Positions 1-64,000 of a DNA stretch of 64,000 nucleotides are shown in pieces. How positions within the stretch are numbered: position 1 is the first letter of the stretch; each line of letters opens with the position of its first letter. The stretch is from Agromyces mediolanus (GTDB taxonomy: Bacteria > Actinomycetota > Actinomycetes > Actinomycetales > Microbacteriaceae). Both the position numbers and the translations under genes were made by a program. The stretch spans positions 596,799 to 660,798 of the forward strand of contig NZ_BMRJ01000002.1 in NCBI RefSeq assembly GCF_014648575.1, in the 5' to 3' direction. Below the pieces are notes generated by a model. It was given only the letters and a program-made list of their open reading frames with translations, ran no database searches and was not told the origin of the DNA.

Positions 1-1638
1 GTGCACCCGCTCGCCCTCGACGAAGGTCTGCAGCACGCTCGTCGCCCCGATCTCTTCGGCCGGCCCGGCGAAGGGATCCCGGTCGAGCAGGGCGAAGTCG
101 GCCAGCTTGCCGACCGCGATCGTGCCGGTCTCGTCCAGGTGGTTCACGTACGCCGAGCCCGCCGTGTACGCGGTGAGCGAGGTCGCGAGGTCGATCGCCT
201 GCTCGGGCAGGAACGGCGGGTAGTCGCCCTCCTCCTCGCCGGGCGCCGAGACGCGGTTCACTGCGACATGGATGGCCGCGAGCGGGTTCGGCGTCGACAC
301 CGACCAGTCGCTGCCCGCCGCGAGCACCGCCCCCGAGCGCAGCAGATCCCCGAAGGGGTACTGCCAGGCGTCGCGCGGGGAGCCGAGGAACGGCAGCGTC
401 AGCTCCACCATCTGCGGCTCGAGCGCCGCCCACAGCGACTGCATGTTCGCCGCCACGCCGAGCTCGCGGAAGCGCGGCACGTCGTCCGGGTGCACCACCT
501 GCAGGTGGGCGATGTGGTGCCGGTGGTCGTTCCGGCCGTTGCGGGCGATCGCGTGCTCGACGGCGTCGAGGCACTCGCGCACCGCCCGGTCGCCGATCGC
601 GTGGAAGTGCAGCTGGAAGCCGAGCTCGTCGAGCAGAGGCGCCGCCTGGTTCAGGAGCTCCGGCGGCACGAAGGAGATGCCCGAGTTGTCGGTCGGGTGC
701 CCGTGGCCGTCGCAGTACGGCTCGAGCATCGAGGCCGTGAAGTTCTCGGCGACGCCGTCCTGCATGATCTTCACGCTCGTCGCGGCGAAGCGGCCGCCGC
801 GGTACTCCTCGCGCTTCGCCAGGAGCCCGTCGATCTGCTCGAGCCCCTTCGCGCGGTCCCACCAGAGCGCGCCGACGACGCGCCCGGTGAGCCGGCCGGA
901 TGCCGCGGCGGAGAGGTACGCGCGGCCGGGATCGTCGCCGACGCCGTAGTCGCCGACGATCGCGTCCTGCCAGGCGGTCACGCCGAAGGAGTGCAGGTAC
1001 CGCTGCCCCTCGAGCACCGCCGCTTCGAGCTCCTCGGGCGTCGTGGCGGGCAGGTGCCGGCGCACGAGGTCCATGGCGCCCTCGTGCAGCGTGCCGCTCG
1101 GTGCGCCGTCGGCGTCGCGCTCGATGCGGCCGTCGGCGGGATCGGGCGTGTGCCGGTCGATTCCGGCCAGTCGCAGCGCGGCGCTGTTCACCCAGGCGCC
1201 GTGCCCGTCGCGGTTCGGCAGGAACGCCGGCCGGTCGGGCAGCACCCGGTCGAGCGCCGCAGCCGTGGGCGTGCCGCCGGGGAACGCGGACATGCCCCAC
1301 CCGCCGCCGAGGATCCACGGGGCATCCGGGTGCGCCGCCGCGTACGCCGCGATGGTGTCGAGGTAGGCGCCCTCCGTCTCGCCGTCGCGGAGGTCGCAGC
1401 GCAGCATGTCGAGCCCGCCCCAGACGGGGTGCACGTGCGCGTCCTGGAAGCCGGGCACGAGCAGTCGGCCGCGCAGATCGACGTGCTCGGTGCCCGGGCC
1501 GATGAGCTCCCGCACGTCGTCGTCGGCCCCCACGGCGACGATGCGGCCGCCCGAGACGGCGACGGCCGAGGCGCGCGAGCGCACCGCGTCGGCGGTGAAG
1601 ACGGGGCCGCCGGTGAAGACGAGGTCGGCGTGAGGCAT
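1..1638 (-). CDS. YtcJ-like amidohydrolase (3' end cut by window edge)
   Basis: Metal-dependent amidohydrolase of the YtcJ branch, predicted to hydrolyse an amide or ester bond; substrate unknown. The ATG at 1638 opens a frame that is still open at base 1, and the 546 visible codons are close to the usual family length, so only a few C-terminal residues are missing. Visible marks are the HVH metal motif at residues 67-69 after LVPGFQDA, KIMQDG near residue 287, HFHAIGDR from residue 344 and GSDWSVSTPNPL near residue 440, all typical of the family. There is no signal peptide, so it is cytoplasmic. It lies 101 bp downstream of the polyamine-type permease on the same strand and may be the last gene of that operon, acting on the imported compound (inference). 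Confidence 0.88.
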   Translation of the reverse strand, partial: MPHADLVFTGGPVFTADAVRSRASAVAVSGGRIVAVGADDDVRELIGPGTEHVDLRGRLLVPGFQDAHVHPVWGGLDMLRCDLRDGETEGAYLDTIAAYAAAHPDAPWILGGGWGMSAFPGGTPTAAALDRVLPDRPAFLPNRDGHGAWVNSAALRLAGIDRHTPDPADGRIERDADGAPSGTLHEGAMDLVRRHLPATTPEELEAAVLEGQRYLHSFGVTAWQDAIVGDYGVGDDPGRAYLSAAASGRLTGRVVGALWWDRAKGLEQIDGLLAKREEYRGGRFAATSVKIMQDGVAENFTASMLEPYCDGHGHPTDNSGISFVPPELLNQAAPLLDELGFQLHFHAIGDRAVRECLDAVEHAIARNGRNDHRHHIAHLQVVHPDDVPRFRELGVAANMQSLWAALEPQMVELTLPFLGSPRDAWQYPFGDLLRSGAVLAAGSDWSVSTPNPLAAIHVAVNRVSAPGEEEGDYPPFLPEQAIDLATSLTAYTAGSAYVNHLDETGTIAVGKLADFALLDRDPFAGPAEEIGATSVLQTFVEGERVH

Positions 1639-1739
1639 CCGTGAGTCCTTTCAGTGGGGCGCGACGGGCGCGCGCGAGGCGAGCAGCGCGAGCGGTGCGG
1701 AGGCGTGCGAGCAGCAGGGGAGCGGACGAGCGCGGCGGC

Positions 1740-2582
1740 TCAGCCGCCGCCCATGGTGCGCGCGATGTCGGCGGCGGAGTCGCCCGCGCGCCGCAGCACG
1801 TACGCGACGAGGCCGAGGGCGATGAGGGTCAGCACGAGCATGATCGTCGACACCGCGGCGATCTCCGGTCGTAGGCCGCTGCGCAGCGCGCTCAGCACGT
1901 ACACGGGCCACGGCGTCGTGCCCGACACCTGCACGAACGCGGCGATGACCGTGTTGTCGAGGCTCAGCGTGAACGACAGCAGGAAGCCGGCGAGCACGGC
2001 GGGCATCGCGAGCGGCAGCGTCACCCGGCGGAACGTGGCGGGCGGCTTCGCGTAGAGGTCGGCGGACGCCTCCTCGAGCTGGCCCTCCTGGCCGACGAGC
2101 CGGGCCCGCACGAGGTACGACACCACCGCGACCGAGAACAGCGAGTGGCCGATCACGAGCCGCACGATGCCGTCGTTGAACAGGCCGATGCCGAGGTCCT
2201 GGCCGAGGACCACGAGCCACGGCAGCAGCGCCACCGCGTCGACGATCTCGGGCGTCACCGAGACGAGCAGCAGCAGGCCGAGGAACCACCACACCCACTT
2301 GCCGGGGTGGCGCGCCATCGCGATGCCGGCGAGGGTGCCGAGCAGCGTCGCGACGACGGCGGCGATGAACCCCGTCTGCACCGAGATCCAGACCGCGTCG
2401 CGGATCGCGGGCTTCTCGAAGAGCGCGAGGAACGAATCGAAGCCGAAGGACTGCCACGACACGAGCAGGCGCCCCACGTTGAACGACGACACGATGATCA
2501 CGAGGATCGGCGCGAAGAGGAACACGAAGACGAGCACGCCCCAGACGCTCAGGACGACATCCGACCACGACCGCTGCTTCAT
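1740..2582 (-). CDS. Polyamine-type ABC transporter permease, PotC-like
   Basis: Inner-membrane permease of 280 residues in a spermidine/putrescine-type ABC importer. The N-terminus (MKQRSW) leads into a hydrophobic segment at about residues 8-30, followed by further membrane segments and the ABC-permease EAA-type loop (EEASADLYAKPPATFRRVTLPLA). The ATG at 2582 overlaps the TGA of the upstream permease by 4 bp (ATGA), which indicates translational coupling. Length and topology fit PotC/YdcV. A frame that continues upstream of this ATG lies antisense-free but out of frame with the neighbouring permease, so it is not used. Confidence 0.93.
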   Translation of the reverse strand: MKQRSWSDVVLSVWGVLVFVFLFAPILVIIVSSFNVGRLLVSWQSFGFDSFLALFEKPAIRDAVWISVQTGFIAAVVATLLGTLAGIAMARHPGKWVWWFLGLLLLVSVTPEIVDAVALLPWLVVLGQDLGIGLFNDGIVRLVIGHSLFSVAVVSYLVRARLVGQEGQLEEASADLYAKPPATFRRVTLPLAMPAVLAGFLLSFTLSLDNTVIAAFVQVSGTTPWPVYVLSALRSGLRPEIAAVSTIMLVLTLIALGLVAYVLRRAGDSAADIARTMGGG

Positions 2583-3505
2583 GCGGCCACCTCCTCGACG
2601 GGCTTCGACACGGCGGATGGCTCGGGCTCGCCGAGCACGAGCCGGTTCCGGGTGCGGAACGGCAGCGTGACGAGCCAGACGAGGCCCGCCCCGACCGCGA
2701 CGGTCGCCATGATCACGATGATGAGCAGCACCGCCATCGCCGAGCCCAGCGCCCAGTTCTGGGCGGTCTGGAACTGGCTCGCGACGAGCTGGCCGACCAT
2801 GTTCCCCTTCGCGCCGCCGAGCACGGTCGCCGTGATGTAGTCGCCCATCAGCGGGATGAACACGAGCAGCACGCCGGCGACGACGCCCGGGCGGGCGAGC
2901 GGCAGCGTGACCCGGAAGAAGGTCGTCCACTTGCCGGCGCCGAGGTCCTTCGAGGCTTCGCGCAGCGGGCCGCTGACCCGGTCGAAGGCGACGAAGAGCG
3001 GCAGGATCATGAGCGGCAGGTAGTTGTAGACCACGCCGAGCAGCACGGCCCCGCGGGTGTACAGCAGCTCGAGGGGGCCGTCGATGAGGCCGACCGCCTG
3101 CAGCGTGCTGGACAACCAGCCCTCGGGGGCGAGGATCACCTGCCAGCCGATGGTGCGCACGAGGAAGTTCGTCCAGAACGGCACCATCACGAGCGCGACG
3201 AGCAGGCCCCGGCGCGACGGCGGCGCCTTGACGGCCATCCAGTACGCCACCGGCAGGCCGACGAGCAGGCAGATCACCGTGCCCGCGATGCCGACCCAGA
3301 GCGTGTTCTGGAACGTCGCGAAGAAGGTCGGCGACATCGCCTCGGCGTAGCGGTCGAAGCTCAGCACGTCGTTGGCGTGGGTGCCGAAGATGCCCGGTTT
3401 GTAGCCGAAGCTGAACCAGATCACCATCCCCACCGGGGCGACGAAGAAGACCAGCAGCCACACCCACGCCGGGAAGGCGAGGGCGACGCCGGCGCTCTTA
3501 CGCAC
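2579..3505 (-). CDS. Polyamine-type ABC transporter permease, PotB-like
   Basis: Partner permease of 308 residues. About six membrane segments are visible, the first at residues 8-30 (ALAFPAWVWLLVFFVAPVG). The EAA loop is REASKDLGAGKWTTFFRVTLPLA. The GTG start at 3505 lies inside the end of the binding-protein gene (8-bp overlap), and the stop overlaps the PotC-like ATG, so three genes are tightly coupled. PotB/PotC pairs form the heterodimeric channel of PotABCD-type importers. The substrate cannot be fixed from sequence; putrescine, spermidine or GABA are all plausible. Confidence 0.93.
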   Translation of the reverse strand: MRKSAGVALAFPAWVWLLVFFVAPVGMVIWFSFGYKPGIFGTHANDVLSFDRYAEAMSPTFFATFQNTLWVGIAGTVICLLVGLPVAYWMAVKAPPSRRGLLVALVMVPFWTNFLVRTIGWQVILAPEGWLSSTLQAVGLIDGPLELLYTRGAVLLGVVYNYLPLMILPLFVAFDRVSGPLREASKDLGAGKWTTFFRVTLPLARPGVVAGVLLVFIPLMGDYITATVLGGAKGNMVGQLVASQFQTAQNWALGSAMAVLLIIVIMATVAVGAGLVWLVTLPFRTRNRLVLGEPEPSAVSKPVEEVAA

Positions 3506-4682
3506 CGGCCGCCGCCTTCATCGTGTTCCAGATCTCCACGACGCGCTCCTGCGCCTCGTTCACCTCGCCCTCGTGCATCGTCTCGATCTGCTCCGGCGTG
3601 AAGAACACGAGGTCGAGCATGGGCAGCTCCGCGTCGGCCGCCGCCTGCTCGATGCCGGTCGCGCCCGTGTGGTAGCCGATGTAGTCGAGCTCGGCGAGCG
3701 AGTTCTCGGGGGTGAGCACGTAGTTGATGAAGGCGTGCGCGGCCTCGGGGTTCGGCGCGCCGGTCGGGATGGCCCAGTTGTCCATCCACAGCTCCGTCGC
3801 GGGGGACCCGAGCACCCACTGCCAGCGGTTGGGGTCCGGGCTCTCCAGGATGCCGAGGCGGGCGTCGCCGTTCCAGGACTGCATGAGCACCTGGGTACCC
3901 TGCGGGATCGCCGAGCCGCCGGGGTAGGAGTCGAAGGCCGCGACGTGCGGGGCGAGGGTGTTCACGAGGAAGTCCTCGGCCGCGTCGAGATCGGCCGGGT
4001 CGGTCGTGGTCCAGTCGATGCCGTTCGCCCAGAAGTAGATGCCGGTGAGCTCGGCGGGGTCGTCGAGCACGCTCGTCTTGCCGCTCGCCTCGTTCTGCGC
4101 GGCGTCGATGAAGTCGTTCCAGTCCTTCAGCTCGCGCGTGATGACCGTCTTGTCGTAGACGAAGCCGGTGGTGCCCCACGCCTTGCAGATGGAGTACTCG
4201 TTGTCGGGGTCCCAGGCCCGGCCGAGGAACGCCGGGTCCATGTGCTCGATGTTCGGGATGAGCTCCATGTTGAACTTCTGCAGCAGCCCGTTCTCGATCA
4301 TCTGCGGGATGAACGTGCCGGTCGGCACGACGATGTCGAAGCCGCTCGTGCCCTTCGCCGCGACGAGCTTCGAGATGAGCTCCTCGTTCGAGTTGAACGA
4401 GCTGAGCGTGATCTTCGGGCCCAGCTCCTTCGTGAACGCCTCGAGCACGTCGGGCGCGTCGTAGTCGCCCCAGGTGTAGATCGAGAGCTTCGACTCGAGC
4501 GGGCCGCCGGTCGCGACCGGGGCGTTCTGGGCGCCGCCGCCCGGGCTGCACGCGGCGAGCACGCCGGTCGCGCCGGCGGCGACCGCGGCGCTCAGGAAGC
4601 CGCGGCGGCTGAGCTCGCGGCGGATGACCTTCGCGGCGTCGGTGCTCGCGAGGATCCGCACGGTGGGGGTCGATTCGGTCAT
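3498..4682 (-). CDS. Polyamine-type substrate-binding lipoprotein, PotD-like
   Basis: Extracellular binding protein of 394 residues that delivers substrate to the permease pair. The N-terminus carries a twin-arginine-like motif (SRRGFL, residues 25-30), a short hydrophobic stretch and a lipobox ending at Cys45 (GVLAAC), so export by Tat and lipid anchoring are likely. The mature part has PotD features such as IYTWGDYDAPDVLEAF and the AWGTTGFVYDKT region. The ATG at 4682 was chosen because a strong AGGAGG lies 5 nt upstream; the open frame upstream of it belongs to nothing. It sits 55 bp after the ATPase gene and overlaps the next permease. Confidence 0.93.
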   Translation of the reverse strand: MTESTPTVRILASTDAAKVIRRELSRRGFLSAAVAAGATGVLAACSPGGGAQNAPVATGGPLESKLSIYTWGDYDAPDVLEAFTKELGPKITLSSFNSNEELISKLVAAKGTSGFDIVVPTGTFIPQMIENGLLQKFNMELIPNIEHMDPAFLGRAWDPDNEYSICKAWGTTGFVYDKTVITRELKDWNDFIDAAQNEASGKTSVLDDPAELTGIYFWANGIDWTTTDPADLDAAEDFLVNTLAPHVAAFDSYPGGSAIPQGTQVLMQSWNGDARLGILESPDPNRWQWVLGSPATELWMDNWAIPTGAPNPEAAHAFINYVLTPENSLAELDYIGYHTGATGIEQAAADAELPMLDLVFFTPEQIETMHEGEVNEAQERVVEIWNTMKAAAGA

Positions 4683-4737
4683 GGGGTCCTCCTGGGTGGT
4701 TCTGCGGGACAGCGGGGCGGAGCGGATGCCGAGACGG

Positions 4738-5895
4738 TCACGCGGTCGGCGGGGCCACGTAGCCCCCGGCCTGCGCGGCCTCGTCGGCCGGGAAGAGCAG
4801 CACGCTCTCGGCCGACCAGGAGCAGCGCACGGTCTGACCGAGTTCGAGCGTCGGCGCCTCGGGGGTGGGGCGCCGGGAGATGAGGCTCTGCTCCTCGCCG
4901 AGCCGCACGAGGTACTGCATGGTCTCGCCGAGGTGGGAGACGCCGAGCAGGGTGCCGCGCACCGAGTTCGGTGCGGCGGGCGCCGCGGCGTCGTCGGCCT
5001 CGATGCGCACGAACTCGGGACGCACCGCGGCCTGGCCGTTGGCCAGGCCGGCGAGCGCCGCGCCCGTGCCCTGCACGACGGCGTGCGGCGACTCGACGGC
5101 CGCGCCGCCCTCCACGACGGGGCCGCGGAAGAAGTTCTGCTGCCCGACGAACGCGGCGACGTACGCCGACACCGGACGGGCGTAGATCGTGTCGGCATCG
5201 GCGAGCTGCTCGATGCGGCCGTCGCGCATGATGGCGATGCGGTCGCTCATGGAGAGCGCCTCGCCCTGGTCGTGGGTGACGAAGACGAAGGTGATGCCGA
5301 GCCGTGACTGCAAGAGCTTCAGTTCGAGCTGCATCTCCTCGCGGAGCTGCCGGTCGAGGGCGCCGAGCGGCTCGTCGAGGAGCAGCACCGCGGGGCGGTT
5401 CACGAGCGCGCGGGCGAGCGCGATGCGCTGCTGCTGGCCGCCCGAGAGCTGCGTCGGCTTGCGATCGGCGAAGCGGCGCATCTGCACGAGCTCGAGCGCC
5501 TCGGCCACGCGCTCGCGGAGCTCGGACTTCGGGGTGCGCCGCTGCTGCAGGCCGTAGGCGACGTTCTCGGCGACGGACATGTGCGGGAACAGGGCGTAGG
5601 CCTGGAACACCGTGTTGACGTCGCGCCGGTACGGCGGCAGCCCCAGCACCGAACGCCCGGAGACCCGGATGTCGCCCTCGTCCGGCTGCTCGAAGCCGGC
5701 GATCATGCGCAGCGTCGTCGTCTTGCCGCAGCCCGAGGGGCCGAGCAGGGAGAGGAACTCGCCGGGCTCGATCGTGAGCGAGACGCCGTCGACGGCGGTC
5801 TGATCGCCGTAGCGCTTCGTGACCCGGTCGATCTCGACGGAGCCCGCCCGAACACTGGATTGGGAGGCCGTTCTCGCCTCGGTCGCCGTCGTCAC
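4738..5895 (-). CDS. Polyamine-type ABC transporter ATPase, PotA-like
   Basis: ATP-hydrolysing subunit of 385 residues. Walker A GPSGCGKTT is at residues 52-60, the Q-loop is in VFQAYALFP, the signature LSGGQQQ starts at residue 149, Walker B is LLLDEP at about 170-175 and the switch His follows in VFVTHD. A C-terminal TOBE-like regulatory domain occupies roughly residues 270-385, as in PotA. GTG at 5895 is preferred over the frame's first start (5928) because GGGAGG stands 9 nt upstream. It is the first gene of the operon; a tandem repeat lies in its upstream region at 5927-5963. Confidence 0.92.
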   Translation of the reverse strand: MTTATEARTASQSSVRAGSVEIDRVTKRYGDQTAVDGVSLTIEPGEFLSLLGPSGCGKTTTLRMIAGFEQPDEGDIRVSGRSVLGLPPYRRDVNTVFQAYALFPHMSVAENVAYGLQQRRTPKSELRERVAEALELVQMRRFADRKPTQLSGGQQQRIALARALVNRPAVLLLDEPLGALDRQLREEMQLELKLLQSRLGITFVFVTHDQGEALSMSDRIAIMRDGRIEQLADADTIYARPVSAYVAAFVGQQNFFRGPVVEGGAAVESPHAVVQGTGAALAGLANGQAAVRPEFVRIEADDAAAPAAPNSVRGTLLGVSHLGETMQYLVRLGEEQSLISRRPTPEAPTLELGQTVRCSWSAESVLLFPADEAAQAGGYVAPPTA

Positions 5896-5926
5896 CTCGT
5901 GGTACCTCCCGGGTCTGCAGCGCGCC

Positions 5927-5963
5927 ACTTCGCACGCCGCCGTTCACTCGCGTGCCGCCATTC
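5927..5963. promoter_or_regulatory. Tandem 18-19 bp direct repeat upstream of the PotA-like gene
   Basis: Two abutting copies of a related sequence (5927-5945 and 5946-5963). On the gene strand they read GAATGGCGGCACGCGAGT and GAACGGCGGCGTGCGAAGT. They lie 31 bp upstream of the GTG start, where an operator would be expected. The 360-bp stretch 5896-6255 between the divergent operons otherwise holds a GCTATAG-type -10 candidate at 6094-6100 and the aceA-side inverted repeat; I see no gene in it. The protein that binds is unknown. Confidence 0.4.
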
Positions 5964-6141
5964 AACCGCCGGGGCCGGGTGGGGGCAATGGTCGCGTGCA
6001 GAACCGGACGATCCATCGCCCCCCGCGAGCGAAGGGCGACAGTTCGTCCGACCTCTCGTCACCGCGCCGAAACCCGAGCGCGGTTCGGAGGGGCTATAGC
6101 GCCGTGCGACCCCGCTGCGAGGGGTGCTTTTCCGCGGCGCA

Positions 6142-6159
6142 GAACTTCCCGGAAAGTTC
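6142..6159. promoter_or_regulatory. Inverted repeat upstream of aceA
   Basis: GAACTT-N6-AAGTTC, a perfect 6-bp-arm inverted repeat in GC-rich surroundings, 97 bp before the aceA ATG. It is a candidate operator for acetate- or carbon-source-responsive control of the glyoxylate shunt. I do not recognise it as the corynebacterial RamB or RamA site. Confidence 0.4.
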
Positions 6160-6255
6160 ACCCCCCGGATCGTGGCCCGCGCCCCGCACGGCGGACGCAG
6201 CATGGATGGCACCACAGCGAACCGCACCCGCGGCGAACTCGAACGGAGCACGACG

Positions 6256-7587
6256 ATGAGCACCCCCTTCCGCCCCGGCGACCAGACCCAGACCGCTGCC
6301 GAGCTGCAGCTCGAGTGGGACGCGAACCCCCGTTGGGAGGGCGTCCGGCGCGACTACACCGCCGAGGACGTCATCGCCCTGCGCGGTCCGGTGCGCGAGG
6401 AGCGCACCCTCGCCAAGCGCGGCGCCGAGCGGCTCTGGGAGGACCTCCAGCGCAACACCGGCACCGCGTTCGCGCCCATGGCCGAGCCCGAGTGGTCGGC
6501 CGCGCTCGGCGCCCTCACCGGCAACCAGGCCGTGCAGCAGGTGCGCGCCGGGCTGAAGGCCATCTACCTCTCCGGCTGGCAGGTCGCCGCCGACGCGAAC
6601 CTCTCCGGCCAGACCTACCCCGACCAGTCGCTGTACCCGGCGAACTCGGTCCCCGCGGTGGTGCGCCGGATCAACAACGCGCTCCTCCGCGCCGGCCAGA
6701 TCGAGGCGGGGGAGGGCTCGGCCGAGCAGCAGAATGACTGGATGGCCCCGATCGTCGCCGACGCCGAGGCCGGCTTCGGCGGGCCCCTGAACGCCTACGA
6801 GCTCATGCACCAGATGATCGAGGCGGGCGCCGCCGGCGTCCACTGGGAGGACCAGCTCGCGAGCGAGAAGAAGTGCGGCCACATGGGCGGCAAGGTGCTG
6901 ATCCCGACGAGCCAGCACATCCGCACCATCAACGCCGCCCGGCTCGCGGCCGACGTCGCCGGGGTGCCGTCCATCATCATCGCCCGCACCGACGCGCTCG
7001 CCGCGACCCTGCTCACGAGCGACCACGACGAGCGCGACCGCCCCTTCGTCACCGGCGAGCGCACCGCCGAGGGCTTCTACGAGGTGCAGAACGGCATCGA
7101 GCCCGTCATCGCCCGCGGCCTCGCCTACGCCGAGTACGCCGACCTGCTCTGGGTGGAGTCGGCCGAGCCCGACCTCGAGCTCGCCCGCCGCTTCGCCGAG
7201 GCCGTGCACGCGAAGTTCCCCGGCAAGCGCCTGAGCTACAACTGCTCGCCCTCGTTCAACTGGAAGCGCCACCTCGACGACGAGCAGATCGCGAAGTTCC
7301 AGCGCGAGCTCGCGGCCATGGGCTACGCGTTCCAGTTCATCACCCTCGCCGGCTTCCACTCCCTGAACCACGGCATGTTCACGCTCGCCAAGGACTACAA
7401 CGAGCGGCACATGTCGGCCTACGTCGAGCTCCAGGAGGCGGAATTCGCCTCGGAGGCCGCCGGCTACACCGCCACGCGCCACCAGCGCGAGGTCGGCACC
7501 GGCTACTTCGACCGCATCGCCACCGCGCTGAACCCGCAGAGCGCCACGCTCGCCCTCGTCGGATCGACCGAGGAAGACCAGTTCTGA
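6256..7587 (+). CDS. aceA: Isocitrate lyase
   Basis: Cleaves isocitrate to glyoxylate and succinate, the first step of the glyoxylate shunt, in the cytoplasm. The catalytic motif KKCGHM stands at residues 205-210 with Cys207 as catalytic residue. WEDQLASE just before it and YNCSPSFNW further on are also family hallmarks. At 443 residues it has the length of the short actinobacterial/E. coli-type enzyme. ATG 6256 was chosen over the longer frame starting at 6124 because the protein then begins like its family and GGAG lies 8 nt upstream. It pairs with malate synthase 71 bp downstream. Confidence 0.97.
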
Positions 7588-7595
7588 CGCCTTGA

Positions 7596-7622
7596 GCGCG
7601 CCGAGGCATCCCCTCGGCGCGC
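7596..7622 (+). other. Intercistronic hairpin between aceA and aceB
   Basis: An 11-bp perfect stem (7596-7606 with 7612-7622) around a 5-nt loop, with no U-tract. It lies between the aceA stop and the aceB ribosome site, so it may protect the aceA mRNA 3' end or lower read-through into aceB. Confidence 0.5.
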
Positions 7623-7658
7623 CGGGCCTCACCTCCACGGAACCAAGGAGACGACCTC

Positions 7659-9323
7659 ATGACCATCGCACCCGCCCTCGACCGCACCGAGCCCCGCCAG
7701 AGCGCCGGCGGCTTCGCCACCGTCTCGCCGTGGATCGAGGTGACCGCCCCGCTCGGCGAGCGCTACGAGGAGATCCTCACCCCGGCCGCGCTCGACTTCC
7801 TCGCGGCGCTGCACGACCGCTTCGCGCACACCAGGCACGACTTGCTCGCCGCCCGGCTGCAGACCCGCGTCGACGCCGCGAACGGCCGCGACCCCCGCTT
7901 CCTCCACGAGACCGCCGAGATCCGCGCCGACCGCAGCTGGCGGGTCGCGGGCGCCGGCCCCGGGCTCGAGGACCGCCGCGTCGAGATCACCGGCCCGACC
8001 GACCGCAAGATGACGATCAACGCGCTGAACTCCGGCGCGAAGGTCTGGCTCGCCGACCACGAGGACGCCACGAGCCCGACCTGGCGCAACATCGTCGAGG
8101 GCCAGTTGAACCTCGCCGACGCCCTGCGCGGCCGCCTCGGCTTCACGAGCCCGGAGGGCAAGGAGTACCGCGTCGAGCGCGAGCTCGCCGAGACGCCGAC
8201 GATCGTGTTCCGCCCGCGCGGCTGGCACCTCACCGAGAAGCACCTGCGCTTCCACGACCGCACCGGCCGTGCGATGCACGCCTCGGGCTCGCTCGTCGAC
8301 TTCGGCCTGTACGTGTTCCACAACGCGCGCCGGCTCATCGAGCTCGGCCGCGGGCCGTACTTCTACCTTCCGAAGCTCGAGTCGCACCTCGAGGCCCGGC
8401 TCTGGAACGACGTCTTCGTCTTCGCGCAGAACGCGCTCGGCATCCCGCAGGGCACGATCCGGGCGACGGTGCTGATCGAGACGATCCAGGCCGCGTTCCA
8501 GATGGAGGAGATCCTCTACGAGCTGCGCGAGCACTGCGCCGGCCTGAACGCCGGCCGCTGGGACTACATCTTCTCGATCGTGAAGACGTTCCGCAGCCGC
8601 GGCCGCCGCTGGGTGCTGCCCGACCGGGCGCAGATCACCATGACCGTGCCGTTCATGCGCGCGTACACCGAGCTGCTCGTGCAGACGGCGCACGGCCGCG
8701 GGGCGCACGCCATCGGCGGCATGAGCGCATTCATCCCCGATCGCCGCGACCCGGAGATCACGGAGCGCGCGCTCGCCGCGGTCGCCGCCGACAAGCGCCG
8801 CGAGGCGGGCGACGGCTTCGACGGCACCTGGGTCGCGCACCCGGATCTCATCCCGACGGCGCGCGCCGAGTTCGACCGGGTGCTCGGCGAGCGGCCGAAC
8901 CAGCTCGAGCGGCTCCGCGAGGACGTCGAGGTCACGGCGGCGCAGCTGCTCGACATCCCGTCCGTCGGCGGCGCGGTCACCGAGGCGGGCGTGATCGACA
9001 ACATCCAGATCGCCATCCGCTACGTGGAGTCCTGGCTCCGCGGCGTCGGCGCGGCCGCCATCGAGCACCTGATGGAGGATGCCGCGACGGCCGAGATCTC
9101 GCGCTCGCAGATCTGGCAGTGGCTGCACGACAACACGGTGACGGCCGAGGGCACCCGCATCGACCAGACCTACATCGTGCAGGCGATGGGCGAGGCCGTG
9201 CGCGGCCTGCCGCGCTTCGAGGGCGACCGCTTCGACGACGCCATCCAGGTGTTCCGCACGGTGGCGCTCGAGCCGGAGTTCCCGACGTTCCTCACCCTCG
9301 GCGCGTACGCCCGCTTCCTCTGA
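7659..9323 (+). CDS. aceB: Malate synthase A
   Basis: Condenses glyoxylate with acetyl-CoA to malate, completing the glyoxylate shunt. The 554-residue length is that of the AceB (A) isoform rather than the longer GlcB. Conserved stretches seen are FRPRGWHLTEKH, YFYLPKLESH, GTIRATVLIETI, NAGRWDYIFS and the late GDRFDDAIQVF. The ATG at 7659 has AAGGAG 8 nt upstream. It follows aceA with a short hairpin in between and ends at a strong 15-bp terminator-like hairpin, so aceA-aceB look like one transcription unit. Confidence 0.97.
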   Translation: MTIAPALDRTEPRQSAGGFATVSPWIEVTAPLGERYEEILTPAALDFLAALHDRFAHTRHDLLAARLQTRVDAANGRDPRFLHETAEIRADRSWRVAGAGPGLEDRRVEITGPTDRKMTINALNSGAKVWLADHEDATSPTWRNIVEGQLNLADALRGRLGFTSPEGKEYRVERELAETPTIVFRPRGWHLTEKHLRFHDRTGRAMHASGSLVDFGLYVFHNARRLIELGRGPYFYLPKLESHLEARLWNDVFVFAQNALGIPQGTIRATVLIETIQAAFQMEEILYELREHCAGLNAGRWDYIFSIVKTFRSRGRRWVLPDRAQITMTVPFMRAYTELLVQTAHGRGAHAIGGMSAFIPDRRDPEITERALAAVAADKRREAGDGFDGTWVAHPDLIPTARAEFDRVLGERPNQLERLREDVEVTAAQLLDIPSVGGAVTEAGVIDNIQIAIRYVESWLRGVGAAAIEHLMEDAATAEISRSQIWQWLHDNTVTAEGTRIDQTYIVQAMGEAVRGLPRFEGDRFDDAIQVFRTVALEPEFPTFLTLGAYARFL

Positions 9324-9338
9324 ACGAGGTCGGACGAC

Positions 9339-9375
9339 GGATGCCCCGGCGGGCCACGAGCCCGCCGGGGCATCC
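9339..9375 (+). terminator. Terminator-like hairpin after aceB
   Basis: A 15-bp perfect stem (9339-9353 with 9361-9375) and a 7-nt loop without U-tract. The base of the stem is GGATGCC/GGCATCC, as in two other hairpins of this window. Confidence 0.75.
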
Positions 9376-9407
9376 TGCGCGTCCGGCGGCGCTGGCAGAA
9401 TCGAGGG

Positions 9408-9962
9408 GTGACCGTGCTGACGATCCGCGCCGCCGCGCCCGCCGACCTCGACGAGCTGGCCGAGCTGGCCGCCGAGACCTTCCCGCTCGCCTGCCCGCCC
9501 GGGGCGACCGAGCGGGACATCGCGGCGTACCTCGCGGCCGAACTCACACGGGAGCGCTTCGCAGCGCACCTGGCCGATCCGGCCAGGGCCGTGCTCCTCG
9601 CCGCGGACGAGGACGCCCGGCTGATCGGCTGGTCGATGCTCGTGGGCGGCGAGCCCGGTGACGCGGATGCCGCGGCCGCCGTCGCCGCCCGGCCCACGAT
9701 CGAGCTCAGCAAGTTCTACACCCGCGCCGGCGTGCACGGACGCGGGGTCGCGGCCGAGCTCATGACCGCGAGCCTCGAGGTCGCCGCGGCCGGCGGGGCC
9801 GCGAGCGTCTGGCTCGGCGTGAACGCCGAGAACGCGCGCGCGATCCGCTTCTACGAGAAGCAGGGCTTCGCGCGGGTGGGCACGAAGCGCTTCCGCCTCG
9901 GTGGCCGCCTCGAGCACGACCTCGTGCTCGAGCGCGCCTTCGACACGCCCGCCGGCGCCTAG
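9408..9962 (+). CDS. GNAT-family N-acetyltransferase
   Basis: Acetyl-CoA-dependent N-acyltransferase of 184 residues with unknown acceptor. The acetyl-CoA binding motif A is visible as FYTRAGVHGRGVAAELM, followed by the typical ENARAIRFYEKQGF beta-bulge and helix. GTG 9408 is taken as start because CAGAAT at 9396-9401 stands exactly 6 nt upstream, as for a leaderless transcript. The stop codon shares the tetranucleotide CTAG (9959-9962) with the stop of the convergent MFS gene. Confidence 0.9.
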   Translation: MTVLTIRAAAPADLDELAELAAETFPLACPPGATERDIAAYLAAELTRERFAAHLADPARAVLLAADEDARLIGWSMLVGGEPGDADAAAAVAARPTIELSKFYTRAGVHGRGVAAELMTASLEVAAAGGAASVWLGVNAENARAIRFYEKQGFARVGTKRFRLGGRLEHDLVLERAFDTPAGA

Positions 9963-11317
9963 GCGGCGGCCGGCTCGGGCAGCTCGGCCGCGGCGTCGGC
10001 TCGGCTCGCGGCGCGCCGGGCGATCCAGCGGATGCCGAGGCCCGAGGCGAGGAACACCCCGGCCAGCACGGCCCAGCCGGCGAGCCCGTGCGAGATCGCC
10101 GTCGCGTTCACGACGAAGGGCGCCGCGAGCGCGCCGACCGAGTAGCCCATGCCGAACACGCCCTGGAAGGCGCCAGCGCGCACCGGGTCGGCGAGCTCGA
10201 AGCTGAGCCCCCAGCCGCCGGCCTGCGAGAGCACCTCGGCGAAGGCGTGCGCGACGGCCGCGATGACGAGCACGGCGATCGCGAAGCCGACCGGCAGCCC
10301 CGCGGCCGCGGCGTAGACGAGGCACGCCGCGGCCATCAGCCACGCCGCGATCCCCGAGACGCGCCCGGCGACCCGGAGGTCGTGCGTGCCGCGCGAGGCG
10401 GGCACCTGGAAGACGATCACGATCACGGTGTTCAGGATGAGCAGCACCGAGATGAGCACCTCGGGCACGGCCGTCTCGCGGGTGATCCAGAGCGGCACGC
10501 CGAGCTCGGCGACGCCGAACTGCATGCCGAAGATCGCGCTGAGGGCGGTGAGCAGGAGGTACCTGGGGTTCCGCCAGGGGGAGTGGCTGCGCCAGTCGCG
10601 GCGCGCGGTGCGCGCGGCCGCGGCGGTGGCCGAGGCATCCACCGAGCCGGTCGCGGTGACGACCTCGGCGATCGGTGCGCGCGCCGGGGCGTCGACCCGG
10701 GCGGGCAGCTTCACGAGCTGCACGAGGCCGAGCAGGTAGAGCAGGCCCGCGCCGACGATGAGCGCCCGGTACGCCTCGGCGGTGCCGATCGCGAGGGCGA
10801 GCGCGCCGAGGCCGGAGCCGACCGCGATCGACGCGTTCGTCACGGTGCGCAGCACCGCTCGCGCGCCGACCCGCGCCTCGCCCTCGAAGGCGCGGGCGAT
10901 GATCGCCGAGCGGGTGGAGTTCGCGCCCTGCTCGAAGAGCCCGCAGACGATCGCGATGACGAGGGCCGTGAGGAAGTCCCCGGCGAAGACGTAGGCGATG
11001 AGGGCGACGCCCTCGATGCCGGTCGCCCAGAGCAGCAGCCGCCGCGCGCTCACCCGGTCGGCGAGCCAGCCGCCCGCGAAGGAGGCGACGACGCCCGCCG
11101 CGCTCGCCGAGGCGAGCACGATCGCGACCTCGCCGGGGGTGAGCCCGACGATGAGGGTGAAGTAGAGCACCGTGACCGTGAGGAAGATGCCGCGCCCGAC
11201 GCGCGAGATGAGGGTCGAGCCGACGAGGATGCGCAGCACGGGGTCGCTCACCGCGGCGGCGAGCCGTTCGCGGAACGGGGGACGGGCGGGGGCGTCGGCG
11301 GGCGGGGTGCTGGTCAC
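9959..11317 (-). CDS. MFS transporter
   Basis: Membrane transporter of 452 residues with about 12 hydrophobic segments and a central hydrophilic loop at roughly residues 205-245. The first half contains the MFS signature-like GGWLADRVSARRLLL. The start is GTG 11317. The gene is divergent from an ArsR-type regulator only 56 bp away; such pairs usually consist of a drug or metabolite exporter and its repressor. The substrate is not predictable. Confidence 0.88.
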   Translation of the reverse strand: MTSTPPADAPARPPFRERLAAAVSDPVLRILVGSTLISRVGRGIFLTVTVLYFTLIVGLTPGEVAIVLASASAAGVVASFAGGWLADRVSARRLLLWATGIEGVALIAYVFAGDFLTALVIAIVCGLFEQGANSTRSAIIARAFEGEARVGARAVLRTVTNASIAVGSGLGALALAIGTAEAYRALIVGAGLLYLLGLVQLVKLPARVDAPARAPIAEVVTATGSVDASATAAAARTARRDWRSHSPWRNPRYLLLTALSAIFGMQFGVAELGVPLWITRETAVPEVLISVLLILNTVIVIVFQVPASRGTHDLRVAGRVSGIAAWLMAAACLVYAAAAGLPVGFAIAVLVIAAVAHAFAEVLSQAGGWGLSFELADPVRAGAFQGVFGMGYSVGALAAPFVVNATAISHGLAGWAVLAGVFLASGLGIRWIARRAASRADAAAELPEPAAA

Positions 11318-11352
11318 GGATTCAGTTCTGCCAGAGCCGGATGCCTCGCAAA

Positions 11353-11366
11353 AACGATGTAGCGTT
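11353..11366. promoter_or_regulatory. Small inverted repeat overlapping the ArsR gene's -10
   Basis: AACG-N6-CGTT between the divergent MFS and ArsR genes. It overlaps a TAGCGT -10 candidate at 11360-11365, 8 nt before the ATG of the regulator, so it is placed for autorepression. Confidence 0.4.
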
Positions 11367-11373
11367 GTGCTTC

Positions 11374-12333
11374 ATGCTCAGCTACGTCCTCAGCGAGTCC
11401 GACGTCGCCGCCGTGCGCTTCGGCATCTCGCCGATGTGCGAGCTCGGCCTCTCGCTGCGGGCGGTCATGATGCCCGCCGGGTTCCCGTTGCAGCTCCCGT
11501 GGCTCCGGCGCACCGAGGACGCTCGCGCCGAACTCGACCTCGAGGTGCTCCATGCGCTCATCGACGAACGGCTCTGGACCCCGGACTTCCTGAACCCGCG
11601 ACCGGCCTCCCCGCTCACCCGCATCGACGAGGAGTTCGCCGCGCTCGAAGCCCTGCCGGTCGAGGTGTTCCTCGCCGACCTCGTCGCCGTGCACGGCCGG
11701 GTGCCCGATGCGCTCGGCGGACCGCCGCGGGCCGCGTTCCGGCGAGTCGTCCGCGCGCTCCGCGAGCTCTGGACCGCGACGTTCGAGCCTTACTGGCCGC
11801 GCATGCGCACCGTGCTCGAGGCGGACGTCGTCTACCGTGGCCGGCAGATCGCGCAGAACGGACTGTCGACGATGCTGAACGGCATCTCCTCCACGGTCGA
11901 CTACGCCGACGGCGTCGTCGCGGTGCGGCTGCGCGACCCGGCCGACCGCGTGCAGCCGATCGACGGGCACGGCCTCACCCTCGTGCCGACGATGTTCACC
12001 CGGCGCGCGTCCGCGCCCGTCGGCGACGGCCCGCCGATGCTGATGTACCCGGCACGCGGGCAGGGCGCGCTCTGGGAGACCGAGCCGGTCGCGAACCCCG
12101 CGGCGCTCGCCGGCATCCTCGGCGAGACCCGCGCGAAGCTCCTCGCGGCGCTCGGTGACCCCGCCTCCTCGACCGAGCTCGGCGTGCGCTTCGGCGTGAC
12201 GACGAGCGCCGTGAATCAGCACCTGTGCGCCCTCCGCGACGCCGGCCTCCTCGTCGGCACCCGCTCCGGCCGGAGCGTGCTCTACCTGCGCAGCGAGCTC
12301 GGCTCGGCGCTGCTCGCGGGCCGCGGCGCGTAG
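11374..12333 (+). CDS. ArsR/DUF5937-type winged-helix regulator
   Basis: A 319-residue regulator in which an N-terminal domain of the DUF5937 kind (MLSYVLSESDVAAVRFGISP, then ALPVEVFLADL) precedes a C-terminal winged helix at about residues 255-315 (STELGVRFGVTTSAVNQHLC). Known members are ArsR-like repressors with the DNA-binding domain at the C-terminus. ATG 11374 was preferred over 11341 because the family begins MLSYVL and a -10 hexamer stands 8 nt before it. It most likely controls the divergent MFS gene. Confidence 0.88.
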   Translation: MLSYVLSESDVAAVRFGISPMCELGLSLRAVMMPAGFPLQLPWLRRTEDARAELDLEVLHALIDERLWTPDFLNPRPASPLTRIDEEFAALEALPVEVFLADLVAVHGRVPDALGGPPRAAFRRVVRALRELWTATFEPYWPRMRTVLEADVVYRGRQIAQNGLSTMLNGISSTVDYADGVVAVRLRDPADRVQPIDGHGLTLVPTMFTRRASAPVGDGPPMLMYPARGQGALWETEPVANPAALAGILGETRAKLLAALGDPASSTELGVRFGVTTSAVNQHLCALRDAGLLVGTRSGRSVLYLRSELGSALLAGRGA

Positions 12334-12378
12334 CGCCGAGCCCGCCGCGAGGCCCCCGTGCGCCGCTATGCTCTGGCC

Positions 12379-13086
12379 ATGCGCATCGCCTTCGCGGTCC
12401 TGCGGCTCGTCGCCGCCGCGGCCATCGTGGCCGCCGTGGTCGGCCAGTTCGTGAAGAGCCTGTCCCTCGTGCCCGAGCCGGGCGTCTTCCTGGTGAACTT
12501 CTTCAGCTTCTTCACCATCCAGTCGAACCTCATCGGCGCGGTCGTGCTCGTCGTCGGGGCCGTGCTCGCGTTCCGCGGGCGCGACGACTCCCCGGGGTTC
12601 GCGCTCGTCCGCGCCTGCGCGACGACGTACCTGACGACGACGCTCGTCGTGTTCAACCTGCTGCTGCGCGACCTCGCGCTCGATCAGGCGGCGACGGTGC
12701 CGTGGTCGAACGAGATCCTGCACGTCTGGGCGCCGCTCTACGTGCTCGTCGACTGGGTGCTGGCGCCGGGGCGCCGTCCGATCGGCTGGAACCGGCTCTG
12801 GCTCGTCGCCGTCTACCCGCTCGTCTGGGCGGCGTACACGATGGTGCGCGGGCCGATCGCGGACTGGTACCCGTACCCGTTCCTCAACCCCGATGTGGCC
12901 CCCGGGGTCGGCTACGGCGGCGTGCTCGTCTACGTCCTCGCGATCGCCGCGTTCATCCTGCTGATGGGGGCCGGCGTCCTCGCGCTCAGCCGCACGAGCT
13001 GGCCGTACCCGGCCGACCCGGCGCTCAGCGGCGCGGCGGGTTCGCCTCGAGCCAGCGCGCCACGCCCTCGCGAATCCGCGCGCTGA
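12379..13086 (+). CDS. Pr6Pr-family integral membrane protein
   Basis: A 235-residue protein with six predicted membrane segments, beginning right at the N-terminus (MRIAFAVLRLVAAAAIVAAVV). The stretches FFSFFTIQSNLIG and the HVWAPLYVLVDWVLAP helix are typical of the Pr6Pr (FAR-17a/AIG1-like) group, whose bacterial function is not known. ATG 12379 has a perfect leaderless -10 (TATGCT at 12367-12372, 6-nt spacing). Its last 62 bp overlap the 3' end of the convergent hydrolase gene. Confidence 0.85.
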   Translation: MRIAFAVLRLVAAAAIVAAVVGQFVKSLSLVPEPGVFLVNFFSFFTIQSNLIGAVVLVVGAVLAFRGRDDSPGFALVRACATTYLTTTLVVFNLLLRDLALDQAATVPWSNEILHVWAPLYVLVDWVLAPGRRPIGWNRLWLVAVYPLVWAAYTMVRGPIADWYPYPFLNPDVAPGVGYGGVLVYVLAIAAFILLMGAGVLALSRTSWPYPADPALSGAAGSPRASAPRPRESAR

Positions 13087-13813
13087 GCGCGGGGATGCCG
13101 TCCTCCCTGGGCGGCGCGACGACGAGCTCGGCCCGAAGGCCCGCGGCCCAGCGCTCGCCGAGCTCGAGCGGGTGCACGGGGTCGCGCTCGGCGGCGACGA
13201 CGAGGGAGCGGATGCCCGCTTCGGGCACGCCCGCGAGCTCCGCGTCGCCCGAGAAGGCGCGGTCGCGCGGCACCTCGACGAGCCGAACGGCCCGCTCGGC
13301 CGCCCGCGGCGAGCCGAACTGGCTGAGCAGCGCCCGCGCCCCCGCCAGCGAGCGGTGCTGCACCGAACGGTAGTGCCAGCTCTCGCGGAAGTCCTCGACC
13401 GCGGCCGGGCCCCGGTCGTGCAGCAGCTGCCCGATCACGGGGAATGGCCGGAGGTGCTCCGGGTAGGGGGTGTCGTCGAAGGAGGGCCGCACGAAGACCG
13501 CCCGGTCGACGGGCAGCAGGCCGCGCAGCGCGATGCGCAGGGCGAGGGCCGCGCCCATCGAGATGCCGAGCAGCGTCACCGGACGCTCGGCGAGGCCCGG
13601 GTCGAGGGCGAGCGCGTCGGCGACGGCCTCCTCGGCGAGCCGGTCGAGGGCGAAGTCGCCGGGCTCGCCGATGCGGGTCGAGTAGCCGTGCGCGCGGGCG
13701 TCGGTCGCGAGCAGGCGCAGCTCGGGGCCTTCGACGCCGAGCAGCGGCGGGGCGAGCAGCTCCAGCGGCTGGCGGCGGTCGGCGCCGAGTCCGTGCAGGA
13801 GCAGCGCGGTCAC
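13025..13813 (-). CDS. Alpha/beta hydrolase
   Basis: A 262-residue alpha/beta-hydrolase fold protein. The N-terminus TALLLHGLGAD provides the oxyanion-hole HG. The nucleophile elbow is GISMG (Ser near residue 100), an acidic residue follows in VVAAERDPVHP, and a catalytic His must come from the C-terminal part. The GTG start at 13813 overlaps the TGA of the upstream YqaJ gene by 4 bp, so the two are coupled. The substrate is unknown. Confidence 0.85.
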   Translation of the reverse strand: MTALLLHGLGADRRQPLELLAPPLLGVEGPELRLLATDARAHGYSTRIGEPGDFALDRLAEEAVADALALDPGLAERPVTLLGISMGAALALRIALRGLLPVDRAVFVRPSFDDTPYPEHLRPFPVIGQLLHDRGPAAVEDFRESWHYRSVQHRSLAGARALLSQFGSPRAAERAVRLVEVPRDRAFSGDAELAGVPEAGIRSLVVAAERDPVHPLELGERWAAGLRAELVVAPPREDGIPALSARIREGVARWLEANPPRR

Positions 13814-14520
13814 GCCAGGGCGCCCGGCCGGTAGAAGGAGCGGTCCCGCTCGCGGGGCTGCTGCACGGGCGGGCGCGGCCCGATCGCCTCGAGCAGCTCG
13901 CCGGCGAGGGTGACGAGGCGCTGGATCTCGTCGTCGTCGCGGTCGACCCAGCGGCAGCGGGGCTCGGGCTCGACGGGCACGAAGTCGTCGTGCTGCTCCC
14001 AGACGACGAGGGTGCGCTCGGCGCCGAGCACGTACTGCTGCCACCAGACCTGGCGCAGGTACGAGCGGGGGATGGAGCGCCACGGCTTCGACGTGGTCTT
14101 GATCTCGCAGAGCGTGAGCCGGCCGGCCGCGTCGGCCACGAGGCCGTCGGGGGTGGCGAGGTGGCGGCGCTCGGTCTCGGCATGGAACAGCAGGCTGGAC
14201 GGCAGGATGCCGTGGGTCTGCCTGACCCAGGCCGCGATCACGGGCTCGCGCTCGCGGCCGTGGTCGGTGAAGCGGCTGCCGCCGAAGCTGCGCCGGGCCC
14301 CGTGCAGCTTCTCGTGGGCGGCGGCGCGGACCGATTCGCGGGTGGCGAGCTTCGCGGCATCCGTCGCGGTGATGCCCTGGCTGCGCGCCCGCAGCCAGGC
14401 GACGCGGTCGCCGGAGTCGGCGACGATGCGCCGCTCGTGCGGGTGCGGCTCGTGCCGGAGCGCTTCGGACACCCGTGGGGCGACCTCGTCGAGGTCGAAG
14501 AGGGCGAAGGGCTCGGTCAC
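13810..14520 (-). CDS. YqaJ-like phage-type exonuclease domain protein
   Basis: A PD-(D/E)XK nuclease of the YqaJ/lambda-exonuclease family (236 residues). Visible are GITATDAAKLA (helix 1), GREREPV, the acidic TPDGLV, the catalytic LCEIKTTSKPW (E-x-K) and QQYVLG. Standalone copies occur in actinobacterial chromosomes; the partner recombinase is not seen here, so a repair role is only inferred. GTG 14520 is chosen over the longer frame because TACCCT lies 6 nt upstream (leaderless) and the extra residues would run through the neighbouring operator and transporter start. Confidence 0.88.
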   Translation of the reverse strand: MTEPFALFDLDEVAPRVSEALRHEPHPHERRIVADSGDRVAWLRARSQGITATDAAKLATRESVRAAAHEKLHGARRSFGGSRFTDHGREREPVIAAWVRQTHGILPSSLLFHAETERRHLATPDGLVADAAGRLTLCEIKTTSKPWRSIPRSYLRQVWWQQYVLGAERTLVVWEQHDDFVPVEPEPRCRWVDRDDDEIQRLVTLAGELLEAIGPRPPVQQPRERDRSFYRPGALA

Positions 14521-14649
14521 CCTCCGAGGGTACCTCCGCCGGGCGACGGCGGCCGGATGCCGGCGCGGGATGCCGCGGGGGAGTGCCGCTGCCGTGGCAT
14601 CCGCGTCGCGCTCCCTCGGCTGGGGATTGACGGCCGCGAGCTCGGGACG

Positions 14650-14682
14650 TACGCTGTGGAATCGATTCCGGAATCGATTCCA
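14650..14682 (+). promoter_or_regulatory. Promoter and LacI-type double operator of the sulfatase operon
   Basis: TACGCT (14650-14655) is the -10 candidate. From 14657 to 14682 runs a perfect 26-bp palindrome made of two back-to-back copies of the 12-bp palindrome GGAATCGATTCC (14658-14669 and 14670-14681). Central-CG palindromes of this kind are LacI-family operators. It covers the transcription start, so bound repressor should block transcription. The LacI gene at 19348, the last of this operon, is the natural candidate. Confidence 0.75.
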
Positions 14683-14722
14683 TCCCCCAATCCCCGAGTC
14701 CGCACGTTCAATGAGGAGTGAC

Positions 14723-16063
14723 ATGGACACGACCGCCCCCTCGCCCACGAAGGCCCCAGCGGCCTCCTGGCGCGCCGTCACCGCCAGCACCATCGGATCG
14801 GTGCTCGAGTACTACGACTTCTTCGTCTTCGGCACGCTCTCCGCCCTCGTCTTCGGGCAGGTCTTCTTCCCCACGGGCGACGCCGGCGTCGCCACCCTGC
14901 TCTCCCTCGCCACCTTCACCGTCGGCTTCATCGCCCGGCCGCTCGGCGGCATCATTCTCGGCCACTTCGGCGACCGCATCGGCCGCAAGCGCGTGCTGCT
15001 GTTCACCTTCATGCTCACCGGCACCGTCACCGTGCTCATCGGCGTGCTGCCGACGTACGCCCAGATCGGCGTCGCCGCGCCCATCCTGCTCGTGGTGCTG
15101 CGCGTGCTGCAGGGCATCGGCATCGGCGGCGAGTGGGGCGGCGCGGCCCTCCTCGCGGTCGAGCACGCCCCGACCGCGCGCCGCGGCTTCTTCGGCAGCC
15201 TCGTGCAGGCCGGCGCCCCGATCGGCGTCATCCTCTCGAGCGGCGTCGTCGCCCTGCTCACCGCCACCATCGGCCTCGAGGCGCTCGTCGCCTGGGGCTG
15301 GCGCATCCCCTTCCTCGCGAGCGCGCTGCTGCTCGTCGTCGGTGTCTTCCTCCGCCTGAAGGTCGACGAAAGCCCCGAGTTCGTCGCCGTGCAGGAGAAG
15401 AAGGCGGAGGCGAAGCTGCCGGTCTGGGAGGCCATCCGGCGCTACCCGAAGGAGATCGCCGCGGCGGTCTTCATCCACACGAGCGACACCACCCTCGGCC
15501 TCATCCAGGGCGTCTTCGTGCTCGGCTACGCCTCCGGCGCCCTCGGCATGGACCCCACCGTCGTGCTGCTCGCGAACGTCTTCTCCTCGCTCACGAACCT
15601 CGTCACCACGCCGATCGCCGGGCACCTCGGCGACCGCTACGGCCAGCGCCGGCTGCTCATGGTCGGGCTCGGGCTGCTGGTGCTCTGGGCGTTCCCGATG
15701 TTCTGGCTCATCGGCACCGAGACCGTCGTCGGCCTCTTCGCGGCGACGGGCGTCAGCGGCATCCTCGTCGGCCTGCTGTTCAGCCAGCAGGCGACGCTCT
15801 TCGCCGACCTCTTCGAGCCGCGCGTGCGCTACTCGGGCATGTCGCTCGGCTTCCAGCTCGGCACCGTGCTCGGCGGCGGCTTCGGCCCGCTCATCGCGCA
15901 GGCGCTCACGAACGCCGCGGGCGGGCAGACCTGGTCGGTCTCGAGCTATCTCGTGCTCGTCGCGGTCGTCGCCCTCGTGTTCACCGCGATCGTGAAGCCG
16001 CGCTTCGGCTCGCACGCCGTGCTGCCACTGCCGGAGCCGGCGGCCCGCAGCCACGCCGGCTGA
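14723..16063 (+). CDS. MFS transporter, metabolite:H+ symporter (MHS) type
   Basis: A 446-residue proton symporter of the MHS group, which includes ProP, KgtP and ShiA. It has 12 membrane segments. Family marks are GSVLEYYDFFVFG near residue 30, GHFGDRIGRKRVL and GIGIGGEWGGAALL. The ATG at 14723 has GAGGAG 5 nt upstream. It is first in an operon with a sulfatase and a nucleoside hydrolase, so it should import their substrate, perhaps a sulfate ester (inference). Confidence 0.92.
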   Translation: MDTTAPSPTKAPAASWRAVTASTIGSVLEYYDFFVFGTLSALVFGQVFFPTGDAGVATLLSLATFTVGFIARPLGGIILGHFGDRIGRKRVLLFTFMLTGTVTVLIGVLPTYAQIGVAAPILLVVLRVLQGIGIGGEWGGAALLAVEHAPTARRGFFGSLVQAGAPIGVILSSGVVALLTATIGLEALVAWGWRIPFLASALLLVVGVFLRLKVDESPEFVAVQEKKAEAKLPVWEAIRRYPKEIAAAVFIHTSDTTLGLIQGVFVLGYASGALGMDPTVVLLANVFSSLTNLVTTPIAGHLGDRYGQRRLLMVGLGLLVLWAFPMFWLIGTETVVGLFAATGVSGILVGLLFSQQATLFADLFEPRVRYSGMSLGFQLGTVLGGGFGPLIAQALTNAAGGQTWSVSSYLVLVAVVALVFTAIVKPRFGSHAVLPLPEPAARSHAG

Positions 16064-16131
16064 GCCCCGGCACCACTCTCCCGCGACCAGGCATCGGCCG
16101 GGGCATCCGCCCGGCCCGGAAAGGCACCACC

Positions 16132-18351
16132 ATGTCGACCACGCATCCCGACTTCCCCGGCCGGATCGGCACCACCGTCGCCGAGTCCACCCCGTGGTGG
16201 CCCGAGCGGCGCGAGGGGCCGAAGCGCCCGAACGTCGTCGTCGTCATCCTCGACGACACGGGCTGGGGCGACCTCGGCTGCTACGGCTCCGAGGTGCGGA
16301 CGCCGACGATCGACGCCCTGGCCGATGCCGGCCTCCGCTACACCGGGTTCCACGTCACCCCGCTCTGCTCGCCGACCCGCGCCGCCCTGCTGAGCGGGCG
16401 CAACCACCACGGCATCGGCATGCGCTTCCTCGCCGACACCGACACGGGCTTCCCGAACTCGCGCGGCTCCATCCGCCGCGACGTGACGCTGCTGCCCGAG
16501 GTGCTCCGCGGCGAGGGCTACGGCACCTACCTCGTCGGCAAGTGGCACCTCGCGCCGCTGCACGAGATCACGCCCGCTGGCCCCTACGGCAACTGGCCGC
16601 TCGCCCGCGGCTTCGACCGCTACTACGGCTTCCTCGACGGCTGCACCGACCAGTACGAGCCCGAGCTCTTCGAGGACAACCACCCAGCTCCCGTGCCCGA
16701 GCGCGAGGGCTACCACCTCAGCGAGGACCTCGCCGACCGCGCCATCGGCTACGTGCGCGACCACCTCGCGTTCCGACCCGGCGACCCGTTCTACCTGCAC
16801 CTCGCCTTCGGGGCGACGCACGCGCCCTTCCAGGCCCCGCGGGAGTTCATCGAGCGGTACCTCGACACCTTCACCGTCGGCTGGGACGAGACGCGGCGCG
16901 CCCGCCTCGCCCGGCAGATCGAGGCCGGCCTCGTGCCCGAGGGCACGCCGCTCGCCGAGCGCAACGACGGCGTGCGCCCCTGGGCCGAGCTCGACGAGGA
17001 CGAGCGCCGGGTCTACGCCGCGCTGCAGGCGGCCTTCGCCGGCTTCCTCGAGCACGCCGACGCGCAGCTCGGCCGCGTCGTGGACGCGCTCCGCGAGTTC
17101 GGTGAGCTCGACGACACGATCGTGCTCGTCACGAGCGACAACGGCGCGAGCCGCGAGGGCGGGCCCGGCGGCGACGTCGACACGAACGCGCCGTACAGCG
17201 GCATCCGCCGCCCGGCCGCCGAGCTCGTCGGGGAGCTCGACCGCGTCGGCAGTCTGACCGGCGGCTCGCACTACCCGGAGGGCTGGGCGATGGCGGGCAA
17301 CACGCCCTTCCGCCGCTACAAGCAGTTCGTCGACCTCGGCGGGGTGCGTTCGCCGCTCGTCGTCTCCTGGCCGAACGGGCCGGGCACGCCCGGCGGGGTG
17401 CGCCGGCAGTTCGTGCACGCGATCGATGTCGCGCCGACGCTCTACGAGCTGCTCGGCATCCCGGCGCCCGGCGAGCTCGACGGCCGCAGCGTCGCCGCGA
17501 CCCTCGCCGACGCCGACAGCCCGGCCGGACGCAGCACCCAGTACTGGGAGACGCTCGGCCACCGGGCGATCTGGCACGAGGGATGGCGCGCCGTCACCGC
17601 GCACGTCCCGGGCACCGACTACGCCGAGGACGAGTGGCGGCTCTACGACACGGCCGCCGACTTCGCCGAGGCCACCGACGTCGCGTCGCGCGAGCCGGAA
17701 CGGCTCGCCGAGCTGCAGGAGCTGTGGTGGCGGGAGGCGCGGCGGCACGACGTCTTCCCGCTCGACGACCGGCCGCTGCACGAGGTCATCGAGGCGCGCG
17801 GGCCGATCGGCCTCTACGCCGAGCGCCGGATCGTGCTGCGCCCCGGCCAGAGCCACGTGCCGTTCCCGAGCGCCGTGACCGGCTCGAACCGCTCGATCGA
17901 CGTGCGGGCGCGGTTCCGCGCCGACGCCTCGACGGCGAGCGGCGTGCTGCTGTCGAGCGGCAACGCGCAGGGCGGCTACGTGCTTGCGCTGCAGGACGGC
18001 GTGCTCGCCTTCGCCCACGCCGCGCTCGGCGAGACCGTCGAGCTTCGCGCGTCGCGGCCCCTTGCGCCGGGGGAGCGGGAGGCCGGGTTCCGGCTGCGTT
18101 CGCTGCCCGACCTCAGCGGCGAGCTCGTGCTGGAAGCCGCCGGCGAGGAGCTCGGCTCCATCCGCATCCCGCGCACCGGGGCGCACCTGTCGTTCTGGGG
18201 CCTCGACGTCGGGTGCGCGCCGGTCAGCGCGTTCAGCCCGCTGCAGGCCGTGCCGATCGACCCCGCGCTGCTCGAACTCGTCGCGATCGACGTGCACCCC
18301 GCAGCCGACGACGCCGCCGAGTACGCCGAGCTGATCCTGGCGAGCGAATGA
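16132..18351 (+). CDS. Arylsulfatase, cytoplasmic
   Basis: A type I sulfatase of 739 residues that hydrolyses sulfate esters. The N-terminal metal site is ILDDTGWGDLGCYG (residues 39-52). The formylglycine motif CSPTR has Cys79, followed by the rest of the signature, and GKWHLAP supplies Lys and His. A C-terminal domain of about 200 residues follows the core, as in large AtsA-type enzymes. No signal peptide is present, so the enzyme acts inside the cell on imported substrate and needs a formylglycine-generating enzyme encoded elsewhere. It starts 68 bp after the symporter, and its stop overlaps the nucleoside hydrolase ATG. Confidence 0.93.
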   Translation: MSTTHPDFPGRIGTTVAESTPWWPERREGPKRPNVVVVILDDTGWGDLGCYGSEVRTPTIDALADAGLRYTGFHVTPLCSPTRAALLSGRNHHGIGMRFLADTDTGFPNSRGSIRRDVTLLPEVLRGEGYGTYLVGKWHLAPLHEITPAGPYGNWPLARGFDRYYGFLDGCTDQYEPELFEDNHPAPVPEREGYHLSEDLADRAIGYVRDHLAFRPGDPFYLHLAFGATHAPFQAPREFIERYLDTFTVGWDETRRARLARQIEAGLVPEGTPLAERNDGVRPWAELDEDERRVYAALQAAFAGFLEHADAQLGRVVDALREFGELDDTIVLVTSDNGASREGGPGGDVDTNAPYSGIRRPAAELVGELDRVGSLTGGSHYPEGWAMAGNTPFRRYKQFVDLGGVRSPLVVSWPNGPGTPGGVRRQFVHAIDVAPTLYELLGIPAPGELDGRSVAATLADADSPAGRSTQYWETLGHRAIWHEGWRAVTAHVPGTDYAEDEWRLYDTAADFAEATDVASREPERLAELQELWWREARRHDVFPLDDRPLHEVIEARGPIGLYAERRIVLRPGQSHVPFPSAVTGSNRSIDVRARFRADASTASGVLLSSGNAQGGYVLALQDGVLAFAHAALGETVELRASRPLAPGEREAGFRLRSLPDLSGELVLEAAGEELGSIRIPRTGAHLSFWGLDVGCAPVSAFSPLQAVPIDPALLELVAIDVHPAADDAAEYAELILASE

Positions 18352-19337
18352 GCGCGCGGCCGATCCCCGTCGTGCTCGACGTCGACACGGGCGTCGACGA
18401 CGCCCTCGCCCTGCTGCTCGCGGTGCGCCATCCCGCCCTCGAGCTCCTCGCGATCAGCTGCGCGGGCGGCAACGTGCCGCTCGCGCAGGTCGTGGAGAAC
18501 ACCCGGCGGGTGCTCGACCTCGCCGGTGCGCCGCCGGTGCCGATCGCCGCGGGCATGCACCGGCCGCTCGTCGAGACGCCGCAGGACGCGAGCTACGTGC
18601 ACGGCGTCTCGGGCCTCGGCGCCCTCGAACTGCCGCCGAGCGAGCGCGAGGTCGAGCCGGTGCACGCGGTCGAGCTGCTGCGGCGCACCCTGCTCGACGC
18701 GCCCGAGCCGGTCACCGTGATCGCGCTCGCACCGCTCACGAACCTCGCGGTGCTGCTGCGGATGCACCCCGAGGTGCTGCCCCGCATCGCGCGGATCGTC
18801 ATGATGGGCGGCGCGGTGGGCGCGGGCAACGCGACCGCCGCGGCGGAGTTCAACGTCTGGCACGACCCCGAGGCCGCCGAGATCGTGCTCACGAGCGGCG
18901 TGCCCGTCGTGATGTACGGCCTCGAGCCCTTCTACCGCGCGACGGTGCCCGCCGAGCGGATCGCGGAGCTCGGCCGTTCGGCCGATCCGGTCGCCCGCGC
19001 CGCGGGCGCGCTGCTCGCGCACCTCGCCGGAGTCACCGAGGACGAGGGCCGGGTCGACGGGGCCGGGGCCGCGGCGATCGGCGACGCCGGCACGGTCGCG
19101 GCGGTGATCGATCCGACGCTGCTGCGGCTCCGGCGCGCGCCCGTGCGCGTCGCGCTCGCCGAGGGGCCGACGCGCGGCTGCACCGTCGTCGACCTCCGCA
19201 CCGGGCTCGGCGCGGGCGGCGAGACGACGAAGGAGGCCGAGAGCCACGTCGAGGTCGTACTCGATCTCGATGGCGCGCGCTGCGCGGAGCTGTTCCTCGC
19301 CGCCGTCGACGCCGGGGCGGCGGTCCCGGCTCGATAG
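18348..19337 (+). CDS. Inosine-uridine preferring nucleoside hydrolase family protein
   Basis: Cleaves the N-glycosidic bond of ribonucleosides; 329 residues. The calcium-binding motif DVDTGVDD lies at residues 11-18. The conserved APLTNLA, IVMMGGAV and EFNVWHDPEAA stretches are all present. The ATG overlaps the sulfatase TGA (ATGA). Its own TAG stop forms the first three bases of the -10 hexamer of the following LacI gene. Pairing with a sulfatase and symporter suggests a shared substrate such as a sulfated nucleoside, which is a hypothesis. Confidence 0.93.
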   Translation: MSARPIPVVLDVDTGVDDALALLLAVRHPALELLAISCAGGNVPLAQVVENTRRVLDLAGAPPVPIAAGMHRPLVETPQDASYVHGVSGLGALELPPSEREVEPVHAVELLRRTLLDAPEPVTVIALAPLTNLAVLLRMHPEVLPRIARIVMMGGAVGAGNATAAAEFNVWHDPEAAEIVLTSGVPVVMYGLEPFYRATVPAERIAELGRSADPVARAAGALLAHLAGVTEDEGRVDGAGAAAIGDAGTVAAVIDPTLLRLRRAPVRVALAEGPTRGCTVVDLRTGLGAGGETTKEAESHVEVVLDLDGARCAELFLAAVDAGAAVPAR

Positions 19338-19347
19338 GATCGCGGAT

Positions 19348-20364
19348 GTGACGGCACCGGAACGCGGCCAGGCGACCATCCTGGATGTCGCCCGGCTCGC
19401 CGGCGTCTCCCGCACCACGGTCTCCCGTGTGCTGAACGAGCCGGAGCGGGTCACGGCGGACACGCTCGCGAAGGTGCGCGCCGCCGCGGACCGGCTGAAC
19501 TTCGTGCCGAGCGCCGCCGCCCGGAGCCTCCGCAACGGGCGCACCGGCACCATCGCGCTCCTCGTGGGCGACGTGTCGCAGCCCTTCCACGGCGGCCTCG
19601 CGAAGACGATCTCGCACGAGGCCGACGACCTCGGCTACAGCGTCATGCTCTACGACCTCGCGCACAGCGAGACCCGCCTGCGACGGGTGCTCGAGAAGCT
19701 GCCCAAGCAGGGGGTGGACGCAGTCGTGCTCGCGACCGCCGACGCGCTCGTCGAGCCCGAGACGCTGCAGGCGCTCGACGTGCTGCACGAGCACGGCATC
19801 CCCGTGCTCACCACCGTCGACCGCGACGACGCGCGGCACGCGCTGAGCCTCGGCTTCGACTACCGCGAGCCCGCCAGGGCGGCGACGAGCGCGATGGCCG
19901 GGTCCGGGCACGGCCCGGTCGCCCTCCTCGTCGGCACCGGCATCGGCCCGCTGGGCCGGCAGCTCGTGGCCGGCTACCTCGACGCGCTGTCGCCCGGCGC
20001 GCCCGAGCTCGTCGTCGAGACGCCCTACGACTTCGACGGCGCGCAGGCGGCCGCCGCGGCGCTCCTGGACCGCGCGAGCGTGGGCGGCATCCTGGCCGCG
20101 ACGGTGCCGATGGCGATCGGCGCGATCCGCGCGGCCGAGGCGCGCGGGCTCCGGGTGCCGGACGACCTCGTCGTGCTGAGCGGCGAGGAGGTGCCGCTCG
20201 CCGCCCAGGTGCGGCCGGCGATCACGACCCTGTCCGCGGCCGCGGAGCGCAACGGGCACGCGATCATGCGGCTGCTCGCCGACGCCCTCGCCGGGCGGGA
20301 CGCCCCGCGCCCGCCGCTCGAGGCCGAGCTCGTCGTGCGCGAGTCCTTCGTGCCGGCGCGGTAG
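19348..20364 (+). CDS. LacI-family transcriptional regulator
   Basis: A 338-residue repressor. The N-terminal helix-turn-helix is TILDVARLAGVSRTTVSRVLN, followed by the hinge SAAARSL and a periplasmic-binding-protein-like effector domain. GTG 19348 is placed 7 nt after TAGGAT (19335-19340), giving a leaderless mRNA from an internal promoter in addition to operon read-through. It closes the sulfatase operon and probably binds the double palindrome at 14657-14682. Confidence 0.92.
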   Translation: MTAPERGQATILDVARLAGVSRTTVSRVLNEPERVTADTLAKVRAAADRLNFVPSAAARSLRNGRTGTIALLVGDVSQPFHGGLAKTISHEADDLGYSVMLYDLAHSETRLRRVLEKLPKQGVDAVVLATADALVEPETLQALDVLHEHGIPVLTTVDRDDARHALSLGFDYREPARAATSAMAGSGHGPVALLVGTGIGPLGRQLVAGYLDALSPGAPELVVETPYDFDGAQAAAAALLDRASVGGILAATVPMAIGAIRAAEARGLRVPDDLVVLSGEEVPLAAQVRPAITTLSAAAERNGHAIMRLLADALAGRDAPRPPLEAELVVRESFVPAR

Positions 20365-20373
20365 CCGCGCGGC

Positions 20374-21561
20374 TCAGCGGGCGGCGAGCTGGTCGACGCC
20401 CTCCGGCGAGAGCACGTGCTGGATGGCGAGCATGCTCGCGCCGAGCACGGCCGCGTTCTCGGCGGCGGCGGACTGCACGATCTGCAGGTGCTCGGTGGCG
20501 AGCGGCATCGAGCGGGTGTAGACCGCTTCGCGCACGCCCGCGATGAGGTGCTCGCCGGCGCGGGCCATCGAGCCGCCGATCGCGATGACGGAGGGGTTGA
20601 TGAGGCTCACCGAGGCGGTGAGCACCTCGCCGATGTCGCGGCCCGCCTGCCGCACCGCCTGGATGGCGTCGAGGTCGCCGCGCTGCACGAGCGCGACCAC
20701 GTCGCGGCCCCCCGCCGCGTCGAGCCCGCGCTCGCGGAGGGCGCGGGCGATGGCGGGGCCGGAGGCGAGCGCCTCGAGGCAGTCCTGGTTGCCGCAGCTG
20801 CAGGGCACGCCGGCGCCGCGCGAGACCCGGACGTGGCCGATGTCGCCGGCGATGCCCTGCGCGCCGCGCTGCAGCAGCCCGCCCGAGATGATGCCCGCCC
20901 CGATGCCCGTCGCGACCTTCACGAACATGAGGTGGTCGGTGTTCGGCCAGGCGGCCTGGCGCTCGCCGAGGGCCATGATGTTCACGTCGTTGTCGACGAG
21001 CACGGGCACCTCGAGGTGCTGCTGCACCCAGCCGGGCACGTCGAAGCGGTTCCAGCCGGGCATGATCGGCGGGTTGACCGGGCGGCCGGTGGAGTGCTCG
21101 ACGGGGCCGGGGATGCCGATGCCGATCGCGACGAGCTCGGTGCGGTCGCGGCCGAGCTCGCGGAGCATGGCGACGCCCGTCTCGACGAGCCAGCCGAGCA
21201 CGGCCTCGGGCCCCTCGGCGATGTCGATCGGTTCGCTGCGCTCGAGGAGCACGGCCCCGGTGAGGTCGGTGATGGCGAGCGTCGCGTGCGAGGCGCCGAG
21301 GTCGGCGGCGAGCACCACGCGGGCACTGGGGTTCAGGGCGAACTGCGAGGGCGGGCGGCCGCCCGTGGAGGCGGCGTCGGCGACGGGGGCGACGAGGCCG
21401 AGGCGCATGAGCTCGTCGACGCGCGCGGCGACGGTCGAACGGGCGAGCCCCGTGGCCTGGGCGAGGGCGGCGCGGGTGCGCGGCGCACCGTCGCGCAGCA
21501 GCTGGAAGAGCTCGCTCGCCCCGGAGGTGCCGGGCGCTGAGACCCGACTCGTGTCGACCAT
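20374..21561 (-). CDS. ROK-family transcriptional regulator
   Basis: A 395-residue repressor of the NagC/XylR type. A winged helix at about residues 12-70 (RAALAQATGLARSTVAARVDELMRLG, divided here only by sense) precedes a ROK sugar-kinase-like domain. The latter has GIGIPGPV, VDNDVN and a zinc-site-like CSCGNQDCLE. ATG 21561 is preferred over 21603. It is divergent from the sugar operon starting at 21677; an AT-rich inverted repeat lies between them. The inducer is presumably the imported sugar. Confidence 0.92.
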   Translation of the reverse strand: MVDTSRVSAPGTSGASELFQLLRDGAPRTRAALAQATGLARSTVAARVDELMRLGLVAPVADAASTGGRPPSQFALNPSARVVLAADLGASHATLAITDLTGAVLLERSEPIDIAEGPEAVLGWLVETGVAMLRELGRDRTELVAIGIGIPGPVEHSTGRPVNPPIMPGWNRFDVPGWVQQHLEVPVLVDNDVNIMALGERQAAWPNTDHLMFVKVATGIGAGIISGGLLQRGAQGIAGDIGHVRVSRGAGVPCSCGNQDCLEALASGPAIARALRERGLDAAGGRDVVALVQRGDLDAIQAVRQAGRDIGEVLTASVSLINPSVIAIGGSMARAGEHLIAGVREAVYTRSMPLATEHLQIVQSAAAENAAVLGASMLAIQHVLSPEGVDQLAAR

Positions 21562-21624
21562 GTATCGAGTAAAGCACACCGCCTTGTCGCTCTGGCTCAT
21601 CACAAATTCGGAACGAACAAATCA

Positions 21625-21652
21625 ACTTTTGATTTTCGACTAGCAAAAGTCG
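21625..21652. promoter_or_regulatory. AT-rich ROK-type operator candidate
   Basis: A low-GC island between divergent genes. It has the inverted repeat ACTTTTG (21625-21631) / CAAAAGT (21644-21650) and a nested CGACT-N6-AGTCG (21637-21652). ROK regulators usually bind AT-rich palindromes, so this is the likely shared operator. A CACGAT -10 for the rightward operon follows at 21664-21669. Confidence 0.6.
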
Positions 21653-21676
21653 GAGAACCGTGTCACGATGTGCAGC

Positions 21677-22783
21677 ATGACAACGGACGTCAGCGCTCCA
21701 GCCCGTGCGGTCCACGCCGGCATCATCGGCGGCGGCTTCATGGCGGCAGTGCACTCGCGGGCGGCGCGCGCCGCGAGCGGCGCGCTCGCCGGCTCCGCCT
21801 CCTCATCCGCGGGACGCGCGGCCGAGGCCGCCGAACGGCTCGGCATCGCCGCCGCCTACGACTCGGCCGAGGAGCTGCTCGCCGACCCGGCGATCGACGT
21901 GATCCACGTCTGCACCCCGAACACGACCCACGCGGACTACGCCAGGGCCGCCCTCCTCGCGGGCAAGCACGTCATCTGCGAGAAGCCGCTCGCCACGAAC
22001 GCCGCGGACGCCGCCGAGCTCGCCGGGCTCGCCGCCGAGCGCGGGCTCGTCGCCGCGGTCCCCTTCATCTACCGCTTCCACCCCATGGCCCGCGAGGCCA
22101 GGGCGCGGATCGCGGCGGGCGACGCCGGCCCCCTCGTGAGCGTCCACGGCGCCTACCTGCAGGACTGGCTCGCCGACCCGCAGGCCGACGACTGGCGGGT
22201 CGACCCCGCGCTCGGCGGACCGTCGCGCGCGTTCGCCGACATCGGCTCGCACCTCGTCGACCTGCTCGAGTTCGTCGCCGGCGAGCGCATCCTGCGCCTG
22301 AACGCCCGCACCCGCACCGTGTACCCGAACCGCGCCGGCCGCGACGCGATCGCCACCGAGGACCTCGTCGCCGTCGTCGTCGAGCTCGCCGGCGGGGCGA
22401 TCGGCACCCTGCTCATCTCGCAGGTTGCCCCGGGCCGCAAGAACGCGCTCGTCGTCGAGCTCTCCGGCGCCCGCGAGACGGTGCGCTTCGAACAGGAGCG
22501 CCCCGAGCGGCTCTGGCTCGGCCGGGTCGACGGCTCGCGGCTCGTCGACCGCGACCCCGCCAGGCTCTCGCGCGAGGCGGCGCGCTTGTCGCTCGTGCCG
22601 GCGGGGCATCCGATGGGCTATCAGGACGCGTTCAACGCCTTCGTGGCCGACGCCTACGCGGCGATCGGCGGCGCCCGGCCCGAGGGGCTGCCCGACTTCG
22701 CCGACGGGCTGCGCTCCGCGCGGGTCACCGAGGCCGTGCTCGCCTCGGCACGGAGCGGCGACTGGGCGGAGGTGGCGGCATGA
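21677..22783 (+). CDS. Gfo/Idh/MocA-family oxidoreductase
   Basis: NAD(P)-dependent sugar or inositol-type dehydrogenase of 368 residues. The Rossmann motif is GIIGGGFMA (residues 15-23), EKP is at residues 102-104, and a C-terminal alpha/beta domain contains DIGSHLVDLLEF with the catalytic-type His. ATG 21677 follows CACGAT with 7-nt spacing (leaderless). It heads an operon of a CUT2 sugar importer and two isomerases, so it most likely oxidises the imported sugar or polyol. Confidence 0.92.
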   Translation: MTTDVSAPARAVHAGIIGGGFMAAVHSRAARAASGALAGSASSSAGRAAEAAERLGIAAAYDSAEELLADPAIDVIHVCTPNTTHADYARAALLAGKHVICEKPLATNAADAAELAGLAAERGLVAAVPFIYRFHPMAREARARIAAGDAGPLVSVHGAYLQDWLADPQADDWRVDPALGGPSRAFADIGSHLVDLLEFVAGERILRLNARTRTVYPNRAGRDAIATEDLVAVVVELAGGAIGTLLISQVAPGRKNALVVELSGARETVRFEQERPERLWLGRVDGSRLVDRDPARLSREAARLSLVPAGHPMGYQDAFNAFVADAYAAIGGARPEGLPDFADGLRSARVTEAVLASARSGDWAEVAA

Positions 22784-24288
22784 GCGAGCCGATCCTGGTG
22801 GCCGAGGGCCTCGAGAAGTCCTTCTTCGGCGTGCAGGTGCTCCGCGGCGTCGGGCTCACCCTGCACCCGGGCGAGGTGCACGGCCTCATCGGCGAGAACG
22901 GCGCCGGCAAGTCGACGTTCATGAAGATCCTCGCCGGCGTCTACCAGCGCGACGGCGGCACCGTGCGCATCGCCGGTGCGGAGGTCGACTTCCAGCACCC
23001 GGTGCAGGCGGCCGAGGCCGGACTCGCCACCGTGTTCCAGGAGTTCAACCTGCTGCCCGAGCGCACCGTCGCCGAGAACGTCTTCGTCGGTCGCGAACCG
23101 CGCCGCTCCGGTCTCGTCGACCGGCGGCGGATGGTCCGGCAGACCGAGCAGCTGCTCGCCGAGCTCGGCATCGATTTCATCGACGCGGATGCCCCGGTGC
23201 GACGACTGAGCGTCGCGGAACAGCAGATCGTCGAGATCGTGAAGGCGCTCTCCGTCGACGCCCGCGTGATCCAGATGGACGAGCCGACCGCCGCGCTCGC
23301 CGACCACGAGGTCGAGCTGCTCTACGCGATCATCGCCCGGCTGAAGGCCAGGGGCGTCGCCATCCTCTACGTCTCGCACCGGCTGAAGGAGATCTTCGAC
23401 CTCTGCGACACCATCACGGTGCTGAAGGACGGCGCGCTCGTCTCCACCGGCCCGGCCGCCGAGCTCGACACCGACGAGCTCGTGCGCCGCATGGTCGGCC
23501 GCCCCATCGAGAGCTACTTCCCCGAGGCGGAGCCGGGCACCGAGCTCGGCGAGCCCCGGCTCGTGCTGCGCGGCGCCGGCAACGGCTACGTCGACGGCAT
23601 CGAGCTCGAGCTGCGCGCCGGCGAGATCGTCGGCGTCGCCGGGCTGCAGGGCTCCGGCCGCACCGAGCTCGCCGAGGCCGTCTTCGGCATCGCCCCGTTC
23701 ACCCGCGGCACCATGGAGCTCGACGGCCGGGCCATCCGCGTCACCGGCGCGCGCCAGGCCGTCCGCGAGGGCCTCGCCCTCGTCACCGAGGACCGCAAGG
23801 CCCAGGGCCTCGCCCTGAACCAGTCCGTGCTCGACAACGCGCTGCTCGTCATCCGCTCCGTGTTCTCGCGGCGCACCGCCGCGGTGCGGCGGGAGCTGCC
23901 CGGCGTGCTCTCCAGCCTCGAAGTCGCCTCCCGCGGCGTCGAGCAGGAGGTGCAGTACCTCTCCGGCGGCAACCAGCAGAAGGTCGTGCTCGCCAAGTGG
24001 CTCGCCACGAACCCCCGCGTCGTGCTCATGGACGAGCCGACCCGGGGCATCGACGTCGGCGCGAAGGTCGCCGTCTACCGGCTCATGCGCCGGCTCACCC
24101 GAGAAGGAGTCGCCATCCTCATGATCTCCTCCGAACTGCCAGAGGTGATCGGCATGTCCGACCGCATCATCGTGATGCACGACGGCCGCGCCTCCGCCGA
24201 GCTGCCCGCGCGCAGCGACGAGGCGACCATCCTCGCCGCCGCCACCGGCACCCTCGCCGCGATCGAGCCCGGGGGAGGGGCGGCATGA
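22780..24288 (+). CDS. CUT2 sugar ABC transporter ATPase (RbsA/MglA type)
   Basis: A 502-residue double ATPase. The first half has Walker [10 protein letters not shown] (residues 38-46), a degenerate signature LSVAEQQ and Walker B MDEPTAAL. The second half has the degenerate P-loop GLQGSGRTEL, the signature LSGGNQQK and MDEPTRGIDVG. This two-domain arrangement is typical of ribose/galactose-type importers. The ATG overlaps the oxidoreductase stop by 4 bp (ATGA). Confidence 0.95.
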   Translation: MSEPILVAEGLEKSFFGVQVLRGVGLTLHPGEVHGLIGENGAGKSTFMKILAGVYQRDGGTVRIAGAEVDFQHPVQAAEAGLATVFQEFNLLPERTVAENVFVGREPRRSGLVDRRRMVRQTEQLLAELGIDFIDADAPVRRLSVAEQQIVEIVKALSVDARVIQMDEPTAALADHEVELLYAIIARLKARGVAILYVSHRLKEIFDLCDTITVLKDGALVSTGPAAELDTDELVRRMVGRPIESYFPEAEPGTELGEPRLVLRGAGNGYVDGIELELRAGEIVGVAGLQGSGRTELAEAVFGIAPFTRGTMELDGRAIRVTGARQAVREGLALVTEDRKAQGLALNQSVLDNALLVIRSVFSRRTAAVRRELPGVLSSLEVASRGVEQEVQYLSGGNQQKVVLAKWLATNPRVVLMDEPTRGIDVGAKVAVYRLMRRLTREGVAILMISSELPEVIGMSDRIIVMHDGRASAELPARSDEATILAAATGTLAAIEPGGGAA

Positions 24289-25370
24289 GCACCGCGACCC
24301 CCGCCGCCCGCCGCCGGCGCGGCCGCCTCGACTCCTCGCTCGTCGTCGGCATCGCGCTCGTCGTGGTGATCGCGATCGGCGCCGTGCTCGTCGCCACCGT
24401 CGGCCGCAACTTCTTCAGTCCCGGCAACATCCGCGACATCCTCACCGGCATGAGCGTGCTCGGCTTCGTCGCGATCGGGCAGACGCTCGTCGTGCTCTGC
24501 GCCTCGCTCGACCTCTCCGTGCTCTACGTGATCAGCCTGTCGAGCCTGATCGCCGCCGACCTGATGGCCGGCAACCCGGCGAACATCCCGCTCGCGCTCG
24601 CCGCCTCGCTCGGCGTCGCCGGGCTCATCGGCCTCGCGAACGGGCTCATCGTCACGAAGCTGAAGGTGAACGGCTTCATCGCCACCCTCGGCACCGGGCT
24701 CATCATCAAGGGCTTCCTCGACTCGAACTACAAGGGCACGAGCGGGGACGTGCCGATGGAGTTCCGGCTCATCGGCGCCACCGGGCTCGGGCCCGTGCCG
24801 GTCTCGACCATCCTGATGCTCGCGGTCGCCGTGCTCGTGTGGCTGTTCCTCAGCCGCACCCGCACCGGCCACCACATCTACGCCGTCGGCGGCAACGAGC
24901 AGGTCGCCCGGCTCTCCGGCATCCGCACCGCCCGACCGGTGATCGTCGCCCACGTGCTGTGCTCGATGAGCGCGGCCCTCGCCGGCCTGCTGCTCGCCAG
25001 CCGCTCCGGCGTGGGCAACCCGACGTTCGGCGCGCAGGGCGGCTACGACCTGCTCTCGATCGCCGCGGTCGTGCTCGGCGGCACCCTGCTGCTCGGCGGC
25101 CGCGGCTCCGTCTGGGGCACCATCGGCGGCGTCGCGATCTTCGCCGTCGTCGACAACGTGATGAGCGTCATGCAGGTGAACCCGTTCCTGAAGGACGTCG
25201 TGCGCGGCATCGTCATCGTCGCCGCCGTCGCGGTCTACGCCAGCCGCTCGGTCGAGCGCCGCCGGCCGCGCTTCGACGGGGGCGGTGCGCCGCCGCCGGC
25301 CTCGAGCGAGGCACTCGCCGCACCTGTCGAGCCGGCCGAGCCCGCCGCCGCGGAAGGAGGGGTCCGATGA
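24285..25370 (+). CDS. CUT2 sugar ABC transporter permease 1 (RbsC type)
   Basis: A 361-residue integral membrane protein with about 8-10 membrane segments. RbsC-type marks include GQTLVVLCASLDLS, LIGLANGLIVTKLKVNGFIATLGT and AVGGNEQVARLSGI. A Pro/Ala-rich tail follows the last segment. It overlaps both neighbours by ATGA, so it is translated in a coupled series with the ATPase and the second permease. Two different permeases point to a heterodimeric channel. Confidence 0.94.
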   Translation: MSTATPAARRRRGRLDSSLVVGIALVVVIAIGAVLVATVGRNFFSPGNIRDILTGMSVLGFVAIGQTLVVLCASLDLSVLYVISLSSLIAADLMAGNPANIPLALAASLGVAGLIGLANGLIVTKLKVNGFIATLGTGLIIKGFLDSNYKGTSGDVPMEFRLIGATGLGPVPVSTILMLAVAVLVWLFLSRTRTGHHIYAVGGNEQVARLSGIRTARPVIVAHVLCSMSAALAGLLLASRSGVGNPTFGAQGGYDLLSIAAVVLGGTLLLGGRGSVWGTIGGVAIFAVVDNVMSVMQVNPFLKDVVRGIVIVAAVAVYASRSVERRRPRFDGGGAPPPASSEALAAPVEPAEPAAAEGGVR

Positions 25371-26545
25371 CCGCCGCCACCGAGCTCCGCCCGAGCGCCG
25401 GGCAGCGCCTCGCGGGCCTCGCCCGCACCCTGATCAGCCCCCGCGGCGCCGTCTTCCTGCTGCTCGTGCTGCTCCTCGTCGCGATCGCGGCGCTGAACCC
25501 CTCCTTCGCCGAGCCGAGCCAGTTCATCCGCTTCGTCCAGCGGGTCGCGCCCGTCGCGATCGTCGCGATCGGCCAGTACTTCGTCATCGTCGGCGGCGAG
25601 TTCGACCTCTCGATGGGCTCGGTCGTCACCGCCCAGGTCGTGATCGCCGGCAACCTCATCGGCCAGGACGAGTCGAAGGCGCTGCCCGTGCTCGCCCTCA
25701 TGCTCGGCTTCGGCGCGGTCATCGGCCTCGTGAACGGGCTCATCGTCTCGTTCCTGAAGGTGCCGAGCTTCATCGTCACCCTCGGCATGATGCTCGCCCT
25801 GCTCGGCGCGGTCCTCTACTGGACGGGCGGCGCCGCGACCGGCAACCCCGCCGACGGCTTCCGCGAGATCGGCCGCGGCGGCATCCGCGGCATCCCCGTG
25901 ATCGACATCCTGCCGTGGTCCGTCGTCATCCTCGTCGTGGTGCTCGTGCTCGCCGTCTGGTTCGCCCGGCGCCCCTTCGGCCGCACCATCATCGCGCTCG
26001 GCGACAACCCCACGACCGCTCGCTTCTCCGGCACCCGCAGCTGGTGGGTGAAGACCTCGACGTTCATGATCTCCTCGCTCTCGGCGACGGTCGCGGGCGT
26101 GCTCCTCGTCGGCTACGCCGGCGTGCACCCCTCCGTCGGCCGCGGCTACGAGTTCACGGCGATCACCGCGGTGGTGCTCGGCGGCGTCGTGCTCGGCGGC
26201 GGGCGCGGCTGGGTCGTCGCCGCGGCGGCCGGCGCCTTCGCCCTCGAAGCGCTCTTCACCCTGTTGAACTTCGCCGGCGTGCCCTCGACGTACCGCGACG
26301 CGGTGCAGGGCGCGATCATCATCCTCGCCGTCGCCTACTCGGCGACCACCTTCCGCGCCAGGCGCCGCGGCCGGGCCCTCGAGGCCCCGGCCGGTCGGCC
26401 GCCGGGCGCCCCGCCGCCCCAGGCGGCCCCAGAGACTTCGCCCGCATCCGGAGCGAAGACGGACGAACTCCCCGGAGACGCCCGCCACCCCTGCACCCAT
26501 TCCCTCGACGCAGAGGGCAGACAACGAAACCAAGGGAGGTTCGTG
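25367..26545 (+). CDS. CUT2 sugar ABC transporter permease 2, open into the binding-protein frame
   Basis: The RbsC-type part has about 340 residues (GQYFVIVGGEFDLSMGS, GLVNGLIVSFLKVPSFIVTLG, ALGDNPTTARFSGT), followed by a Pro/Ala-rich linker. No stop codon exists: the frame continues through the linker straight into the downstream lipoprotein ATG at 26546, giving one 795-residue frame that ends at 27754. The end given here is the last base before that ATG. It is either a true permease-binding-protein fusion or two products from one frame; a base error in the linker is also possible. The start overlaps permease 1 by ATGA. Confidence 0.85.
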
Positions 26546-27754
26546 ATGCGACGCAGGTTCACCGTGGCATCCGCCATGGTCGGCGCCGTGGCGCTGATGA
26601 CGCTCGCCGGTTGCACGACCGATCCGAGCGTGACCGACTCGAGCGAGGCGCCCGAGTCCAGCGAGGAGGCATCGGTCGAGTGGTTCGACCAGGCCCTCTT
26701 CGACAAGCAGAACGCCGAGCGCACCGTCGTGCCCGAGGGGCCCGAGGGGCAGCCGTGGCTGCAGACCATCAACGCGGAGCTCGTCGACACCGCGCAGTAC
26801 GCGAGCACCGGCCCGAAGAAGGCCTGCTTCGCGAACGCCTCGATCTCGAACCCGTGGCGCCAGACCGGCTGGATCACCATGAACCAGCAGCTCAAGGTGC
26901 TGCAGGACGCGGGCGTCATCAGCGAGATGGAGACCCGCGACGCGCAGGACTCCGACGACACCCAGATCGCCGACATCGACTACTTCATCGACGAGGGCAA
27001 CTGCGACATCTTCCTGATCTCGCCGAACTCGACGGCGGCGATGACGCCCGCCGTGGAGCGCGCCTGCGACACCGGCAAGCCCGTCGTGGTCTTCGACCGC
27101 GGCGTGCAGACCGACTGCCCGGTCACGTTCATCCACCCGATCGGCGGCTTCGCCTGGGGCATCGACACGGCCGAGTTCCTGATCGACAACCTCGAGAAGG
27201 GCGACAAGGTCGTCGCGCTCCGCATCCTGCCGGGCGTCGACGTGCTCGAGCAGCGCTGGGCCGCAGCCGAGAAGCTGTTCGACGAGGCCGGCATCGAGGC
27301 GGTCGACTACTTCACCGGTGCGGACCCGGCCGAGATCAAGAAGATCATCTCGGACGAGCTCGCCAAGGGCGAGGTCCAGGGCATCTGGATGGATGCCGGT
27401 GACGGCGCCGTCGCCGCGATCGAGGCCTTCGAGGACGCTGGTGCGGACTACCCCGTGATGACCGGCGAGGACGAGATGAGCTTCCTCCGCAAGTGGAAGG
27501 AGACGGGCCTCACCGGGCTCGCCCCCGTGTACTCCAACTTCCAGTGGCGCACGCCGCTGCTGGCCGCGCAGAAGATCTTCGCGGGCGAGCAGGTGCCGGT
27601 CGAGTGGGTGCTGCCGCAGTCGCCGATCACGGCCGAGGAGGTCGACCAGTACCTCGCGCTGAACGAGGGCATGCCCGACGGGCACTACGCCAAGTTCGGC
27701 GGCGAGGACCTGCCCGGCTACCCGCAGGTCTGGGAGGACCGCGTCATCCCGTAA
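26546..27754 (+). CDS. CUT2 sugar-binding lipoprotein
   Basis: Periplasmic-binding-protein type I domain protein of 402 residues. The signal peptide [20 protein letters not shown] ends in a lipobox with Cys23 (LAGC), followed by a Ser/Glu-rich linker. The start at 26546 has its own strong GGGAGG 6 nt upstream, so independent translation is likely even though the frame is open into the permease upstream. It captures the sugar for the two permeases. A 19-bp hairpin follows the TAA. Confidence 0.93.
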
Positions 27755-27780
27755 CCCGGCGCTGGGGGAACACGCCGATC

Positions 27781-27820
27781 GCGTATCGGGACCGCGGCGC
27801 ACGCCGCGGTCCCGATACGC
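27781..27820 (+). terminator. Strong hairpin after the sugar-binding protein
   Basis: A perfect 19-bp inverted repeat (27781-27799 with 27802-27820) and a tiny loop, no U-tract. It separates the transporter genes from the two isomerase genes and may reduce transcription into them or stabilise the upstream mRNA. Confidence 0.75.
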
Positions 27821-27870
27821 TCACCATCGACACGGGCGCCGGCGAGGGCGAGGCGCCGCGAGGAGGCCGC

Positions 27871-28740
27871 ATGCGCCGCATCATCGGCGTGAACACCTGG
27901 GTGTGGGCGTCGCCCCTCACCGACGAGAACCTGCCGGAGCTCGCCGCGAAGGCGGCCGGCCTCGGCTTCGGCGCGATCGAACTGCCCGTCGAGCAGCCGG
28001 GGGACTGGGCGCCCGAGCCGGCCGCCGAGGTCCTGGCGAGGCACGGGCTCGCCCCGATCGTGGTCGGCGCCATGGGGGCCGGCCGCAACCTCCTCGCGGC
28101 GCCGGGCTCCGAGATCGTCGCGACGCAGAACTACCTCGTGCACTGCCTCGGGGTCGCCGAACGGCTCGGCGCGCAGGTCGTCGCCGGCCCGTTCACCTCG
28201 GCGACCGGACGGGCGTGGCGGATGGATGCCGCGGAGCGCCGCGAGCGCATCGAGGAGCTCCGCCGCAACCTCGCTCCGGTCGTGCGCCAGGCAGAGGCCC
28301 GCGGCATCCGCCTCGCCGTCGAGCCGCTGAACCGCTACGAGACGAGCCTCGTGAACACCGTCGAACAGGCGCTCGACGCCCTCGGCCCGCTGCTCGGGCC
28401 CGGCCTCGGCCTCGCGCTCGACAGCTACCACCTGAACATCGAGGAGCGCTCGATCGGCGACGCCATCCGCGCCGCGGGGGAGCACCTCGCCCACGTGCAG
28501 GTCTGCGGCAACGACCGCGGCCCCGTCGGCGACGACCACCTCGACTGGCCGGACTTCCTCGACGCGCTCGACGACGCCGGCTACGCCGGCCCGCTCGGGC
28601 TCGAGAGCTTCACCGGCGAGAACGCCACCATCGCGGTCGCCGCCTCCGTCTGGCGCCCGCTCGCCGCGTCGCAGGACGAGCTCGCCGCGCGCAGCATCCG
28701 CTACCTCCAGGCACTGCAGGACGAAAGGGCAGGGGCATGA
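27871..28740 (+). CDS. Sugar phosphate isomerase/epimerase (TIM barrel)
   Basis: An AP-endonuclease-2-like TIM-barrel protein of 289 residues, resembling ketose 3-epimerases. Likely metal ligands are Glu in AVEPLNRYE, Asp in [11 protein letters not shown], a His in HVQVCGND and Glu in LGLESFTGE. The ATG at 27871 has AGGAGG close upstream. It should convert the oxidised or imported sugar in the cytoplasm. Its stop overlaps the next isomerase ATG. Confidence 0.9.
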
Positions 28741-29777
28741 CCGACACGACCGCATCCTCGACGGGCGCGAACGGGGGCCACCCCGTCACCCTCTTCACCG
28801 GCCAGTGGGCCGACCTCCCGCTCGAGGAGGTCGCCCGGCTCGCCGCCGGCTGGGGCTACGACGGCCTCGAGCTCGCCTGCTCCGGCGACCACCTCGACCT
28901 GAAGCTCGCCGAGGAGGAGCCCGGCTACCTCGCCGAGCGGGTCGAGCTCCTGAAGCGGCACGGCCTCGAGGTGCACGCCATCTCGAACCACCTCACCGGC
29001 CAGGCCGTCTGCGACGACCCGATCGACTTCCGGCACGAGGCGATCGTGCGCCGGTACACCTGGGGCGACGGCGAGCCCGAGGGGGTCAGGCAGCGCGCCG
29101 CCGAGGACATGAAGCGGGCCGCCCGGGTCGCCCGACGCCTCGGCGTCGACACCGTCGTGGGCTTCACGGGCTCGTCGATCTGGCCGTACGTGGCGATGTT
29201 CCCGCCCGTGCCGGAGTCGGTGATCGACGCGGGCTACGAGGACTTCGCGACCCGCTGGAACCCGATCCTCGACGTGTTCGACGCCGAGGGCGTGCGCTTC
29301 GCGCACGAGGTGCACCCCTCCGAGATCGCCTACGACTACTGGTCGAGCGTGCGCGCGCTCGAGGCGATCGGCCGGCGGGAGGCGTTCGGCTTCAACTGGG
29401 ACCCCTCGCACATGATGTGGCAGGGCATCGACCCGATCGGCTTCATCGTCGACTTCGCCGACCGCATCTACCACGTCGACTGCAAGGACACCCGGCTCCG
29501 CCCGCCCACCGGCCGCGCTGGCATCCTCGGCTCGCACCTCGCGTGGGGCGACCCCCGGCGCGGTTGGGACTTCGTCTCGACGGGGCGCGGCGACGTGCCC
29601 TGGGAGGACGCGTTCCGCGCCCTCGACCGGATCGGCTACACCGGGCCGATCTCGATCGAGTGGGAGGACGCCGGGATGGACCGCCTGCACGGCGCGCCCG
29701 AGGCGCTCGAGTTCGTCCGCAAGCAGCTCTTCCCCCGGCCGACCGCCGCCTTCGACGCGGTGTTCTCGAACCAGTAG
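28737..29777 (+). CDS. Sugar phosphate isomerase/epimerase (TIM barrel), second copy
   Basis: A 346-residue member of the same superfamily but not a close copy. Markers are [23 protein letters not shown] (read in two parts), [25 protein letters not shown] and YHVDCKDT, the last giving a metal-site His-x-Asp. This subgroup is common beside Gfo/Idh/MocA dehydrogenases in sugar or inositol catabolism. It is coupled to the previous gene by ATGA and is the last gene before a cluster of palindromic repeats. Confidence 0.9.
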
Positions 29778-29787
29778 CGCCCGGCCC

Positions 29788-29970
29788 GCTTCGACGAGCT
29801 CAGCGAACCACACTGGTTCCCTGAGCCCGTCGAAGGGAGCCCGGTTCCCCTGGTTCCCTGAGCCTGTCGAAGGGAAGGGAGCCCCCCCGCTTCGACGAGC
29901 TCAGCGAACCACGCTGGTTCCCTGAGCTTGTCGAAGGGAGCCCCACCGCTTCGACGAGCTCAGCGAACCA
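29788..29970. repeat. Dispersed palindromic repeat cluster 1 (six units)
   Basis: Six copies of a 23-24 bp element in both orientations: CTTCGACGAGCTCAGCGAACC type at 29788, 29889 and 29948, and its reverse type GGTTCCCTGAGC..GTCGAAGGG at 29814, 29851 and 29915. Adjacent opposite copies can fold into long hairpins. The stretch fills the gap between two convergent operons. A degenerate half copy (GGGCTCAGCGAATCA) contains the stop codon of the neighbouring ATPase gene. Confidence 0.9.
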
Positions 29971-29976
29971 CCGGGC

Positions 29977-30729
29977 TCAGCGAATCACGCCCTCCGTCAC
30001 CACCCCGTCGCGGAGGTGCAGCCGCCGCTCCGCCCGCCGCGCCACGGCCGAGTCGTGCGTCACGATGACGAGGGTGAGCCCGCGATCCCGGCGGATGCCC
30101 TCGAGCAGCTCCAGGATCTCGTCCCGCGTCGCCTCGTCGAGGGCGCCCGTCGGTTCGTCGGCGAGCAGCACCTCGGGCTCCTTCACGAGCGCCCGGGCGA
30201 TCGCGACGCGCTGCTGCTGCCCGCCCGACAGCTCGCCCGGCATGTGCCCGGCCCGGTCCGCGAGCCCCACCGCGGCCAGCGCCTCGCCGGCCCGGCGCGT
30301 GCGCTCCGCCGCGGCGACGCCGAGCGGCGCGAGGGCCGCTTCGACGTTCTCCTGCGCGGTGAGGGTCGGGATCAGGTTGAAGCCCTGGAACACGAAGCCG
30401 AGCTGCGCCGCGCGCACCCCGGCGAGCTTCGCGTCGGGCAGGTGCGACAGCTCGGCCTCGCCGAGCACGACCCGTCCGCTCGTCGGCCGGTCGAGCGCGC
30501 CGAGCATCTGCAGCAGCGTCGACTTGCCGCCACCGGTGGGCCCCTGGATGGCGACGTGCTGCCCGGCGGGGATCTCGAGCGTCACGTCCTTCAGCGCGGT
30601 CACGGTGCGCTTGCCCTGATACTGCTTGGTCACGTGGTCGAGCCGGTACATGGCGGCGGTGCTCCTCTGGGTCGGGCCGCTCGGCGGGGCGGCGGTGGCG
30701 CTGGGCGGGGTGGATGCCGCGGGGCTCAT
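29977..30729 (-). CDS. MacB/LolD-type ABC transporter ATPase
   Basis: A 250-residue ATPase with Walker A GPTGGGKST at residues 63-71, Q-loop FVFQGFNLIP, signature LSGGQQQR and Walker B LLADEPTGALD, as in MacB/LolD-type exporters. The ATG at 30729 overlaps the permease TGA (ATGA). An alternative ATG at 30651 (residue 27) has GAGGAG 11 nt upstream and would drop a Pro/Ala-rich leader. The C-terminus ends in repeat-like sequence. It powers the adjacent permease. Confidence 0.93.
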   Translation of the reverse strand: MSPAASTPPSATAAPPSGPTQRSTAAMYRLDHVTKQYQGKRTVTALKDVTLEIPAGQHVAIQGPTGGGKSTLLQMLGALDRPTSGRVVLGEAELSHLPDAKLAGVRAAQLGFVFQGFNLIPTLTAQENVEAALAPLGVAAAERTRRAGEALAAVGLADRAGHMPGELSGGQQQRVAIARALVKEPEVLLADEPTGALDEATRDEILELLEGIRRDRGLTLVIVTHDSAVARRAERRLHLRDGVVTEGVIR

Positions 30730-32243
30730 GCGACGCTCCGCAGGGCTTCGGCCGGCCGCAGCCGGGCGGCGCGCCAGCCGCCGATGACGCCGGCGAGCAT
30801 TCCGCCGAGCACGGCGAGCCCGACGGCGATCGCGATGACGCTCAGGGTGACCGGGGCGCTCAGCACGACCTCGGTCGCGGTCTGGCTCGCGGCCGCGCCG
30901 AACGGTCCGCCGGCCATCCCGCCCGGAGGGGCGCCGGCCGAGGCATCCGCTCCCTGCATCGCACCGGGACCGCCGGCGGTGAACCCGCCCCCGGTGCTGC
31001 CGCCGAGCGTGAGCCCGAGCAGGTTCACGACCCAGATGCCGGCGAGGCCCACGACGAGTCCCGCGGCGCCGCCGATGAGTCCCTGCACGAGGGATTCGCC
31101 CGCGACCTGGCCGACGATGCGGCGGTTGCGCCAGCCGATCGCCTTGAGCGTGCCGAACTCGCGGGTGCGGCGGGTGACGCCCTGGATCGTGAACAGGATG
31201 GCCGTGAGGAACGCCGCCGCGAGCACGGCGATCGAGACCCAGAGCCCGAGATTCGAGATAAGCGCGGAGGCGCTGCCGAGCGAACCGGAGACCTGCGCCG
31301 CGAGATCCGACTGGGTCGACACGCTCGTCTCCGGCAGCGCCTCCTCGATCGAGGCCTGCACGGCGTCGATCCGGTCGGCCGAGGCGGCCTGCACGTACAC
31401 GTCGCTGACCTTGCCCTCCTGGCCGGAGAGCGACTGCGCGAGGTCGAGCGGCACGTACGCGTTCGACGCGGTCGTCGCGTCCGCGGAGGTCGAGGCGACC
31501 GTGCCGACGATCTCGAACTCGGTCCCGCCGAGCTCGATCGCGTCGCCGACGGCGAGCCCGGCGATCGCCGCGTAGCTCGCGTCGAGCACGGCGACCGCCT
31601 GGCCGGCGTCGGATGCCTCGAGCCCGCGTCCCTCGTCGACGGCCGCCGCCGACAGCGGGCCCACGGCGGCGCCCGCGGGGTCGATGCCGAGCACCGTCAC
31701 CCGGTCGACGTCGAAGGCGCTGCCGCCGGCGCCATCGAAGCCGCCCTGCGGCGGCGCACCGCCGCCATCCGGCGCCGTCTGCACCTCGGTGCCGCCCTGG
31801 TCCTGGCTCATCGCGGGCAGCTCGCCGGAAAAGGTGACGTTCTCGAGCGCGAGCGTCGCGGCCGCGGCCTCGACGCCGTCGATCGCCTGCACGGTGTCGA
31901 GCGCGGCCGCGTCGAAGGTCTGACTGCCGGGCCCGGAGGTGAGCCGGGACTGGCTGAGCGCCGTCGAGCCGTCGGCGGTCTGCCCGGCGCCGGCGTCGAA
32001 CTCGAAGCGCTGCGGGCCGCCGGCGGCGCCGCCCTCGCCGGGCGCGGTCGGCGTCGCGGTGACCGTCAGGTCGGTGCCGACGCCGTAGACGGACTGCAGC
32101 ACCTCGGCCTGGGCGTCGCGCATGCCGGTGGAGACGGCGTTCACGATCATCACGAGCGCGATGGCGAGCGCCATCCCGATCGCGACGATCGCCGTCTGCC
32201 TCCGCCTGCCGGCGAGCTCGCGCCGGAGGAAGGTGAAGAACAT
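30726..32243 (-). CDS. MacB/FtsX-type ABC transporter permease
   Basis: A 505-residue permease with one N-terminal membrane segment (about residues 18-40), a large extracellular MacB-like domain (40-320) and three C-terminal segments starting near residue 330. FTIQGVTRRTREFGTLKAIG is the typical coupling helix region. Unusual are Gly/Pro/Met-rich inserts in the extracellular domain and between the last two segments. ATG 32243 was chosen for GAGAGGA upstream; the frame's first start lies within the promoter. Its promoter carries the same direct repeats as the response-regulator gene at 33256. Confidence 0.92.
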   Translation of the reverse strand: MFFTFLRRELAGRRRQTAIVAIGMALAIALVMIVNAVSTGMRDAQAEVLQSVYGVGTDLTVTATPTAPGEGGAAGGPQRFEFDAGAGQTADGSTALSQSRLTSGPGSQTFDAAALDTVQAIDGVEAAAATLALENVTFSGELPAMSQDQGGTEVQTAPDGGGAPPQGGFDGAGGSAFDVDRVTVLGIDPAGAAVGPLSAAAVDEGRGLEASDAGQAVAVLDASYAAIAGLAVGDAIELGGTEFEIVGTVASTSADATTASNAYVPLDLAQSLSGQEGKVSDVYVQAASADRIDAVQASIEEALPETSVSTQSDLAAQVSGSLGSASALISNLGLWVSIAVLAAAFLTAILFTIQGVTRRTREFGTLKAIGWRNRRIVGQVAGESLVQGLIGGAAGLVVGLAGIWVVNLLGLTLGGSTGGGFTAGGPGAMQGADASAGAPPGGMAGGPFGAAASQTATEVVLSAPVTLSVIAIAVGLAVLGGMLAGVIGGWRAARLRPAEALRSVA

Positions 32244-32274
32244 GGGGGTCCTCTCGTCGATGGGGGTCGACGAG

Positions 32275-32317
32275 ACGCTAGGCACGCGCGCTATGGCGGG
32301 ACTTTGGCCCGGCTATG
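32275..32317 (-). promoter_or_regulatory. Exporter promoter with three 11-bp-period direct repeats
   Basis: On the minus strand the repeats read CATAGC (32317-32312), CAAAGT (32306-32301) and CATAGC (32295-32290), exactly 11 bp apart. A TAGCGT -10 (32280-32275) follows 9 bp later. This is the geometry of OmpR/PhoB-type activator sites. The rest of the 344-bp gap 32244-32587 holds the 5' leader and repeat cluster 2. Confidence 0.7.
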
Positions 32318-32334
32318 CGTTCTCCCTGGTGCCT

Positions 32335-32580
32335 GGCTCCCTGAGCCTGTCGAAAGGGGCTGGTCGAAGGAGCCCCGTCCGCTTCGACAGGCTCAGCGCA
32401 CCAACGTGGTTCCCTGAGCTTGTCGAAGGGAGCACCCCCGCTTCGACAGGCTCAGCGCACCAACGTGGTTCCCTGAGCTCGTCGAAGGGAACACCCCCCG
32501 CCTCGACGGGCTCAGCGCACCATCCCGTGGTTCCCTGAGCTCGTCGAAGGGAGCCCTCGCCTCGACGGGCTCAGCGCATC
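32335..32580. repeat. Dispersed palindromic repeat cluster 2 (eight units)
   Basis: Copies of the same element as cluster 1 alternate in orientation at about 32335, 32381, 32407, 32440, 32466, 32500, 32528 and 32559. The forward type here ends CTCAGCGCACC rather than CTCAGCGAACC, so the copies within one cluster are more alike than those in other clusters, as expected for local amplification. Confidence 0.9.
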
Positions 32581-32587
32581 GGGCGGC

Positions 32588-33001
32588 TCAGGCCTCGCCG
32601 GCGCGGTTCGCGGCGAGCTCGAGCCCGATGGCGTGCACGAAGCCGCTGACGAGGTCGCTGCCCTCACAGCCGATCCAGATCGCGTACTCCGCTCGGGCGT
32701 CCTCGTCGGCGCGCATCCACTCGTCGAGCCACGCGTCGGCCGCGCGCACGCACGCCGCCCCCGCGGCGCCCTCCCGACGGAACCAGCGGACGGCGACCCC
32801 CTCCGGAGCGGTCATCGGCTGCGCCGGGATCGGCCCGTCGGACTCCAGCGCCACGAATCCGCGCACGTCGAGCGGGGCGACGGCGAGCACCCGGCTCACC
32901 TCGAGCAGGTCGGCGGCGCCCGCGGCGATGAGCAAGTGGCGGCGGGGCGGAGGCCCGTCGTCGACGAGGTCCGGCCGGCGGTTCGGGAGGAAGCACAGCA
33001 T
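32588..33001 (-). CDS. Short SIP-domain protein, iron-regulated
   Basis: A 137-residue protein resembling the C-terminal SIP domain of siderophore-interacting proteins (HLLIAAGAADLLEVSRVL, ALESDGPIPAQP, VRWFRREG, YAIWIGCEG). Full SIPs are about twice as long and carry an N-terminal FAD-binding domain, which is absent here, so it is either a naturally short homologue or a remnant. The ATG at 33001 follows TAAGCT with 6-nt spacing. A near-perfect IdeR/DtxR box overlaps that -10, so expression should rise when iron is scarce. It may help release iron from siderophores (inference). Confidence 0.75.
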   Translation of the reverse strand: MLCFLPNRRPDLVDDGPPPRRHLLIAAGAADLLEVSRVLAVAPLDVRGFVALESDGPIPAQPMTAPEGVAVRWFRREGAAGAACVRAADAWLDEWMRADEDARAEYAIWIGCEGSDLVSGFVHAIGLELAANRAGEA

Positions 33002-33007
33002 GGCAGC

Positions 33008-33030
33008 AGCTTAGGTTTGCCTTACCTAAG
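33008..33030 (-). promoter_or_regulatory. IdeR/DtxR iron box overlapping a leaderless promoter
   Basis: The 19-bp TTAGGTTTGCCTTACCTAA at 33011-33029 matches the actinobacterial iron-box consensus in both half-sites and extends to a 21-bp palindrome frame. The -10 TAAGCT (33013-33008, minus strand) overlaps its promoter-proximal end, so Fe-loaded IdeR would block RNA polymerase directly. Confidence 0.88.
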
Positions 33031-33047
33031 CCGCAAGGGGTGGAGTC

Positions 33048-33198
33048 GGTTCGCTGAGCTTGTCGAAGCGTGCGCGAATTCCCTTCGACAGGCTCAGGGA
33101 ACCACCGGTATGGTCCGCTGAGCTTGTCGAAGCGTGCGCGAGTCCCCTTCGACATGCTCAGGGAACCAGGGGGTCCCTTCGACGAGCTCAGGGAACCA
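33048..33198. repeat. Dispersed palindromic repeat cluster 3 (five units)
   Basis: Copies begin at about 33048, 33081, 33111, 33144 and 33175, in mixed orientation, same family as clusters 1 and 2 (CCCTTCGACAGGCTCAGGGAACC type). They fill the space between the iron-regulated gene and the response-regulator promoter. Confidence 0.9.
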
Positions 33199-33206
33199 GG
33201 GGAGCG

Positions 33207-33248
33207 CACAGCCGGGTCATAGCCAACGCATAGCCCGACGCGGATACT
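33207..33248 (+). promoter_or_regulatory. Response-regulator promoter with three 11-bp-period direct repeats
   Basis: CACAGC (33207), CATAGC (33218) and CATAGC (33229) are exactly 11 bp apart, followed 8 bp later by the -10 GATACT (33243-33248) and, 7 nt on, the ATG. Unit order, period and distance to the -10 match the exporter promoter at 32275-32317, which points to one shared OmpR-type regulator and to autoregulation. Confidence 0.7.
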
Positions 33249-33255
33249 TGGAAGC

Positions 33256-33996
33256 ATGAGCACCCCCGCACCCGCCCGCGCGCCGCAGATCGCGAAGCCC
33301 GACGGCTCGATGGTGCGCGTCCTCGTCGTGGACGACGAGCACTCGCTCACCGAGCTGCTGAAGATGGCGCTGAAGTACGAGGGCTGGGACGTGCGCACCG
33401 CGGGCGACGGGCTCACCGCCGTGAAGGTGGCCCGCGAGTTCCGCCCCGACGCGATCGTGCTCGACATCATGCTGCCCGACATCGACGGGCTCGAGGTGCT
33501 GCAGCGGGTGCGCGCCGACGGTGCGGAGACCCCCGTGCTCTTCCTCACCGCGAAGGACGCGCTCGACGACCGCATCGCCGGGCTCACCGCCGGCGGCGAC
33601 GACTACGTCACGAAGCCGTTCAGCCTCGAGGAGGTCGTGGCCCGTCTGCGCGGCCTGATCCGCCGCTCGACGCTCACCCTCGCCCAGGCGAAGGACCCGG
33701 TGCTCCGCGTCGGCGACCTCACCCTCGACGAGGACTCCTACGAGGTGCACCGCGACGGCGAGCTGATCGAGCTCACCGCGACCGAGTTCGAGCTGCTCCG
33801 CTACCTCATGCGGAACCCCCGCCGGGTGCTCTCGAAGGCGCAGATCCTCGACCGGGTCTGGTCGTACGACTTCGGCGGCAAGGAGTCCGTCGTCGAGCTC
33901 TACATCTCCTATCTGCGCAAGAAGATCGACGCCGGCCGCACGCCGATGATCCACACGGTCCGCGGCGCGGGCTACCTGCTGAAGGCCGCGGAGTGA
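33256..33996 (+). CDS. OmpR-family response regulator
   Basis: A 246-residue DNA-binding response regulator. The receiver domain starts at VRVLVVDDEHS. The phosphoacceptor is Asp70 (IVLDIMLPD) and the conserved Lys is in VTKPFSLEE. The C-terminal winged helix (about residues 150-245) contains ELTATEFELLRYLM and RVWSYDFGG. The ATG is leaderless (GATACT, 7-nt spacing). The stop overlaps the GTG of the kinase gene. It is the best candidate to bind the 11-bp repeats in front of itself and the MacB-like exporter. Confidence 0.96.
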   Translation: MSTPAPARAPQIAKPDGSMVRVLVVDDEHSLTELLKMALKYEGWDVRTAGDGLTAVKVAREFRPDAIVLDIMLPDIDGLEVLQRVRADGAETPVLFLTAKDALDDRIAGLTAGGDDYVTKPFSLEEVVARLRGLIRRSTLTLAQAKDPVLRVGDLTLDEDSYEVHRDGELIELTATEFELLRYLMRNPRRVLSKAQILDRVWSYDFGGKESVVELYISYLRKKIDAGRTPMIHTVRGAGYLLKAAE

Positions 33997-35552
33997 CGCG
34001 GCCGGGCGACCCGGGCTACGCGGCGGAGTCGCGAGCGCGGGCCGAGCGCGGCGACGGCGCGGATGCCGAGGCGCACGCCGGCGCCGAGGCATCCGCCCGC
34101 CGTCGCTGGACCCTGGAGCGCCGCCTCGTCGTCGCGATGGCGGCCCTCCTCGCCGCCGTCAGCGTCGTGGTCGGCGTCGTCAGCGTCACCGTCTTCCACG
34201 GCTCCTCCGTGCAGAGCGTCGACGACGACCTGCGCACCTCGCTGCAGCGCGCCGCGACGGGCATCGCCGCCGTGCCGACCCCCGGCGGCGACGTCGGTCT
34301 CGCGCTCGACGTGCCAGGTCAGTCGGCGGGCACGATCGCGGCCTTCGTGAACCACGACGGCTCCGTCGACGGCGCCCGCTACATCGCCGACGGGGGACAG
34401 GTGCTGACGTTCCAGAGCGGGGCGGTCGCCGAGCTCGGCGACGTGGCCGCCGACGGGCGGGCGCACACCGTCTCCCTCGGTGGGCAGCTCGGCGAGTACC
34501 GGGCGATGGCGACCCCGGTGCTGCCGCAGCTGAACGTCGTCGTGGCGCTGCCGCTCGCCGGCGTGAACCGCGCGACCGGGCAGCTCGCCCTCACCATCGC
34601 CCTCGTCGCGCTCGCCGGCCTCTTCTTCGCGATCGCCTTCGGCACCCTCATCGTGCGCCGCGCCCTCGTGCCGCTCGCGCGGATGACCGACACCGCGCTC
34701 GCCGTGTCCGAGCGCCCGCTCGACCGCGGAGACGTCGACCTCGACGAACGCGTGCCCGTCGACGACCCGCGCACCGAGGTCGGCCGGCTCGGCACCGCCT
34801 TCAACCGCATGCTCGGGCACGTCTCGGGCTCGCTCTCGGCGCGCGAGCAGTCCGAGCGCAAGGTGCGCCGCTTCGTGGCGGATGCCTCCCACGAGCTGCG
34901 CACCCCGCTCGCCTCCATCCGCGGCTACGCGGAGCTCACCCGCCTGCACGGCGGCACGCTGCCCGAGGACGTCACGCACGCGATCTCCCGCATCGAGTCG
35001 GAGTCGCTGCGGATGACCGAGCTCGTCGAGGACCTGCTGCTGCTCGCCCGCCTCGACGAGGGCCGGGAGCTCGTGCACAGCCGGCTCGACCTGCGCACCG
35101 TCGTCGTCGACGCCGTCGGCGACGCCCAGGTCGCCGGCCCCGACCACGAGTGGTCGGTCGAGGTGCCCGAGGGTCCCGTCGAGGTCTCCGGCGACGACGC
35201 CCGGCTCCGCCAGGTGCTCGCGAACCTGCTCGCCAACGCGCGCGTGCACACGCCGGCCGGCACCGCGGTGCACGTCACCGTCACGCCCGAACCCGGCGAC
35301 GGCGAGGACCCCGGCGTCGTCCGAATCGAGGTCGCCGACGACGGCCCCGGTATCGACGAGGAGGTGCGCGACACGATGTTCGAGCGCTTCGCCCGCGGCG
35401 ACGCCTCGCGCTCCCGCCGGGCCGGGTCGACCGGGCTCGGCCTCGCGATCGTGCGGGCCGTCGTCGAGGCGCAGCACGGCACGGTCTCCGTCGAGTCCGA
35501 GCCGGGCCGCACCGTCTTCACTGTCGAGCTCCCGCTCGCCCCCGCCGCCTGA
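33993..35552 (+). CDS. Sensor histidine kinase
   Basis: A 519-residue membrane kinase, partner of the regulator it overlaps (GTGA). The first membrane segment is at about residues 45-68, an extracellular sensor domain of roughly 125 residues follows, the second segment is at 197-222, then HAMP. The HisKA motif is DASHELRTP with His300. The ATPase domain shows NLLANARVHTP (N box), DDGPGID, RFARGD and GSTGLGLAIV. The signal is unknown; together with the exporter it suggests envelope or antimicrobial stress sensing. Confidence 0.96.
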   Translation: MTRPGDPGYAAESRARAERGDGADAEAHAGAEASARRRWTLERRLVVAMAALLAAVSVVVGVVSVTVFHGSSVQSVDDDLRTSLQRAATGIAAVPTPGGDVGLALDVPGQSAGTIAAFVNHDGSVDGARYIADGGQVLTFQSGAVAELGDVAADGRAHTVSLGGQLGEYRAMATPVLPQLNVVVALPLAGVNRATGQLALTIALVALAGLFFAIAFGTLIVRRALVPLARMTDTALAVSERPLDRGDVDLDERVPVDDPRTEVGRLGTAFNRMLGHVSGSLSAREQSERKVRRFVADASHELRTPLASIRGYAELTRLHGGTLPEDVTHAISRIESESLRMTELVEDLLLLARLDEGRELVHSRLDLRTVVVDAVGDAQVAGPDHEWSVEVPEGPVEVSGDDARLRQVLANLLANARVHTPAGTAVHVTVTPEPGDGEDPGVVRIEVADDGPGIDEEVRDTMFERFARGDASRSRRAGSTGLGLAIVRAVVEAQHGTVSVESEPGRTVFTVELPLAPAA

Positions 35553-35577
35553 GCGGAAGCCCCGGCGGCGACGCCGA

Positions 35578-35607
35578 ACGGCCCGCCCCCGGGAGGGGGC
35601 GGGCCGT
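35578..35607. terminator. Bidirectional terminator hairpin between convergent genes
   Basis: A perfect 13-bp GC stem (35578-35590 with 35595-35607) and GGGA loop, between the histidine kinase and the convergent MarR gene. Confidence 0.8.
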
Positions 35608-35629
35608 CCGAGTCGAGTGCCGACCGGGT

Positions 35630-36067
35630 CTACGCGTCGGCGAGGACGCCGAGCATCTCGGCGAAGAGCAGCAGTTCCTCGGGCGTGCGCTCGCGGAGCG
35701 CGGCGTGCAGGCGCGACTGGTTGCGCGCGCGCACCGAGGTGACCCGCTCGAGCGCCAGGGGCGTCGGCACGAGCACGCGCACCCGCCCGTCGCGCTCGTC
35801 GGGGCGGCTCTCGAGAAGGCCGACCTCCTCGAGCATGCGCAGCTGGCGGCTGACGACGCTCTTGTCCATGTCGAACAGCTCCGCGAGCACGTGGGCGTTC
35901 GTGGAACCGAGTCGCACGACGGTGGACAGCAGCTTGTAGCCGGCCGGGTTCAGCTCGGGGTGGATCTGCTGCGCCGCCTCCTTCCACACGGTGCGGGCGC
36001 GACCGAACACGACGGAGAGCTGGTCTTCCACGCGCGCGATCGCCTCGTCGACGGAGGACTCGGTCAT
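35630..36067 (-). CDS. MarR-family transcriptional regulator
   Basis: A 145-residue winged-helix regulator. The recognition region is AHVLAELFDMDKSVVSRQLRML, seen in two parts, and the wing is ESRPDERDGRVRVLVPT. ATG 36067 is chosen because TAGCAT (36080-36075) lies 7 nt upstream. Its TAG is at the same time the stop codon of the MFS gene before it. It should repress the upstream efflux gene through the GTTGA-N6-TCAAC sites at 37829-37889. Confidence 0.92.
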   Translation of the reverse strand: MTESSVDEAIARVEDQLSVVFGRARTVWKEAAQQIHPELNPAGYKLLSTVVRLGSTNAHVLAELFDMDKSVVSRQLRMLEEVGLLESRPDERDGRVRVLVPTPLALERVTSVRARNQSRLHAALRERTPEELLLFAEMLGVLADA

Positions 36068-36077
36068 GGCACTCATG

Positions 36078-37808
36078 CTACTTGCGGGCCGGGGCCGGCT
36101 CGCCCTCCGAAGCGGTGGTGGATGCCTCGGCATCCGCCGCCGTGCGCGGTTCGCGCGAGGCATCCGCCCGCCCGATCGCGACCGAGGCGGTGACCGGCGA
36201 GCCGGTCTCGGCCTCGGCGAGGTCGATGGCGACCTCCTCGGCCTCCTCGGCGAGCGACTGCGCGGCGTTCTTCGTCGACAGCGGCTTGTTCGGCAGGAAG
36301 GCGATCGCGATGAGGCTCAGCACGGCCAGCGGGATGGCGATGATGAACACGTCGGCGATGCCGTGGCCGTACGCGCCCTCGACGATCACGCGGATCGCGT
36401 CGGGGAGCTCGCCGACCTTCGGCACGTTGCCGGACGCGAGGCCCTTGAGCGCCGCGACCTCGTCGGCCGAGGACGGCGTGAACTTCGCGAGCCCGTCGGT
36501 GATGTGGGTCGTCACCTGGCTGGCGAGCACGGAGCCCATGATCGTCACGCCGATGGTGCCGGCGATCGAGCGGAAGAAGTTCACGTTCGAGCTCGCGGCG
36601 CCGAGCTGCGAGGCCGGGGTGTCGTTCTGCACGATGAGCGTGAGGTTCTGCATGACCATGCCGAGGCCGGCGCCGAGGATCACCATGTACACCGAGACCC
36701 AGAGGAAGTCGGTGTCGTAGCGGAGCGTCGACATGAGGCTCACGCCGGCGATGATGAGCGCGGAGCCGAGCAGCATCCAGCCCTTCCACTTGCCGAAGCG
36801 CGAGACGAGCTGGCCGATGCCGATCGAGGCGCCCATCTGGCCGACGATCATCGGGATCGTCATGAGGCCCGACTCGGTCGGGGTCGCGCCGCGGGCGAGC
36901 TGGAAGTACTGCGCGAGGAAGACGCTCGTCGCGAACATCGCCACGCCCACCGAGATCGAGGCGATCACGGAGAGGGTGAAGGTGCGGTTGCGGAACAGCG
37001 ACATCGGCACGATCGGCTCGGGCACGAAGAACTCGGTCACGATGAAGGCGAGGAGCGCGAGCACCGCGCCGCCGATCATGAGGTAGCTCTGCATGGAGTC
37101 CCACTCGAACTGGCTGCCGCCCATGGACACCCAGATCAGGAGCACGGAGACGCCGACGGTGAGCAGCACGGCGCCGAGGTAGTCGATGCGCACGCGCGCG
37201 CGGTTCGGCTTCGGCAGGTGCAGGGTGCGCTGGATCATGATGATCGCGGCGACCGCGAAGGGGATGCCGATGAAGAAGTTCGCGCGCCAGCCGAAGGCGT
37301 CGGTGATGACGCCGCCGAGGAGCGGGCCGCCGATCGTGGCGAGCGCCATGATGCCGCCGACGACGCCCATGTACTTGCCGCGCTCGCGCGGGGAGATGAT
37401 GAGCGCGACCGCGATCATGACGAGCGACATGAGGCCGCCGGCGCCGAGGCCCTGCACGACGCGGACGGCGATGAGCATGCCGGTGTCCTGCGCGAAGCCG
37501 GCGATCGCCGTGCCGACGACGAAGAGGCCGAGCGCGAGCTGCAGGAGCACCTTGCGGTCGACGAGGTCGGCGAGCTTGCCCCAAATCGGGGTGGAGACGG
37601 CGGTCGCGAGCAGGCTCGCGGTGATGACCCAGGTGTAGGCGGACTGGTCGCCGCCGAGGTCGGCGATGATGACGGGCATCGAGGTCGAGACGACCGTGCC
37701 GGAGAGCACGGCCACGAACATGCCCATGATGAGCCCGGAGAGTGCGGTGAACACCTCGCGGGCGGAGCGGGGTGCCTCGGTGGTCGAGGCGGTGAGCTGA
37801 GACGTCAA
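36078..37808 (-). CDS. MFS efflux transporter, DHA2 (EmrB/QacA) type
   Basis: A 576-residue drug:H+ antiporter-like protein with 14 expected membrane segments. LSGTVVSTSMPVIIADLGG, WVITASLLATAVSTPIWGKLAD and the motif C-like GPLLGGVITDAFGWRANFFIG are typical. The start is probably TTG 37808, because ACGAGGA stands just upstream. The frame's first TTG (37871) lies inside the promoter -35. The C-terminal 60 residues form a charged, unstructured tail rich in GGATGCC/GGCATCC motifs. It is likely repressed by the adjacent MarR protein. Confidence 0.92.
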   Translation of the reverse strand: MTSQLTASTTEAPRSAREVFTALSGLIMGMFVAVLSGTVVSTSMPVIIADLGGDQSAYTWVITASLLATAVSTPIWGKLADLVDRKVLLQLALGLFVVGTAIAGFAQDTGMLIAVRVVQGLGAGGLMSLVMIAVALIISPRERGKYMGVVGGIMALATIGGPLLGGVITDAFGWRANFFIGIPFAVAAIIMIQRTLHLPKPNRARVRIDYLGAVLLTVGVSVLLIWVSMGGSQFEWDSMQSYLMIGGAVLALLAFIVTEFFVPEPIVPMSLFRNRTFTLSVIASISVGVAMFATSVFLAQYFQLARGATPTESGLMTIPMIVGQMGASIGIGQLVSRFGKWKGWMLLGSALIIAGVSLMSTLRYDTDFLWVSVYMVILGAGLGMVMQNLTLIVQNDTPASQLGAASSNVNFFRSIAGTIGVTIMGSVLASQVTTHITDGLAKFTPSSADEVAALKGLASGNVPKVGELPDAIRVIVEGAYGHGIADVFIIAIPLAVLSLIAIAFLPNKPLSTKNAAQSLAEEAEEVAIDLAEAETGSPVTASVAIGRADASREPRTAADAEASTTASEGEPAPARK

Positions 37809-37828
37809 AGAAGTAGTCCTCGTAGAAA

Positions 37829-37889
37829 GTTGATGTGCGTCAACGATAACTCTGTCGTTGATGTACGTCAACTATCGACCTTGGTCAAC
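37829..37889 (-). promoter_or_regulatory. Promoter and triple MarR operator of the DHA2 efflux gene
   Basis: Two near-perfect 16-bp palindromes GTTGATGTRCGTCAAC (37829-37844 and 37857-37872, 28 bp apart) and a degenerate third (ATCGA-N6-TCAAC, 37874-37889). On the minus strand TTGACG, a 17-bp spacer and TATCGT form the promoter, with the sites covering the -35 and start region. The regulator is presumably the MarR protein encoded downstream. Confidence 0.75.
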
Positions 37890-37926
37890 TATTCCCGCCT
37901 CGCCGGTTCGGCGACGCGGGCGCGAT

Positions 37927-37955
37927 TTGGCGGATGGCGCGGGGTCGGGTACGCT
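37927..37955 (+). promoter_or_regulatory. rplJ-rplL promoter
   Basis: TTGGCG (37927-37932), a 17-bp spacer and TACGCT (37950-37955) form a good housekeeping promoter, with the start expected near 37962. Together with the operators and leader it accounts for the 356-bp gap 37809-38164. Confidence 0.75.
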
Positions 37956-37961
37956 GATCCG

Positions 37962-38100
37962 AGCCAAAGACCGCTGGTCGTCGTGCCCGAAGGGGTTCGA
38001 CCGAAGTTCTTGCGAGAGCAGGAGGCCCGCGCAGGTGTGACGAAGTCTCTCCGGAATCCTCCGGCCCGAAGCTCCGCGCGTCTGCGCCGGAGCTTTTTTT
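37962..38100 (+). ncRNA. Ribosomal protein L10 leader with intrinsic terminator
   Basis: A structured 5' UTR of rplJ, with the conserved CCAAAGACCGCTGGTCGT segment near its start and GCGCAGGTGTGACG further on, as in actinobacterial L10 leaders that bind L10-(L12) complexes. It ends in a hairpin (AAGCTCCG 38069-38076 with CGGAGCTT 38088-38095) followed by seven T, so regulation can act by transcription attenuation as well as by translation. Confidence 0.85.
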
Positions 38101-38164
38101 CATGCCAGCGCTCCCAGGCCGTGCATCGTCACCGCGATGCGCGATGAAGACACAAGGAGTGGCC

Positions 38165-38680
38165 ATGGCGAACAAGGAAGCCGCGGTTGCCGAGCTCCAG
38201 GAGATGTTCCAGAGCTCGACCGCCGTTCTGCTGACCGAATACCGCGGCCTCACTGTTGCTCAGCTCAAGGAGCTGCGCAAGTCCATCAGTGGGGACGCGA
38301 GCTACGCCGTGGTGAAGAACACGCTGACCAAGATCGCCGCGAACAACGCCGGCATCTCGGCGTTCGACGACGCCCTCGCGGGCCCGTCGGCGATCGCGTT
38401 CGTGCACGGCGACCCCGTCGCCGTCGCGAAGTCGCTGCGTGACTTCGCCAAGGCGAACCCCCTCCTCGTGGTCAAGGGCGGCTATTTCGATGGCAAGCCC
38501 CTGACCGCCGAAGAGGTAGGCAAGCTCGCCGACCTCGAGTCCCGCGAAGTGCTGCTGGCGAAGCTCGCCGGCGCCTTCAAGGCCTCGCTGTTCGGAGCCG
38601 CATATCTGTTCAACGCGCCGCTGTCGAAGGCCGTCCGCACGGTCGACGCGCTGCGCGAGAAGCAGGAGTCCGCTGCGTAA
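38165..38680 (+). CDS. rplJ: 50S ribosomal protein L10
   Basis: A 171-residue ribosomal stalk base protein that anchors L7/L12 dimers. The sequence [33 protein letters not shown] and [11 protein letters not shown] is typical. ATG 38165 was taken rather than 38102 because AAGGAG is 5 nt upstream and the family starts here; the earlier start lies inside the leader terminator. It is autoregulated through the upstream L10 leader and co-transcribed with rplL. Confidence 0.98.
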
Positions 38681-38723
38681 GGCGCGAGCCACGCTGCGGT
38701 GAGTACACAACAAGGAGAGAAAA

Positions 38724-39116
38724 ATGGCAAAGCTTTCGACTGAAGAGCTGCTCGAGGCGTTCAAGGAGCTCACCCTCATCGAGCTCTCGGAGTTCGTCAA
38801 GGCGTTCGAGGAGACCTTCGAGGTCACCGCCGCCGCCCCGGTCGCCGTCGCGGCCGCTGGTGCGCCCGCCGCCGGTGGTGGCGACGCCGCCGCCGAGGAG
38901 GAGAAGGACTCGTTCGACGTCGTCCTCGAGGCCGCCGGCGACAAGAAGATCCAGGTCATCAAGGTCGTCCGCGAGCTCACCTCGCTCGGCCTCGGTGAGG
39001 CGAAGGCCGTCGTCGACGGTGCTCCGAAGGCCGTCCTCGAGGGCGCCAACAAGGAGACCGCCGAGAAGGCCAAGGCCGCCCTCGAGGAGGCCGGCGCCAC
39101 CGTCACCCTCAAGTAA
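38724..39116 (+). CDS. rplL: 50S ribosomal protein L7/L12
   Basis: A 130-residue stalk protein that recruits translation factors. The N-terminal dimerisation domain ([20 protein letters not shown], residues 1-20), Ala/Gly-rich hinge at about 38-58 and C-terminal domain ([20 protein letters not shown]) are all present. AAGGAG lies upstream with good spacing. It ends before a 17-bp terminator hairpin. Confidence 0.98.
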
Positions 39117-39173
39117 TCCGGCGCACTCCCTGCGAGTGCACCCCGCTTGAGGCGACGAACGTCGCTGCAGTAC

Positions 39174-39214
39174 ACGGATGCCCCGTGCCGATTCGTTCGG
39201 CACGGGGCATCCGT
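39174..39214 (+). terminator. Terminator-like hairpin after rplL
   Basis: A 17-bp perfect stem (39174-39190 with 39198-39214) and 7-nt loop. The GGATGCC/GGCATCC base is shared with the hairpins after aceB and after the CUT1 transporter. Confidence 0.8.
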
Positions 39215-39272
39215 CGTTGCGGAGCCGGTCCGCGCGGTCGGCGCGCACTGACCATTGCCTTCGTCGGCCGAG

Positions 39273-39286
39273 AGGTATAACATCAT
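39273..39286 (+). promoter_or_regulatory. GTAT-N6-ATAC palindrome before the nucleoside operon
   Basis: GTATAACATCATAC, with a TATAAC -10-like core, 52 bp before the BMP lipoprotein gene. It is an AT-rich island in GC-rich DNA and a candidate operator for the HutC-type GntR regulator at the end of this gene group. Confidence 0.4.
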
Positions 39287-39337
39287 ACTGCGCGGGGAGC
39301 GAGTGCCCCGCGTCCTCCGCCCCCAGACAAGGACGTC

Positions 39338-40441
39338 ATGATGCGAAGCTTCCCCCGACCCCTGCTCGCCGCCGGCCTGACCGTCGGCGCCGTGGCACTG
39401 CTCCTCACTGGCTGCGGCGCCGCGCCGACGTCGAGCGACGACGCGGCCGCCGCGAGCGATTTCACCCCCTGCGCCGTCTCCGACATCACCGGCTTCGACG
39501 ACAAGGACTTCAACCAGCTCACCTACGAGGGCGTGAAGGCCGCTGCCGACGAGCTCGGCACGAAGGTGCTCACCGCCGACTCGAACACCGAGGACCAGTA
39601 CGCGGGCAACATCCAGGGCCTCGTCGAGCAGGACTGCGACTTCATCGTCACGGTCGGCTTCGCCCTCGCGAACGCCACCAGGGATGCCGCGGAGCAGGCG
39701 CCCGAGGTCGACTTCGCGCTCATCGACAGCACCGTCACCGACGCCGAGGGCGCGCCGCTCGCGCTCGACAACGTGAAGCCCGTGCTCTTCGACACCGCCC
39801 AGGCCGCGGCCCTCGCCGGCTACCTCGCCGCGGGCGTCACGAAGACCGGCTCGGTCGGCACCTACGGCGGCATGCCGTTCCCCTCGGTCACGGTGTTCAT
39901 GGACGGCTTCGCCGACGGCGTCGCGCACTACAACGAGACCCACGGCACCGACGTGAAGGTGCTCGGCTGGGACAAGGCCGCCCAGAACGGCCTCTTCGTC
40001 GGCGGCTTCGACGACCAGATCAAGGCGCGCACCCTCACCGAGGGCCTGCTCGACCAGGGCGCCGACGTCATCATGCCCGTCGCCGGGCGCCTGTTCGAGG
40101 CGAGCGCCGCCGTCGCCGACGAGCGCGGCACCGACCTCGCGATCATCGGCGTGAACGGCGACGTCTACGACGCCGTGCCGAAGTTCCGCCAGTACTACCT
40201 GACCTCGGTGCTGAAGAACCTCACCACCGCGGCCGAGGAGGTCACCCTCGCGGCGGCCGCCGGAGACTTCTCGAGCACCCCCTACATCGGCACGCTCGAG
40301 AACGAGGGCGTCGGCATCGCGCCGACCCACGACTGGGAGTCGCGCATCGACCCGGGCCTGCTCGACGAGGTCGAGGAACTGCGCCAGCAGATCGTCTCCG
40401 GCGAGTTCGTCGTCGAATCGCCCTCGTCGCCGAAGGCCTGA
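39338..40441 (+). CDS. BMP-family nucleoside-binding lipoprotein
   Basis: Extracellular binding protein of 367 residues related to Med/BmpA, which bind nucleosides for ABC importers. A signal peptide ends at a lipobox with Cys26 (LLTGC). Family stretches are DKDFNQLTYEGVKAAADELG, VTVGFALANATRDAAEQ and GVNGDVYDAVPKFRQYYLTS. No permease or ATPase gene adjoins it in this window, so it must work with a transporter encoded elsewhere. It precedes nucleoside-cleaving genes. Confidence 0.92.
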   Translation: MMRSFPRPLLAAGLTVGAVALLLTGCGAAPTSSDDAAAASDFTPCAVSDITGFDDKDFNQLTYEGVKAAADELGTKVLTADSNTEDQYAGNIQGLVEQDCDFIVTVGFALANATRDAAEQAPEVDFALIDSTVTDAEGAPLALDNVKPVLFDTAQAAALAGYLAAGVTKTGSVGTYGGMPFPSVTVFMDGFADGVAHYNETHGTDVKVLGWDKAAQNGLFVGGFDDQIKARTLTEGLLDQGADVIMPVAGRLFEASAAVADERGTDLAIIGVNGDVYDAVPKFRQYYLTSVLKNLTTAAEEVTLAAAAGDFSSTPYIGTLENEGVGIAPTHDWESRIDPGLLDEVEELRQQIVSGEFVVESPSSPKA

Positions 40442-40534
40442 GCGGGCCATCCGCTCCGCTCCGCCACTGCACGCGCTCCCGCGCATCCCCCTGCCCGCGC
40501 ACCCCGCGCACCCGAACGAAAGGCCCGCGCCACG

Positions 40535-41332
40535 ATGACCACGACCACCTCCGCCACCACCGCTGCTGCCACCGCCGTCGACAAGGCCAGCGCCGGGATC
40601 GGCGAACGCCAGTACCACATCGGGGTCGCGCCCGGCGAGGTCTCGACGGTGGCGCTCCTGCCCGGCGACCCGTTCCGGGTGCCGATGATCGCCGAGTTCC
40701 TCACCGACGTGCGCACGGTCGCGCACCAGCGCGAGCACCTCACGATGACGGGCGACTACAAGGGGCGGCGGATTACGGCGACCTCCACCGGGATGGGCTG
40801 CCCCTCGGCGGCGATCGCGGTCGAGGAGCTCGTCCGGGTCGGGGTGACCTCGTTCATCCGGGTCGGCTCCTCGGCCGGACTGCAGGCCGGCATCGCGCCG
40901 GGCGACCTGCTCGTGAGCGAGGGCTCGCTGCGCAACGACGGAACGACCGCGGCGTACGCGATGACCGGGTACCCGGCCGTCCCCGACCTCGCGATCACCG
41001 CCGAGCTCGCCCGCACCGCGCGGGAGCTCACCGAAGGCACCCGGGCGAAGGTGCACACCGGCATCAGCGTGAGCGACGACGCCTTCTACGCGGAGACCCC
41101 GGAGTGGATCTCCACGCTGCACGAGCTCGGCGTCACGAACGTCGAGATGGAGGCCTCGGCCATCTTCGTCGTCGCGCGCCTCCGCGGCGTGCGGGCCGGC
41201 ATGATCTGCTCCACGTCGAGCAACCTCTACGACGGCACGAGCCTCTACTCGGGCGTCAAGGAGGCGCTGAAGGAGGGCTGGATGCGCAGCATCGAGGCGG
41301 CGCTCGAGACCGCCGTGCGGCTCGAGCTCTGA
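40535..41332 (+). CDS. udp: Uridine phosphorylase family protein
   Basis: Phosphorolyses uridine (or a similar nucleoside) to base and ribose 1-phosphate; 265 residues. LLPGDPFRVP, HQREHLTMTGDYKGRRIT, GMGCPSAAIAVEELV, IRVGSSAGLQ and the substrate motif NVEMEASAIF are present. The start at ATG 40535 has GAAAGG upstream. It forms a salvage group with the BMP lipoprotein and adenosine deaminase. Exact nucleoside preference within the NP-I family is not certain. Confidence 0.9.
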   Translation: MTTTTSATTAAATAVDKASAGIGERQYHIGVAPGEVSTVALLPGDPFRVPMIAEFLTDVRTVAHQREHLTMTGDYKGRRITATSTGMGCPSAAIAVEELVRVGVTSFIRVGSSAGLQAGIAPGDLLVSEGSLRNDGTTAAYAMTGYPAVPDLAITAELARTARELTEGTRAKVHTGISVSDDAFYAETPEWISTLHELGVTNVEMEASAIFVVARLRGVRAGMICSTSSNLYDGTSLYSGVKEALKEGWMRSIEAALETAVRLEL

Positions 41333-41343
41333 GCCGCGGGCCG

Positions 41344-42315
41344 ATGCTGATCAACCTGCACAGCCACCTCGAGGGGCGGGTGCGGCCGGAGACGGCCGCC
41401 GAGCTCGCTCGGGGGGCCGGCGTGCCGGAGCCGCCCGCCGGCTGGGCGCGGGCGCTCCGGCTCGACGGGCCCGCGGATCTCACCGCGTACCTCGAGAAGG
41501 TCGCCGCGAGCTATCCGTTCTTCCGCCGGCTCGACGCGATCGAGCGGATCGCCAGGGAGGCGGTCGAGGATGCCGCGGCGGGCGGCCAGGACTACCTGGA
41601 GCTGCGCTTCGGGCCGGCCACGCACGCCGACGACGATCGGGGCCTCGCCGAGGTGATCGCCGCGGTCGCCCGGGGGATGGCCGCGGGCAGCGCCGCGAGC
41701 GGGATGCCGTCGGGCGCCGTCGTCGCCGCGCTCCGCCACCACGACGAGGCGACGAACCTCGCGGTCGCCCGGGCGGCGGCCGCGGCCGCCGGCGACGTCG
41801 TCTGCGGCTTCGACCTCGCGGGCGACGAGTCGCGCTTCCCGCGGCACGACGTGCACGCGCCGGCGTTCGGCGTCGCCGCCGCGGCGGGCCTCGGGCTCAC
41901 CTGCCACGCCGCCGAGGCGGGCGAGGCGGCGGCCGTGGCCGACGCGCTCCACTGGCTCGGCGTCAGCCGGATCGGGCACGGCGCGCACCTCGTCGACGAC
42001 CCGGAGCAGCTCGCCCGGGCGGCCGATGCCGGGCTCGTCGTCGAGATCTGCCCGACCTCGAACCACTTCACCGGGGCGATCGATCGGGTCGCCGACCACC
42101 CGGGTGCAGCCATGCGGCGAGCCGGGGTCCGGCTCGCGCTCGGCGACGACAACCCGATGCAGACGGGCTCCGACCTCGCGGCCGAGCGCCGAGTGCTCGT
42201 CGCGCAGCTCGGCTGGGACGAGCGCTCGCTCGCGGAGCTCGATCGCACGAGCGTCGCCGCGGCGTTCCTCGAGCCGGCGGTCCGGCGCGCGCTCGAGGCG
42301 CGGCTCCCCGTCTGA
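41344..42315 (+). CDS. add: Adenosine deaminase family protein
   Basis: Deaminates adenosine (or a related purine nucleoside) to inosine; 323 residues. Zinc and catalytic motifs are LHSHLEG at residues 5-11, CHAAEAGE (His and Glu), IGHGAHL and GDDNP, the last in place of the more usual TDDP/TDNR. ATG 41344 lies 11 bp after the uridine phosphorylase stop, so the two are co-transcribed. The changed final motif leaves substrate identity a little open. Confidence 0.87.
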   Translation: MLINLHSHLEGRVRPETAAELARGAGVPEPPAGWARALRLDGPADLTAYLEKVAASYPFFRRLDAIERIAREAVEDAAAGGQDYLELRFGPATHADDDRGLAEVIAAVARGMAAGSAASGMPSGAVVAALRHHDEATNLAVARAAAAAAGDVVCGFDLAGDESRFPRHDVHAPAFGVAAAAGLGLTCHAAEAGEAAAVADALHWLGVSRIGHGAHLVDDPEQLARAADAGLVVEICPTSNHFTGAIDRVADHPGAAMRRAGVRLALGDDNPMQTGSDLAAERRVLVAQLGWDERSLAELDRTSVAAAFLEPAVRRALEARLPV

Positions 42316-42331
42316 GCGGAGACGCTCCCGC

Positions 42332-43111
42332 TCAGCCGCCCGAGGACTGCCGCACCGCGAGGTGCCCGACCGAGGGCGCGACGATGACCTTCGCGAGGTA
42401 GGCGGGCCGGCCGTCGAGGTCGGCCGTCTGCGTGAGCAGCATGACCGGGTCGGCCGCCTTCAGCTCGAGCTGCTTCGCCCGGGTCGCCCCGGCGACGCTG
42501 ACGCCGATGCGGCAGACCCCGGTCACGAAGGCGAGCCCGGTGCGGTCGATGATGCGCATCAGCACGGTCGAGCGGGCCTCGTCGATGTCGGGGAGGGCCG
42601 CCTCGACCGCGGCGCCGAAGCCGGCCCGGTCGTCGCCCACGGGCAGGTACTCCTGCACGACGGCGATCGGCTCCCCGTTGCGGGAGGCGATCGCCTCGCG
42701 GAACCAGAACCGGGCGTCGTCGGCGAGCTGCAGGTACGTCGAGACGAAGTCCGTCGCGGTCTGCTGGGTGAGCTCGACGTGGCGCAGCTCGATGGTGACG
42801 CCGGGCTCGGCGAGCACGAGCTCGAGCGGGCGGAACTCCTCGAGCCCCGCGTGCGGCACGGCGTCGGCGACGAAGCGGCCGACGCCCCGCCTCGTGCTGA
42901 TCAGGCCGTCCTCCTCGAGCAGCATGAGCGCCTCGCGGACGACGGTGCGGCTCACGCCGAGCGCGGTGCCGAGCTCGGTCTCGCGGGGGAGGGCCGTGCC
43001 GAGCGGGAACACCCCGGTGCGGATGCCGTGGGCGATGCGCGAGTAGACGGCCACGCGCAGCGGCTGGCCGGGTGAGGTGAGCAACGGCTGTTCGAGGTAG
43101 CTGGTGCCCAT
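42332..43111 (-). CDS. GntR-family regulator, HutC type
   Basis: A 259-residue regulator. The N-terminal winged helix (RIAHGIRTGVFPLGTALPRE, then ALGVSRTVVREALMLLEEDG) precedes a UTRA ligand domain from about residue 90. ATG 43111 is chosen for AAAGGG upstream and because the longer frame from 43234 would cross the next gene's promoter. It is convergent with the nucleoside genes and may control them. Confidence 0.9.
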   Translation of the reverse strand: MGTSYLEQPLLTSPGQPLRVAVYSRIAHGIRTGVFPLGTALPRETELGTALGVSRTVVREALMLLEEDGLISTRRGVGRFVADAVPHAGLEEFRPLELVLAEPGVTIELRHVELTQQTATDFVSTYLQLADDARFWFREAIASRNGEPIAVVQEYLPVGDDRAGFGAAVEAALPDIDEARSTVLMRIIDRTGLAFVTGVCRIGVSVAGATRAKQLELKAADPVMLLTQTADLDGRPAYLAKVIVAPSVGHLAVRQSSGG

Positions 43112-43195
43112 CTGCGCCCTTTCGTCTGCGTCGCCGCGCTCGCGCGCAGCCCTCCTATTCTCGCGGGTCGGCGGGGATTTCGTGGGCAGTCCAGA

Positions 43196-43220
43196 GATAT
43201 ATAGCCAGGCTATGTATACT
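43196..43220 (+). promoter_or_regulatory. MarR operator overlapping a leaderless -10
   Basis: An inverted repeat at 43196-43218 with 11-bp arms and one mismatch around a central A (ATAGCC-A-GGCTAT core at 43201-43213). It runs into the -10 TATACT (43215-43220), 7 nt before the MarR ATG, so MarR probably represses its own operon here. Confidence 0.7.
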
Positions 43221-43227
43221 GGTGGGC

Positions 43228-43692
43228 ATGCCACGCGACCTCGACCTGCCCGCCCTCATCGGCGCGCTCGTGTCGGCGAACAGCCGGCTCGTCCGCGTCG
43301 CGGCGACCGCGACCGGCAGCGAGGAGTCGCCCGCCGTCTGGCGCACCCTCGGCGTGCTGCGCGACCTCGGCCCGCTGCGCCTCGGCGAGCTCGCCAGGGT
43401 CAGCCGGGTCACCCAGCCGACCATGACGAAGCTCGTCAACGCGCTCGAGGAGCGCGGCTGGGTGCGCCGCACGCCCGACCCCGACGACGGCCGCGCCCTG
43501 CGCGTCGCCGCCGAGCCGGCCGGGCTCACGGCGCTCGACGCGTGGCGCGACGAGCTCACGGCGACCATCGCGCCGATGTTCCCAGAGCTCTCCGACGACG
43601 ACCTCGCCGCCCTGGAGCGCACCGTCGCGGTGCTGCAGGCCGGCCTCGATCGGGCCGACGCCAGCCTCGGCCGCAGCAAGGAGCACGAATGA
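43228..43692 (+). CDS. MarR-family transcriptional regulator
   Basis: A 154-residue winged-helix regulator. LRLGELARVSRVTQPTMTKL is the helix-turn-helix and RRTPDPDDGRALRVAAE the wing. The ATG sits 7 nt after a consensus TATACT. It is coupled (ATGA) to the MFS gene behind it and likely autoregulates the pair. Confidence 0.92.
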   Translation: MPRDLDLPALIGALVSANSRLVRVAATATGSEESPAVWRTLGVLRDLGPLRLGELARVSRVTQPTMTKLVNALEERGWVRRTPDPDDGRALRVAAEPAGLTALDAWRDELTATIAPMFPELSDDDLAALERTVAVLQAGLDRADASLGRSKEHE

Positions 43693-44933
43693 GCCACGGC
43701 TCGCACGAGACATCCGCATCCATCCTCAAGCAGCCGAAGGCGGTGTGGGCGGTCGCCTTCGCCTGCGTCATCGCCTTCATGGGCATCGGCCTCGTCGACC
43801 CCATCCTGCCGGCCATCGCCGAGAGCCTGCAGGCCACGCCGACCGAGACCGAGATGCTCTTCACGAGCTACCTGCTCATCACCGGCCTCGCCATGCTCGG
43901 CACGAGCTGGCTCTCGAGCCGCATCGGCGCGAAGAAGACGCTGCTCATCGGCCTCGGTCTCATCGTGATCTTCGCGGCCGCCGCGGGGCTGTCGCAGAAC
44001 GTCGAGTCCGTCATCGGCTTCCGCGCCGGCTGGGGACTCGGCAACGCGCTGTTCATCTCGACCGCGCTCGCGACGATCGTCGGCGCCGCGTCCGGCGGCA
44101 CGGGCTCGGCGATCATCCTCTACGAGGCCGCGCTCGGGCTCGGCATCGCGATCGGCCCGCTCCTCGGCGGCCTGCTCGGCCATCTGAGCTGGCGCGGCCC
44201 GTTCTTCGGCACCGCCGCGCTCATGGCGATCGGCTTCATCGCGATCGTCGCGTTCCTGCGGCCGGAGCAGGATGCCGAGAAGCCCGTGCCGACGAAGCTC
44301 TCCGCGCCCCTCCGGGCGCTCCGCCAGCCCGCGCTCGCGGTGCTCGCCGCCGCCGCGCTGTTCTACAACATCGGCTTCTTCGTGCTGCTCGCCTACTCGC
44401 CGTTCCCGCTGGGCTTCGACGCGCTCGGGCTCGGCTTCACCTTCTTCGGCTGGGGCCTCGCGCTCGCGGTCACCTCGGTGTTCGTGGCGCCGCTCCTGAC
44501 GGCCCGGATGCCGCGCACCCGCGTGCTGTGGATCGCCCTGCCGCTGCTCGCCGTCGACCTCGTCGCCGCGGGCCTCGTGATCGCGAACCCGACGGCGCTC
44601 GTCGTCTGCATCGTGATCGGCGGCCTCGTGCTCGGCGTGCTGAACACGGTGCTCACCGAGTGCGTGATGGAGGCGACCGACCTCCAGCGCTCGGTGGCCT
44701 CGAGCGCGTACTCGGCGGTGCGCTTCCTCGGCGGCGCGGTCGCCCCGCCCGCCGCGGCGGAGCTCGCCCACCTGATCGCGCCCGACGCCCCGTACTACGC
44801 GGCGGCCGGTTCGGTCGCCGTCGCGCTCGTCATCGTCGTGCTCGGGCACCGGGCGCTGCGCCGCGTCGACCGCGTCGAGGCGGAGCCCGCGCTCACCGAG
44901 GCCGAGGCGATCACCGCGGGCGACGCCGGCTAG
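43689..44933 (+). CDS. MFS transporter, DHA1 type
   Basis: A 414-residue exporter-like transporter with 12 hydrophobic segments. FMGIGLVDPILPAIAESL, SWLSSRIGAKKTLLIGLGL (motif A) and YEAALGLGIAIGPLLGGLLG (motif C of antiporters) are visible. It starts in the MarR stop (ATGA), giving a classic MarR-efflux operon. The substrate is unknown. Confidence 0.9.
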   Translation: MSHGSHETSASILKQPKAVWAVAFACVIAFMGIGLVDPILPAIAESLQATPTETEMLFTSYLLITGLAMLGTSWLSSRIGAKKTLLIGLGLIVIFAAAAGLSQNVESVIGFRAGWGLGNALFISTALATIVGAASGGTGSAIILYEAALGLGIAIGPLLGGLLGHLSWRGPFFGTAALMAIGFIAIVAFLRPEQDAEKPVPTKLSAPLRALRQPALAVLAAAALFYNIGFFVLLAYSPFPLGFDALGLGFTFFGWGLALAVTSVFVAPLLTARMPRTRVLWIALPLLAVDLVAAGLVIANPTALVVCIVIGGLVLGVLNTVLTECVMEATDLQRSVASSAYSAVRFLGGAVAPPAAAELAHLIAPDAPYYAAAGSVAVALVIVVLGHRALRRVDRVEAEPALTEAEAITAGDAG

Positions 44934-44942
44934 ATCCGCAAG

Positions 44943-44992
44943 ACGTCACTCTTTGTGGGTGCGCGCGCCGACGCACCCGCAGAAAGTGACGT
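44943..44992. terminator. 50-bp imperfect hairpin between convergent genes
   Basis: ACGTCACT (44943-44950) pairs with AGTGACGT (44985-44992) and GGGTGCG (44957-44963) with CGCACCC (44972-44978). It lies between the MFS and the convergent LacI gene. It carries ACCCGCAGAAA (44975-44985), which recurs in the hairpin at 61385-61430. Confidence 0.65.
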
Positions 44993-45006
44993 TATGCACC
45001 CGCGGG

Positions 45007-46041
45007 CTAGAGCGGGGCGCGCATCGTCGAGGTGCGCACCACCAGGCGGGTCGGCAGCGGCGCGCCCGAGTCGGGCAGCGGGTCGGCCTCCGCGCCCTCG
45101 CCGAGCAGCCGGAGCACGAGGTCGACGGCCGCCCGGCCCTGCCCGCTCGGGGACTGCTCGACCGTGGTGAGGCCGAACATCTCGGCGTACTCGTGCCCGT
45201 CGACGCCGACGATCGAGAGGTCGTGCGGCACCGACATGCCGAGTCGCTCGGCCGCGCGGATGGCCCCGAAGGCCACCTCGTCGGAGGCCGCGAACACGGC
45301 CGTGGGACGCCGTCCGGGCTGGCCGAGCAGCTGCAGGGCGGCCTCGTAGCCGCCCGGCATCGTCATCTCGGTCTCGACGACCTCGGCGCGCCCCCGCGGC
45401 GCGAGTCCCGCCGCCGACATCGCGTCGAGGTAGCCGTGCCGGCGCAGGCCCTGCACGCTGAGCGGCCGGGCGGCCGCACCGTCGCCCGCGAGGTGCACGA
45501 GGCGGGTGTGCCCGAGCTGCAGCAGATGCTCGGTGGCGAGCTGCCCGACCGCCCGGTCGTCGATGCCCAGGCGGGCCGGGCCGAGCGCGCCGGCTTCGCC
45601 GCCGCCGAGGACGACGACCGGCTTGTCGCGCCGTTCGAGGGCCGCGAGCTCGTGCTCGGCGAGGTCGACGCCGACCGCGATGACCGCGTCGACGCGCTTG
45701 CGCGCGAGGAAGAACTCGAAGACGCGGTCGCGGTCGGGCCCCGCGCCGTCGACGTTGTAGAGGGTGAGGTCGTAGCCGGCGCTGAGCAGCGTGCGCTCGA
45801 GGCCCTCGAGCACCTCGCCGAAGAACCAGCGGTTCACGAAGGGGATGACGACGCCGATGTTCTTCGTGCGGCCGGTGACGAGGCTCGCGGCGTCGGGGGA
45901 GACGATGTAGCCGATCTCCGCGGCCGCCGTCTCGACCCTGCGGCGGGTCGCCTCGGCGACGTGCCCGCGCCCGGAGAGCGCCCTGGAGGCGGTCGCCTTC
46001 GAGACGCCGGCGAGGCGTGCGACGTCGGCGATCGCGGTCAT
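45007..46041 (-). CDS. LacI-family transcriptional regulator
   Basis: A 344-residue repressor with helix-turn-helix TAIADVARLAGVSKATASRAL, a hinge and an effector domain (IGVVIPFVNRWFFGEVLEGL; the VFAASDEVAFGAIRA region). The ATG at 46041 has GAGGAG upstream. It is divergent from the CUT1 transporter; three LacI-type palindromes lie in the gap. Loss of repression presumably follows binding of the transported sugar or a product. Confidence 0.93.
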   Translation of the reverse strand: MTAIADVARLAGVSKATASRALSGRGHVAEATRRRVETAAAEIGYIVSPDAASLVTGRTKNIGVVIPFVNRWFFGEVLEGLERTLLSAGYDLTLYNVDGAGPDRDRVFEFFLARKRVDAVIAVGVDLAEHELAALERRDKPVVVLGGGEAGALGPARLGIDDRAVGQLATEHLLQLGHTRLVHLAGDGAAARPLSVQGLRRHGYLDAMSAAGLAPRGRAEVVETEMTMPGGYEAALQLLGQPGRRPTAVFAASDEVAFGAIRAAERLGMSVPHDLSIVGVDGHEYAEMFGLTTVEQSPSGQGRAAVDLVLRLLGEGAEADPLPDSGAPLPTRLVVRTSTMRAPL

Positions 46042-46097
46042 CGCGGCTCCTCACTCGGCGTATTCGATGCAGAGCATACTCGCCCGGGCCGGATGTA

Positions 46098-46265
46098 TGG
46101 AACCGGTTCCAGTCGAGATCACGTTTTGCCGGTCGAACGGGAGATTTTCGTGGAAGCGCTCTCACCCAACGCTGGCCCGGGAGTGACTTGTCGCCGATTC
46201 GTGATCGGGGGTCACTTGTGGCGAGACGCGACCGTGCTCTACGGTGGTCGCTGGAACCGGTTCCG
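46098..46265. promoter_or_regulatory. Three LacI-type operators between regulator and CUT1 transporter
   Basis: TGGAACCGGTTCCA (46098-46111, perfect), TGGAAGCGCTCTCA (46151-46164) and GGAACCGGTTCC (46253-46264). The third directly follows the -10 TACGGT (46240-46245) of the transporter operon, so it covers the start site. The first lies near the regulator's own promoter. The second is a different, cre-like LacI-family sequence and may serve a second, global regulator. Confidence 0.75.
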
Positions 46266-46299
46266 GTCCGCCTGCACCACACTCAACGAGGAGAGAGCT

Positions 46300-47658
46300 A
46301 TGCGTTTCACGCGTCATCGCCGATTGGTGGTCCCCGTCGTGGCGGCCGCCGCGCTCGGCCTGGCCCTCACGGCATGTACGGGCGACATCGCCAACGAGGA
46401 TGCCGCCGACGTCGACTGCGCGCCCTACGAGCAGTACGGCACCTTCGAGGGCAAGAAGGTGTCCATCAGCGGCACCATCCTCGACCTCGAGGCCGACCGC
46501 CTGGTCGAGTCCTGGAAGGACTTCCAGACCTGCACCGGCATCGAGATCACCTACCAGGGCTCGAGCGAGTTCGAGGCCCAGATCGCCGTGCTCGCCGAGG
46601 GCGGCAACGCCCCCGACATCGGCATCGTGCCCCAGCCGGGCCTGCTCGGCCGGCTCGCCGACGGCGGCTGGCTGGTCCCCGCATCCCAGGAGGTCGAGGC
46701 CAACGTCGACGAGTTCTGGAGCGAGGACTGGAAGCAGTACGGCACCTACGACGACACCTTCTACGCCGCGCCGCTCATGGCGAGCATCAAGGGCTACATC
46801 TGGTACTCGCCGTCCGAGTTCGAGGAGAAGGGCTACGAGATCCCGAAGACCCTCGACGAGCTGAACGCGCTCTCCGAGAAGATCGCGGCCGAGGGCGACC
46901 ACAAGCCCTGGTGCGTCGGCTTCGAGTCGGGCGACGCCACCGGCTGGCCGGGCACCGACTGGATCGAGGACTACATGCTGCGCCTGCACGGCGCCGACGT
47001 GTACGACCAGTGGGTCACCCACGGCATCCCGTTCAACGATCCGAAGGTCGCGGAGGCCTTCGACGCCGCGGGCGAGATCCTGAAGAGCGACGCCATGGTC
47101 AACGGCGGCATCGGCGACGTGTCGACGATCGTCACCGAGGCCTTCCAGACCGCCGGGCTCCCGATCCTCGACGGCCAGTGCTCGCTGCACCACCAGGCCT
47201 CGTTCTACGAGACCTTCTGGAACCCGGACGGCGGCGACGCCAACACGGTCGCGAGCGACGGCTCGGTCTTCGCCTTCCTGATGCCGCCGGCCAACGCCGA
47301 CGACCCGCTGTCGGTCACCGGCGGCGGCGAGTTCCCGGTCGCCTTCCGCGACGCCGAAGAGGTCGAGGCCGTGCGCGCCTACCTCTCCAGCGACACCTGG
47401 GCGAACAACCGCGTGAAGCTCGGCGGCGTCATCAGCGCGAACAAGGGCCTCGACCCGAAGAACGCGTCGAGCGAGCTGCTCGAGCAGTCGATCGAGATCC
47501 TGCAGGACCCCGAGACGACGTTCCGCTTCGACGGTTCGGACCTCATGCCCGGTGCCGTCGGCGCCGACTCCTTCTGGAAGGGCATGGTCGCCTGGACCAC
47601 GGGGCAGAGCACCGCGGACACGCTGAACACCATCGAGTCCAGCTGGCCCGCCAGCTGA
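46300..47658 (+). CDS. CUT1 sugar-binding lipoprotein
   Basis: Extracellular carbohydrate-binding protein of 452 residues, probably for oligosaccharides such as alpha-glucosides. The signal peptide ends in a lipobox with Cys26 (LALTAC). Binding-protein features are ITYQGSSEFEAQIAVLAEGG, PDIGIVPQPGLLGRLADGGW and IWYSPSEFEEKGYEIPKTLDE. The ATG at 46300 has GAGGAGAG upstream; the very long frame that enters from 44953 crosses the regulator gene and is not used. It is first in a transporter operon. Confidence 0.94.
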   Translation: MRFTRHRRLVVPVVAAAALGLALTACTGDIANEDAADVDCAPYEQYGTFEGKKVSISGTILDLEADRLVESWKDFQTCTGIEITYQGSSEFEAQIAVLAEGGNAPDIGIVPQPGLLGRLADGGWLVPASQEVEANVDEFWSEDWKQYGTYDDTFYAAPLMASIKGYIWYSPSEFEEKGYEIPKTLDELNALSEKIAAEGDHKPWCVGFESGDATGWPGTDWIEDYMLRLHGADVYDQWVTHGIPFNDPKVAEAFDAAGEILKSDAMVNGGIGDVSTIVTEAFQTAGLPILDGQCSLHHQASFYETFWNPDGGDANTVASDGSVFAFLMPPANADDPLSVTGGGEFPVAFRDAEEVEAVRAYLSSDTWANNRVKLGGVISANKGLDPKNASSELLEQSIEILQDPETTFRFDGSDLMPGAVGADSFWKGMVAWTTGQSTADTLNTIESSWPAS

Positions 47659-47706
47659 GCGAACGCCGCGCGCCGGTCGCAGACCCAGCGCCCAGCGCGG
47701 CATGAT

Positions 47707-47738
47707 CGAGGGGCGGAGCCGCACGGCTCCGCCCCTCG
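47707..47738 (+). other. Intercistronic hairpin after the CUT1 binding protein
   Basis: A perfect 14-bp GC stem with GCAC loop (47707-47720 with 47725-47738), between binding-protein and permease genes. This position is typical of elements that keep the binding protein in excess over the permeases. Confidence 0.65.
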
Positions 47739-47789
47739 CACCCCCCTCCAGCTCCGGCTGGCTTCGAAGACGAAAACCCGGGAGGCACG

Positions 47790-48758
47790 ATGACGACCGC
47801 CGATCTGCTCGGCAAGCTCCTGCAGGTGGTGATGGGGCTCGCCGTACTGGCCGCCGTCGTCGGCCTGCTCATCTTCTTCATCGACAAGGCGCCGAAGAAG
47901 GGCCGCGACTACTGGCAGCTCGTCGGCTTCCTCGCCCCGGCGCTGATCTTCCTCGCGATCGGCCTCGTGTACCCGGCCATCCGCACCTCGCTGCTCGCCT
48001 TCCAGACCTCCGGCGGCGAGTGGACCCTCGACAACTTCGTGTGGACCTTCACCCAGCCGACGGCGATCCGCACGCTCATCAACACCGTCATCTGGGTGCT
48101 GCTCGTGCCGACGGTCTCCACGGCCATCGGCCTCGCCTACGCCGTGTTCATCGACCGCTCGCGCGGCGAGAAGTACTACAAGGTCATCCTGTTCATGCCC
48201 ATCGCGATCTCCTTCGTGGGCGCGGGCATCATCTGGCGCTTCGTCTACGAGTACCGCTCGGGCGACCGCGAGCAGATCGGCCTCCTGAACGCGATCGTGA
48301 CGGCCTTCGGCGGCGAGCCCGTGCAGTTCATGCAGACCGACCCCTTGAACACCTTCCTGCTCATCATCGTGATGATCTGGATCCAGACGGGCTTCGCGAT
48401 GGTGCTGCTGAGCGCGGCCATCAAGGGCGTGCCGACGGAGCAGATCGAGGCCGCCCAGCTCGACGGCACGAACGGCTGGCAGCGCTTCGTCAACGTCACG
48501 GTGCCCGGCATCCGCGGCGCGCTCGTCGTGGTGCTCACGACGATCTCGATCGCGACGCTGAAGGTCTTCGACATCGTCCGCACGATGACCGCCGGCAACT
48601 TCAACACCTCGGTCATCGCGAACGAGATGTACACCCAGGCGTTCCGGGCGAGCGAGGTCGGCCGCGGCTCGGCCCTCGCGCTCATCCTCTTCCTCCTGGT
48701 GCTCCCGATCGTCGTCTACAACATCAACGTGCTCCGCAAGCAGAGGGAGATCCGATGA
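47790..48758 (+). CDS. CUT1 sugar ABC transporter permease (MalF type)
   Basis: A 322-residue permease with an N-terminal extra segment (residues 12-32), then the usual six. PALIFLAIGLVYPAIRTSLLAF and the EAA loop EAAQLDGTNGWQRFVNVTVPG are visible. GGGAGG lies upstream of the ATG, and its stop overlaps the second permease. The matching ATPase (MsmK/MalK type) is not in this window, as is common for actinobacterial CUT1 systems. Confidence 0.94.
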   Translation: MTTADLLGKLLQVVMGLAVLAAVVGLLIFFIDKAPKKGRDYWQLVGFLAPALIFLAIGLVYPAIRTSLLAFQTSGGEWTLDNFVWTFTQPTAIRTLINTVIWVLLVPTVSTAIGLAYAVFIDRSRGEKYYKVILFMPIAISFVGAGIIWRFVYEYRSGDREQIGLLNAIVTAFGGEPVQFMQTDPLNTFLLIIVMIWIQTGFAMVLLSAAIKGVPTEQIEAAQLDGTNGWQRFVNVTVPGIRGALVVVLTTISIATLKVFDIVRTMTAGNFNTSVIANEMYTQAFRASEVGRGSALALILFLLVLPIVVYNINVLRKQREIR

Positions 48759-49756
48759 GCATCGCGCCCGCCGACCTGCCCACAGGCAAGGACCGCGGCT
48801 CGATCGAGGGGGCCGCCGAGACGACCGCCCTGACCGAGGTCGTCGGCACCAAGTCCGCCCGCGTCAAGAAGCGGCTCACCTCGCGCACCGCGACGGTCGC
48901 GGCCCTCATCATCGCCGTGCTCTGGACGATCCCCACGTTCGGCCTGCTGATCTCCTCGTTCCGTCCCGCCGAGCTCGTGCGCACCACGGGCTGGTGGACG
49001 ATCTTCGAGAACTGGGGCTTCACGCTCGACAACTACAAGGACGTGCTGCTCTCGACCTCGCAGTCGTCGCCGCAGCTCGGCGCGTACATCGTGAACTCCA
49101 TCGCGATCTCGCTCGTCGGCACGCTCATCCCGCTCGTGCTCGCGACGATGGCGGCGTACGCCTTCGCGTGGATCAAGTTCAAGGGCGCCGGGGTGCTGTT
49201 CATCCTCGTGTTCGCGCTGCAGATCGTGCCGCTGCAGATGGCGCTCGTGCCGCTGCTGCAGATCTTCTCGACCTGGCTGCGGCCGATGCAGGCGTGGCTG
49301 CACGACGTCGTGCCGATCATCCCGGAGCAGAACTACGCGCCGGTCTGGCTCGCGCACGCGATGTTCGCGCTGCCGCTCGCGATCTTCCTGCTGCACAACT
49401 TCATCGCGGAGATCCCGAGCGAGGTCATCGAGGCCGCCAGGGTCGACGGCGCGACGCACGGGCAGATCTTCTTCCGCATCGTGCTGCCGCTCGCGACGCC
49501 GGCGATCGCGTCGTTCGCGATCTTCCAGTTCATCTGGGTGTGGAACGACCTGCTCGTCGCCCTCATCTTCTCGGGCGGCACGCAGGACGTCGCGCCGCTC
49601 ACCCAGCGATTGGCGGAGATGGTGGGCTCGCGCGGCCAGGAGTGGGAGCGCCTGACGGCGGGCGCCTTCATCTCGATCATCATCCCGCTCGCGGTCTTCT
49701 TCGGCCTGCAGCGGTACTTCGTGCGCGGCCTGCTGGCGGGGTCGACCAAGGGCTGA
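48755..49756 (+). CDS. CUT1 sugar ABC transporter permease (MalG type)
   Basis: A 333-residue permease. About 45 hydrophilic residues precede the first segment (ATVAALIIAVLWTIPTFGLL). The EAA loop is EAARVDGATHGQIFFRIVLPL, and a C-terminal segment ends RYFVRGLLAGSTKG. ATG 48755 overlaps the MalF-type stop (ATGA). Together with the lipoprotein and the LacI regulator it forms a sugar-induced uptake system. Confidence 0.94.
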   Translation: MSIAPADLPTGKDRGSIEGAAETTALTEVVGTKSARVKKRLTSRTATVAALIIAVLWTIPTFGLLISSFRPAELVRTTGWWTIFENWGFTLDNYKDVLLSTSQSSPQLGAYIVNSIAISLVGTLIPLVLATMAAYAFAWIKFKGAGVLFILVFALQIVPLQMALVPLLQIFSTWLRPMQAWLHDVVPIIPEQNYAPVWLAHAMFALPLAIFLLHNFIAEIPSEVIEAARVDGATHGQIFFRIVLPLATPAIASFAIFQFIWVWNDLLVALIFSGGTQDVAPLTQRLAEMVGSRGQEWERLTAGAFISIIIPLAVFFGLQRYFVRGLLAGSTKG

Positions 49757-49768
49757 GCCAGGGCGGGG

Positions 49769-49807
49769 GAGCGGATGCCGCGGGCGGATCGCCCGCGGCA
49801 TCCGCTC
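49769..49807 (+). terminator. Terminator-like hairpin after the CUT1 operon
   Basis: An 18-bp perfect stem (49769-49786 with 49790-49807) and 3-nt loop, again built on GGATGCC/GGCATCC. Confidence 0.8.
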
Positions 49808-49835
49808 GTCCCCCGGCGCGGCGTAGGGTGAAGCG

Positions 49836-51752
49836 GTGAGCATGAACCGAACCGCGCCGGGCGGGCAGAGCGGGCGCATGGGCAAGCCGCGCACGCGCAT
49901 CGCCTCGGCCGACGAGGCCGCCCAGCGCGCCGAGAACGCTCAGGCCCCGAAGATCCCGAACCTGCTCGGGCGCATCGCCGAGCTGTTCGCGCCGCACCGG
50001 GCCGCGCTCGTCACGACGATCGTGCTCGTGCTGATCGGGGCGGCGCTCAGCGTCATCCCGCCGCTGCTCACCCAGCGTGCCTTCGACGACGGCCTGTTCC
50101 CGAAGAACGCCGCGGGCGATGCGCTCCCGCCCGACGTGCCGCAGCTCACCTGGCTCGTCGTCGGCATGATCGCGGTGTTCATCGTCTCGGCGCTGCTCGC
50201 CGTGTGGCAGACCTGGCTCACCTCCACGATCGGCAACAAGGTCATGGGCGCGCTGCGGGTGCGCCTGTTCTCGCACCTGCAGTCGATGGAGCTGAGCTTC
50301 TTCACCCGCACGAAGACCGGCGTCATCCAGTCCCGGCTGCAGAACGACGTCGGCGGCGTCGCCGGCGTGCTGACGAACACCGTGTCGAGCGTGCTCGGCA
50401 ACACCGTCACCGTCATCTCGGCGTTCGTCGCGATGCTCATCCTGAACTGGCAGCTCACCCTCGTCGCGCTGCTGCTCATGCCGTTCATGGTGATCGCCCA
50501 GCGCCGGGTGGGCCAGGTGCGGGCCCGCATCGCCGGCAAGACGCAGGAGTCGCTCTCCGAGATGACGGCGATCACGCAGGAGACGCTCTCGGTCTCCGGC
50601 ATCCTGCTGTCGAAGAGCTTCACCCGCCAGCAGAGCGAGATCGACCGCTACGCCGACGAGAACCGGAACCAGATCGGCCTGCAGGTGCGCCAGCAGATGA
50701 CCGGTCAGTGGTTCTTCGCGATGGTGAACATCTTCATGTCCTCGATCCCGGCCATCGTCTACCTCGTGTCGGGGTGGCTCATCACCGGCGGCGCGGCCGA
50801 TGTCACCGCCGGCACCATCGTCGCGTTCACGACCGTGCAGGCGCGGCTGCTCTTCCCCCTGATGGGCCTCATGCGGGTGGCGCTCGACCTGCAGACCTCC
50901 AGCGCCCTGTTCGCCCGCATCTTCGAGTACCTCGACCTGAAGCCGGCGATCACCGACGCCCCCGGCGCCCGCGAGGTGCCCGACGGCCCCGAGCTCGGCC
51001 GCGTCGAGTTCGACCGGGTGTCGTTCCGCTACCCCGATGCCGACGCCGACGGTCGCCCCACGCTCGACGAGGTCTCGTTCACGATCGAGCCGGGGCAGTT
51101 CGCCGCCTTCGTCGGGCCGTCGGGCGCCGGCAAGACGACGGTGTCCTACCTCGTGCCGCGGCTGTACGAGGCGACGAGCGGCACCGTGCGCTTCGCCGGG
51201 GTCGACGTGCGCGAGCTCCGGCAGGAGTCGCTCGTCGGGCGCATCGGCATCGTCAGCCAGGAGACGTACCTCTTCCACGCCTCCATCGCCGAGAACCTCC
51301 GCTACGCGAAGCCCGACGCCACCGACGCCGAGCTCGAGGCCGCGGCGCGCGCCGCGAACATCCACGAGACCGTCGCGAGCTTCCCCGAGGGCTACGACAC
51401 CGTCGTGGGCGAACGCGGCTACCGGCTCTCCGGCGGCGAGAAGCAGCGCATCGCGATCGCCCGGGTGCTCCTGAAGGATCCGCCGGTGCTCGTGCTCGAC
51501 GAGGCCACGAGCGCGCTCGACACGATTTCCGAGCGGGTCGTGCAGGCCGCCCTCGACGACGCCGCGAAGGGGCGCACCACCATCGCCATCGCGCACCGGC
51601 TGACGACCGTGGTCTCGGCCGACGTCATCTTCGTCGTCGTCGCCGGCCGCATCGTCGAGCGCGGCACGCACGCCGAGCTGCTCGGTCTCGGCGGGGTGTA
51701 CGCCTCGCTCTACCGCGAGCAGGCCGACCTCGCGCTGCCCGCGCAGGGCTGA
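49836..51752 (+). CDS. ABC exporter, fused membrane-ATPase (MsbA/LmrA type)
   Basis: A 638-residue half-transporter. The membrane domain has six segments at about residues 55-350. The ATPase domain has Walker A GPSGAGKTT near residue 426, signature LSGGEKQR near 531, Walker B VLVLDEATSALD and the switch His in AIAHRL. GTG 49836 follows TAGGGT (49824-49829) with 6-nt spacing, so the mRNA is leaderless. It presumably works as a homodimer exporting lipids or drugs. Confidence 0.93.
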   Translation: MSMNRTAPGGQSGRMGKPRTRIASADEAAQRAENAQAPKIPNLLGRIAELFAPHRAALVTTIVLVLIGAALSVIPPLLTQRAFDDGLFPKNAAGDALPPDVPQLTWLVVGMIAVFIVSALLAVWQTWLTSTIGNKVMGALRVRLFSHLQSMELSFFTRTKTGVIQSRLQNDVGGVAGVLTNTVSSVLGNTVTVISAFVAMLILNWQLTLVALLLMPFMVIAQRRVGQVRARIAGKTQESLSEMTAITQETLSVSGILLSKSFTRQQSEIDRYADENRNQIGLQVRQQMTGQWFFAMVNIFMSSIPAIVYLVSGWLITGGAADVTAGTIVAFTTVQARLLFPLMGLMRVALDLQTSSALFARIFEYLDLKPAITDAPGAREVPDGPELGRVEFDRVSFRYPDADADGRPTLDEVSFTIEPGQFAAFVGPSGAGKTTVSYLVPRLYEATSGTVRFAGVDVRELRQESLVGRIGIVSQETYLFHASIAENLRYAKPDATDAELEAAARAANIHETVASFPEGYDTVVGERGYRLSGGEKQRIAIARVLLKDPPVLVLDEATSALDTISERVVQAALDDAAKGRTTIAIAHRLTTVVSADVIFVVVAGRIVERGTHAELLGLGGVYASLYREQADLALPAQG

Positions 51753-51762
51753 GCGCGCTCGC

Positions 51763-52377
51763 TCAGCCGCGGGCGTCGAGCATGCCCTGCATGAGCTCGA
51801 TCTCGGACTGCTGCGAGGCGATCACGGCCCGCGCGAAGGCCAGGGCGACCGGATGGCTCGAGCGCTCCTCGAGCGCCTCGGCCATCTCGACGGCGCCGAG
51901 GTGGTGCGCGATCATCAGCTCGAGGAACTCCCGCTCCGCCTCGACGCCGCTCGCCGCCCGCAGCGCGGCGATCTGCTCGGGGGTCGCGAGGCCGGGCATC
52001 GGCTCGCCCGCCGTGTGCGAGTGCGCGCCCCCGTCGGTCATCCACGTCATCTGCGGCTCGGCGCTGTACTGGGGCAGGTCCCAGACGTTCAGCCAGCCGG
52101 CCAGCTGACCGGACTGCTGGGCCTGCGTCGCGGCGATGTCGTCGGCGAGCAGGCGCACCTCGGCGTCGTCGGTGACCTGGCGCACGATGAGGGCGAGCTC
52201 CACGCCCTGCTTGTGATGCACCTGCATGTCGCGGGCGAAGCCCGCCTCGGCGCTGCCCTCGGACGGCGTCGCCTCGGGCACCGTCGAGAGCCGGCCGAAG
52301 GCGAACGCGGCGACCGCGACGAGCACGACGGCGACGACGCCGGCGATCGAGGCCGCGACGATGCGCGTGCGGCTCAC
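51763..52377 (-). CDS. DUF305 domain protein, membrane-anchored
   Basis: A 204-residue protein with an N-terminal membrane anchor (residues 6-29) and an extracytoplasmic four-helix DUF305 domain. His/Met-rich helices DMQVHHKQGVELAL and MIAHHLGAVEMAEAL suggest a ferritin-like, metal-binding fold. GTG 52377 lies 4 bp after the DUF3105 stop, so the two genes are an operon. The exact role is unknown; copper or other metal handling at the cell surface is often suspected for DUF305. Confidence 0.88.
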   Translation of the reverse strand: MSRTRIVAASIAGVVAVVLVAVAAFAFGRLSTVPEATPSEGSAEAGFARDMQVHHKQGVELALIVRQVTDDAEVRLLADDIAATQAQQSGQLAGWLNVWDLPQYSAEPQMTWMTDGGAHSHTAGEPMPGLATPEQIAALRAASGVEAEREFLELMIAHHLGAVEMAEALEERSSHPVALAFARAVIASQQSEIELMQGMLDARG

Positions 52378-52381
52378 GGGG

Positions 52382-53047
52382 TCAGGAGACCTTGCCGGGC
52401 GCGTCGAAGGCGCCCGTGCAGAGCGCGCCCGGCTCGGGCACGTTCTGGCTCTGCCAGTACTCCTCGAAGAACTCGGGGATGCGCGGGTCGGCCGCGTCGT
52501 CGAGCTTCAGCTGCGCGTTCCAGCCGCTGAGCGCGATCGGGGTGTCGAGGCCCTCGAAGGGGGAGAGGACGACGTAGGTGGAGGGCAGCTTCGACTTCAG
52601 CGTGGCGAGCGCGTCGCCCGAGACCCGCTCGGGGTCGTAGGTGACCCAGATCGCGCCGTGCTCCATCGAGTGCACGGCGTTCTCGCTCGGCACGGGCTGC
52701 TCGTAGACACCGCAGTTCAGCCAGACCTGGTTGTGCTCGCCGCCGGCGGGCGGCGTCTGCGGGTAGTCCACGGTGCCCGTCACGTGCCCGGCGCCGTTCT
52801 CGAAGGTCTCGACGCCGTCGATCTCGGCGCCGGTGCCGCCCTTGCTGTAGCTCGCCGGCTTCGGGGTCAGCACGATGGCGGTCACGAGCAGGCCGATGAC
52901 GGCCACGACAGCGACGATGCCCGAGGCGATGCCGATCGTGCGGACCCGCTTGCGGCGGGCCTCCTTGGCGCGGAACTCGGCGAGCTTCGCCTCGCGGGCG
53001 GCAGCGCGCTGCTGCTTGATCGACGGCTGCTTGGGGCTGGCGCTCAC
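52382..53047 (-). CDS. DUF3105 domain protein, membrane-anchored
   Basis: A 221-residue protein with a basic, Lys/Arg/Ala-rich cytoplasmic N-terminus (residues 1-45), one membrane segment (about 47-70) and an extracytoplasmic DUF3105 domain. The hallmark stretches GEHNQVWLNCGVY and HSMEHGAIWVTYDP contain conserved His, Cys and Met. GTG 53047 was chosen for GAGAGG 9 nt upstream. It is followed at once by the DUF305 gene; the two families often adjoin in actinobacteria. Confidence 0.88.
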   Translation of the reverse strand: MSASPKQPSIKQQRAAAREAKLAEFRAKEARRKRVRTIGIASGIVAVVAVIGLLVTAIVLTPKPASYSKGGTGAEIDGVETFENGAGHVTGTVDYPQTPPAGGEHNQVWLNCGVYEQPVPSENAVHSMEHGAIWVTYDPERVSGDALATLKSKLPSTYVVLSPFEGLDTPIALSGWNAQLKLDDAADPRIPEFFEEYWQSQNVPEPGALCTGAFDAPGKVS

Positions 53048-53245
53048 TGGGGGGACCTCTCTCGACGCGTCGATCCGATGATACGGATGCATAGATCCGA
53101 ACCCCGGTACTGGGCGGGGTACTCCCAGGGCTTTCGCAGTCTGGTCGGGATACCACGATCGAGTCAAGCCCTCGTCCTGCACCGGGCCGAAGGCATAGTC
53201 TGACCCCGACGCCGGGGGTGGGCCGGGCGAGCGAGGAGACCGCAC

Positions 53246-54712
53246 ATGACGAGCGCAGCAGCCGAGCCGCAGGCGGGCGGGGGAGACGGGCTCAACGCGA
53301 AGGTGATCGGCCTCGCGGCCGCCGGCGCAGTCGGCGGCTTCCTCTTCGGCTTCGACTCCTCCGTCGTGAACGGGGCGGTCGACGCCATCCAGCACCAGTT
53401 CGACCTCAGCTCCGGGGTGACCGGCTTCGCCGTCGCGAGCGCCCTGCTCGGCTGCGCCGTCGGCTCCGAGCTCGCCGGCCGGCTGGCCGACCGCTTCGGC
53501 CGGATCCCCGTGATGGTCCTCGGCGCCATCCTCTTCCTCGTCTCCTCGCTCGGCTCCGGCTTCGCCTTCGGGGTGGTCGACCTCATCGTCTGGCGGCTCA
53601 TCGGCGGCGTCGGCATCGGGATCGCCTCGGTCGTCGCGCCCGCCTACATCGCCGAGATCTCGCCGCGCAAGGCCCGCGGCCGGCTGGCCTCGCTGCAGCA
53701 GCTCGCGATCGTGTTCGGCATCTTCGCCGCCCTGCTCTCCGACGCGCTCTTCGCGACGGCCGCGGGCGGCGCCTCCGAGTCGTTCTGGTTCGGGCTCGAG
53801 GCCTGGCGCTGGATGTTCCTCGCCTGCATCGTGCCGTCGCTCGTCTACGGGCTGCTCGCGCTGACCCTGCCGGAGTCGCCGCGCTTCCTCGTCAAGGCCG
53901 GCAAGGAGGCGAAGGCGAAGGAGGTGCTCGCGCGCATCCAGCCGCACGAGGTGGACCGGGCCATCCGCGACATCCACGACTCGATGCAGCAGGACGCCTA
54001 CGCGAAGCGCAAGGGCGCGCTGCGCGGGCCGGTGCTGGGACTGCAGGGCATCGTCTGGATCGGCATCCTGCTGAGCGTCTTCCAGCAGTTCGTCGGCATC
54101 AACGTGATCTTCTACTACTCGACCACCCTCTGGAAGGCGGTCGGCTTCGACGAGTCGAACTCGCTGCTCATCTCGGTGATCACCTCCGTGACGAACATCG
54201 TCGTCACCTTCGTCGCGATCGCGCTCGTCGACCGGGTCGGCCGGCGGCCGCTGCTGCTCGTCGGCTCGGCGGGCATGACGGTGTCGCTCGCGGCGATGGC
54301 GCTCTCCTTCGCGAACTCCGTGACGGTCGACGGCGAGGTCTCGCTGCCCGGCGCCTGGGGGCCGGTCGCGCTCGTCGCCGCGAACCTGTTCGTGGTGTTC
54401 TTCGGCTTCTCGTGGGGGCCGCTCGTGTGGGTGCTGCTCGGCGAGATCTTCCCGAACCGCATCCGCGCCCGCGCCCTCGGCCTCGCCGCGGCCGCGCAGT
54501 GGATCGCGAACTTCCTCATCACGGTCAGCTTCCCGGCGCTCAGCGACTTCTCGCTGCTCTTCACCTACGGGATGTACGCGCTGTTCGCCGCGCTCTCGTT
54601 CCTCTTCGTCTTCCTCAAGGTGCCCGAGACGAACGGCATGTCGCTCGAGGAATCCGAGACGCTCTTCCCCGCGAAGGGATCGGCCAAGCGCCGAGCCGAG
54701 GCGACCGGCTAG
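53246..54712 (+). CDS. Sugar porter family MFS transporter
   Basis: A 488-residue sugar:H+ symporter. Sugar-porter signatures are GFLFGFDSSVVNGAV, GRLADRFGRIPVM, LPESPRFLVKAGK, QQFVGINVIFYYS and the late PETNGMSLEE. The ATG at 53246 has GAGGAG upstream. Its TAG stop (54710-54712) is also the first half of the -10 hexamer for the Cys-rich upstream ORF of the next operon. Confidence 0.94.
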   Translation: MTSAAAEPQAGGGDGLNAKVIGLAAAGAVGGFLFGFDSSVVNGAVDAIQHQFDLSSGVTGFAVASALLGCAVGSELAGRLADRFGRIPVMVLGAILFLVSSLGSGFAFGVVDLIVWRLIGGVGIGIASVVAPAYIAEISPRKARGRLASLQQLAIVFGIFAALLSDALFATAAGGASESFWFGLEAWRWMFLACIVPSLVYGLLALTLPESPRFLVKAGKEAKAKEVLARIQPHEVDRAIRDIHDSMQQDAYAKRKGALRGPVLGLQGIVWIGILLSVFQQFVGINVIFYYSTTLWKAVGFDESNSLLISVITSVTNIVVTFVAIALVDRVGRRPLLLVGSAGMTVSLAAMALSFANSVTVDGEVSLPGAWGPVALVAANLFVVFFGFSWGPLVWVLLGEIFPNRIRARALGLAAAAQWIANFLITVSFPALSDFSLLFTYGMYALFAALSFLFVFLKVPETNGMSLEESETLFPAKGSAKRRAEATG

Positions 54713-54722
54713 GCTGTCGAGC

Positions 54723-54752
54723 GTGAACTTCTCGCTGTGTTGTTGTCGCTGA
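54723..54752 (+). CDS. Leaderless Cys-rich leader peptide (uORF) of the transsulfuration genes
   Basis: GTG at 54723 opens a nine-codon frame reading MNFSLCCCR and ending TGA at 54750-54752. TAGGCT (54710-54715) stands 7 nt upstream, ideal for a leaderless mRNA that begins with this GTG. Three consecutive Cys codons just before the stop, 80 bp upstream of a cysteine-metabolism gene, are the layout of the polycysteine attenuator uORFs known in mycobacteria. There, ribosome stalling at low cysteinyl-tRNA exposes the downstream ribosome site. A small GCATC/GATGC hairpin (54786-54800) lies between it and the CBS gene. Confidence 0.75.
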   Translation: MNFSLCCCR

Positions 54753-54831
54753 GCTCCGCGACCCCTATTCATCGCGTCGCGCGCGGCATCCGATCGATGC
54801 GACGCACCCCACACGAGGAATGAACACGGCC

Positions 54832-56199
54832 ATGAAGTACGCAGAATCGATCGTCGACCTCGTCGGCGACACCCCGCTCGTCAAGCTCTCGCGCGTCACC
54901 GAGGGCGTCACGCAGGCGACGGTGCTCGTGAAGCTCGAGTACCTGAACCCCGGCGGCTCCTCGAAGGACCGCATCGCCGGCCGCATCATCGACGCGGCCG
55001 AGCGCGAGGGCAAGCTGAAGCCGGGCGGCACGATCGTCGAGCCCACGAGCGGCAACACCGGCGTCGGCCTCGCCCTGGTGGCGCAGCAGCGCGGCTACCG
55101 CTGCATCTTCGTCTGCCCCGACAAGGTCGGCGAGGACAAGCGCAACGTGCTGACCGCCTACGGCGCCGAGGTCGTCGTGACGCCGACGGCCGTCGCGCCC
55201 GACAGCCCGGAGTCCTACTACGGCGTCTCCGACCGGCTCGTCCGAGAGATCCCCGGCGCGTTCAAGCCCGACCAGTACTCGAACCCGAACGGCCCGCGCT
55301 CGCACTACGAGACCACCGGGCCCGAGATCTGGCGCGACACCGAGGGCCGGGTCACCCACTTCGTCGCGGGCGTCGGCACGGGCGGCACGATCACGGGCAC
55401 CGGCCGCTACCTCCGCGAGGTCTCGGGCGACCAGGTGCGCATCATCGGCGCCGACCCCGAGGGCTCGGTGTACTCCGGCGGCACCGGCCGGCCCTACTTC
55501 GTCGAGGGCGTCGGCGAGGACTTCTGGCCCACCGCCTACGACCCGGCGGTGCCGCACGAGATCATCGAGGTCTCGGACGCCGCGTCGTTCGCGATGACCC
55601 GACGGCTGGCCCGCGAGGAGGGCATCCTCGTCGGCGGCTCGAGCGGCATGGCGGTCGTCGCCGCGCTCGAGGCCGCCGCGAAGGCGGGGCCCGACGACGT
55701 GTTCGTCGTGCTGCTGCCCGACGGCGGTCGCGGCTACCTCGGCAAGATCTTCAACGACAAGTGGCTGCGCGCCTACGGCTTCGGCAACGCCCCGAGCGGG
55801 CACACCGTCGCCGATCTGCTCGCCGCGAAGGCCGACCGCACCGAGCCGCTCGTGCACGTCTTCCCGCAGGACACCGTGCGCGACGCGATCGACAAGATGA
55901 CCGAGACCGGCGTCTCGCAGCTCGTCGTCGTCGGGCACGAGCCGCCCGTCGTGCTCGGCGAGGTGCTCGGCGCGCTGCACGAGGAGGAGCTGCTCGAACG
56001 CGTCTTCTCGGGCGCGGCGAAGCTCACCGACGAGGTCGGCCAGGTGCTCGGCGCCCCGCTGCCGCTGATCGGCGTGAACGAGCCCGTCGCCGCGGCGCGG
56101 CAGGCCTTCACCGACGCCCCCGCCATGCTCGTCACCGACGGCGGCAAGGCGCTCGGGGTCGTCACCCGCAGCGACCTGCTCGGCTACCTCTCCCACTGA
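54832..56199 (+). CDS. Cystathionine beta-synthase
   Basis: Condenses homocysteine with serine to cystathionine (reverse transsulfuration); PLP enzyme of 455 residues. The PLP lysine is Lys45 in GGSSKDRIAG. PTSGNTGVGLA and GVGTGGTITGTGRYL bind the phosphate. Two C-terminal CBS domains occupy about residues 325-455. ATG 54832 fits the family start MKYAESIVDLVGDTPLV; ATG 54820 in the same frame is possible, and GAGGA lies awkwardly for both. It follows a Cys-rich uORF and precedes cystathionine gamma-synthase. A cysteine synthase activity cannot be excluded. Confidence 0.92.
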   Translation: MKYAESIVDLVGDTPLVKLSRVTEGVTQATVLVKLEYLNPGGSSKDRIAGRIIDAAEREGKLKPGGTIVEPTSGNTGVGLALVAQQRGYRCIFVCPDKVGEDKRNVLTAYGAEVVVTPTAVAPDSPESYYGVSDRLVREIPGAFKPDQYSNPNGPRSHYETTGPEIWRDTEGRVTHFVAGVGTGGTITGTGRYLREVSGDQVRIIGADPEGSVYSGGTGRPYFVEGVGEDFWPTAYDPAVPHEIIEVSDAASFAMTRRLAREEGILVGGSSGMAVVAALEAAAKAGPDDVFVVLLPDGGRGYLGKIFNDKWLRAYGFGNAPSGHTVADLLAAKADRTEPLVHVFPQDTVRDAIDKMTETGVSQLVVVGHEPPVVLGEVLGALHEEELLERVFSGAAKLTDEVGQVLGAPLPLIGVNEPVAAARQAFTDAPAMLVTDGGKALGVVTRSDLLGYLSH

Positions 56200-56255
56200 C
56201 CCCGGCTGCAGCGCAGCCCCTCGGTCTCTCCGAACCACTCGAAAGCGACTCCATC

Positions 56256-57419
56256 ATGAACTCCGACGACGCCCGTTTCGACACCCGAGCCATCCACGCC
56301 GGCCAGGCCTTCGACCCCACGACCGGCGCGGTGATCCCGCCCATCTACGCCACCTCCACCTACGTGCAGGACGGCATCGGCGGCCTCCGCGGCGGCTACG
56401 AGTACTCGCGCGGCGGCAACCCGACCCGCACCGCCCTCGAGACCCAGCTCGCGGCGCTCGAGGGCGGCGCGCACGCGCTGTCCTTCGCCTCCGGCCTCGC
56501 CGCCGAGGACGCGCTGCTGCGCACCGTGCTCGCCCCCGGCGACCACGTCGTCATCGGCAACGACGTCTACGGCGGCACGCACCGGCTCATCCGCCGGGTG
56601 CACGGCGCCTGGGGCGTGCGCCACTCGACCGTCGACACGAGCGACCTCGACCTCGTGCGCGCGGCGATCGAGCCGGGCGCAACGAAGGTGCTGTGGATCG
56701 AGACGCCCTCGAACCCGCTCATGAAGATCTCCGACGTGGCCGCGCTCGCCGAGCTCGGCCACGAGGCCGGCCTCCTCGTCGTCGTCGACAACACCTTCGC
56801 GAGCCCCGCGCTGCAGCAGCCGGTCGCGCTCGGCGCCGACGTCGTCGTGCACTCGACCACGAAGTACCTCGGCGGGCACTCCGACGTCATCGGCGGCGCG
56901 GTCGTCTTCGCGCCCGGCCAGGACGAGCTGCACGAGCGGGTGCAGTTCACGCAGTTCGCGGCGGGCGCCGTGTCGGGTCCGTTCGACGCGTTCCTCACCT
57001 CGCGCGGCATCAAGACCCTCGGCATCCGGATGCAGCGGCACAGCCAGAACGCCCTCGCGATCGCCCGCCGGCTCGAGGAGCACGCGGGCATCGCCCGCGT
57101 CTACTACCCGGGCCTCGAGTCGCACCCCGGCCACGAGCTCGCCGGCCGGCAGATGTCGGGCTTCGGCGGCATGCTCTCGATCGAGCTGGCCGGCGGCGGT
57201 GAGGCGGCCCGCCGCTTCGCGGAGTCGACCGAGCTGTTCCAGTTGGCCGAGTCGCTCGGCGGCGTCGAGTCGCTCGTCAACTACCCCTCCGAGATGACGC
57301 ACGCCTCGGTGCGCGGCACGGAGGCGGAGGTGCCGGCGTCGATCGTGCGGCTCTCGGTCGGCATCGAGGACGTCGACGACCTGCTCGCCGACATCGACCA
57401 GACGCTCGCGCGGCTCTAG
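56256..57419 (+). CDS. metB: Cystathionine gamma-synthase
   Basis: PLP enzyme of the Cys/Met metabolism family (387 residues). The PLP lysine is Lys203 in VVHSTTKYLGGH. GGYEYSRGGNPTR and ETPSNPLMKISD are family marks. The sequence fits MetB, but cystathionine gamma-lyase activity is equally common in this subfamily and would complete reverse transsulfuration with the upstream CBS. The start is ATG 56256, 56 bp after the CBS stop, so both are likely under the cysteine-sensing leader. Confidence 0.9.
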   Translation: MNSDDARFDTRAIHAGQAFDPTTGAVIPPIYATSTYVQDGIGGLRGGYEYSRGGNPTRTALETQLAALEGGAHALSFASGLAAEDALLRTVLAPGDHVVIGNDVYGGTHRLIRRVHGAWGVRHSTVDTSDLDLVRAAIEPGATKVLWIETPSNPLMKISDVAALAELGHEAGLLVVVDNTFASPALQQPVALGADVVVHSTTKYLGGHSDVIGGAVVFAPGQDELHERVQFTQFAAGAVSGPFDAFLTSRGIKTLGIRMQRHSQNALAIARRLEEHAGIARVYYPGLESHPGHELAGRQMSGFGGMLSIELAGGGEAARRFAESTELFQLAESLGGVESLVNYPSEMTHASVRGTEAEVPASIVRLSVGIEDVDDLLADIDQTLARL

Positions 57420-57450
57420 GTATCCGCCGGTCCGGCCAGGCGGCCGAGCT

Positions 57451-57485
57451 TGGCAGGATATGCACTGAGGGTGTCACTCCTGCCA
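57451..57485 (+). promoter_or_regulatory. Inverted repeat before the amino-acid permease gene
   Basis: TGGCAGGA (57451-57458) and TCCTGCCA (57478-57485) are perfect 8-bp arms, with GCACTG and its partial reverse inside the loop. It lies 36 bp before the permease GTG, just upstream of the -10 CAGACT (57510-57515). It could be an operator (Lrp- or GntR-like) or a hairpin. Confidence 0.45.
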
Positions 57486-57521
57486 GTGCGGGACGAGTGG
57501 CTAGTGCGCCAGACTGAGCCG

Positions 57522-58901
57522 GTGACCTCGACGCAGCACCCCGCGACCGCACCGGAGACCCCGGCCGCCGGCCACGGCACCCTCGGCCTCGGGCAGGGCA
57601 CGGCGCTCTACATCGCGAGCGTGCTCGGCACCGGCATCCTCGCCCTCCCCGGCCTCGCGGCCGCCGCCGCCGGTCCCGCCTCGGTGCTCGCGGTCGCCGC
57701 GGTGCTCGTGCTCTCGATCCCGCTCGCGGGGACCTTCGCGGCGCTCGCCGCCCGCTTCCCCGACCCGGGCGGCGTCGCGAGCTACGCCCGCCGCTCGCTC
57801 GGCGACACCGTCGCGCGGATGACCGGGTATTGGTTCTACTTCGGGGTCTGCGTCGGCGCGCCCGTCGTGACGCTGCTCTGCGGCGAGTACGTCGTCGCGG
57901 CGCTCGGCGTCGACCGCGCGGCCGTGCCGCTCATCGCTGCGGCGATCTTCGTGCCGCCCTACGTCATCAGCTGGTTCGGCGTGCGGGTCGCCGGCTGGGT
58001 GCAGCTCGTGCTCACGGCGCTGCTGCTCGCCGTCGTCGTCGCGGTCGTCGCGCTCACCTTCCCGCACGTCGAGACTGCGGCGTTCAGCCCGTTCCTCCCG
58101 AACGGCTGGGCCGGGGTGGGCACCGCGATCAGCCTGTTCGTGTGGGCGTTCGCCGGCTGGGAGGTCGGCACGCACATCGCGGGGGAGTTCCGCAACCCGC
58201 GCCGCGTCATCCCCATCGCGACCGCGATCGCGATCGTCGTGGTCGGCGTCGGCTACCTCGCGCTGCAGTTCGTCACCGTCGGCGTGCTCGGCGAGCGCGC
58301 CGGGCAGGGCGTCGTGCCGCTCATCGACCTCGTCGACGTCGTGCTGCCCGGGATCGGCCCGGCGATCGTCGCCGCGATCGCGGTCATCGTCACCGTGGGC
58401 GTCATGAACGCGTACCTGCCGGCCTTCGGCAATCTCGGCGCCGCGCTCGGCCGCGACGGCGACCTGCCCCGGTACTTCGCGAAGGGCGCCGCGGGCGGCG
58501 AGGTGCCGCGGCGGGCGCTCGCCCTCACCGGCGTCGTCTCGCTCGGGTACTTCGTGCTCGTCGTCGCGAACGGCGGCGCGCTGGGCGCGTTCATCCTGAT
58601 CCACACGAGCAACATGGTCGCGATCTACTTCGTCGGCATGCTCGCCGCGACGCTGCTGCTGCGCCGTTGGAGCGTGGGCTGGTGGCTCGCCGTCGTCGCG
58701 ACGGTGCTCACCGCCGGGCTGCTCGTGCTCGCCGGGACGAACCTCGTCGTGCCCGCCCTGCTCGCGGTGGCCGCGATCGCGGTGACCGTCGTGCGGCGTG
58801 TGCGCGCGGGCCGGCGTTCGCGCCGGGGCGGGGCCGACGCCGACGCCCGGGCCAGGGCGCTCGGATCCGGATCCGAGCACAGAGTAGAGGAGCGCGTATG
58901 A
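57522..58901 (+). CDS. APC-family amino-acid permease
   Basis: A 459-residue transporter with about 12 membrane segments. The conserved N-terminal GTALYIASVLGTGILALPGLA and FAGWEVGTHIAGEFRNPRR belong to the amino acid-polyamine-organocation family. GTG 57522 is 6 nt after CAGACT (leaderless); earlier in-frame starts lie in the regulatory repeat. The C-terminus is basic and hydrophilic. Its stop overlaps the cyclase gene ATG. Confidence 0.9.
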   Translation: MTSTQHPATAPETPAAGHGTLGLGQGTALYIASVLGTGILALPGLAAAAAGPASVLAVAAVLVLSIPLAGTFAALAARFPDPGGVASYARRSLGDTVARMTGYWFYFGVCVGAPVVTLLCGEYVVAALGVDRAAVPLIAAAIFVPPYVISWFGVRVAGWVQLVLTALLLAVVVAVVALTFPHVETAAFSPFLPNGWAGVGTAISLFVWAFAGWEVGTHIAGEFRNPRRVIPIATAIAIVVVGVGYLALQFVTVGVLGERAGQGVVPLIDLVDVVLPGIGPAIVAAIAVIVTVGVMNAYLPAFGNLGAALGRDGDLPRYFAKGAAGGEVPRRALALTGVVSLGYFVLVVANGGALGAFILIHTSNMVAIYFVGMLAATLLLRRWSVGWWLAVVATVLTAGLLVLAGTNLVVPALLAVAAIAVTVVRRVRAGRRSRRGGADADARARALGSGSEHRVEERV

Positions 58902-59866
58902 CCGAGTACCGGGCCGTCTTCGACGCCGAGATCGCCTTCGTGAACGGCGGCGGGCTGAGCGCCCGCGGCTTCCGGCTCGACGTGCCGGGGCCCGACGTCG
59001 GCGAGGCCGCGGTCGCCGAGCTCCTCGTGCGGCATCTCGGGCTCGCGCTCGTCGGATCGGTCGAGTTCCCGCGCTTCGAGATCGTCGCCGAGGCGCACAA
59101 GGGCTCCCGGGGCGTGGCCGCGGATGCCTCGCTCGGCACGCCGCCCGGCGGGGCCGGCGCCGGCACGGCATCCCGCCTCGTCGACCTCAGCCACCCGATC
59201 CGCGCCGGGCTCGTGACGTACCCCGGCATCCCCGCGCCGAGCATCGCGCCGCACCTGACGCGCGCGGCCTCCCGGCAGGTGTACGCGCCCGGCACCGAGT
59301 TCGCGATCGACGTCATCACGATGGCGGGCAACACGGGCACCTACCTCGACAGCCCGTACCACCGCTACGCCGACGGCGGCGACCTCGCCTCGCTCGAGCT
59401 CGCGACCCTCGTCGGGCTCCCGGCGCAGGTGCTGCACCTCGCGGATGCGGCGGAGCGCGGCATCCCCGCCGAGGTCTTCTTCGAGCGCTCGGCCGCCGAG
59501 CTCGCGGGAGCCGCCGTGCTGCTGCACACCGGCTGGAGCCGGCACTTCGGCACCCCCGAGTACGCCTCGGGAGCTCCGTACCTCAGCGAGGCGGGCGCGC
59601 GCTTCCTCATCGCGGCCGGCGTCGCGCTCGTCGGCATCGACTCGCTGAACATCGACGACACGGAGGGCGGCGGAGGCGAGCGGCCCGCGCACTCGCTGCT
59701 GCTCGCGGCCGGCGTGCACGTCGTCGAACACCTGACCGGACTCGAGCGGCTGCCGGCCCGTGGCGCGCGCTTCACCGCGGTCCCGCCGCGGATCGAGGGC
59801 TTCGGCACCTTCCCGGTGCGGGCGTTCGCCGAACTGTCGACGCCGGATCCCGGCGCGGCCGGTTGA
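58898..59866 (+). CDS. Cyclase-family (kynurenine formamidase-like) hydrolase with extra N-terminal domain
   Basis: A 322-residue protein. Residues about 90-315 form a metal-dependent cyclase-family hydrolase: RLVDLSHPI, then the metal motif NTGTYLDSPYHRY in place of the usual HxGTHxDxPxH, and IGVDS-like VALVGIDSLNID. The first 70 residues (MTEYRAVFDAEIAFVNGGG, LDVPGPDVGEAAVAELLV) form a separate small domain that I do not recognise, joined by a Gly/Ala-rich linker. The ATG overlaps the permease TGA, with AGAGGAG upstream, so it may act on the imported amino acid or derivative. Confidence 0.87.
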   Translation: MTEYRAVFDAEIAFVNGGGLSARGFRLDVPGPDVGEAAVAELLVRHLGLALVGSVEFPRFEIVAEAHKGSRGVAADASLGTPPGGAGAGTASRLVDLSHPIRAGLVTYPGIPAPSIAPHLTRAASRQVYAPGTEFAIDVITMAGNTGTYLDSPYHRYADGGDLASLELATLVGLPAQVLHLADAAERGIPAEVFFERSAAELAGAAVLLHTGWSRHFGTPEYASGAPYLSEAGARFLIAAGVALVGIDSLNIDDTEGGGGERPAHSLLLAAGVHVVEHLTGLERLPARGARFTAVPPRIEGFGTFPVRAFAELSTPDPGAAG

Positions 59867-59893
59867 CCTCAAGGGCCCTTGAAGTCCTAGGGT
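59863..59893 (+). promoter_or_regulatory. MerR-type promoter with 19-bp spacer
   Basis: TTGACC (59863-59868), a 19-bp spacer and TAGGGT (59888-59893). The spacer holds the perfect palindrome TCAAGGGCCCTTGA, extendable to 59865-59886 with one mismatched pair. An overlong spacer filled by a palindrome is diagnostic for MerR-family activators such as SoxR. The -35 also contains the stop codon of the cyclase gene. No MerR gene is present in the window. Confidence 0.75.
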
Positions 59894-59900
59894 CGATCGA

Positions 59901-61328
59901 GTGAGCGAATCCCCGAGCCCCTCCACCGAACCTCGCGCCGTGGCGCCCGCCGAGCCGACGGCGAGCGACGCGTCGGCGCCCGCGGTGCCGGTCGGCGGTC
60001 CGCTCGCCCGGCCGTACCGGTGGCTCTCGATCGGCATGTTCGCGCTCATCTTCCTCGCCGCGTTCGAGGCGATGGCCGTCACGACGATCATGCCGCTCGT
60101 CGCCCGCGACCTCGACGGCGAGGCGCTGTACGCGCTCGCCTTCGCCGTGCCGCTCGCGGCGGGCATCATCGGCATGGTCATCGCCGGTAACTGGACCGAC
60201 CGCAACGGTCCGCTGCCGTCGCTCCTGACCTCCGGTGTGCTCTTCGTCGTCGGCCTCGTGATCGCCGGCACCGCGACCGACATGATCGTGTTCATCGTCG
60301 GGCGCTTCGTGCACGGCATCGCGGGCGCCGCGGTCATCGTGCCGCTCTACGTGATCGTCGGCCGGGTGTACCCCGAGGCCATCCGAGCCCGGGTGTTCGC
60401 CGGCTTCGCCGCGGCGTGGGTCATCCCCTCGATCGTCGGACCCGCGGTCGCCGGCTTCGTCGCCGAGCAGGCGAGCTGGCACTGGGTCTTCCTCGGCGTG
60501 ATCGCCATCGTCGTCCCCGCGACCGCGATGCTGCTGCCGCCGCTGCTCCGGGCCCGTGCGAAGGTGCAGGGCGATCCCGCCGTGCCGTGGAGCCCGTCCC
60601 GTGTGGGCTGGGCCGTGCTGACCGCGGCGGCCGCACTCGGCGTCTCGCTCGCGAAGGAGTTCGACTCGCCGCTGCGCTGGGTCGTCGCCGCGCTCTCGGT
60701 CGCCATCGTGATCGTGGCCGTGCGCCCGCTCCTGCCCGCCGGCACCCTGCGCGCCGCGCGCGGCCTGCCGGCGACCGTGCTCATGCGCCTCGTCGTGGCC
60801 GGCGCGTTCTTCGGCAGCGAGATCTACCTGCCGTACCTCTTCATCGAGGACTACGATTTCGAGCCGAGCCTCGCCGGCGCCGTGCTCACCGGGGCCGGGG
60901 TGAGCTGGGCGGCGGCCTCCTGGCTGCAGGGCCGGCTCGGGGACCGCATCTCGAACGTACGCGCCGTCGTCACCGGCTCGACGCTGCTCGTCGTCGCGCT
61001 CGCCGTGGTGCTCGCGGTCGCCGCGCTGCACCTGCACCCCGCGATCGCCTTCGTGGCCTGGACGCTCGCGGGCGGCGCGATGGGCTTCATGTACCCGCGC
61101 TTCTCGGTCGCGGTGCTGAGCCTGTCGCCGGTCTCGGCCCAGGGCTTCAACAGCGCCGCGCTCTCGATCGCGGAGTCGCTCGGCGCCTCGATCGCGCTCG
61201 CCATCACCGCGCTCGTGTCGAGTGCCGTGGTGTGGGGCGGCTTCGCCCCGGACTTCGCCGTCGCGTTGGCGATCGCGGTGGTCGCGGTGCTGCTCGCCTC
61301 CCGGGTGCGTCCGCCCGCCGCCGGCTGA
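59901..61328 (+). CDS. MFS transporter (DHA-type efflux)
   Basis: A 475-residue transporter. About 40 hydrophilic Pro/Ala-rich residues precede the first segment (YRWLSIGMFALIFLAAFEAM). AVTTIMPLVARDLDG, VIVPLYVIVGRVYPEAIRARV and the YLPYLFIEDYDFEPSLAGAVL region are typical of actinobacterial multidrug MFS proteins. GTG 59901 is 7 nt after TAGGGT (leaderless). The MerR-type promoter suggests induction by a small toxic or redox-active compound. Confidence 0.9.
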   Translation: MSESPSPSTEPRAVAPAEPTASDASAPAVPVGGPLARPYRWLSIGMFALIFLAAFEAMAVTTIMPLVARDLDGEALYALAFAVPLAAGIIGMVIAGNWTDRNGPLPSLLTSGVLFVVGLVIAGTATDMIVFIVGRFVHGIAGAAVIVPLYVIVGRVYPEAIRARVFAGFAAAWVIPSIVGPAVAGFVAEQASWHWVFLGVIAIVVPATAMLLPPLLRARAKVQGDPAVPWSPSRVGWAVLTAAAALGVSLAKEFDSPLRWVVAALSVAIVIVAVRPLLPAGTLRAARGLPATVLMRLVVAGAFFGSEIYLPYLFIEDYDFEPSLAGAVLTGAGVSWAAASWLQGRLGDRISNVRAVVTGSTLLVVALAVVLAVAALHLHPAIAFVAWTLAGGAMGFMYPRFSVAVLSLSPVSAQGFNSAALSIAESLGASIALAITALVSSAVVWGGFAPDFAVALAIAVVAVLLASRVRPPAAG

Positions 61329-61384
61329 GCCGCGCGCGCTGGTCGCGCGCCGTCCCTGCCTCGGCCCCGTCTGGTGCGTGTCGG

Positions 61385-61430
61385 CGGTATTTGCGGGTGC
61401 CGGGAGGCCGTGACCCGCAGAAATCGACCG
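61385..61430. repeat. Imperfect palindrome related to the one at 44943-44992
   Basis: GCGGGT (61393-61398) pairs with ACCCGC (61413-61418), with further pairing of ATTT/AAAT and CGGT/ACCG outside. It shares ACCCGCAGAAA with the hairpin after the MFS gene at 44933. Both follow MFS genes. The stretch 61329-61596 holds this element, the palindrome TGTGACTGTCACA (61503-61515) and the LacI promoter. Confidence 0.5.
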
Positions 61431-61546
61431 AATGCCGTCGTGCGGGTGTGGTGAGCGCGCTCTCATGCCCCGGGGCTCGATCGATTCGATTCGATCGCCC
61501 GTTGTGACTGTCACATGGCCGGACTGTACGCGGGGAGCGCGGCGTG

Positions 61547-61582
61547 CATAATGGATGCGACAGCGATGTGAACGTGCACATC
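61547..61582 (+). promoter_or_regulatory. LacI gene -10 and operator
   Basis: CATAAT (61547-61552) is the -10 candidate. GATGTGAACGTGCACATC (61565-61582) is a near-perfect palindrome at the transcription start region. The first ten bases recur exactly at 62704 before the sugar ATPase gene, so the LacI protein encoded here probably controls both. Confidence 0.65.
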
Positions 61583-61596
61583 CGGATCGGCGAACA

Positions 61597-62637
61597 GTGT
61601 CTCCTCCCCAGGACCGCGGGCGCGCGCCCAGCATCCGCGATGTCGCGCGCCTGGCCGAGGTCTCGCACCAGACCGTGTCCCGGGTGCTGAACGACCACCC
61701 GAGCATCCGCCCCGAGACGCGCGAGCGCGTGCTGCAGGCGATGGAGACGCTGCAGTACCGGCCGAACCGGGCCGCCCGCACCCTCGTGACGAGCCGATCG
61801 AACACGATCGGCGTGCTCGCCGCCCTGAGCACGACCTACGGCCCGGCCACGAGCATCGCGGCCATCGAGGACGCCGCCCGCGAGCACGGCTACCACGTGA
61901 ACACCGCGAACCTCGCCGACACCTCGCCCGCCGGCATCGCCGACGCGATCGAGCACCTGATGCTGCAGGCCATCGAGGGGCTCGTCGTGATCGCCCCGCA
62001 GGTGCGGGTGTTCGAGGTGCTCGCCGCGTCCTCGATCGGGGTGCCCTTCGTGAGCCTCCAGTCGACGGGACGGCGCGACCATCTCGCCCTCTCGGTCGAC
62101 CAGGTGACGGGCGCCCGCCGCGCCACGCAGCACCTGATCGGGCTCGGCCACCGCGAGATCGTGCACCTCGCCGGCCCGCAGGACTGGATCGAGGCGGAGG
62201 CGCGGATGCGCGGCTTCCTCGAGGCGATCGACGACGCCGAGCTCGGCCTGCACCCGCCGATCCTCGGCGACTGGACCGCCGACTTCGGCTACTACGCGGG
62301 CAGCGAGCTCGTGCGCCGCCGGGACTTCACCGCCGTGTTCGCGGCGAACGACGAGATGGCGATCGGGCTCATGCACGCGTTCCGCGACGCCGGGCTCGAC
62401 GTGCCGGGCGATGTCAGCGTCGTCGGCTTCGACGACATCCCGGTCGCGAAGCACGTCGCGCCGACCCTCACGACCGTGTACCAGGACTTCCACGAGATCG
62501 GCCGCCGGGCCGTCGCGCTGCTGCTGAACCAGGTGCACGGCGCCGAGCGGATCGAGGTCGAGGACATCGTGCCGCGGCTCGTGGTGCGCGGTTCGACGGC
62601 GCCCGTCGCGGTGCGCCCGGCGTCCGTCGCGCGCTGA
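61597..62637 (+). CDS. LacI-family transcriptional regulator
   Basis: A 346-residue repressor: PSIRDVARLAEVSHQTVSRVLN is the helix-turn-helix (read in two parts), RAARTLVT the hinge, then an effector domain with VFAANDEMAIGLMHAF and VVGFDDIPVAKHVAPTLTTV. GTG 61597 is preferred over 61555 because the longer frame would overlap the operator. It is followed 168 bp on by a monosaccharide ABC transporter whose promoter has a matching site. Confidence 0.93.
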   Translation: MSPPQDRGRAPSIRDVARLAEVSHQTVSRVLNDHPSIRPETRERVLQAMETLQYRPNRAARTLVTSRSNTIGVLAALSTTYGPATSIAAIEDAAREHGYHVNTANLADTSPAGIADAIEHLMLQAIEGLVVIAPQVRVFEVLAASSIGVPFVSLQSTGRRDHLALSVDQVTGARRATQHLIGLGHREIVHLAGPQDWIEAEARMRGFLEAIDDAELGLHPPILGDWTADFGYYAGSELVRRRDFTAVFAANDEMAIGLMHAFRDAGLDVPGDVSVVGFDDIPVAKHVAPTLTTVYQDFHEIGRRAVALLLNQVHGAERIEVEDIVPRLVVRGSTAPVAVRPASVAR

Positions 62638-62668
62638 GCGGCTCGCCGCGCCGGTTCCGCGCACCGGC

Positions 62669-62721
62669 TTGACACGCCCGCCCCGCGGATGCAGCATGGT
62701 GTCGATGTGAACGGTCACACG
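62669..62721 (+). promoter_or_regulatory. Sugar-transporter promoter with LacI operator
   Basis: TTGACA (62669-62674), a 17-bp spacer and CAGCAT (62692-62697), followed at 62704-62721 by GATGTGAACGGTCACACG. The first ten bases of this site are identical to the operator at 61565. GTCACACG is repeated at 62714-62721 and again ten bases later. Confidence 0.65.
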
Positions 62722-62805
62722 ATCACGTCACACGCAGCAGCACACGACACCGAGGTCCAGATCAGTGATTCCGTCGATGACGACCAGCGCCCGAGCGGGC
62801 AGCCG

Positions 62806-64000
62806 ATGAACGCGCCCCCGCCCATCCTGGAGATGCGCTCCATCACCAAGGAGTTCCCGGGCGTGAAGGCGCTGAGCGACGTTTCGCTCACCGTGATGCC
62901 CGCCGAGATCCACGCGATCTGCGGCGAGAACGGCGCCGGCAAGTCCACCCTGATGAAGGTGCTCTCCGGGGTGTACCCGCACGGCACCTACACGGGCGAG
63001 ATCTTCTTCCGCGGCGAGGAGGTGCAGTTCCGGGACATCCGCCAGAGCGAGCAGGCCGGCATCGCGATCATCCACCAGGAGCTCGCCCTCATCCCCGAGC
63101 TCTCGATCACCGAGAACATCTTCCTCGGCAACGAGATCGCCCGCGGCGGCCGGATCGACTGGTCGGCCGCGAAGCGGAAGGCCCTCGACCTGCTCGCCCG
63201 CGTCGGCCTGTCCGAGGACCCCGACACGCAGATCAAGCACCTCGGCGTCGGCAAGCAGCAGCTCGTCGAGATCGCCAAGGCGCTCGCGAAGGACGTGAAG
63301 CTGCTCATCCTCGACGAGCCGACGGCGGCGCTGAACGAGGACGACTCGCAGCACCTGCTCGACCTCATCCTCGGCCTCAAGGGCCGCGGCATCGCGTCGA
63401 TCATGATCAGCCACAAGCTCAACGAGATCGAGCAGATCGCCGACGCGATCACGATCATCCGCGACGGCCACGCGATCGAGACCCTCGATGTGCACGGCGG
63501 CGACGTCGACGAGGACCGGATCATCCGCGGCATGGTCGGCCGCTCCCTCGAGAGCCGCTACCCGGACCGGACGCCGCACATCGGCGAGGTGTTCTTCGAG
63601 GTGCGCGACTGGACCATCCAGCACCCCCAGGTGCCCGAGCGGCTCGTCGCGAAGGGCTCGAACCTCGAGGTGCGCCGCGGCGAGATCGTCGGCCTCGCCG
63701 GCCTCATGGGCGCCGGCCGCACCGAGCTCGCGATGAGCATCTTCGGTCGCTCCTACGGCACCTACCTCGCGGGCACGATCGTGAAGGACGGCAAGGAGAT
63801 CGTGCTGAAGGACGTCGAGTCCGCGATCGACCACGGCCTCGCGTACGTGAGCGAGGACCGCAAGGTGCTCGGGCTCAACCTGCTCGACACGATCAAGCGC
63901 TCCATCGTCTCCGCGAAGCTGCGCAAGATCTCCCGATTCGACGTCGTCGACGAGTTCAAGGAGTCGCAGGTCGCCGAGAGCTACCGCAAGCAGCTGCGCA
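62806..64000 (+). CDS. Multiple-monosaccharide ABC transporter ATPase (XylG/GguA/MmsA type), 3' end cut
   Basis: The first 398 codons of a double sugar ATPase; the frame is open at the window edge, and full members have about 510 residues. Walker A is GENGAGKST at residues 40-48. [20 protein letters not shown], the degenerate signature LGVGKQQ and Walker [13 protein letters not shown] follow. The second half begins with [13 protein letters not shown] and includes [14 protein letters not shown] 62806 is used; an in-frame GTG at 62707 would add 33 residues with poor codon bias lying over the operator. The binding protein and permease genes should follow outside the window. Confidence 0.92.

Follow-up and report, generated by a model that had tools for sequence, protein, structure and literature searches.

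Direct repeats before a PhoP-like regulator gene and a MacB-like exporter in Agromyces mediolanus: candidate binding sites of the regulator

According to the accessible parts of the published reports, the response regulator PhoP of M. tuberculosis (PhoPR), a protein of OmpR/PhoB architecture, recognizes TCACAGC-N4-TCACAGC by forming a tandem dimer, with higher affinity for arrays of three and four units (PMC4832192). The sites are 7-bp direct repeats with a 4-bp spacer, which gives an 11-bp period, and are located before its own gene; tri-repeats occur in some promoters, and PhoP is autoregulated (PMC4832192, PMC3413638). The bases are contacted by Asn212, Val213, Glu215, Ser216, Tyr217 and Tyr220, and Asn212 forms a hydrogen bond with base 3 of the unit, C7 (PMC4832192). 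PhoR of C. glutamicum (PhoRS) binds CCTGTGAAaatCCTGTGAA, which read on the other strand is TTCACAGG at an 11-bp period. It autoregulates positively and controls phosphate-starvation genes, and the accessible part of the report names no exporter of the MacB-like kind among its targets (PMC3353115). In another system of C. glutamicum, the copper-responsive CopRS, a tandem repeat of 9-bp units with a 2-bp spacer lies between the regulator gene and a divergently oriented target operon; the regulator binds this repeat and activates both (PMC3353115).

Here, a PhoP-like regulator was analyzed within the window, i.e., the whole stretch of 64,000 nucleotides of Agromyces mediolanus DNA under study. 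The features of the locus are listed in the table. M. tuberculosis PhoP was the best solved relative of the window regulator (E 4.5e-79). The two proteins shared the OmpR/PhoB architecture, and the gene of each was preceded by direct repeats of 11-bp period, binding to which is putative for the window regulator. However, the unit was mostly TCATAG rather than TCACAGC, CATAG being the commonest form in the family, and the putative targets differed. Four of the six base-contacting residues of PhoP were identical in the alignment, the equivalents of Asn212 and Ser216 being Ser and Leu, respectively. As in the CopRS system, a tandem repeat lay between the regulator gene and a putative target operon running the other way; the units and spacer of CopRS are different, and that system responds to copper. 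The permease resembled MacB-type ABC exporters by its MacB_PCD and FtsX domains and by weak sequence similarity to MacB (E 3.1e-5). Unlike in MacB, the ATPase was encoded by a separate gene, and no MacA-type adaptor was noticed by eye among the neighbouring ORFs.

Table. Genes, repeats and putative promoter elements of the locus (positions in the window)
Feature	Position	Strand	Remarks
ABC ATPase	29977..30729	-	passes PF00005; LolD, MacB and FtsE are the best NCBIfam matches, all below curated cut-offs
MacB-like ABC permease, 505 aa	30726..32243	-	MacB_PCD and FtsX, above cut-off
Putative -10 of the exporter, TAGCGT	32275..32280	-	9 bp past the last repeat unit
Exporter-side repeat, CATAGC-N5-CAAAGT-N5-CATAGC	32290..32317	-	direct reading; 3 units, 11-bp period
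Array of TTCGACAGGCTCAG-type palindromic repeats	32340..32578		by eye; limits approximate
SIP-like (siderophore-interacting) gene	32588..33001	-	PF04954, 27.4 bits against a cut-off of 26.3
Second array of TTCGACAGGCTCAG-type palindromic repeats	33052..33200		by eye; limits approximate
Regulator-side repeat, CACAGC-N5-CATAGC-N5-CATAGC	33207..33234	+	direct reading; 3 units, 11-bp period
Putative -10 of the regulator, GATACT	33243..33248	+	8 bp past the last repeat unit
OmpR/PhoB-type response regulator, PhoP-like	33256..33996	+	Response_reg PF00072 and Trans_reg_C PF00486
Sensor histidine kinase	33993..35552	+	HAMP, HisKA, HATPase_c; overlaps the stop of the regulator

An earlier note on this DNA had claimed repeats with exact 11-bp steps at 8 and 9 bp from the two -10 elements, and direct reading found both at the positions given there. 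The CCGGG that it had seen after the first units of both repeats was indeed present; as a signal it was rejected, since it sits in a spacer that is weakly conserved among relatives. Matches to three CAYAGC units were scored with a maximum of 18. The regulator-side repeat scored 18/18 and the exporter-side repeat 16/18, and these were the only two positions on both strands of the window with a score of at least 15/18. Order-1 Markov resampling, 4000 times for either 250-bp upstream region, never reached the observed three-unit score. The regulator ATG (33256, plus strand) was found 7 bp past its putative -10, a distance from which the mRNA is perhaps leaderless. The permease ATG was at 32243 (minus strand), and the ORF list also contained a longer form with a GTG start at 32285, between the repeat and the putative -10.

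The view of the earlier note that exporter and regulator belong together despite the iron gene between them was borne out by the gene order in relatives. In 67 of the 80 exporter loci compared, exporter and regulator gene were transcribed divergently; two loci had the regulator in another orientation or place, and 11 lacked it in the stretch examined. The gaps between the two genes were mostly 140-260 bp. Three Agromyces genomes, which may overlap with the 80-locus set, also had exporter and regulator as divergent neighbours. The permease of A. soli was 91% identical to that of the window and the regulator 100% identical (rounded, over the compared region); the gap was 752 bp in A. soli versus ~1013 bp in the window, so the spacer differs between close relatives. 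Among the 80 loci, only A. soli carried a SIP-like gene between exporter and regulator. A SIP-like match was also present in the flank of the A. allii locus, but the gap there was 173 bp. Five other loci, those of A. albus, A. bracchium, A. sp. ISL-38, Glaciibacter flavus and Klugiella xanthotipulae, had gaps of 800-2100 bp but no match to the iron gene, and in Rathayibacter VKM Ac-2754 the gap was 2595 bp.

The SIP-like gene, which would not belong to the module, was probably inserted later between the promoters of exporter and regulator, as were apparently the palindromic repeats, and we infer that kinase, regulator and exporter once formed one unit, split by insertion in the lineage of the window. 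Of 120 host-family genomes, 47 had the permease; hence, the regulator often occurs without the exporter. Just upstream of the SIP-like gene, at 33011-33030, the sequence TTAGGTTTGCCTTACCTAAG resembles an iron box of the IdeR/DtxR type.

According to the earlier note, a lack of the repeats before the orthologous genes of related genomes would refute its reading; this was not the outcome. The repeats were sought in 91 regulator upstreams of the 120 host-family genomes, the present genome included, and in 52 exporter upstreams; these upstreams overlap in part with the 80-locus set. The exact pair CAYAG-N6-CAYAG (period 11, sense strand) was present before 63 of the 91 regulators and 18 of the 52 exporters, when 50 resamplings gave averages of 0.04 and 0.06, respectively; it was missing from the other 28 and 34 upstreams. 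Other periods from 6 to 21 gave 0-2 upstreams before the 91 regulators, and period 22 gave 23. Before the exporters, period 22 was found in 20 upstreams, the middle unit being degenerate there. The period-11 pair was located on the opposite strand, where the divergent exporter often sits, in 12 of the 91 regulator upstreams. It preceded 12 of 32 exporters with a regulator in the same stretch and 6 of 20 without one (resampling average 0.02), some of these 20 still being within a few kb of a regulator (e.g., 1.6 kb in G017).

Within the 80-locus set, the period-11 pair preceded 57 of the 67 regulators and 26 of the 80 exporters. Period 12 occurred before 8 regulators, period 18 before 3 exporters and period 22 before 25 regulators and 26 exporters, and all remaining periods from 7 to 21 gave none. 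The promoter region was defined as the gap between regulator and exporter, or as 300 bp before the exporter; it contained 98 pairs in 20,012 bp versus 5 pairs in 636,908 bp elsewhere in these loci. The distance to the -10 element was also restricted. Among 85 regulator upstreams with sites, it was found after the last good unit at 8 bp (37), 9 bp (11), 19 bp (7), 20 bp (1) or 12 bp (1). Among 68 exporters, TANNNT occurred at 9 bp (35) or 20 bp (11) and at no other distance from 2 to 23 bp. Offsets of 19 and 20 bp equal those of 8 and 9 bp plus one repeat unit.

The genome scan proposed in the earlier note was carried out as well. Exact CAYAGC x3 occurred once in the whole 3.86-Mb genome, at the regulator (reversed control 0), and with up to two mismatches it occurred at 5 places, both window repeats included. 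With up to three mismatches, however, 14 places were found versus 13 for the reversed control, so the relaxed pattern was no commoner than this control. The pair CAYAG-N6-CAYAG occurred 5 times at 4 places (control 3). Genomic uniqueness was therefore strong only for the exact site of the regulator, and weight was placed on position and conservation. Whole-genome counting was rejected for defining the regulon, as pattern and reversed control were about equally common. Two sites were discarded as targets: the one at C8:57932 faces the end of a gene, and no clear gene was found at C1:1064417. A weaker three-unit match with 3 mismatches was seen at G000:C1:191326-191353, ~60 bp before another OmpR-type regulator gene.

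The genome scan also revealed the same promoter layout before a gene for a small two-helix membrane protein (G000:C1:1157186), and a scan of 8 relatives found the pair before a homologue of this protein in another genus (G058). Homologues were detected in 11 of the 120 host-family genomes by a single-sequence search and in 16 by a profile search at E <=0.01, of which 9 were convincing. A site scoring at least 15 preceded 6 of these 9 (0 of 300 resamplings each), and no clear site was found in the other three (G004, G052 and G073). The test was partly circular, because this genome and G058 had been found via their sites and 7 of the 9 homologues had built the profile, G092 being counted apart from G022 of the same genus though almost identical to it. 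Without this genome and G058, a site was present before 4 of 7 homologues. Four weaker matches were inspected and none had a site; four others were left out. The small protein was found in 22 of 25 Agromyces genomes, with a site at uncorrected P <=0.05 in 16 of the 22, this genome included, and none in 6. Exact pairs before these 22 genes had periods of 11 (6), 13 (3), 9 (1), 18 (1) and 22 (5). The small membrane protein is thus likely a third target of the regulator.

Regulators outside the host family mostly had Asn at the position of Asn212 together with CACAG repeats; a CANAG pair at period 11 preceded 38 of 62 of them, and other periods from 6 to 21 gave 0-4. A paralogous group, including second copies in the large-genome family f20, combined His with CAGAG. 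The residue was tabulated against base 3 for 198 regulators, omitting rows that lacked a scored pair or residue; among the omitted rows were 61 of the 198 upstreams without a pair having both units CA.AG, which include the Asn-type f20 promoters (CTCAG-N6-CACAG). Asn was accompanied by C in 35 cases, T in 4 and G in 1; Ser or Thr by T in 66, A in 5, C in 4 and G in 1; and His by G in 10 and C in 1. Seven rows with incomplete translation, all C, were also omitted here and were recovered in the tree set, which gave 42 C, 4 T and 1 G for Asn; for one row of that set (L097) the translation was a single residue long. The exceptions were four Asn regulators of f7 with mostly CATAG, one Asn with G, and one His regulator whose array was mixed.

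A quick tree of 143 regulators was made with the helix columns excluded and scored for the classes N, H and S/T (other residues uncounted); on it, the residue changed twice and the motif state 7 times. With only two residue changes, related rows cannot be treated as independent and a sign test is impossible; when the code was tested with correction for phylogeny, significance was out of reach. The exporter promoters were also compared. Three of three Micrococcaceae exporters had CACAG-CACAG, and these genomes, being close relatives, count as one case. They carried an Asn-type regulator, whose own promoter had one CATAG and one CACAG unit. Exporter pairs of Microbacteriaceae read at base 3 as TT (17), CT (3), AC (2), TC (1) and CC (1), with no pair in 47; 6 further exporter loci without family assignment gave TT in one and no pair in 5.

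These data suggest that a single DNA-reading residue of the regulator and a single letter of the repeat unit have changed in concert. On balance, we lean towards a one-residue code in actinobacterial PhoP-like regulators, where the first residue of the recognition helix (Asn212) would set base 3 (Asn for C, Ser or Thr for T, His for G), duplicates would be insulated by one substitution, and exporter targets would shift along with the regulator's own promoter.

We propose, and consider very probable, that the regulator encoded at 33256-33996 binds the repeats and would thereby activate its own operon, the exporter and the small membrane protein. The kinase would phosphorylate the regulator, whose subunits would then line up in head-to-tail order, each taking 11 bp, on TCAYAG-type units covering the -35 region. 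Placed beside RNA polymerase, it would activate the three promoters, presumably with positive feedback through its own, and the signal may be envelope-related. That the cognate regulator is the one that binds is supported by the covariation of the Asn212-equivalent residue with repeat base 3, seen over two evolutionary changes only.

The sites could instead be bound by another regulator, the neighbouring pair being merely a target. A second PhoP-like paralogue (G000:C1:710035-710739), 53% identical to the window regulator, matches M. tuberculosis PhoP nearly as well, with 264 versus 268 bits in pairwise scores only. However, no CAYAG pair precedes the gene of this paralogue in the present genome, its orthologues in other genomes lacked the repeat in 4 of 4 cases and had Gly or Ser at the Asn212 position within a different surrounding helix, and base 3 of the repeat tracks the residue of the window-type regulator. 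We therefore regard binding by another regulator as improbable.

Somewhat less remote, and still unlikely, is repression of the operon and the exporter by the window regulator through these sites until the signal arrives. In the accessible parts of the reports, C. glutamicum PhoR might repress pitA (PMC3353115), and M. tuberculosis phoP is autoregulated via repeats downstream of its start site (PMC3413638). The present sites, however, are all oriented alike and keep a constant spacing of 8-9 bp to the -10 that follows. Such a phase would suit an activator that makes up for a weak -35, and a repressor would not need it, so activation is presumed here rather than repression. Finally, the intergenic region of the window is full of other repeats, and genome-wide the pair pattern was no commoner than its reversed control, as would be the case if the sites were chance or a by-product of a repeat-rich region. 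This explanation is given almost no credence, because no resampling matched the observed score and relatives keep the repeats at these promoters with the fixed period of 11 and the fixed offset.

The shifted letter, the accompanying residue and the targets look new relative to the known counterparts, M. tuberculosis PhoP and C. glutamicum PhoR. In the open-access literature, we found neither published targets of this two-component system in Microbacteriaceae nor a published one-residue code of such kind. For a widespread two-component system, the analysis provides a candidate regulon together with a DNA site that can be read. It would tie the MacB-like exporter and the small membrane protein to one sensor, and suggests that PhoP-type regulators may change their specificity through a single residue.

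In the 8 relatives, the pair was not enriched genome-wide, with 65 places versus 85 for the reversed control. Hence, the site alone does not mark a target, and most such places are due to chance. The contexts of 6 of the 65 places, chosen by eye from the ones not beside a regulator or exporter, were inspected: one was the small membrane protein, three were other genes, and two were without a convincing gene. An exact CATAG pair was located in G073 (G073:C1:3309064) shortly before a 519-aa protein, HtrA-like by eye, and pairs preceded a dioxygenase-like lipoprotein and a YtxH-like protein in G071, both named by eye. Separately, five second copies in f20 genomes (L307-L311) had His at the recognition position and CAGAG before their own genes, and three of these five genomes (G213, G303 and G204) also encoded an Asn-type copy preceded by CTCAG-N6-CACAG.
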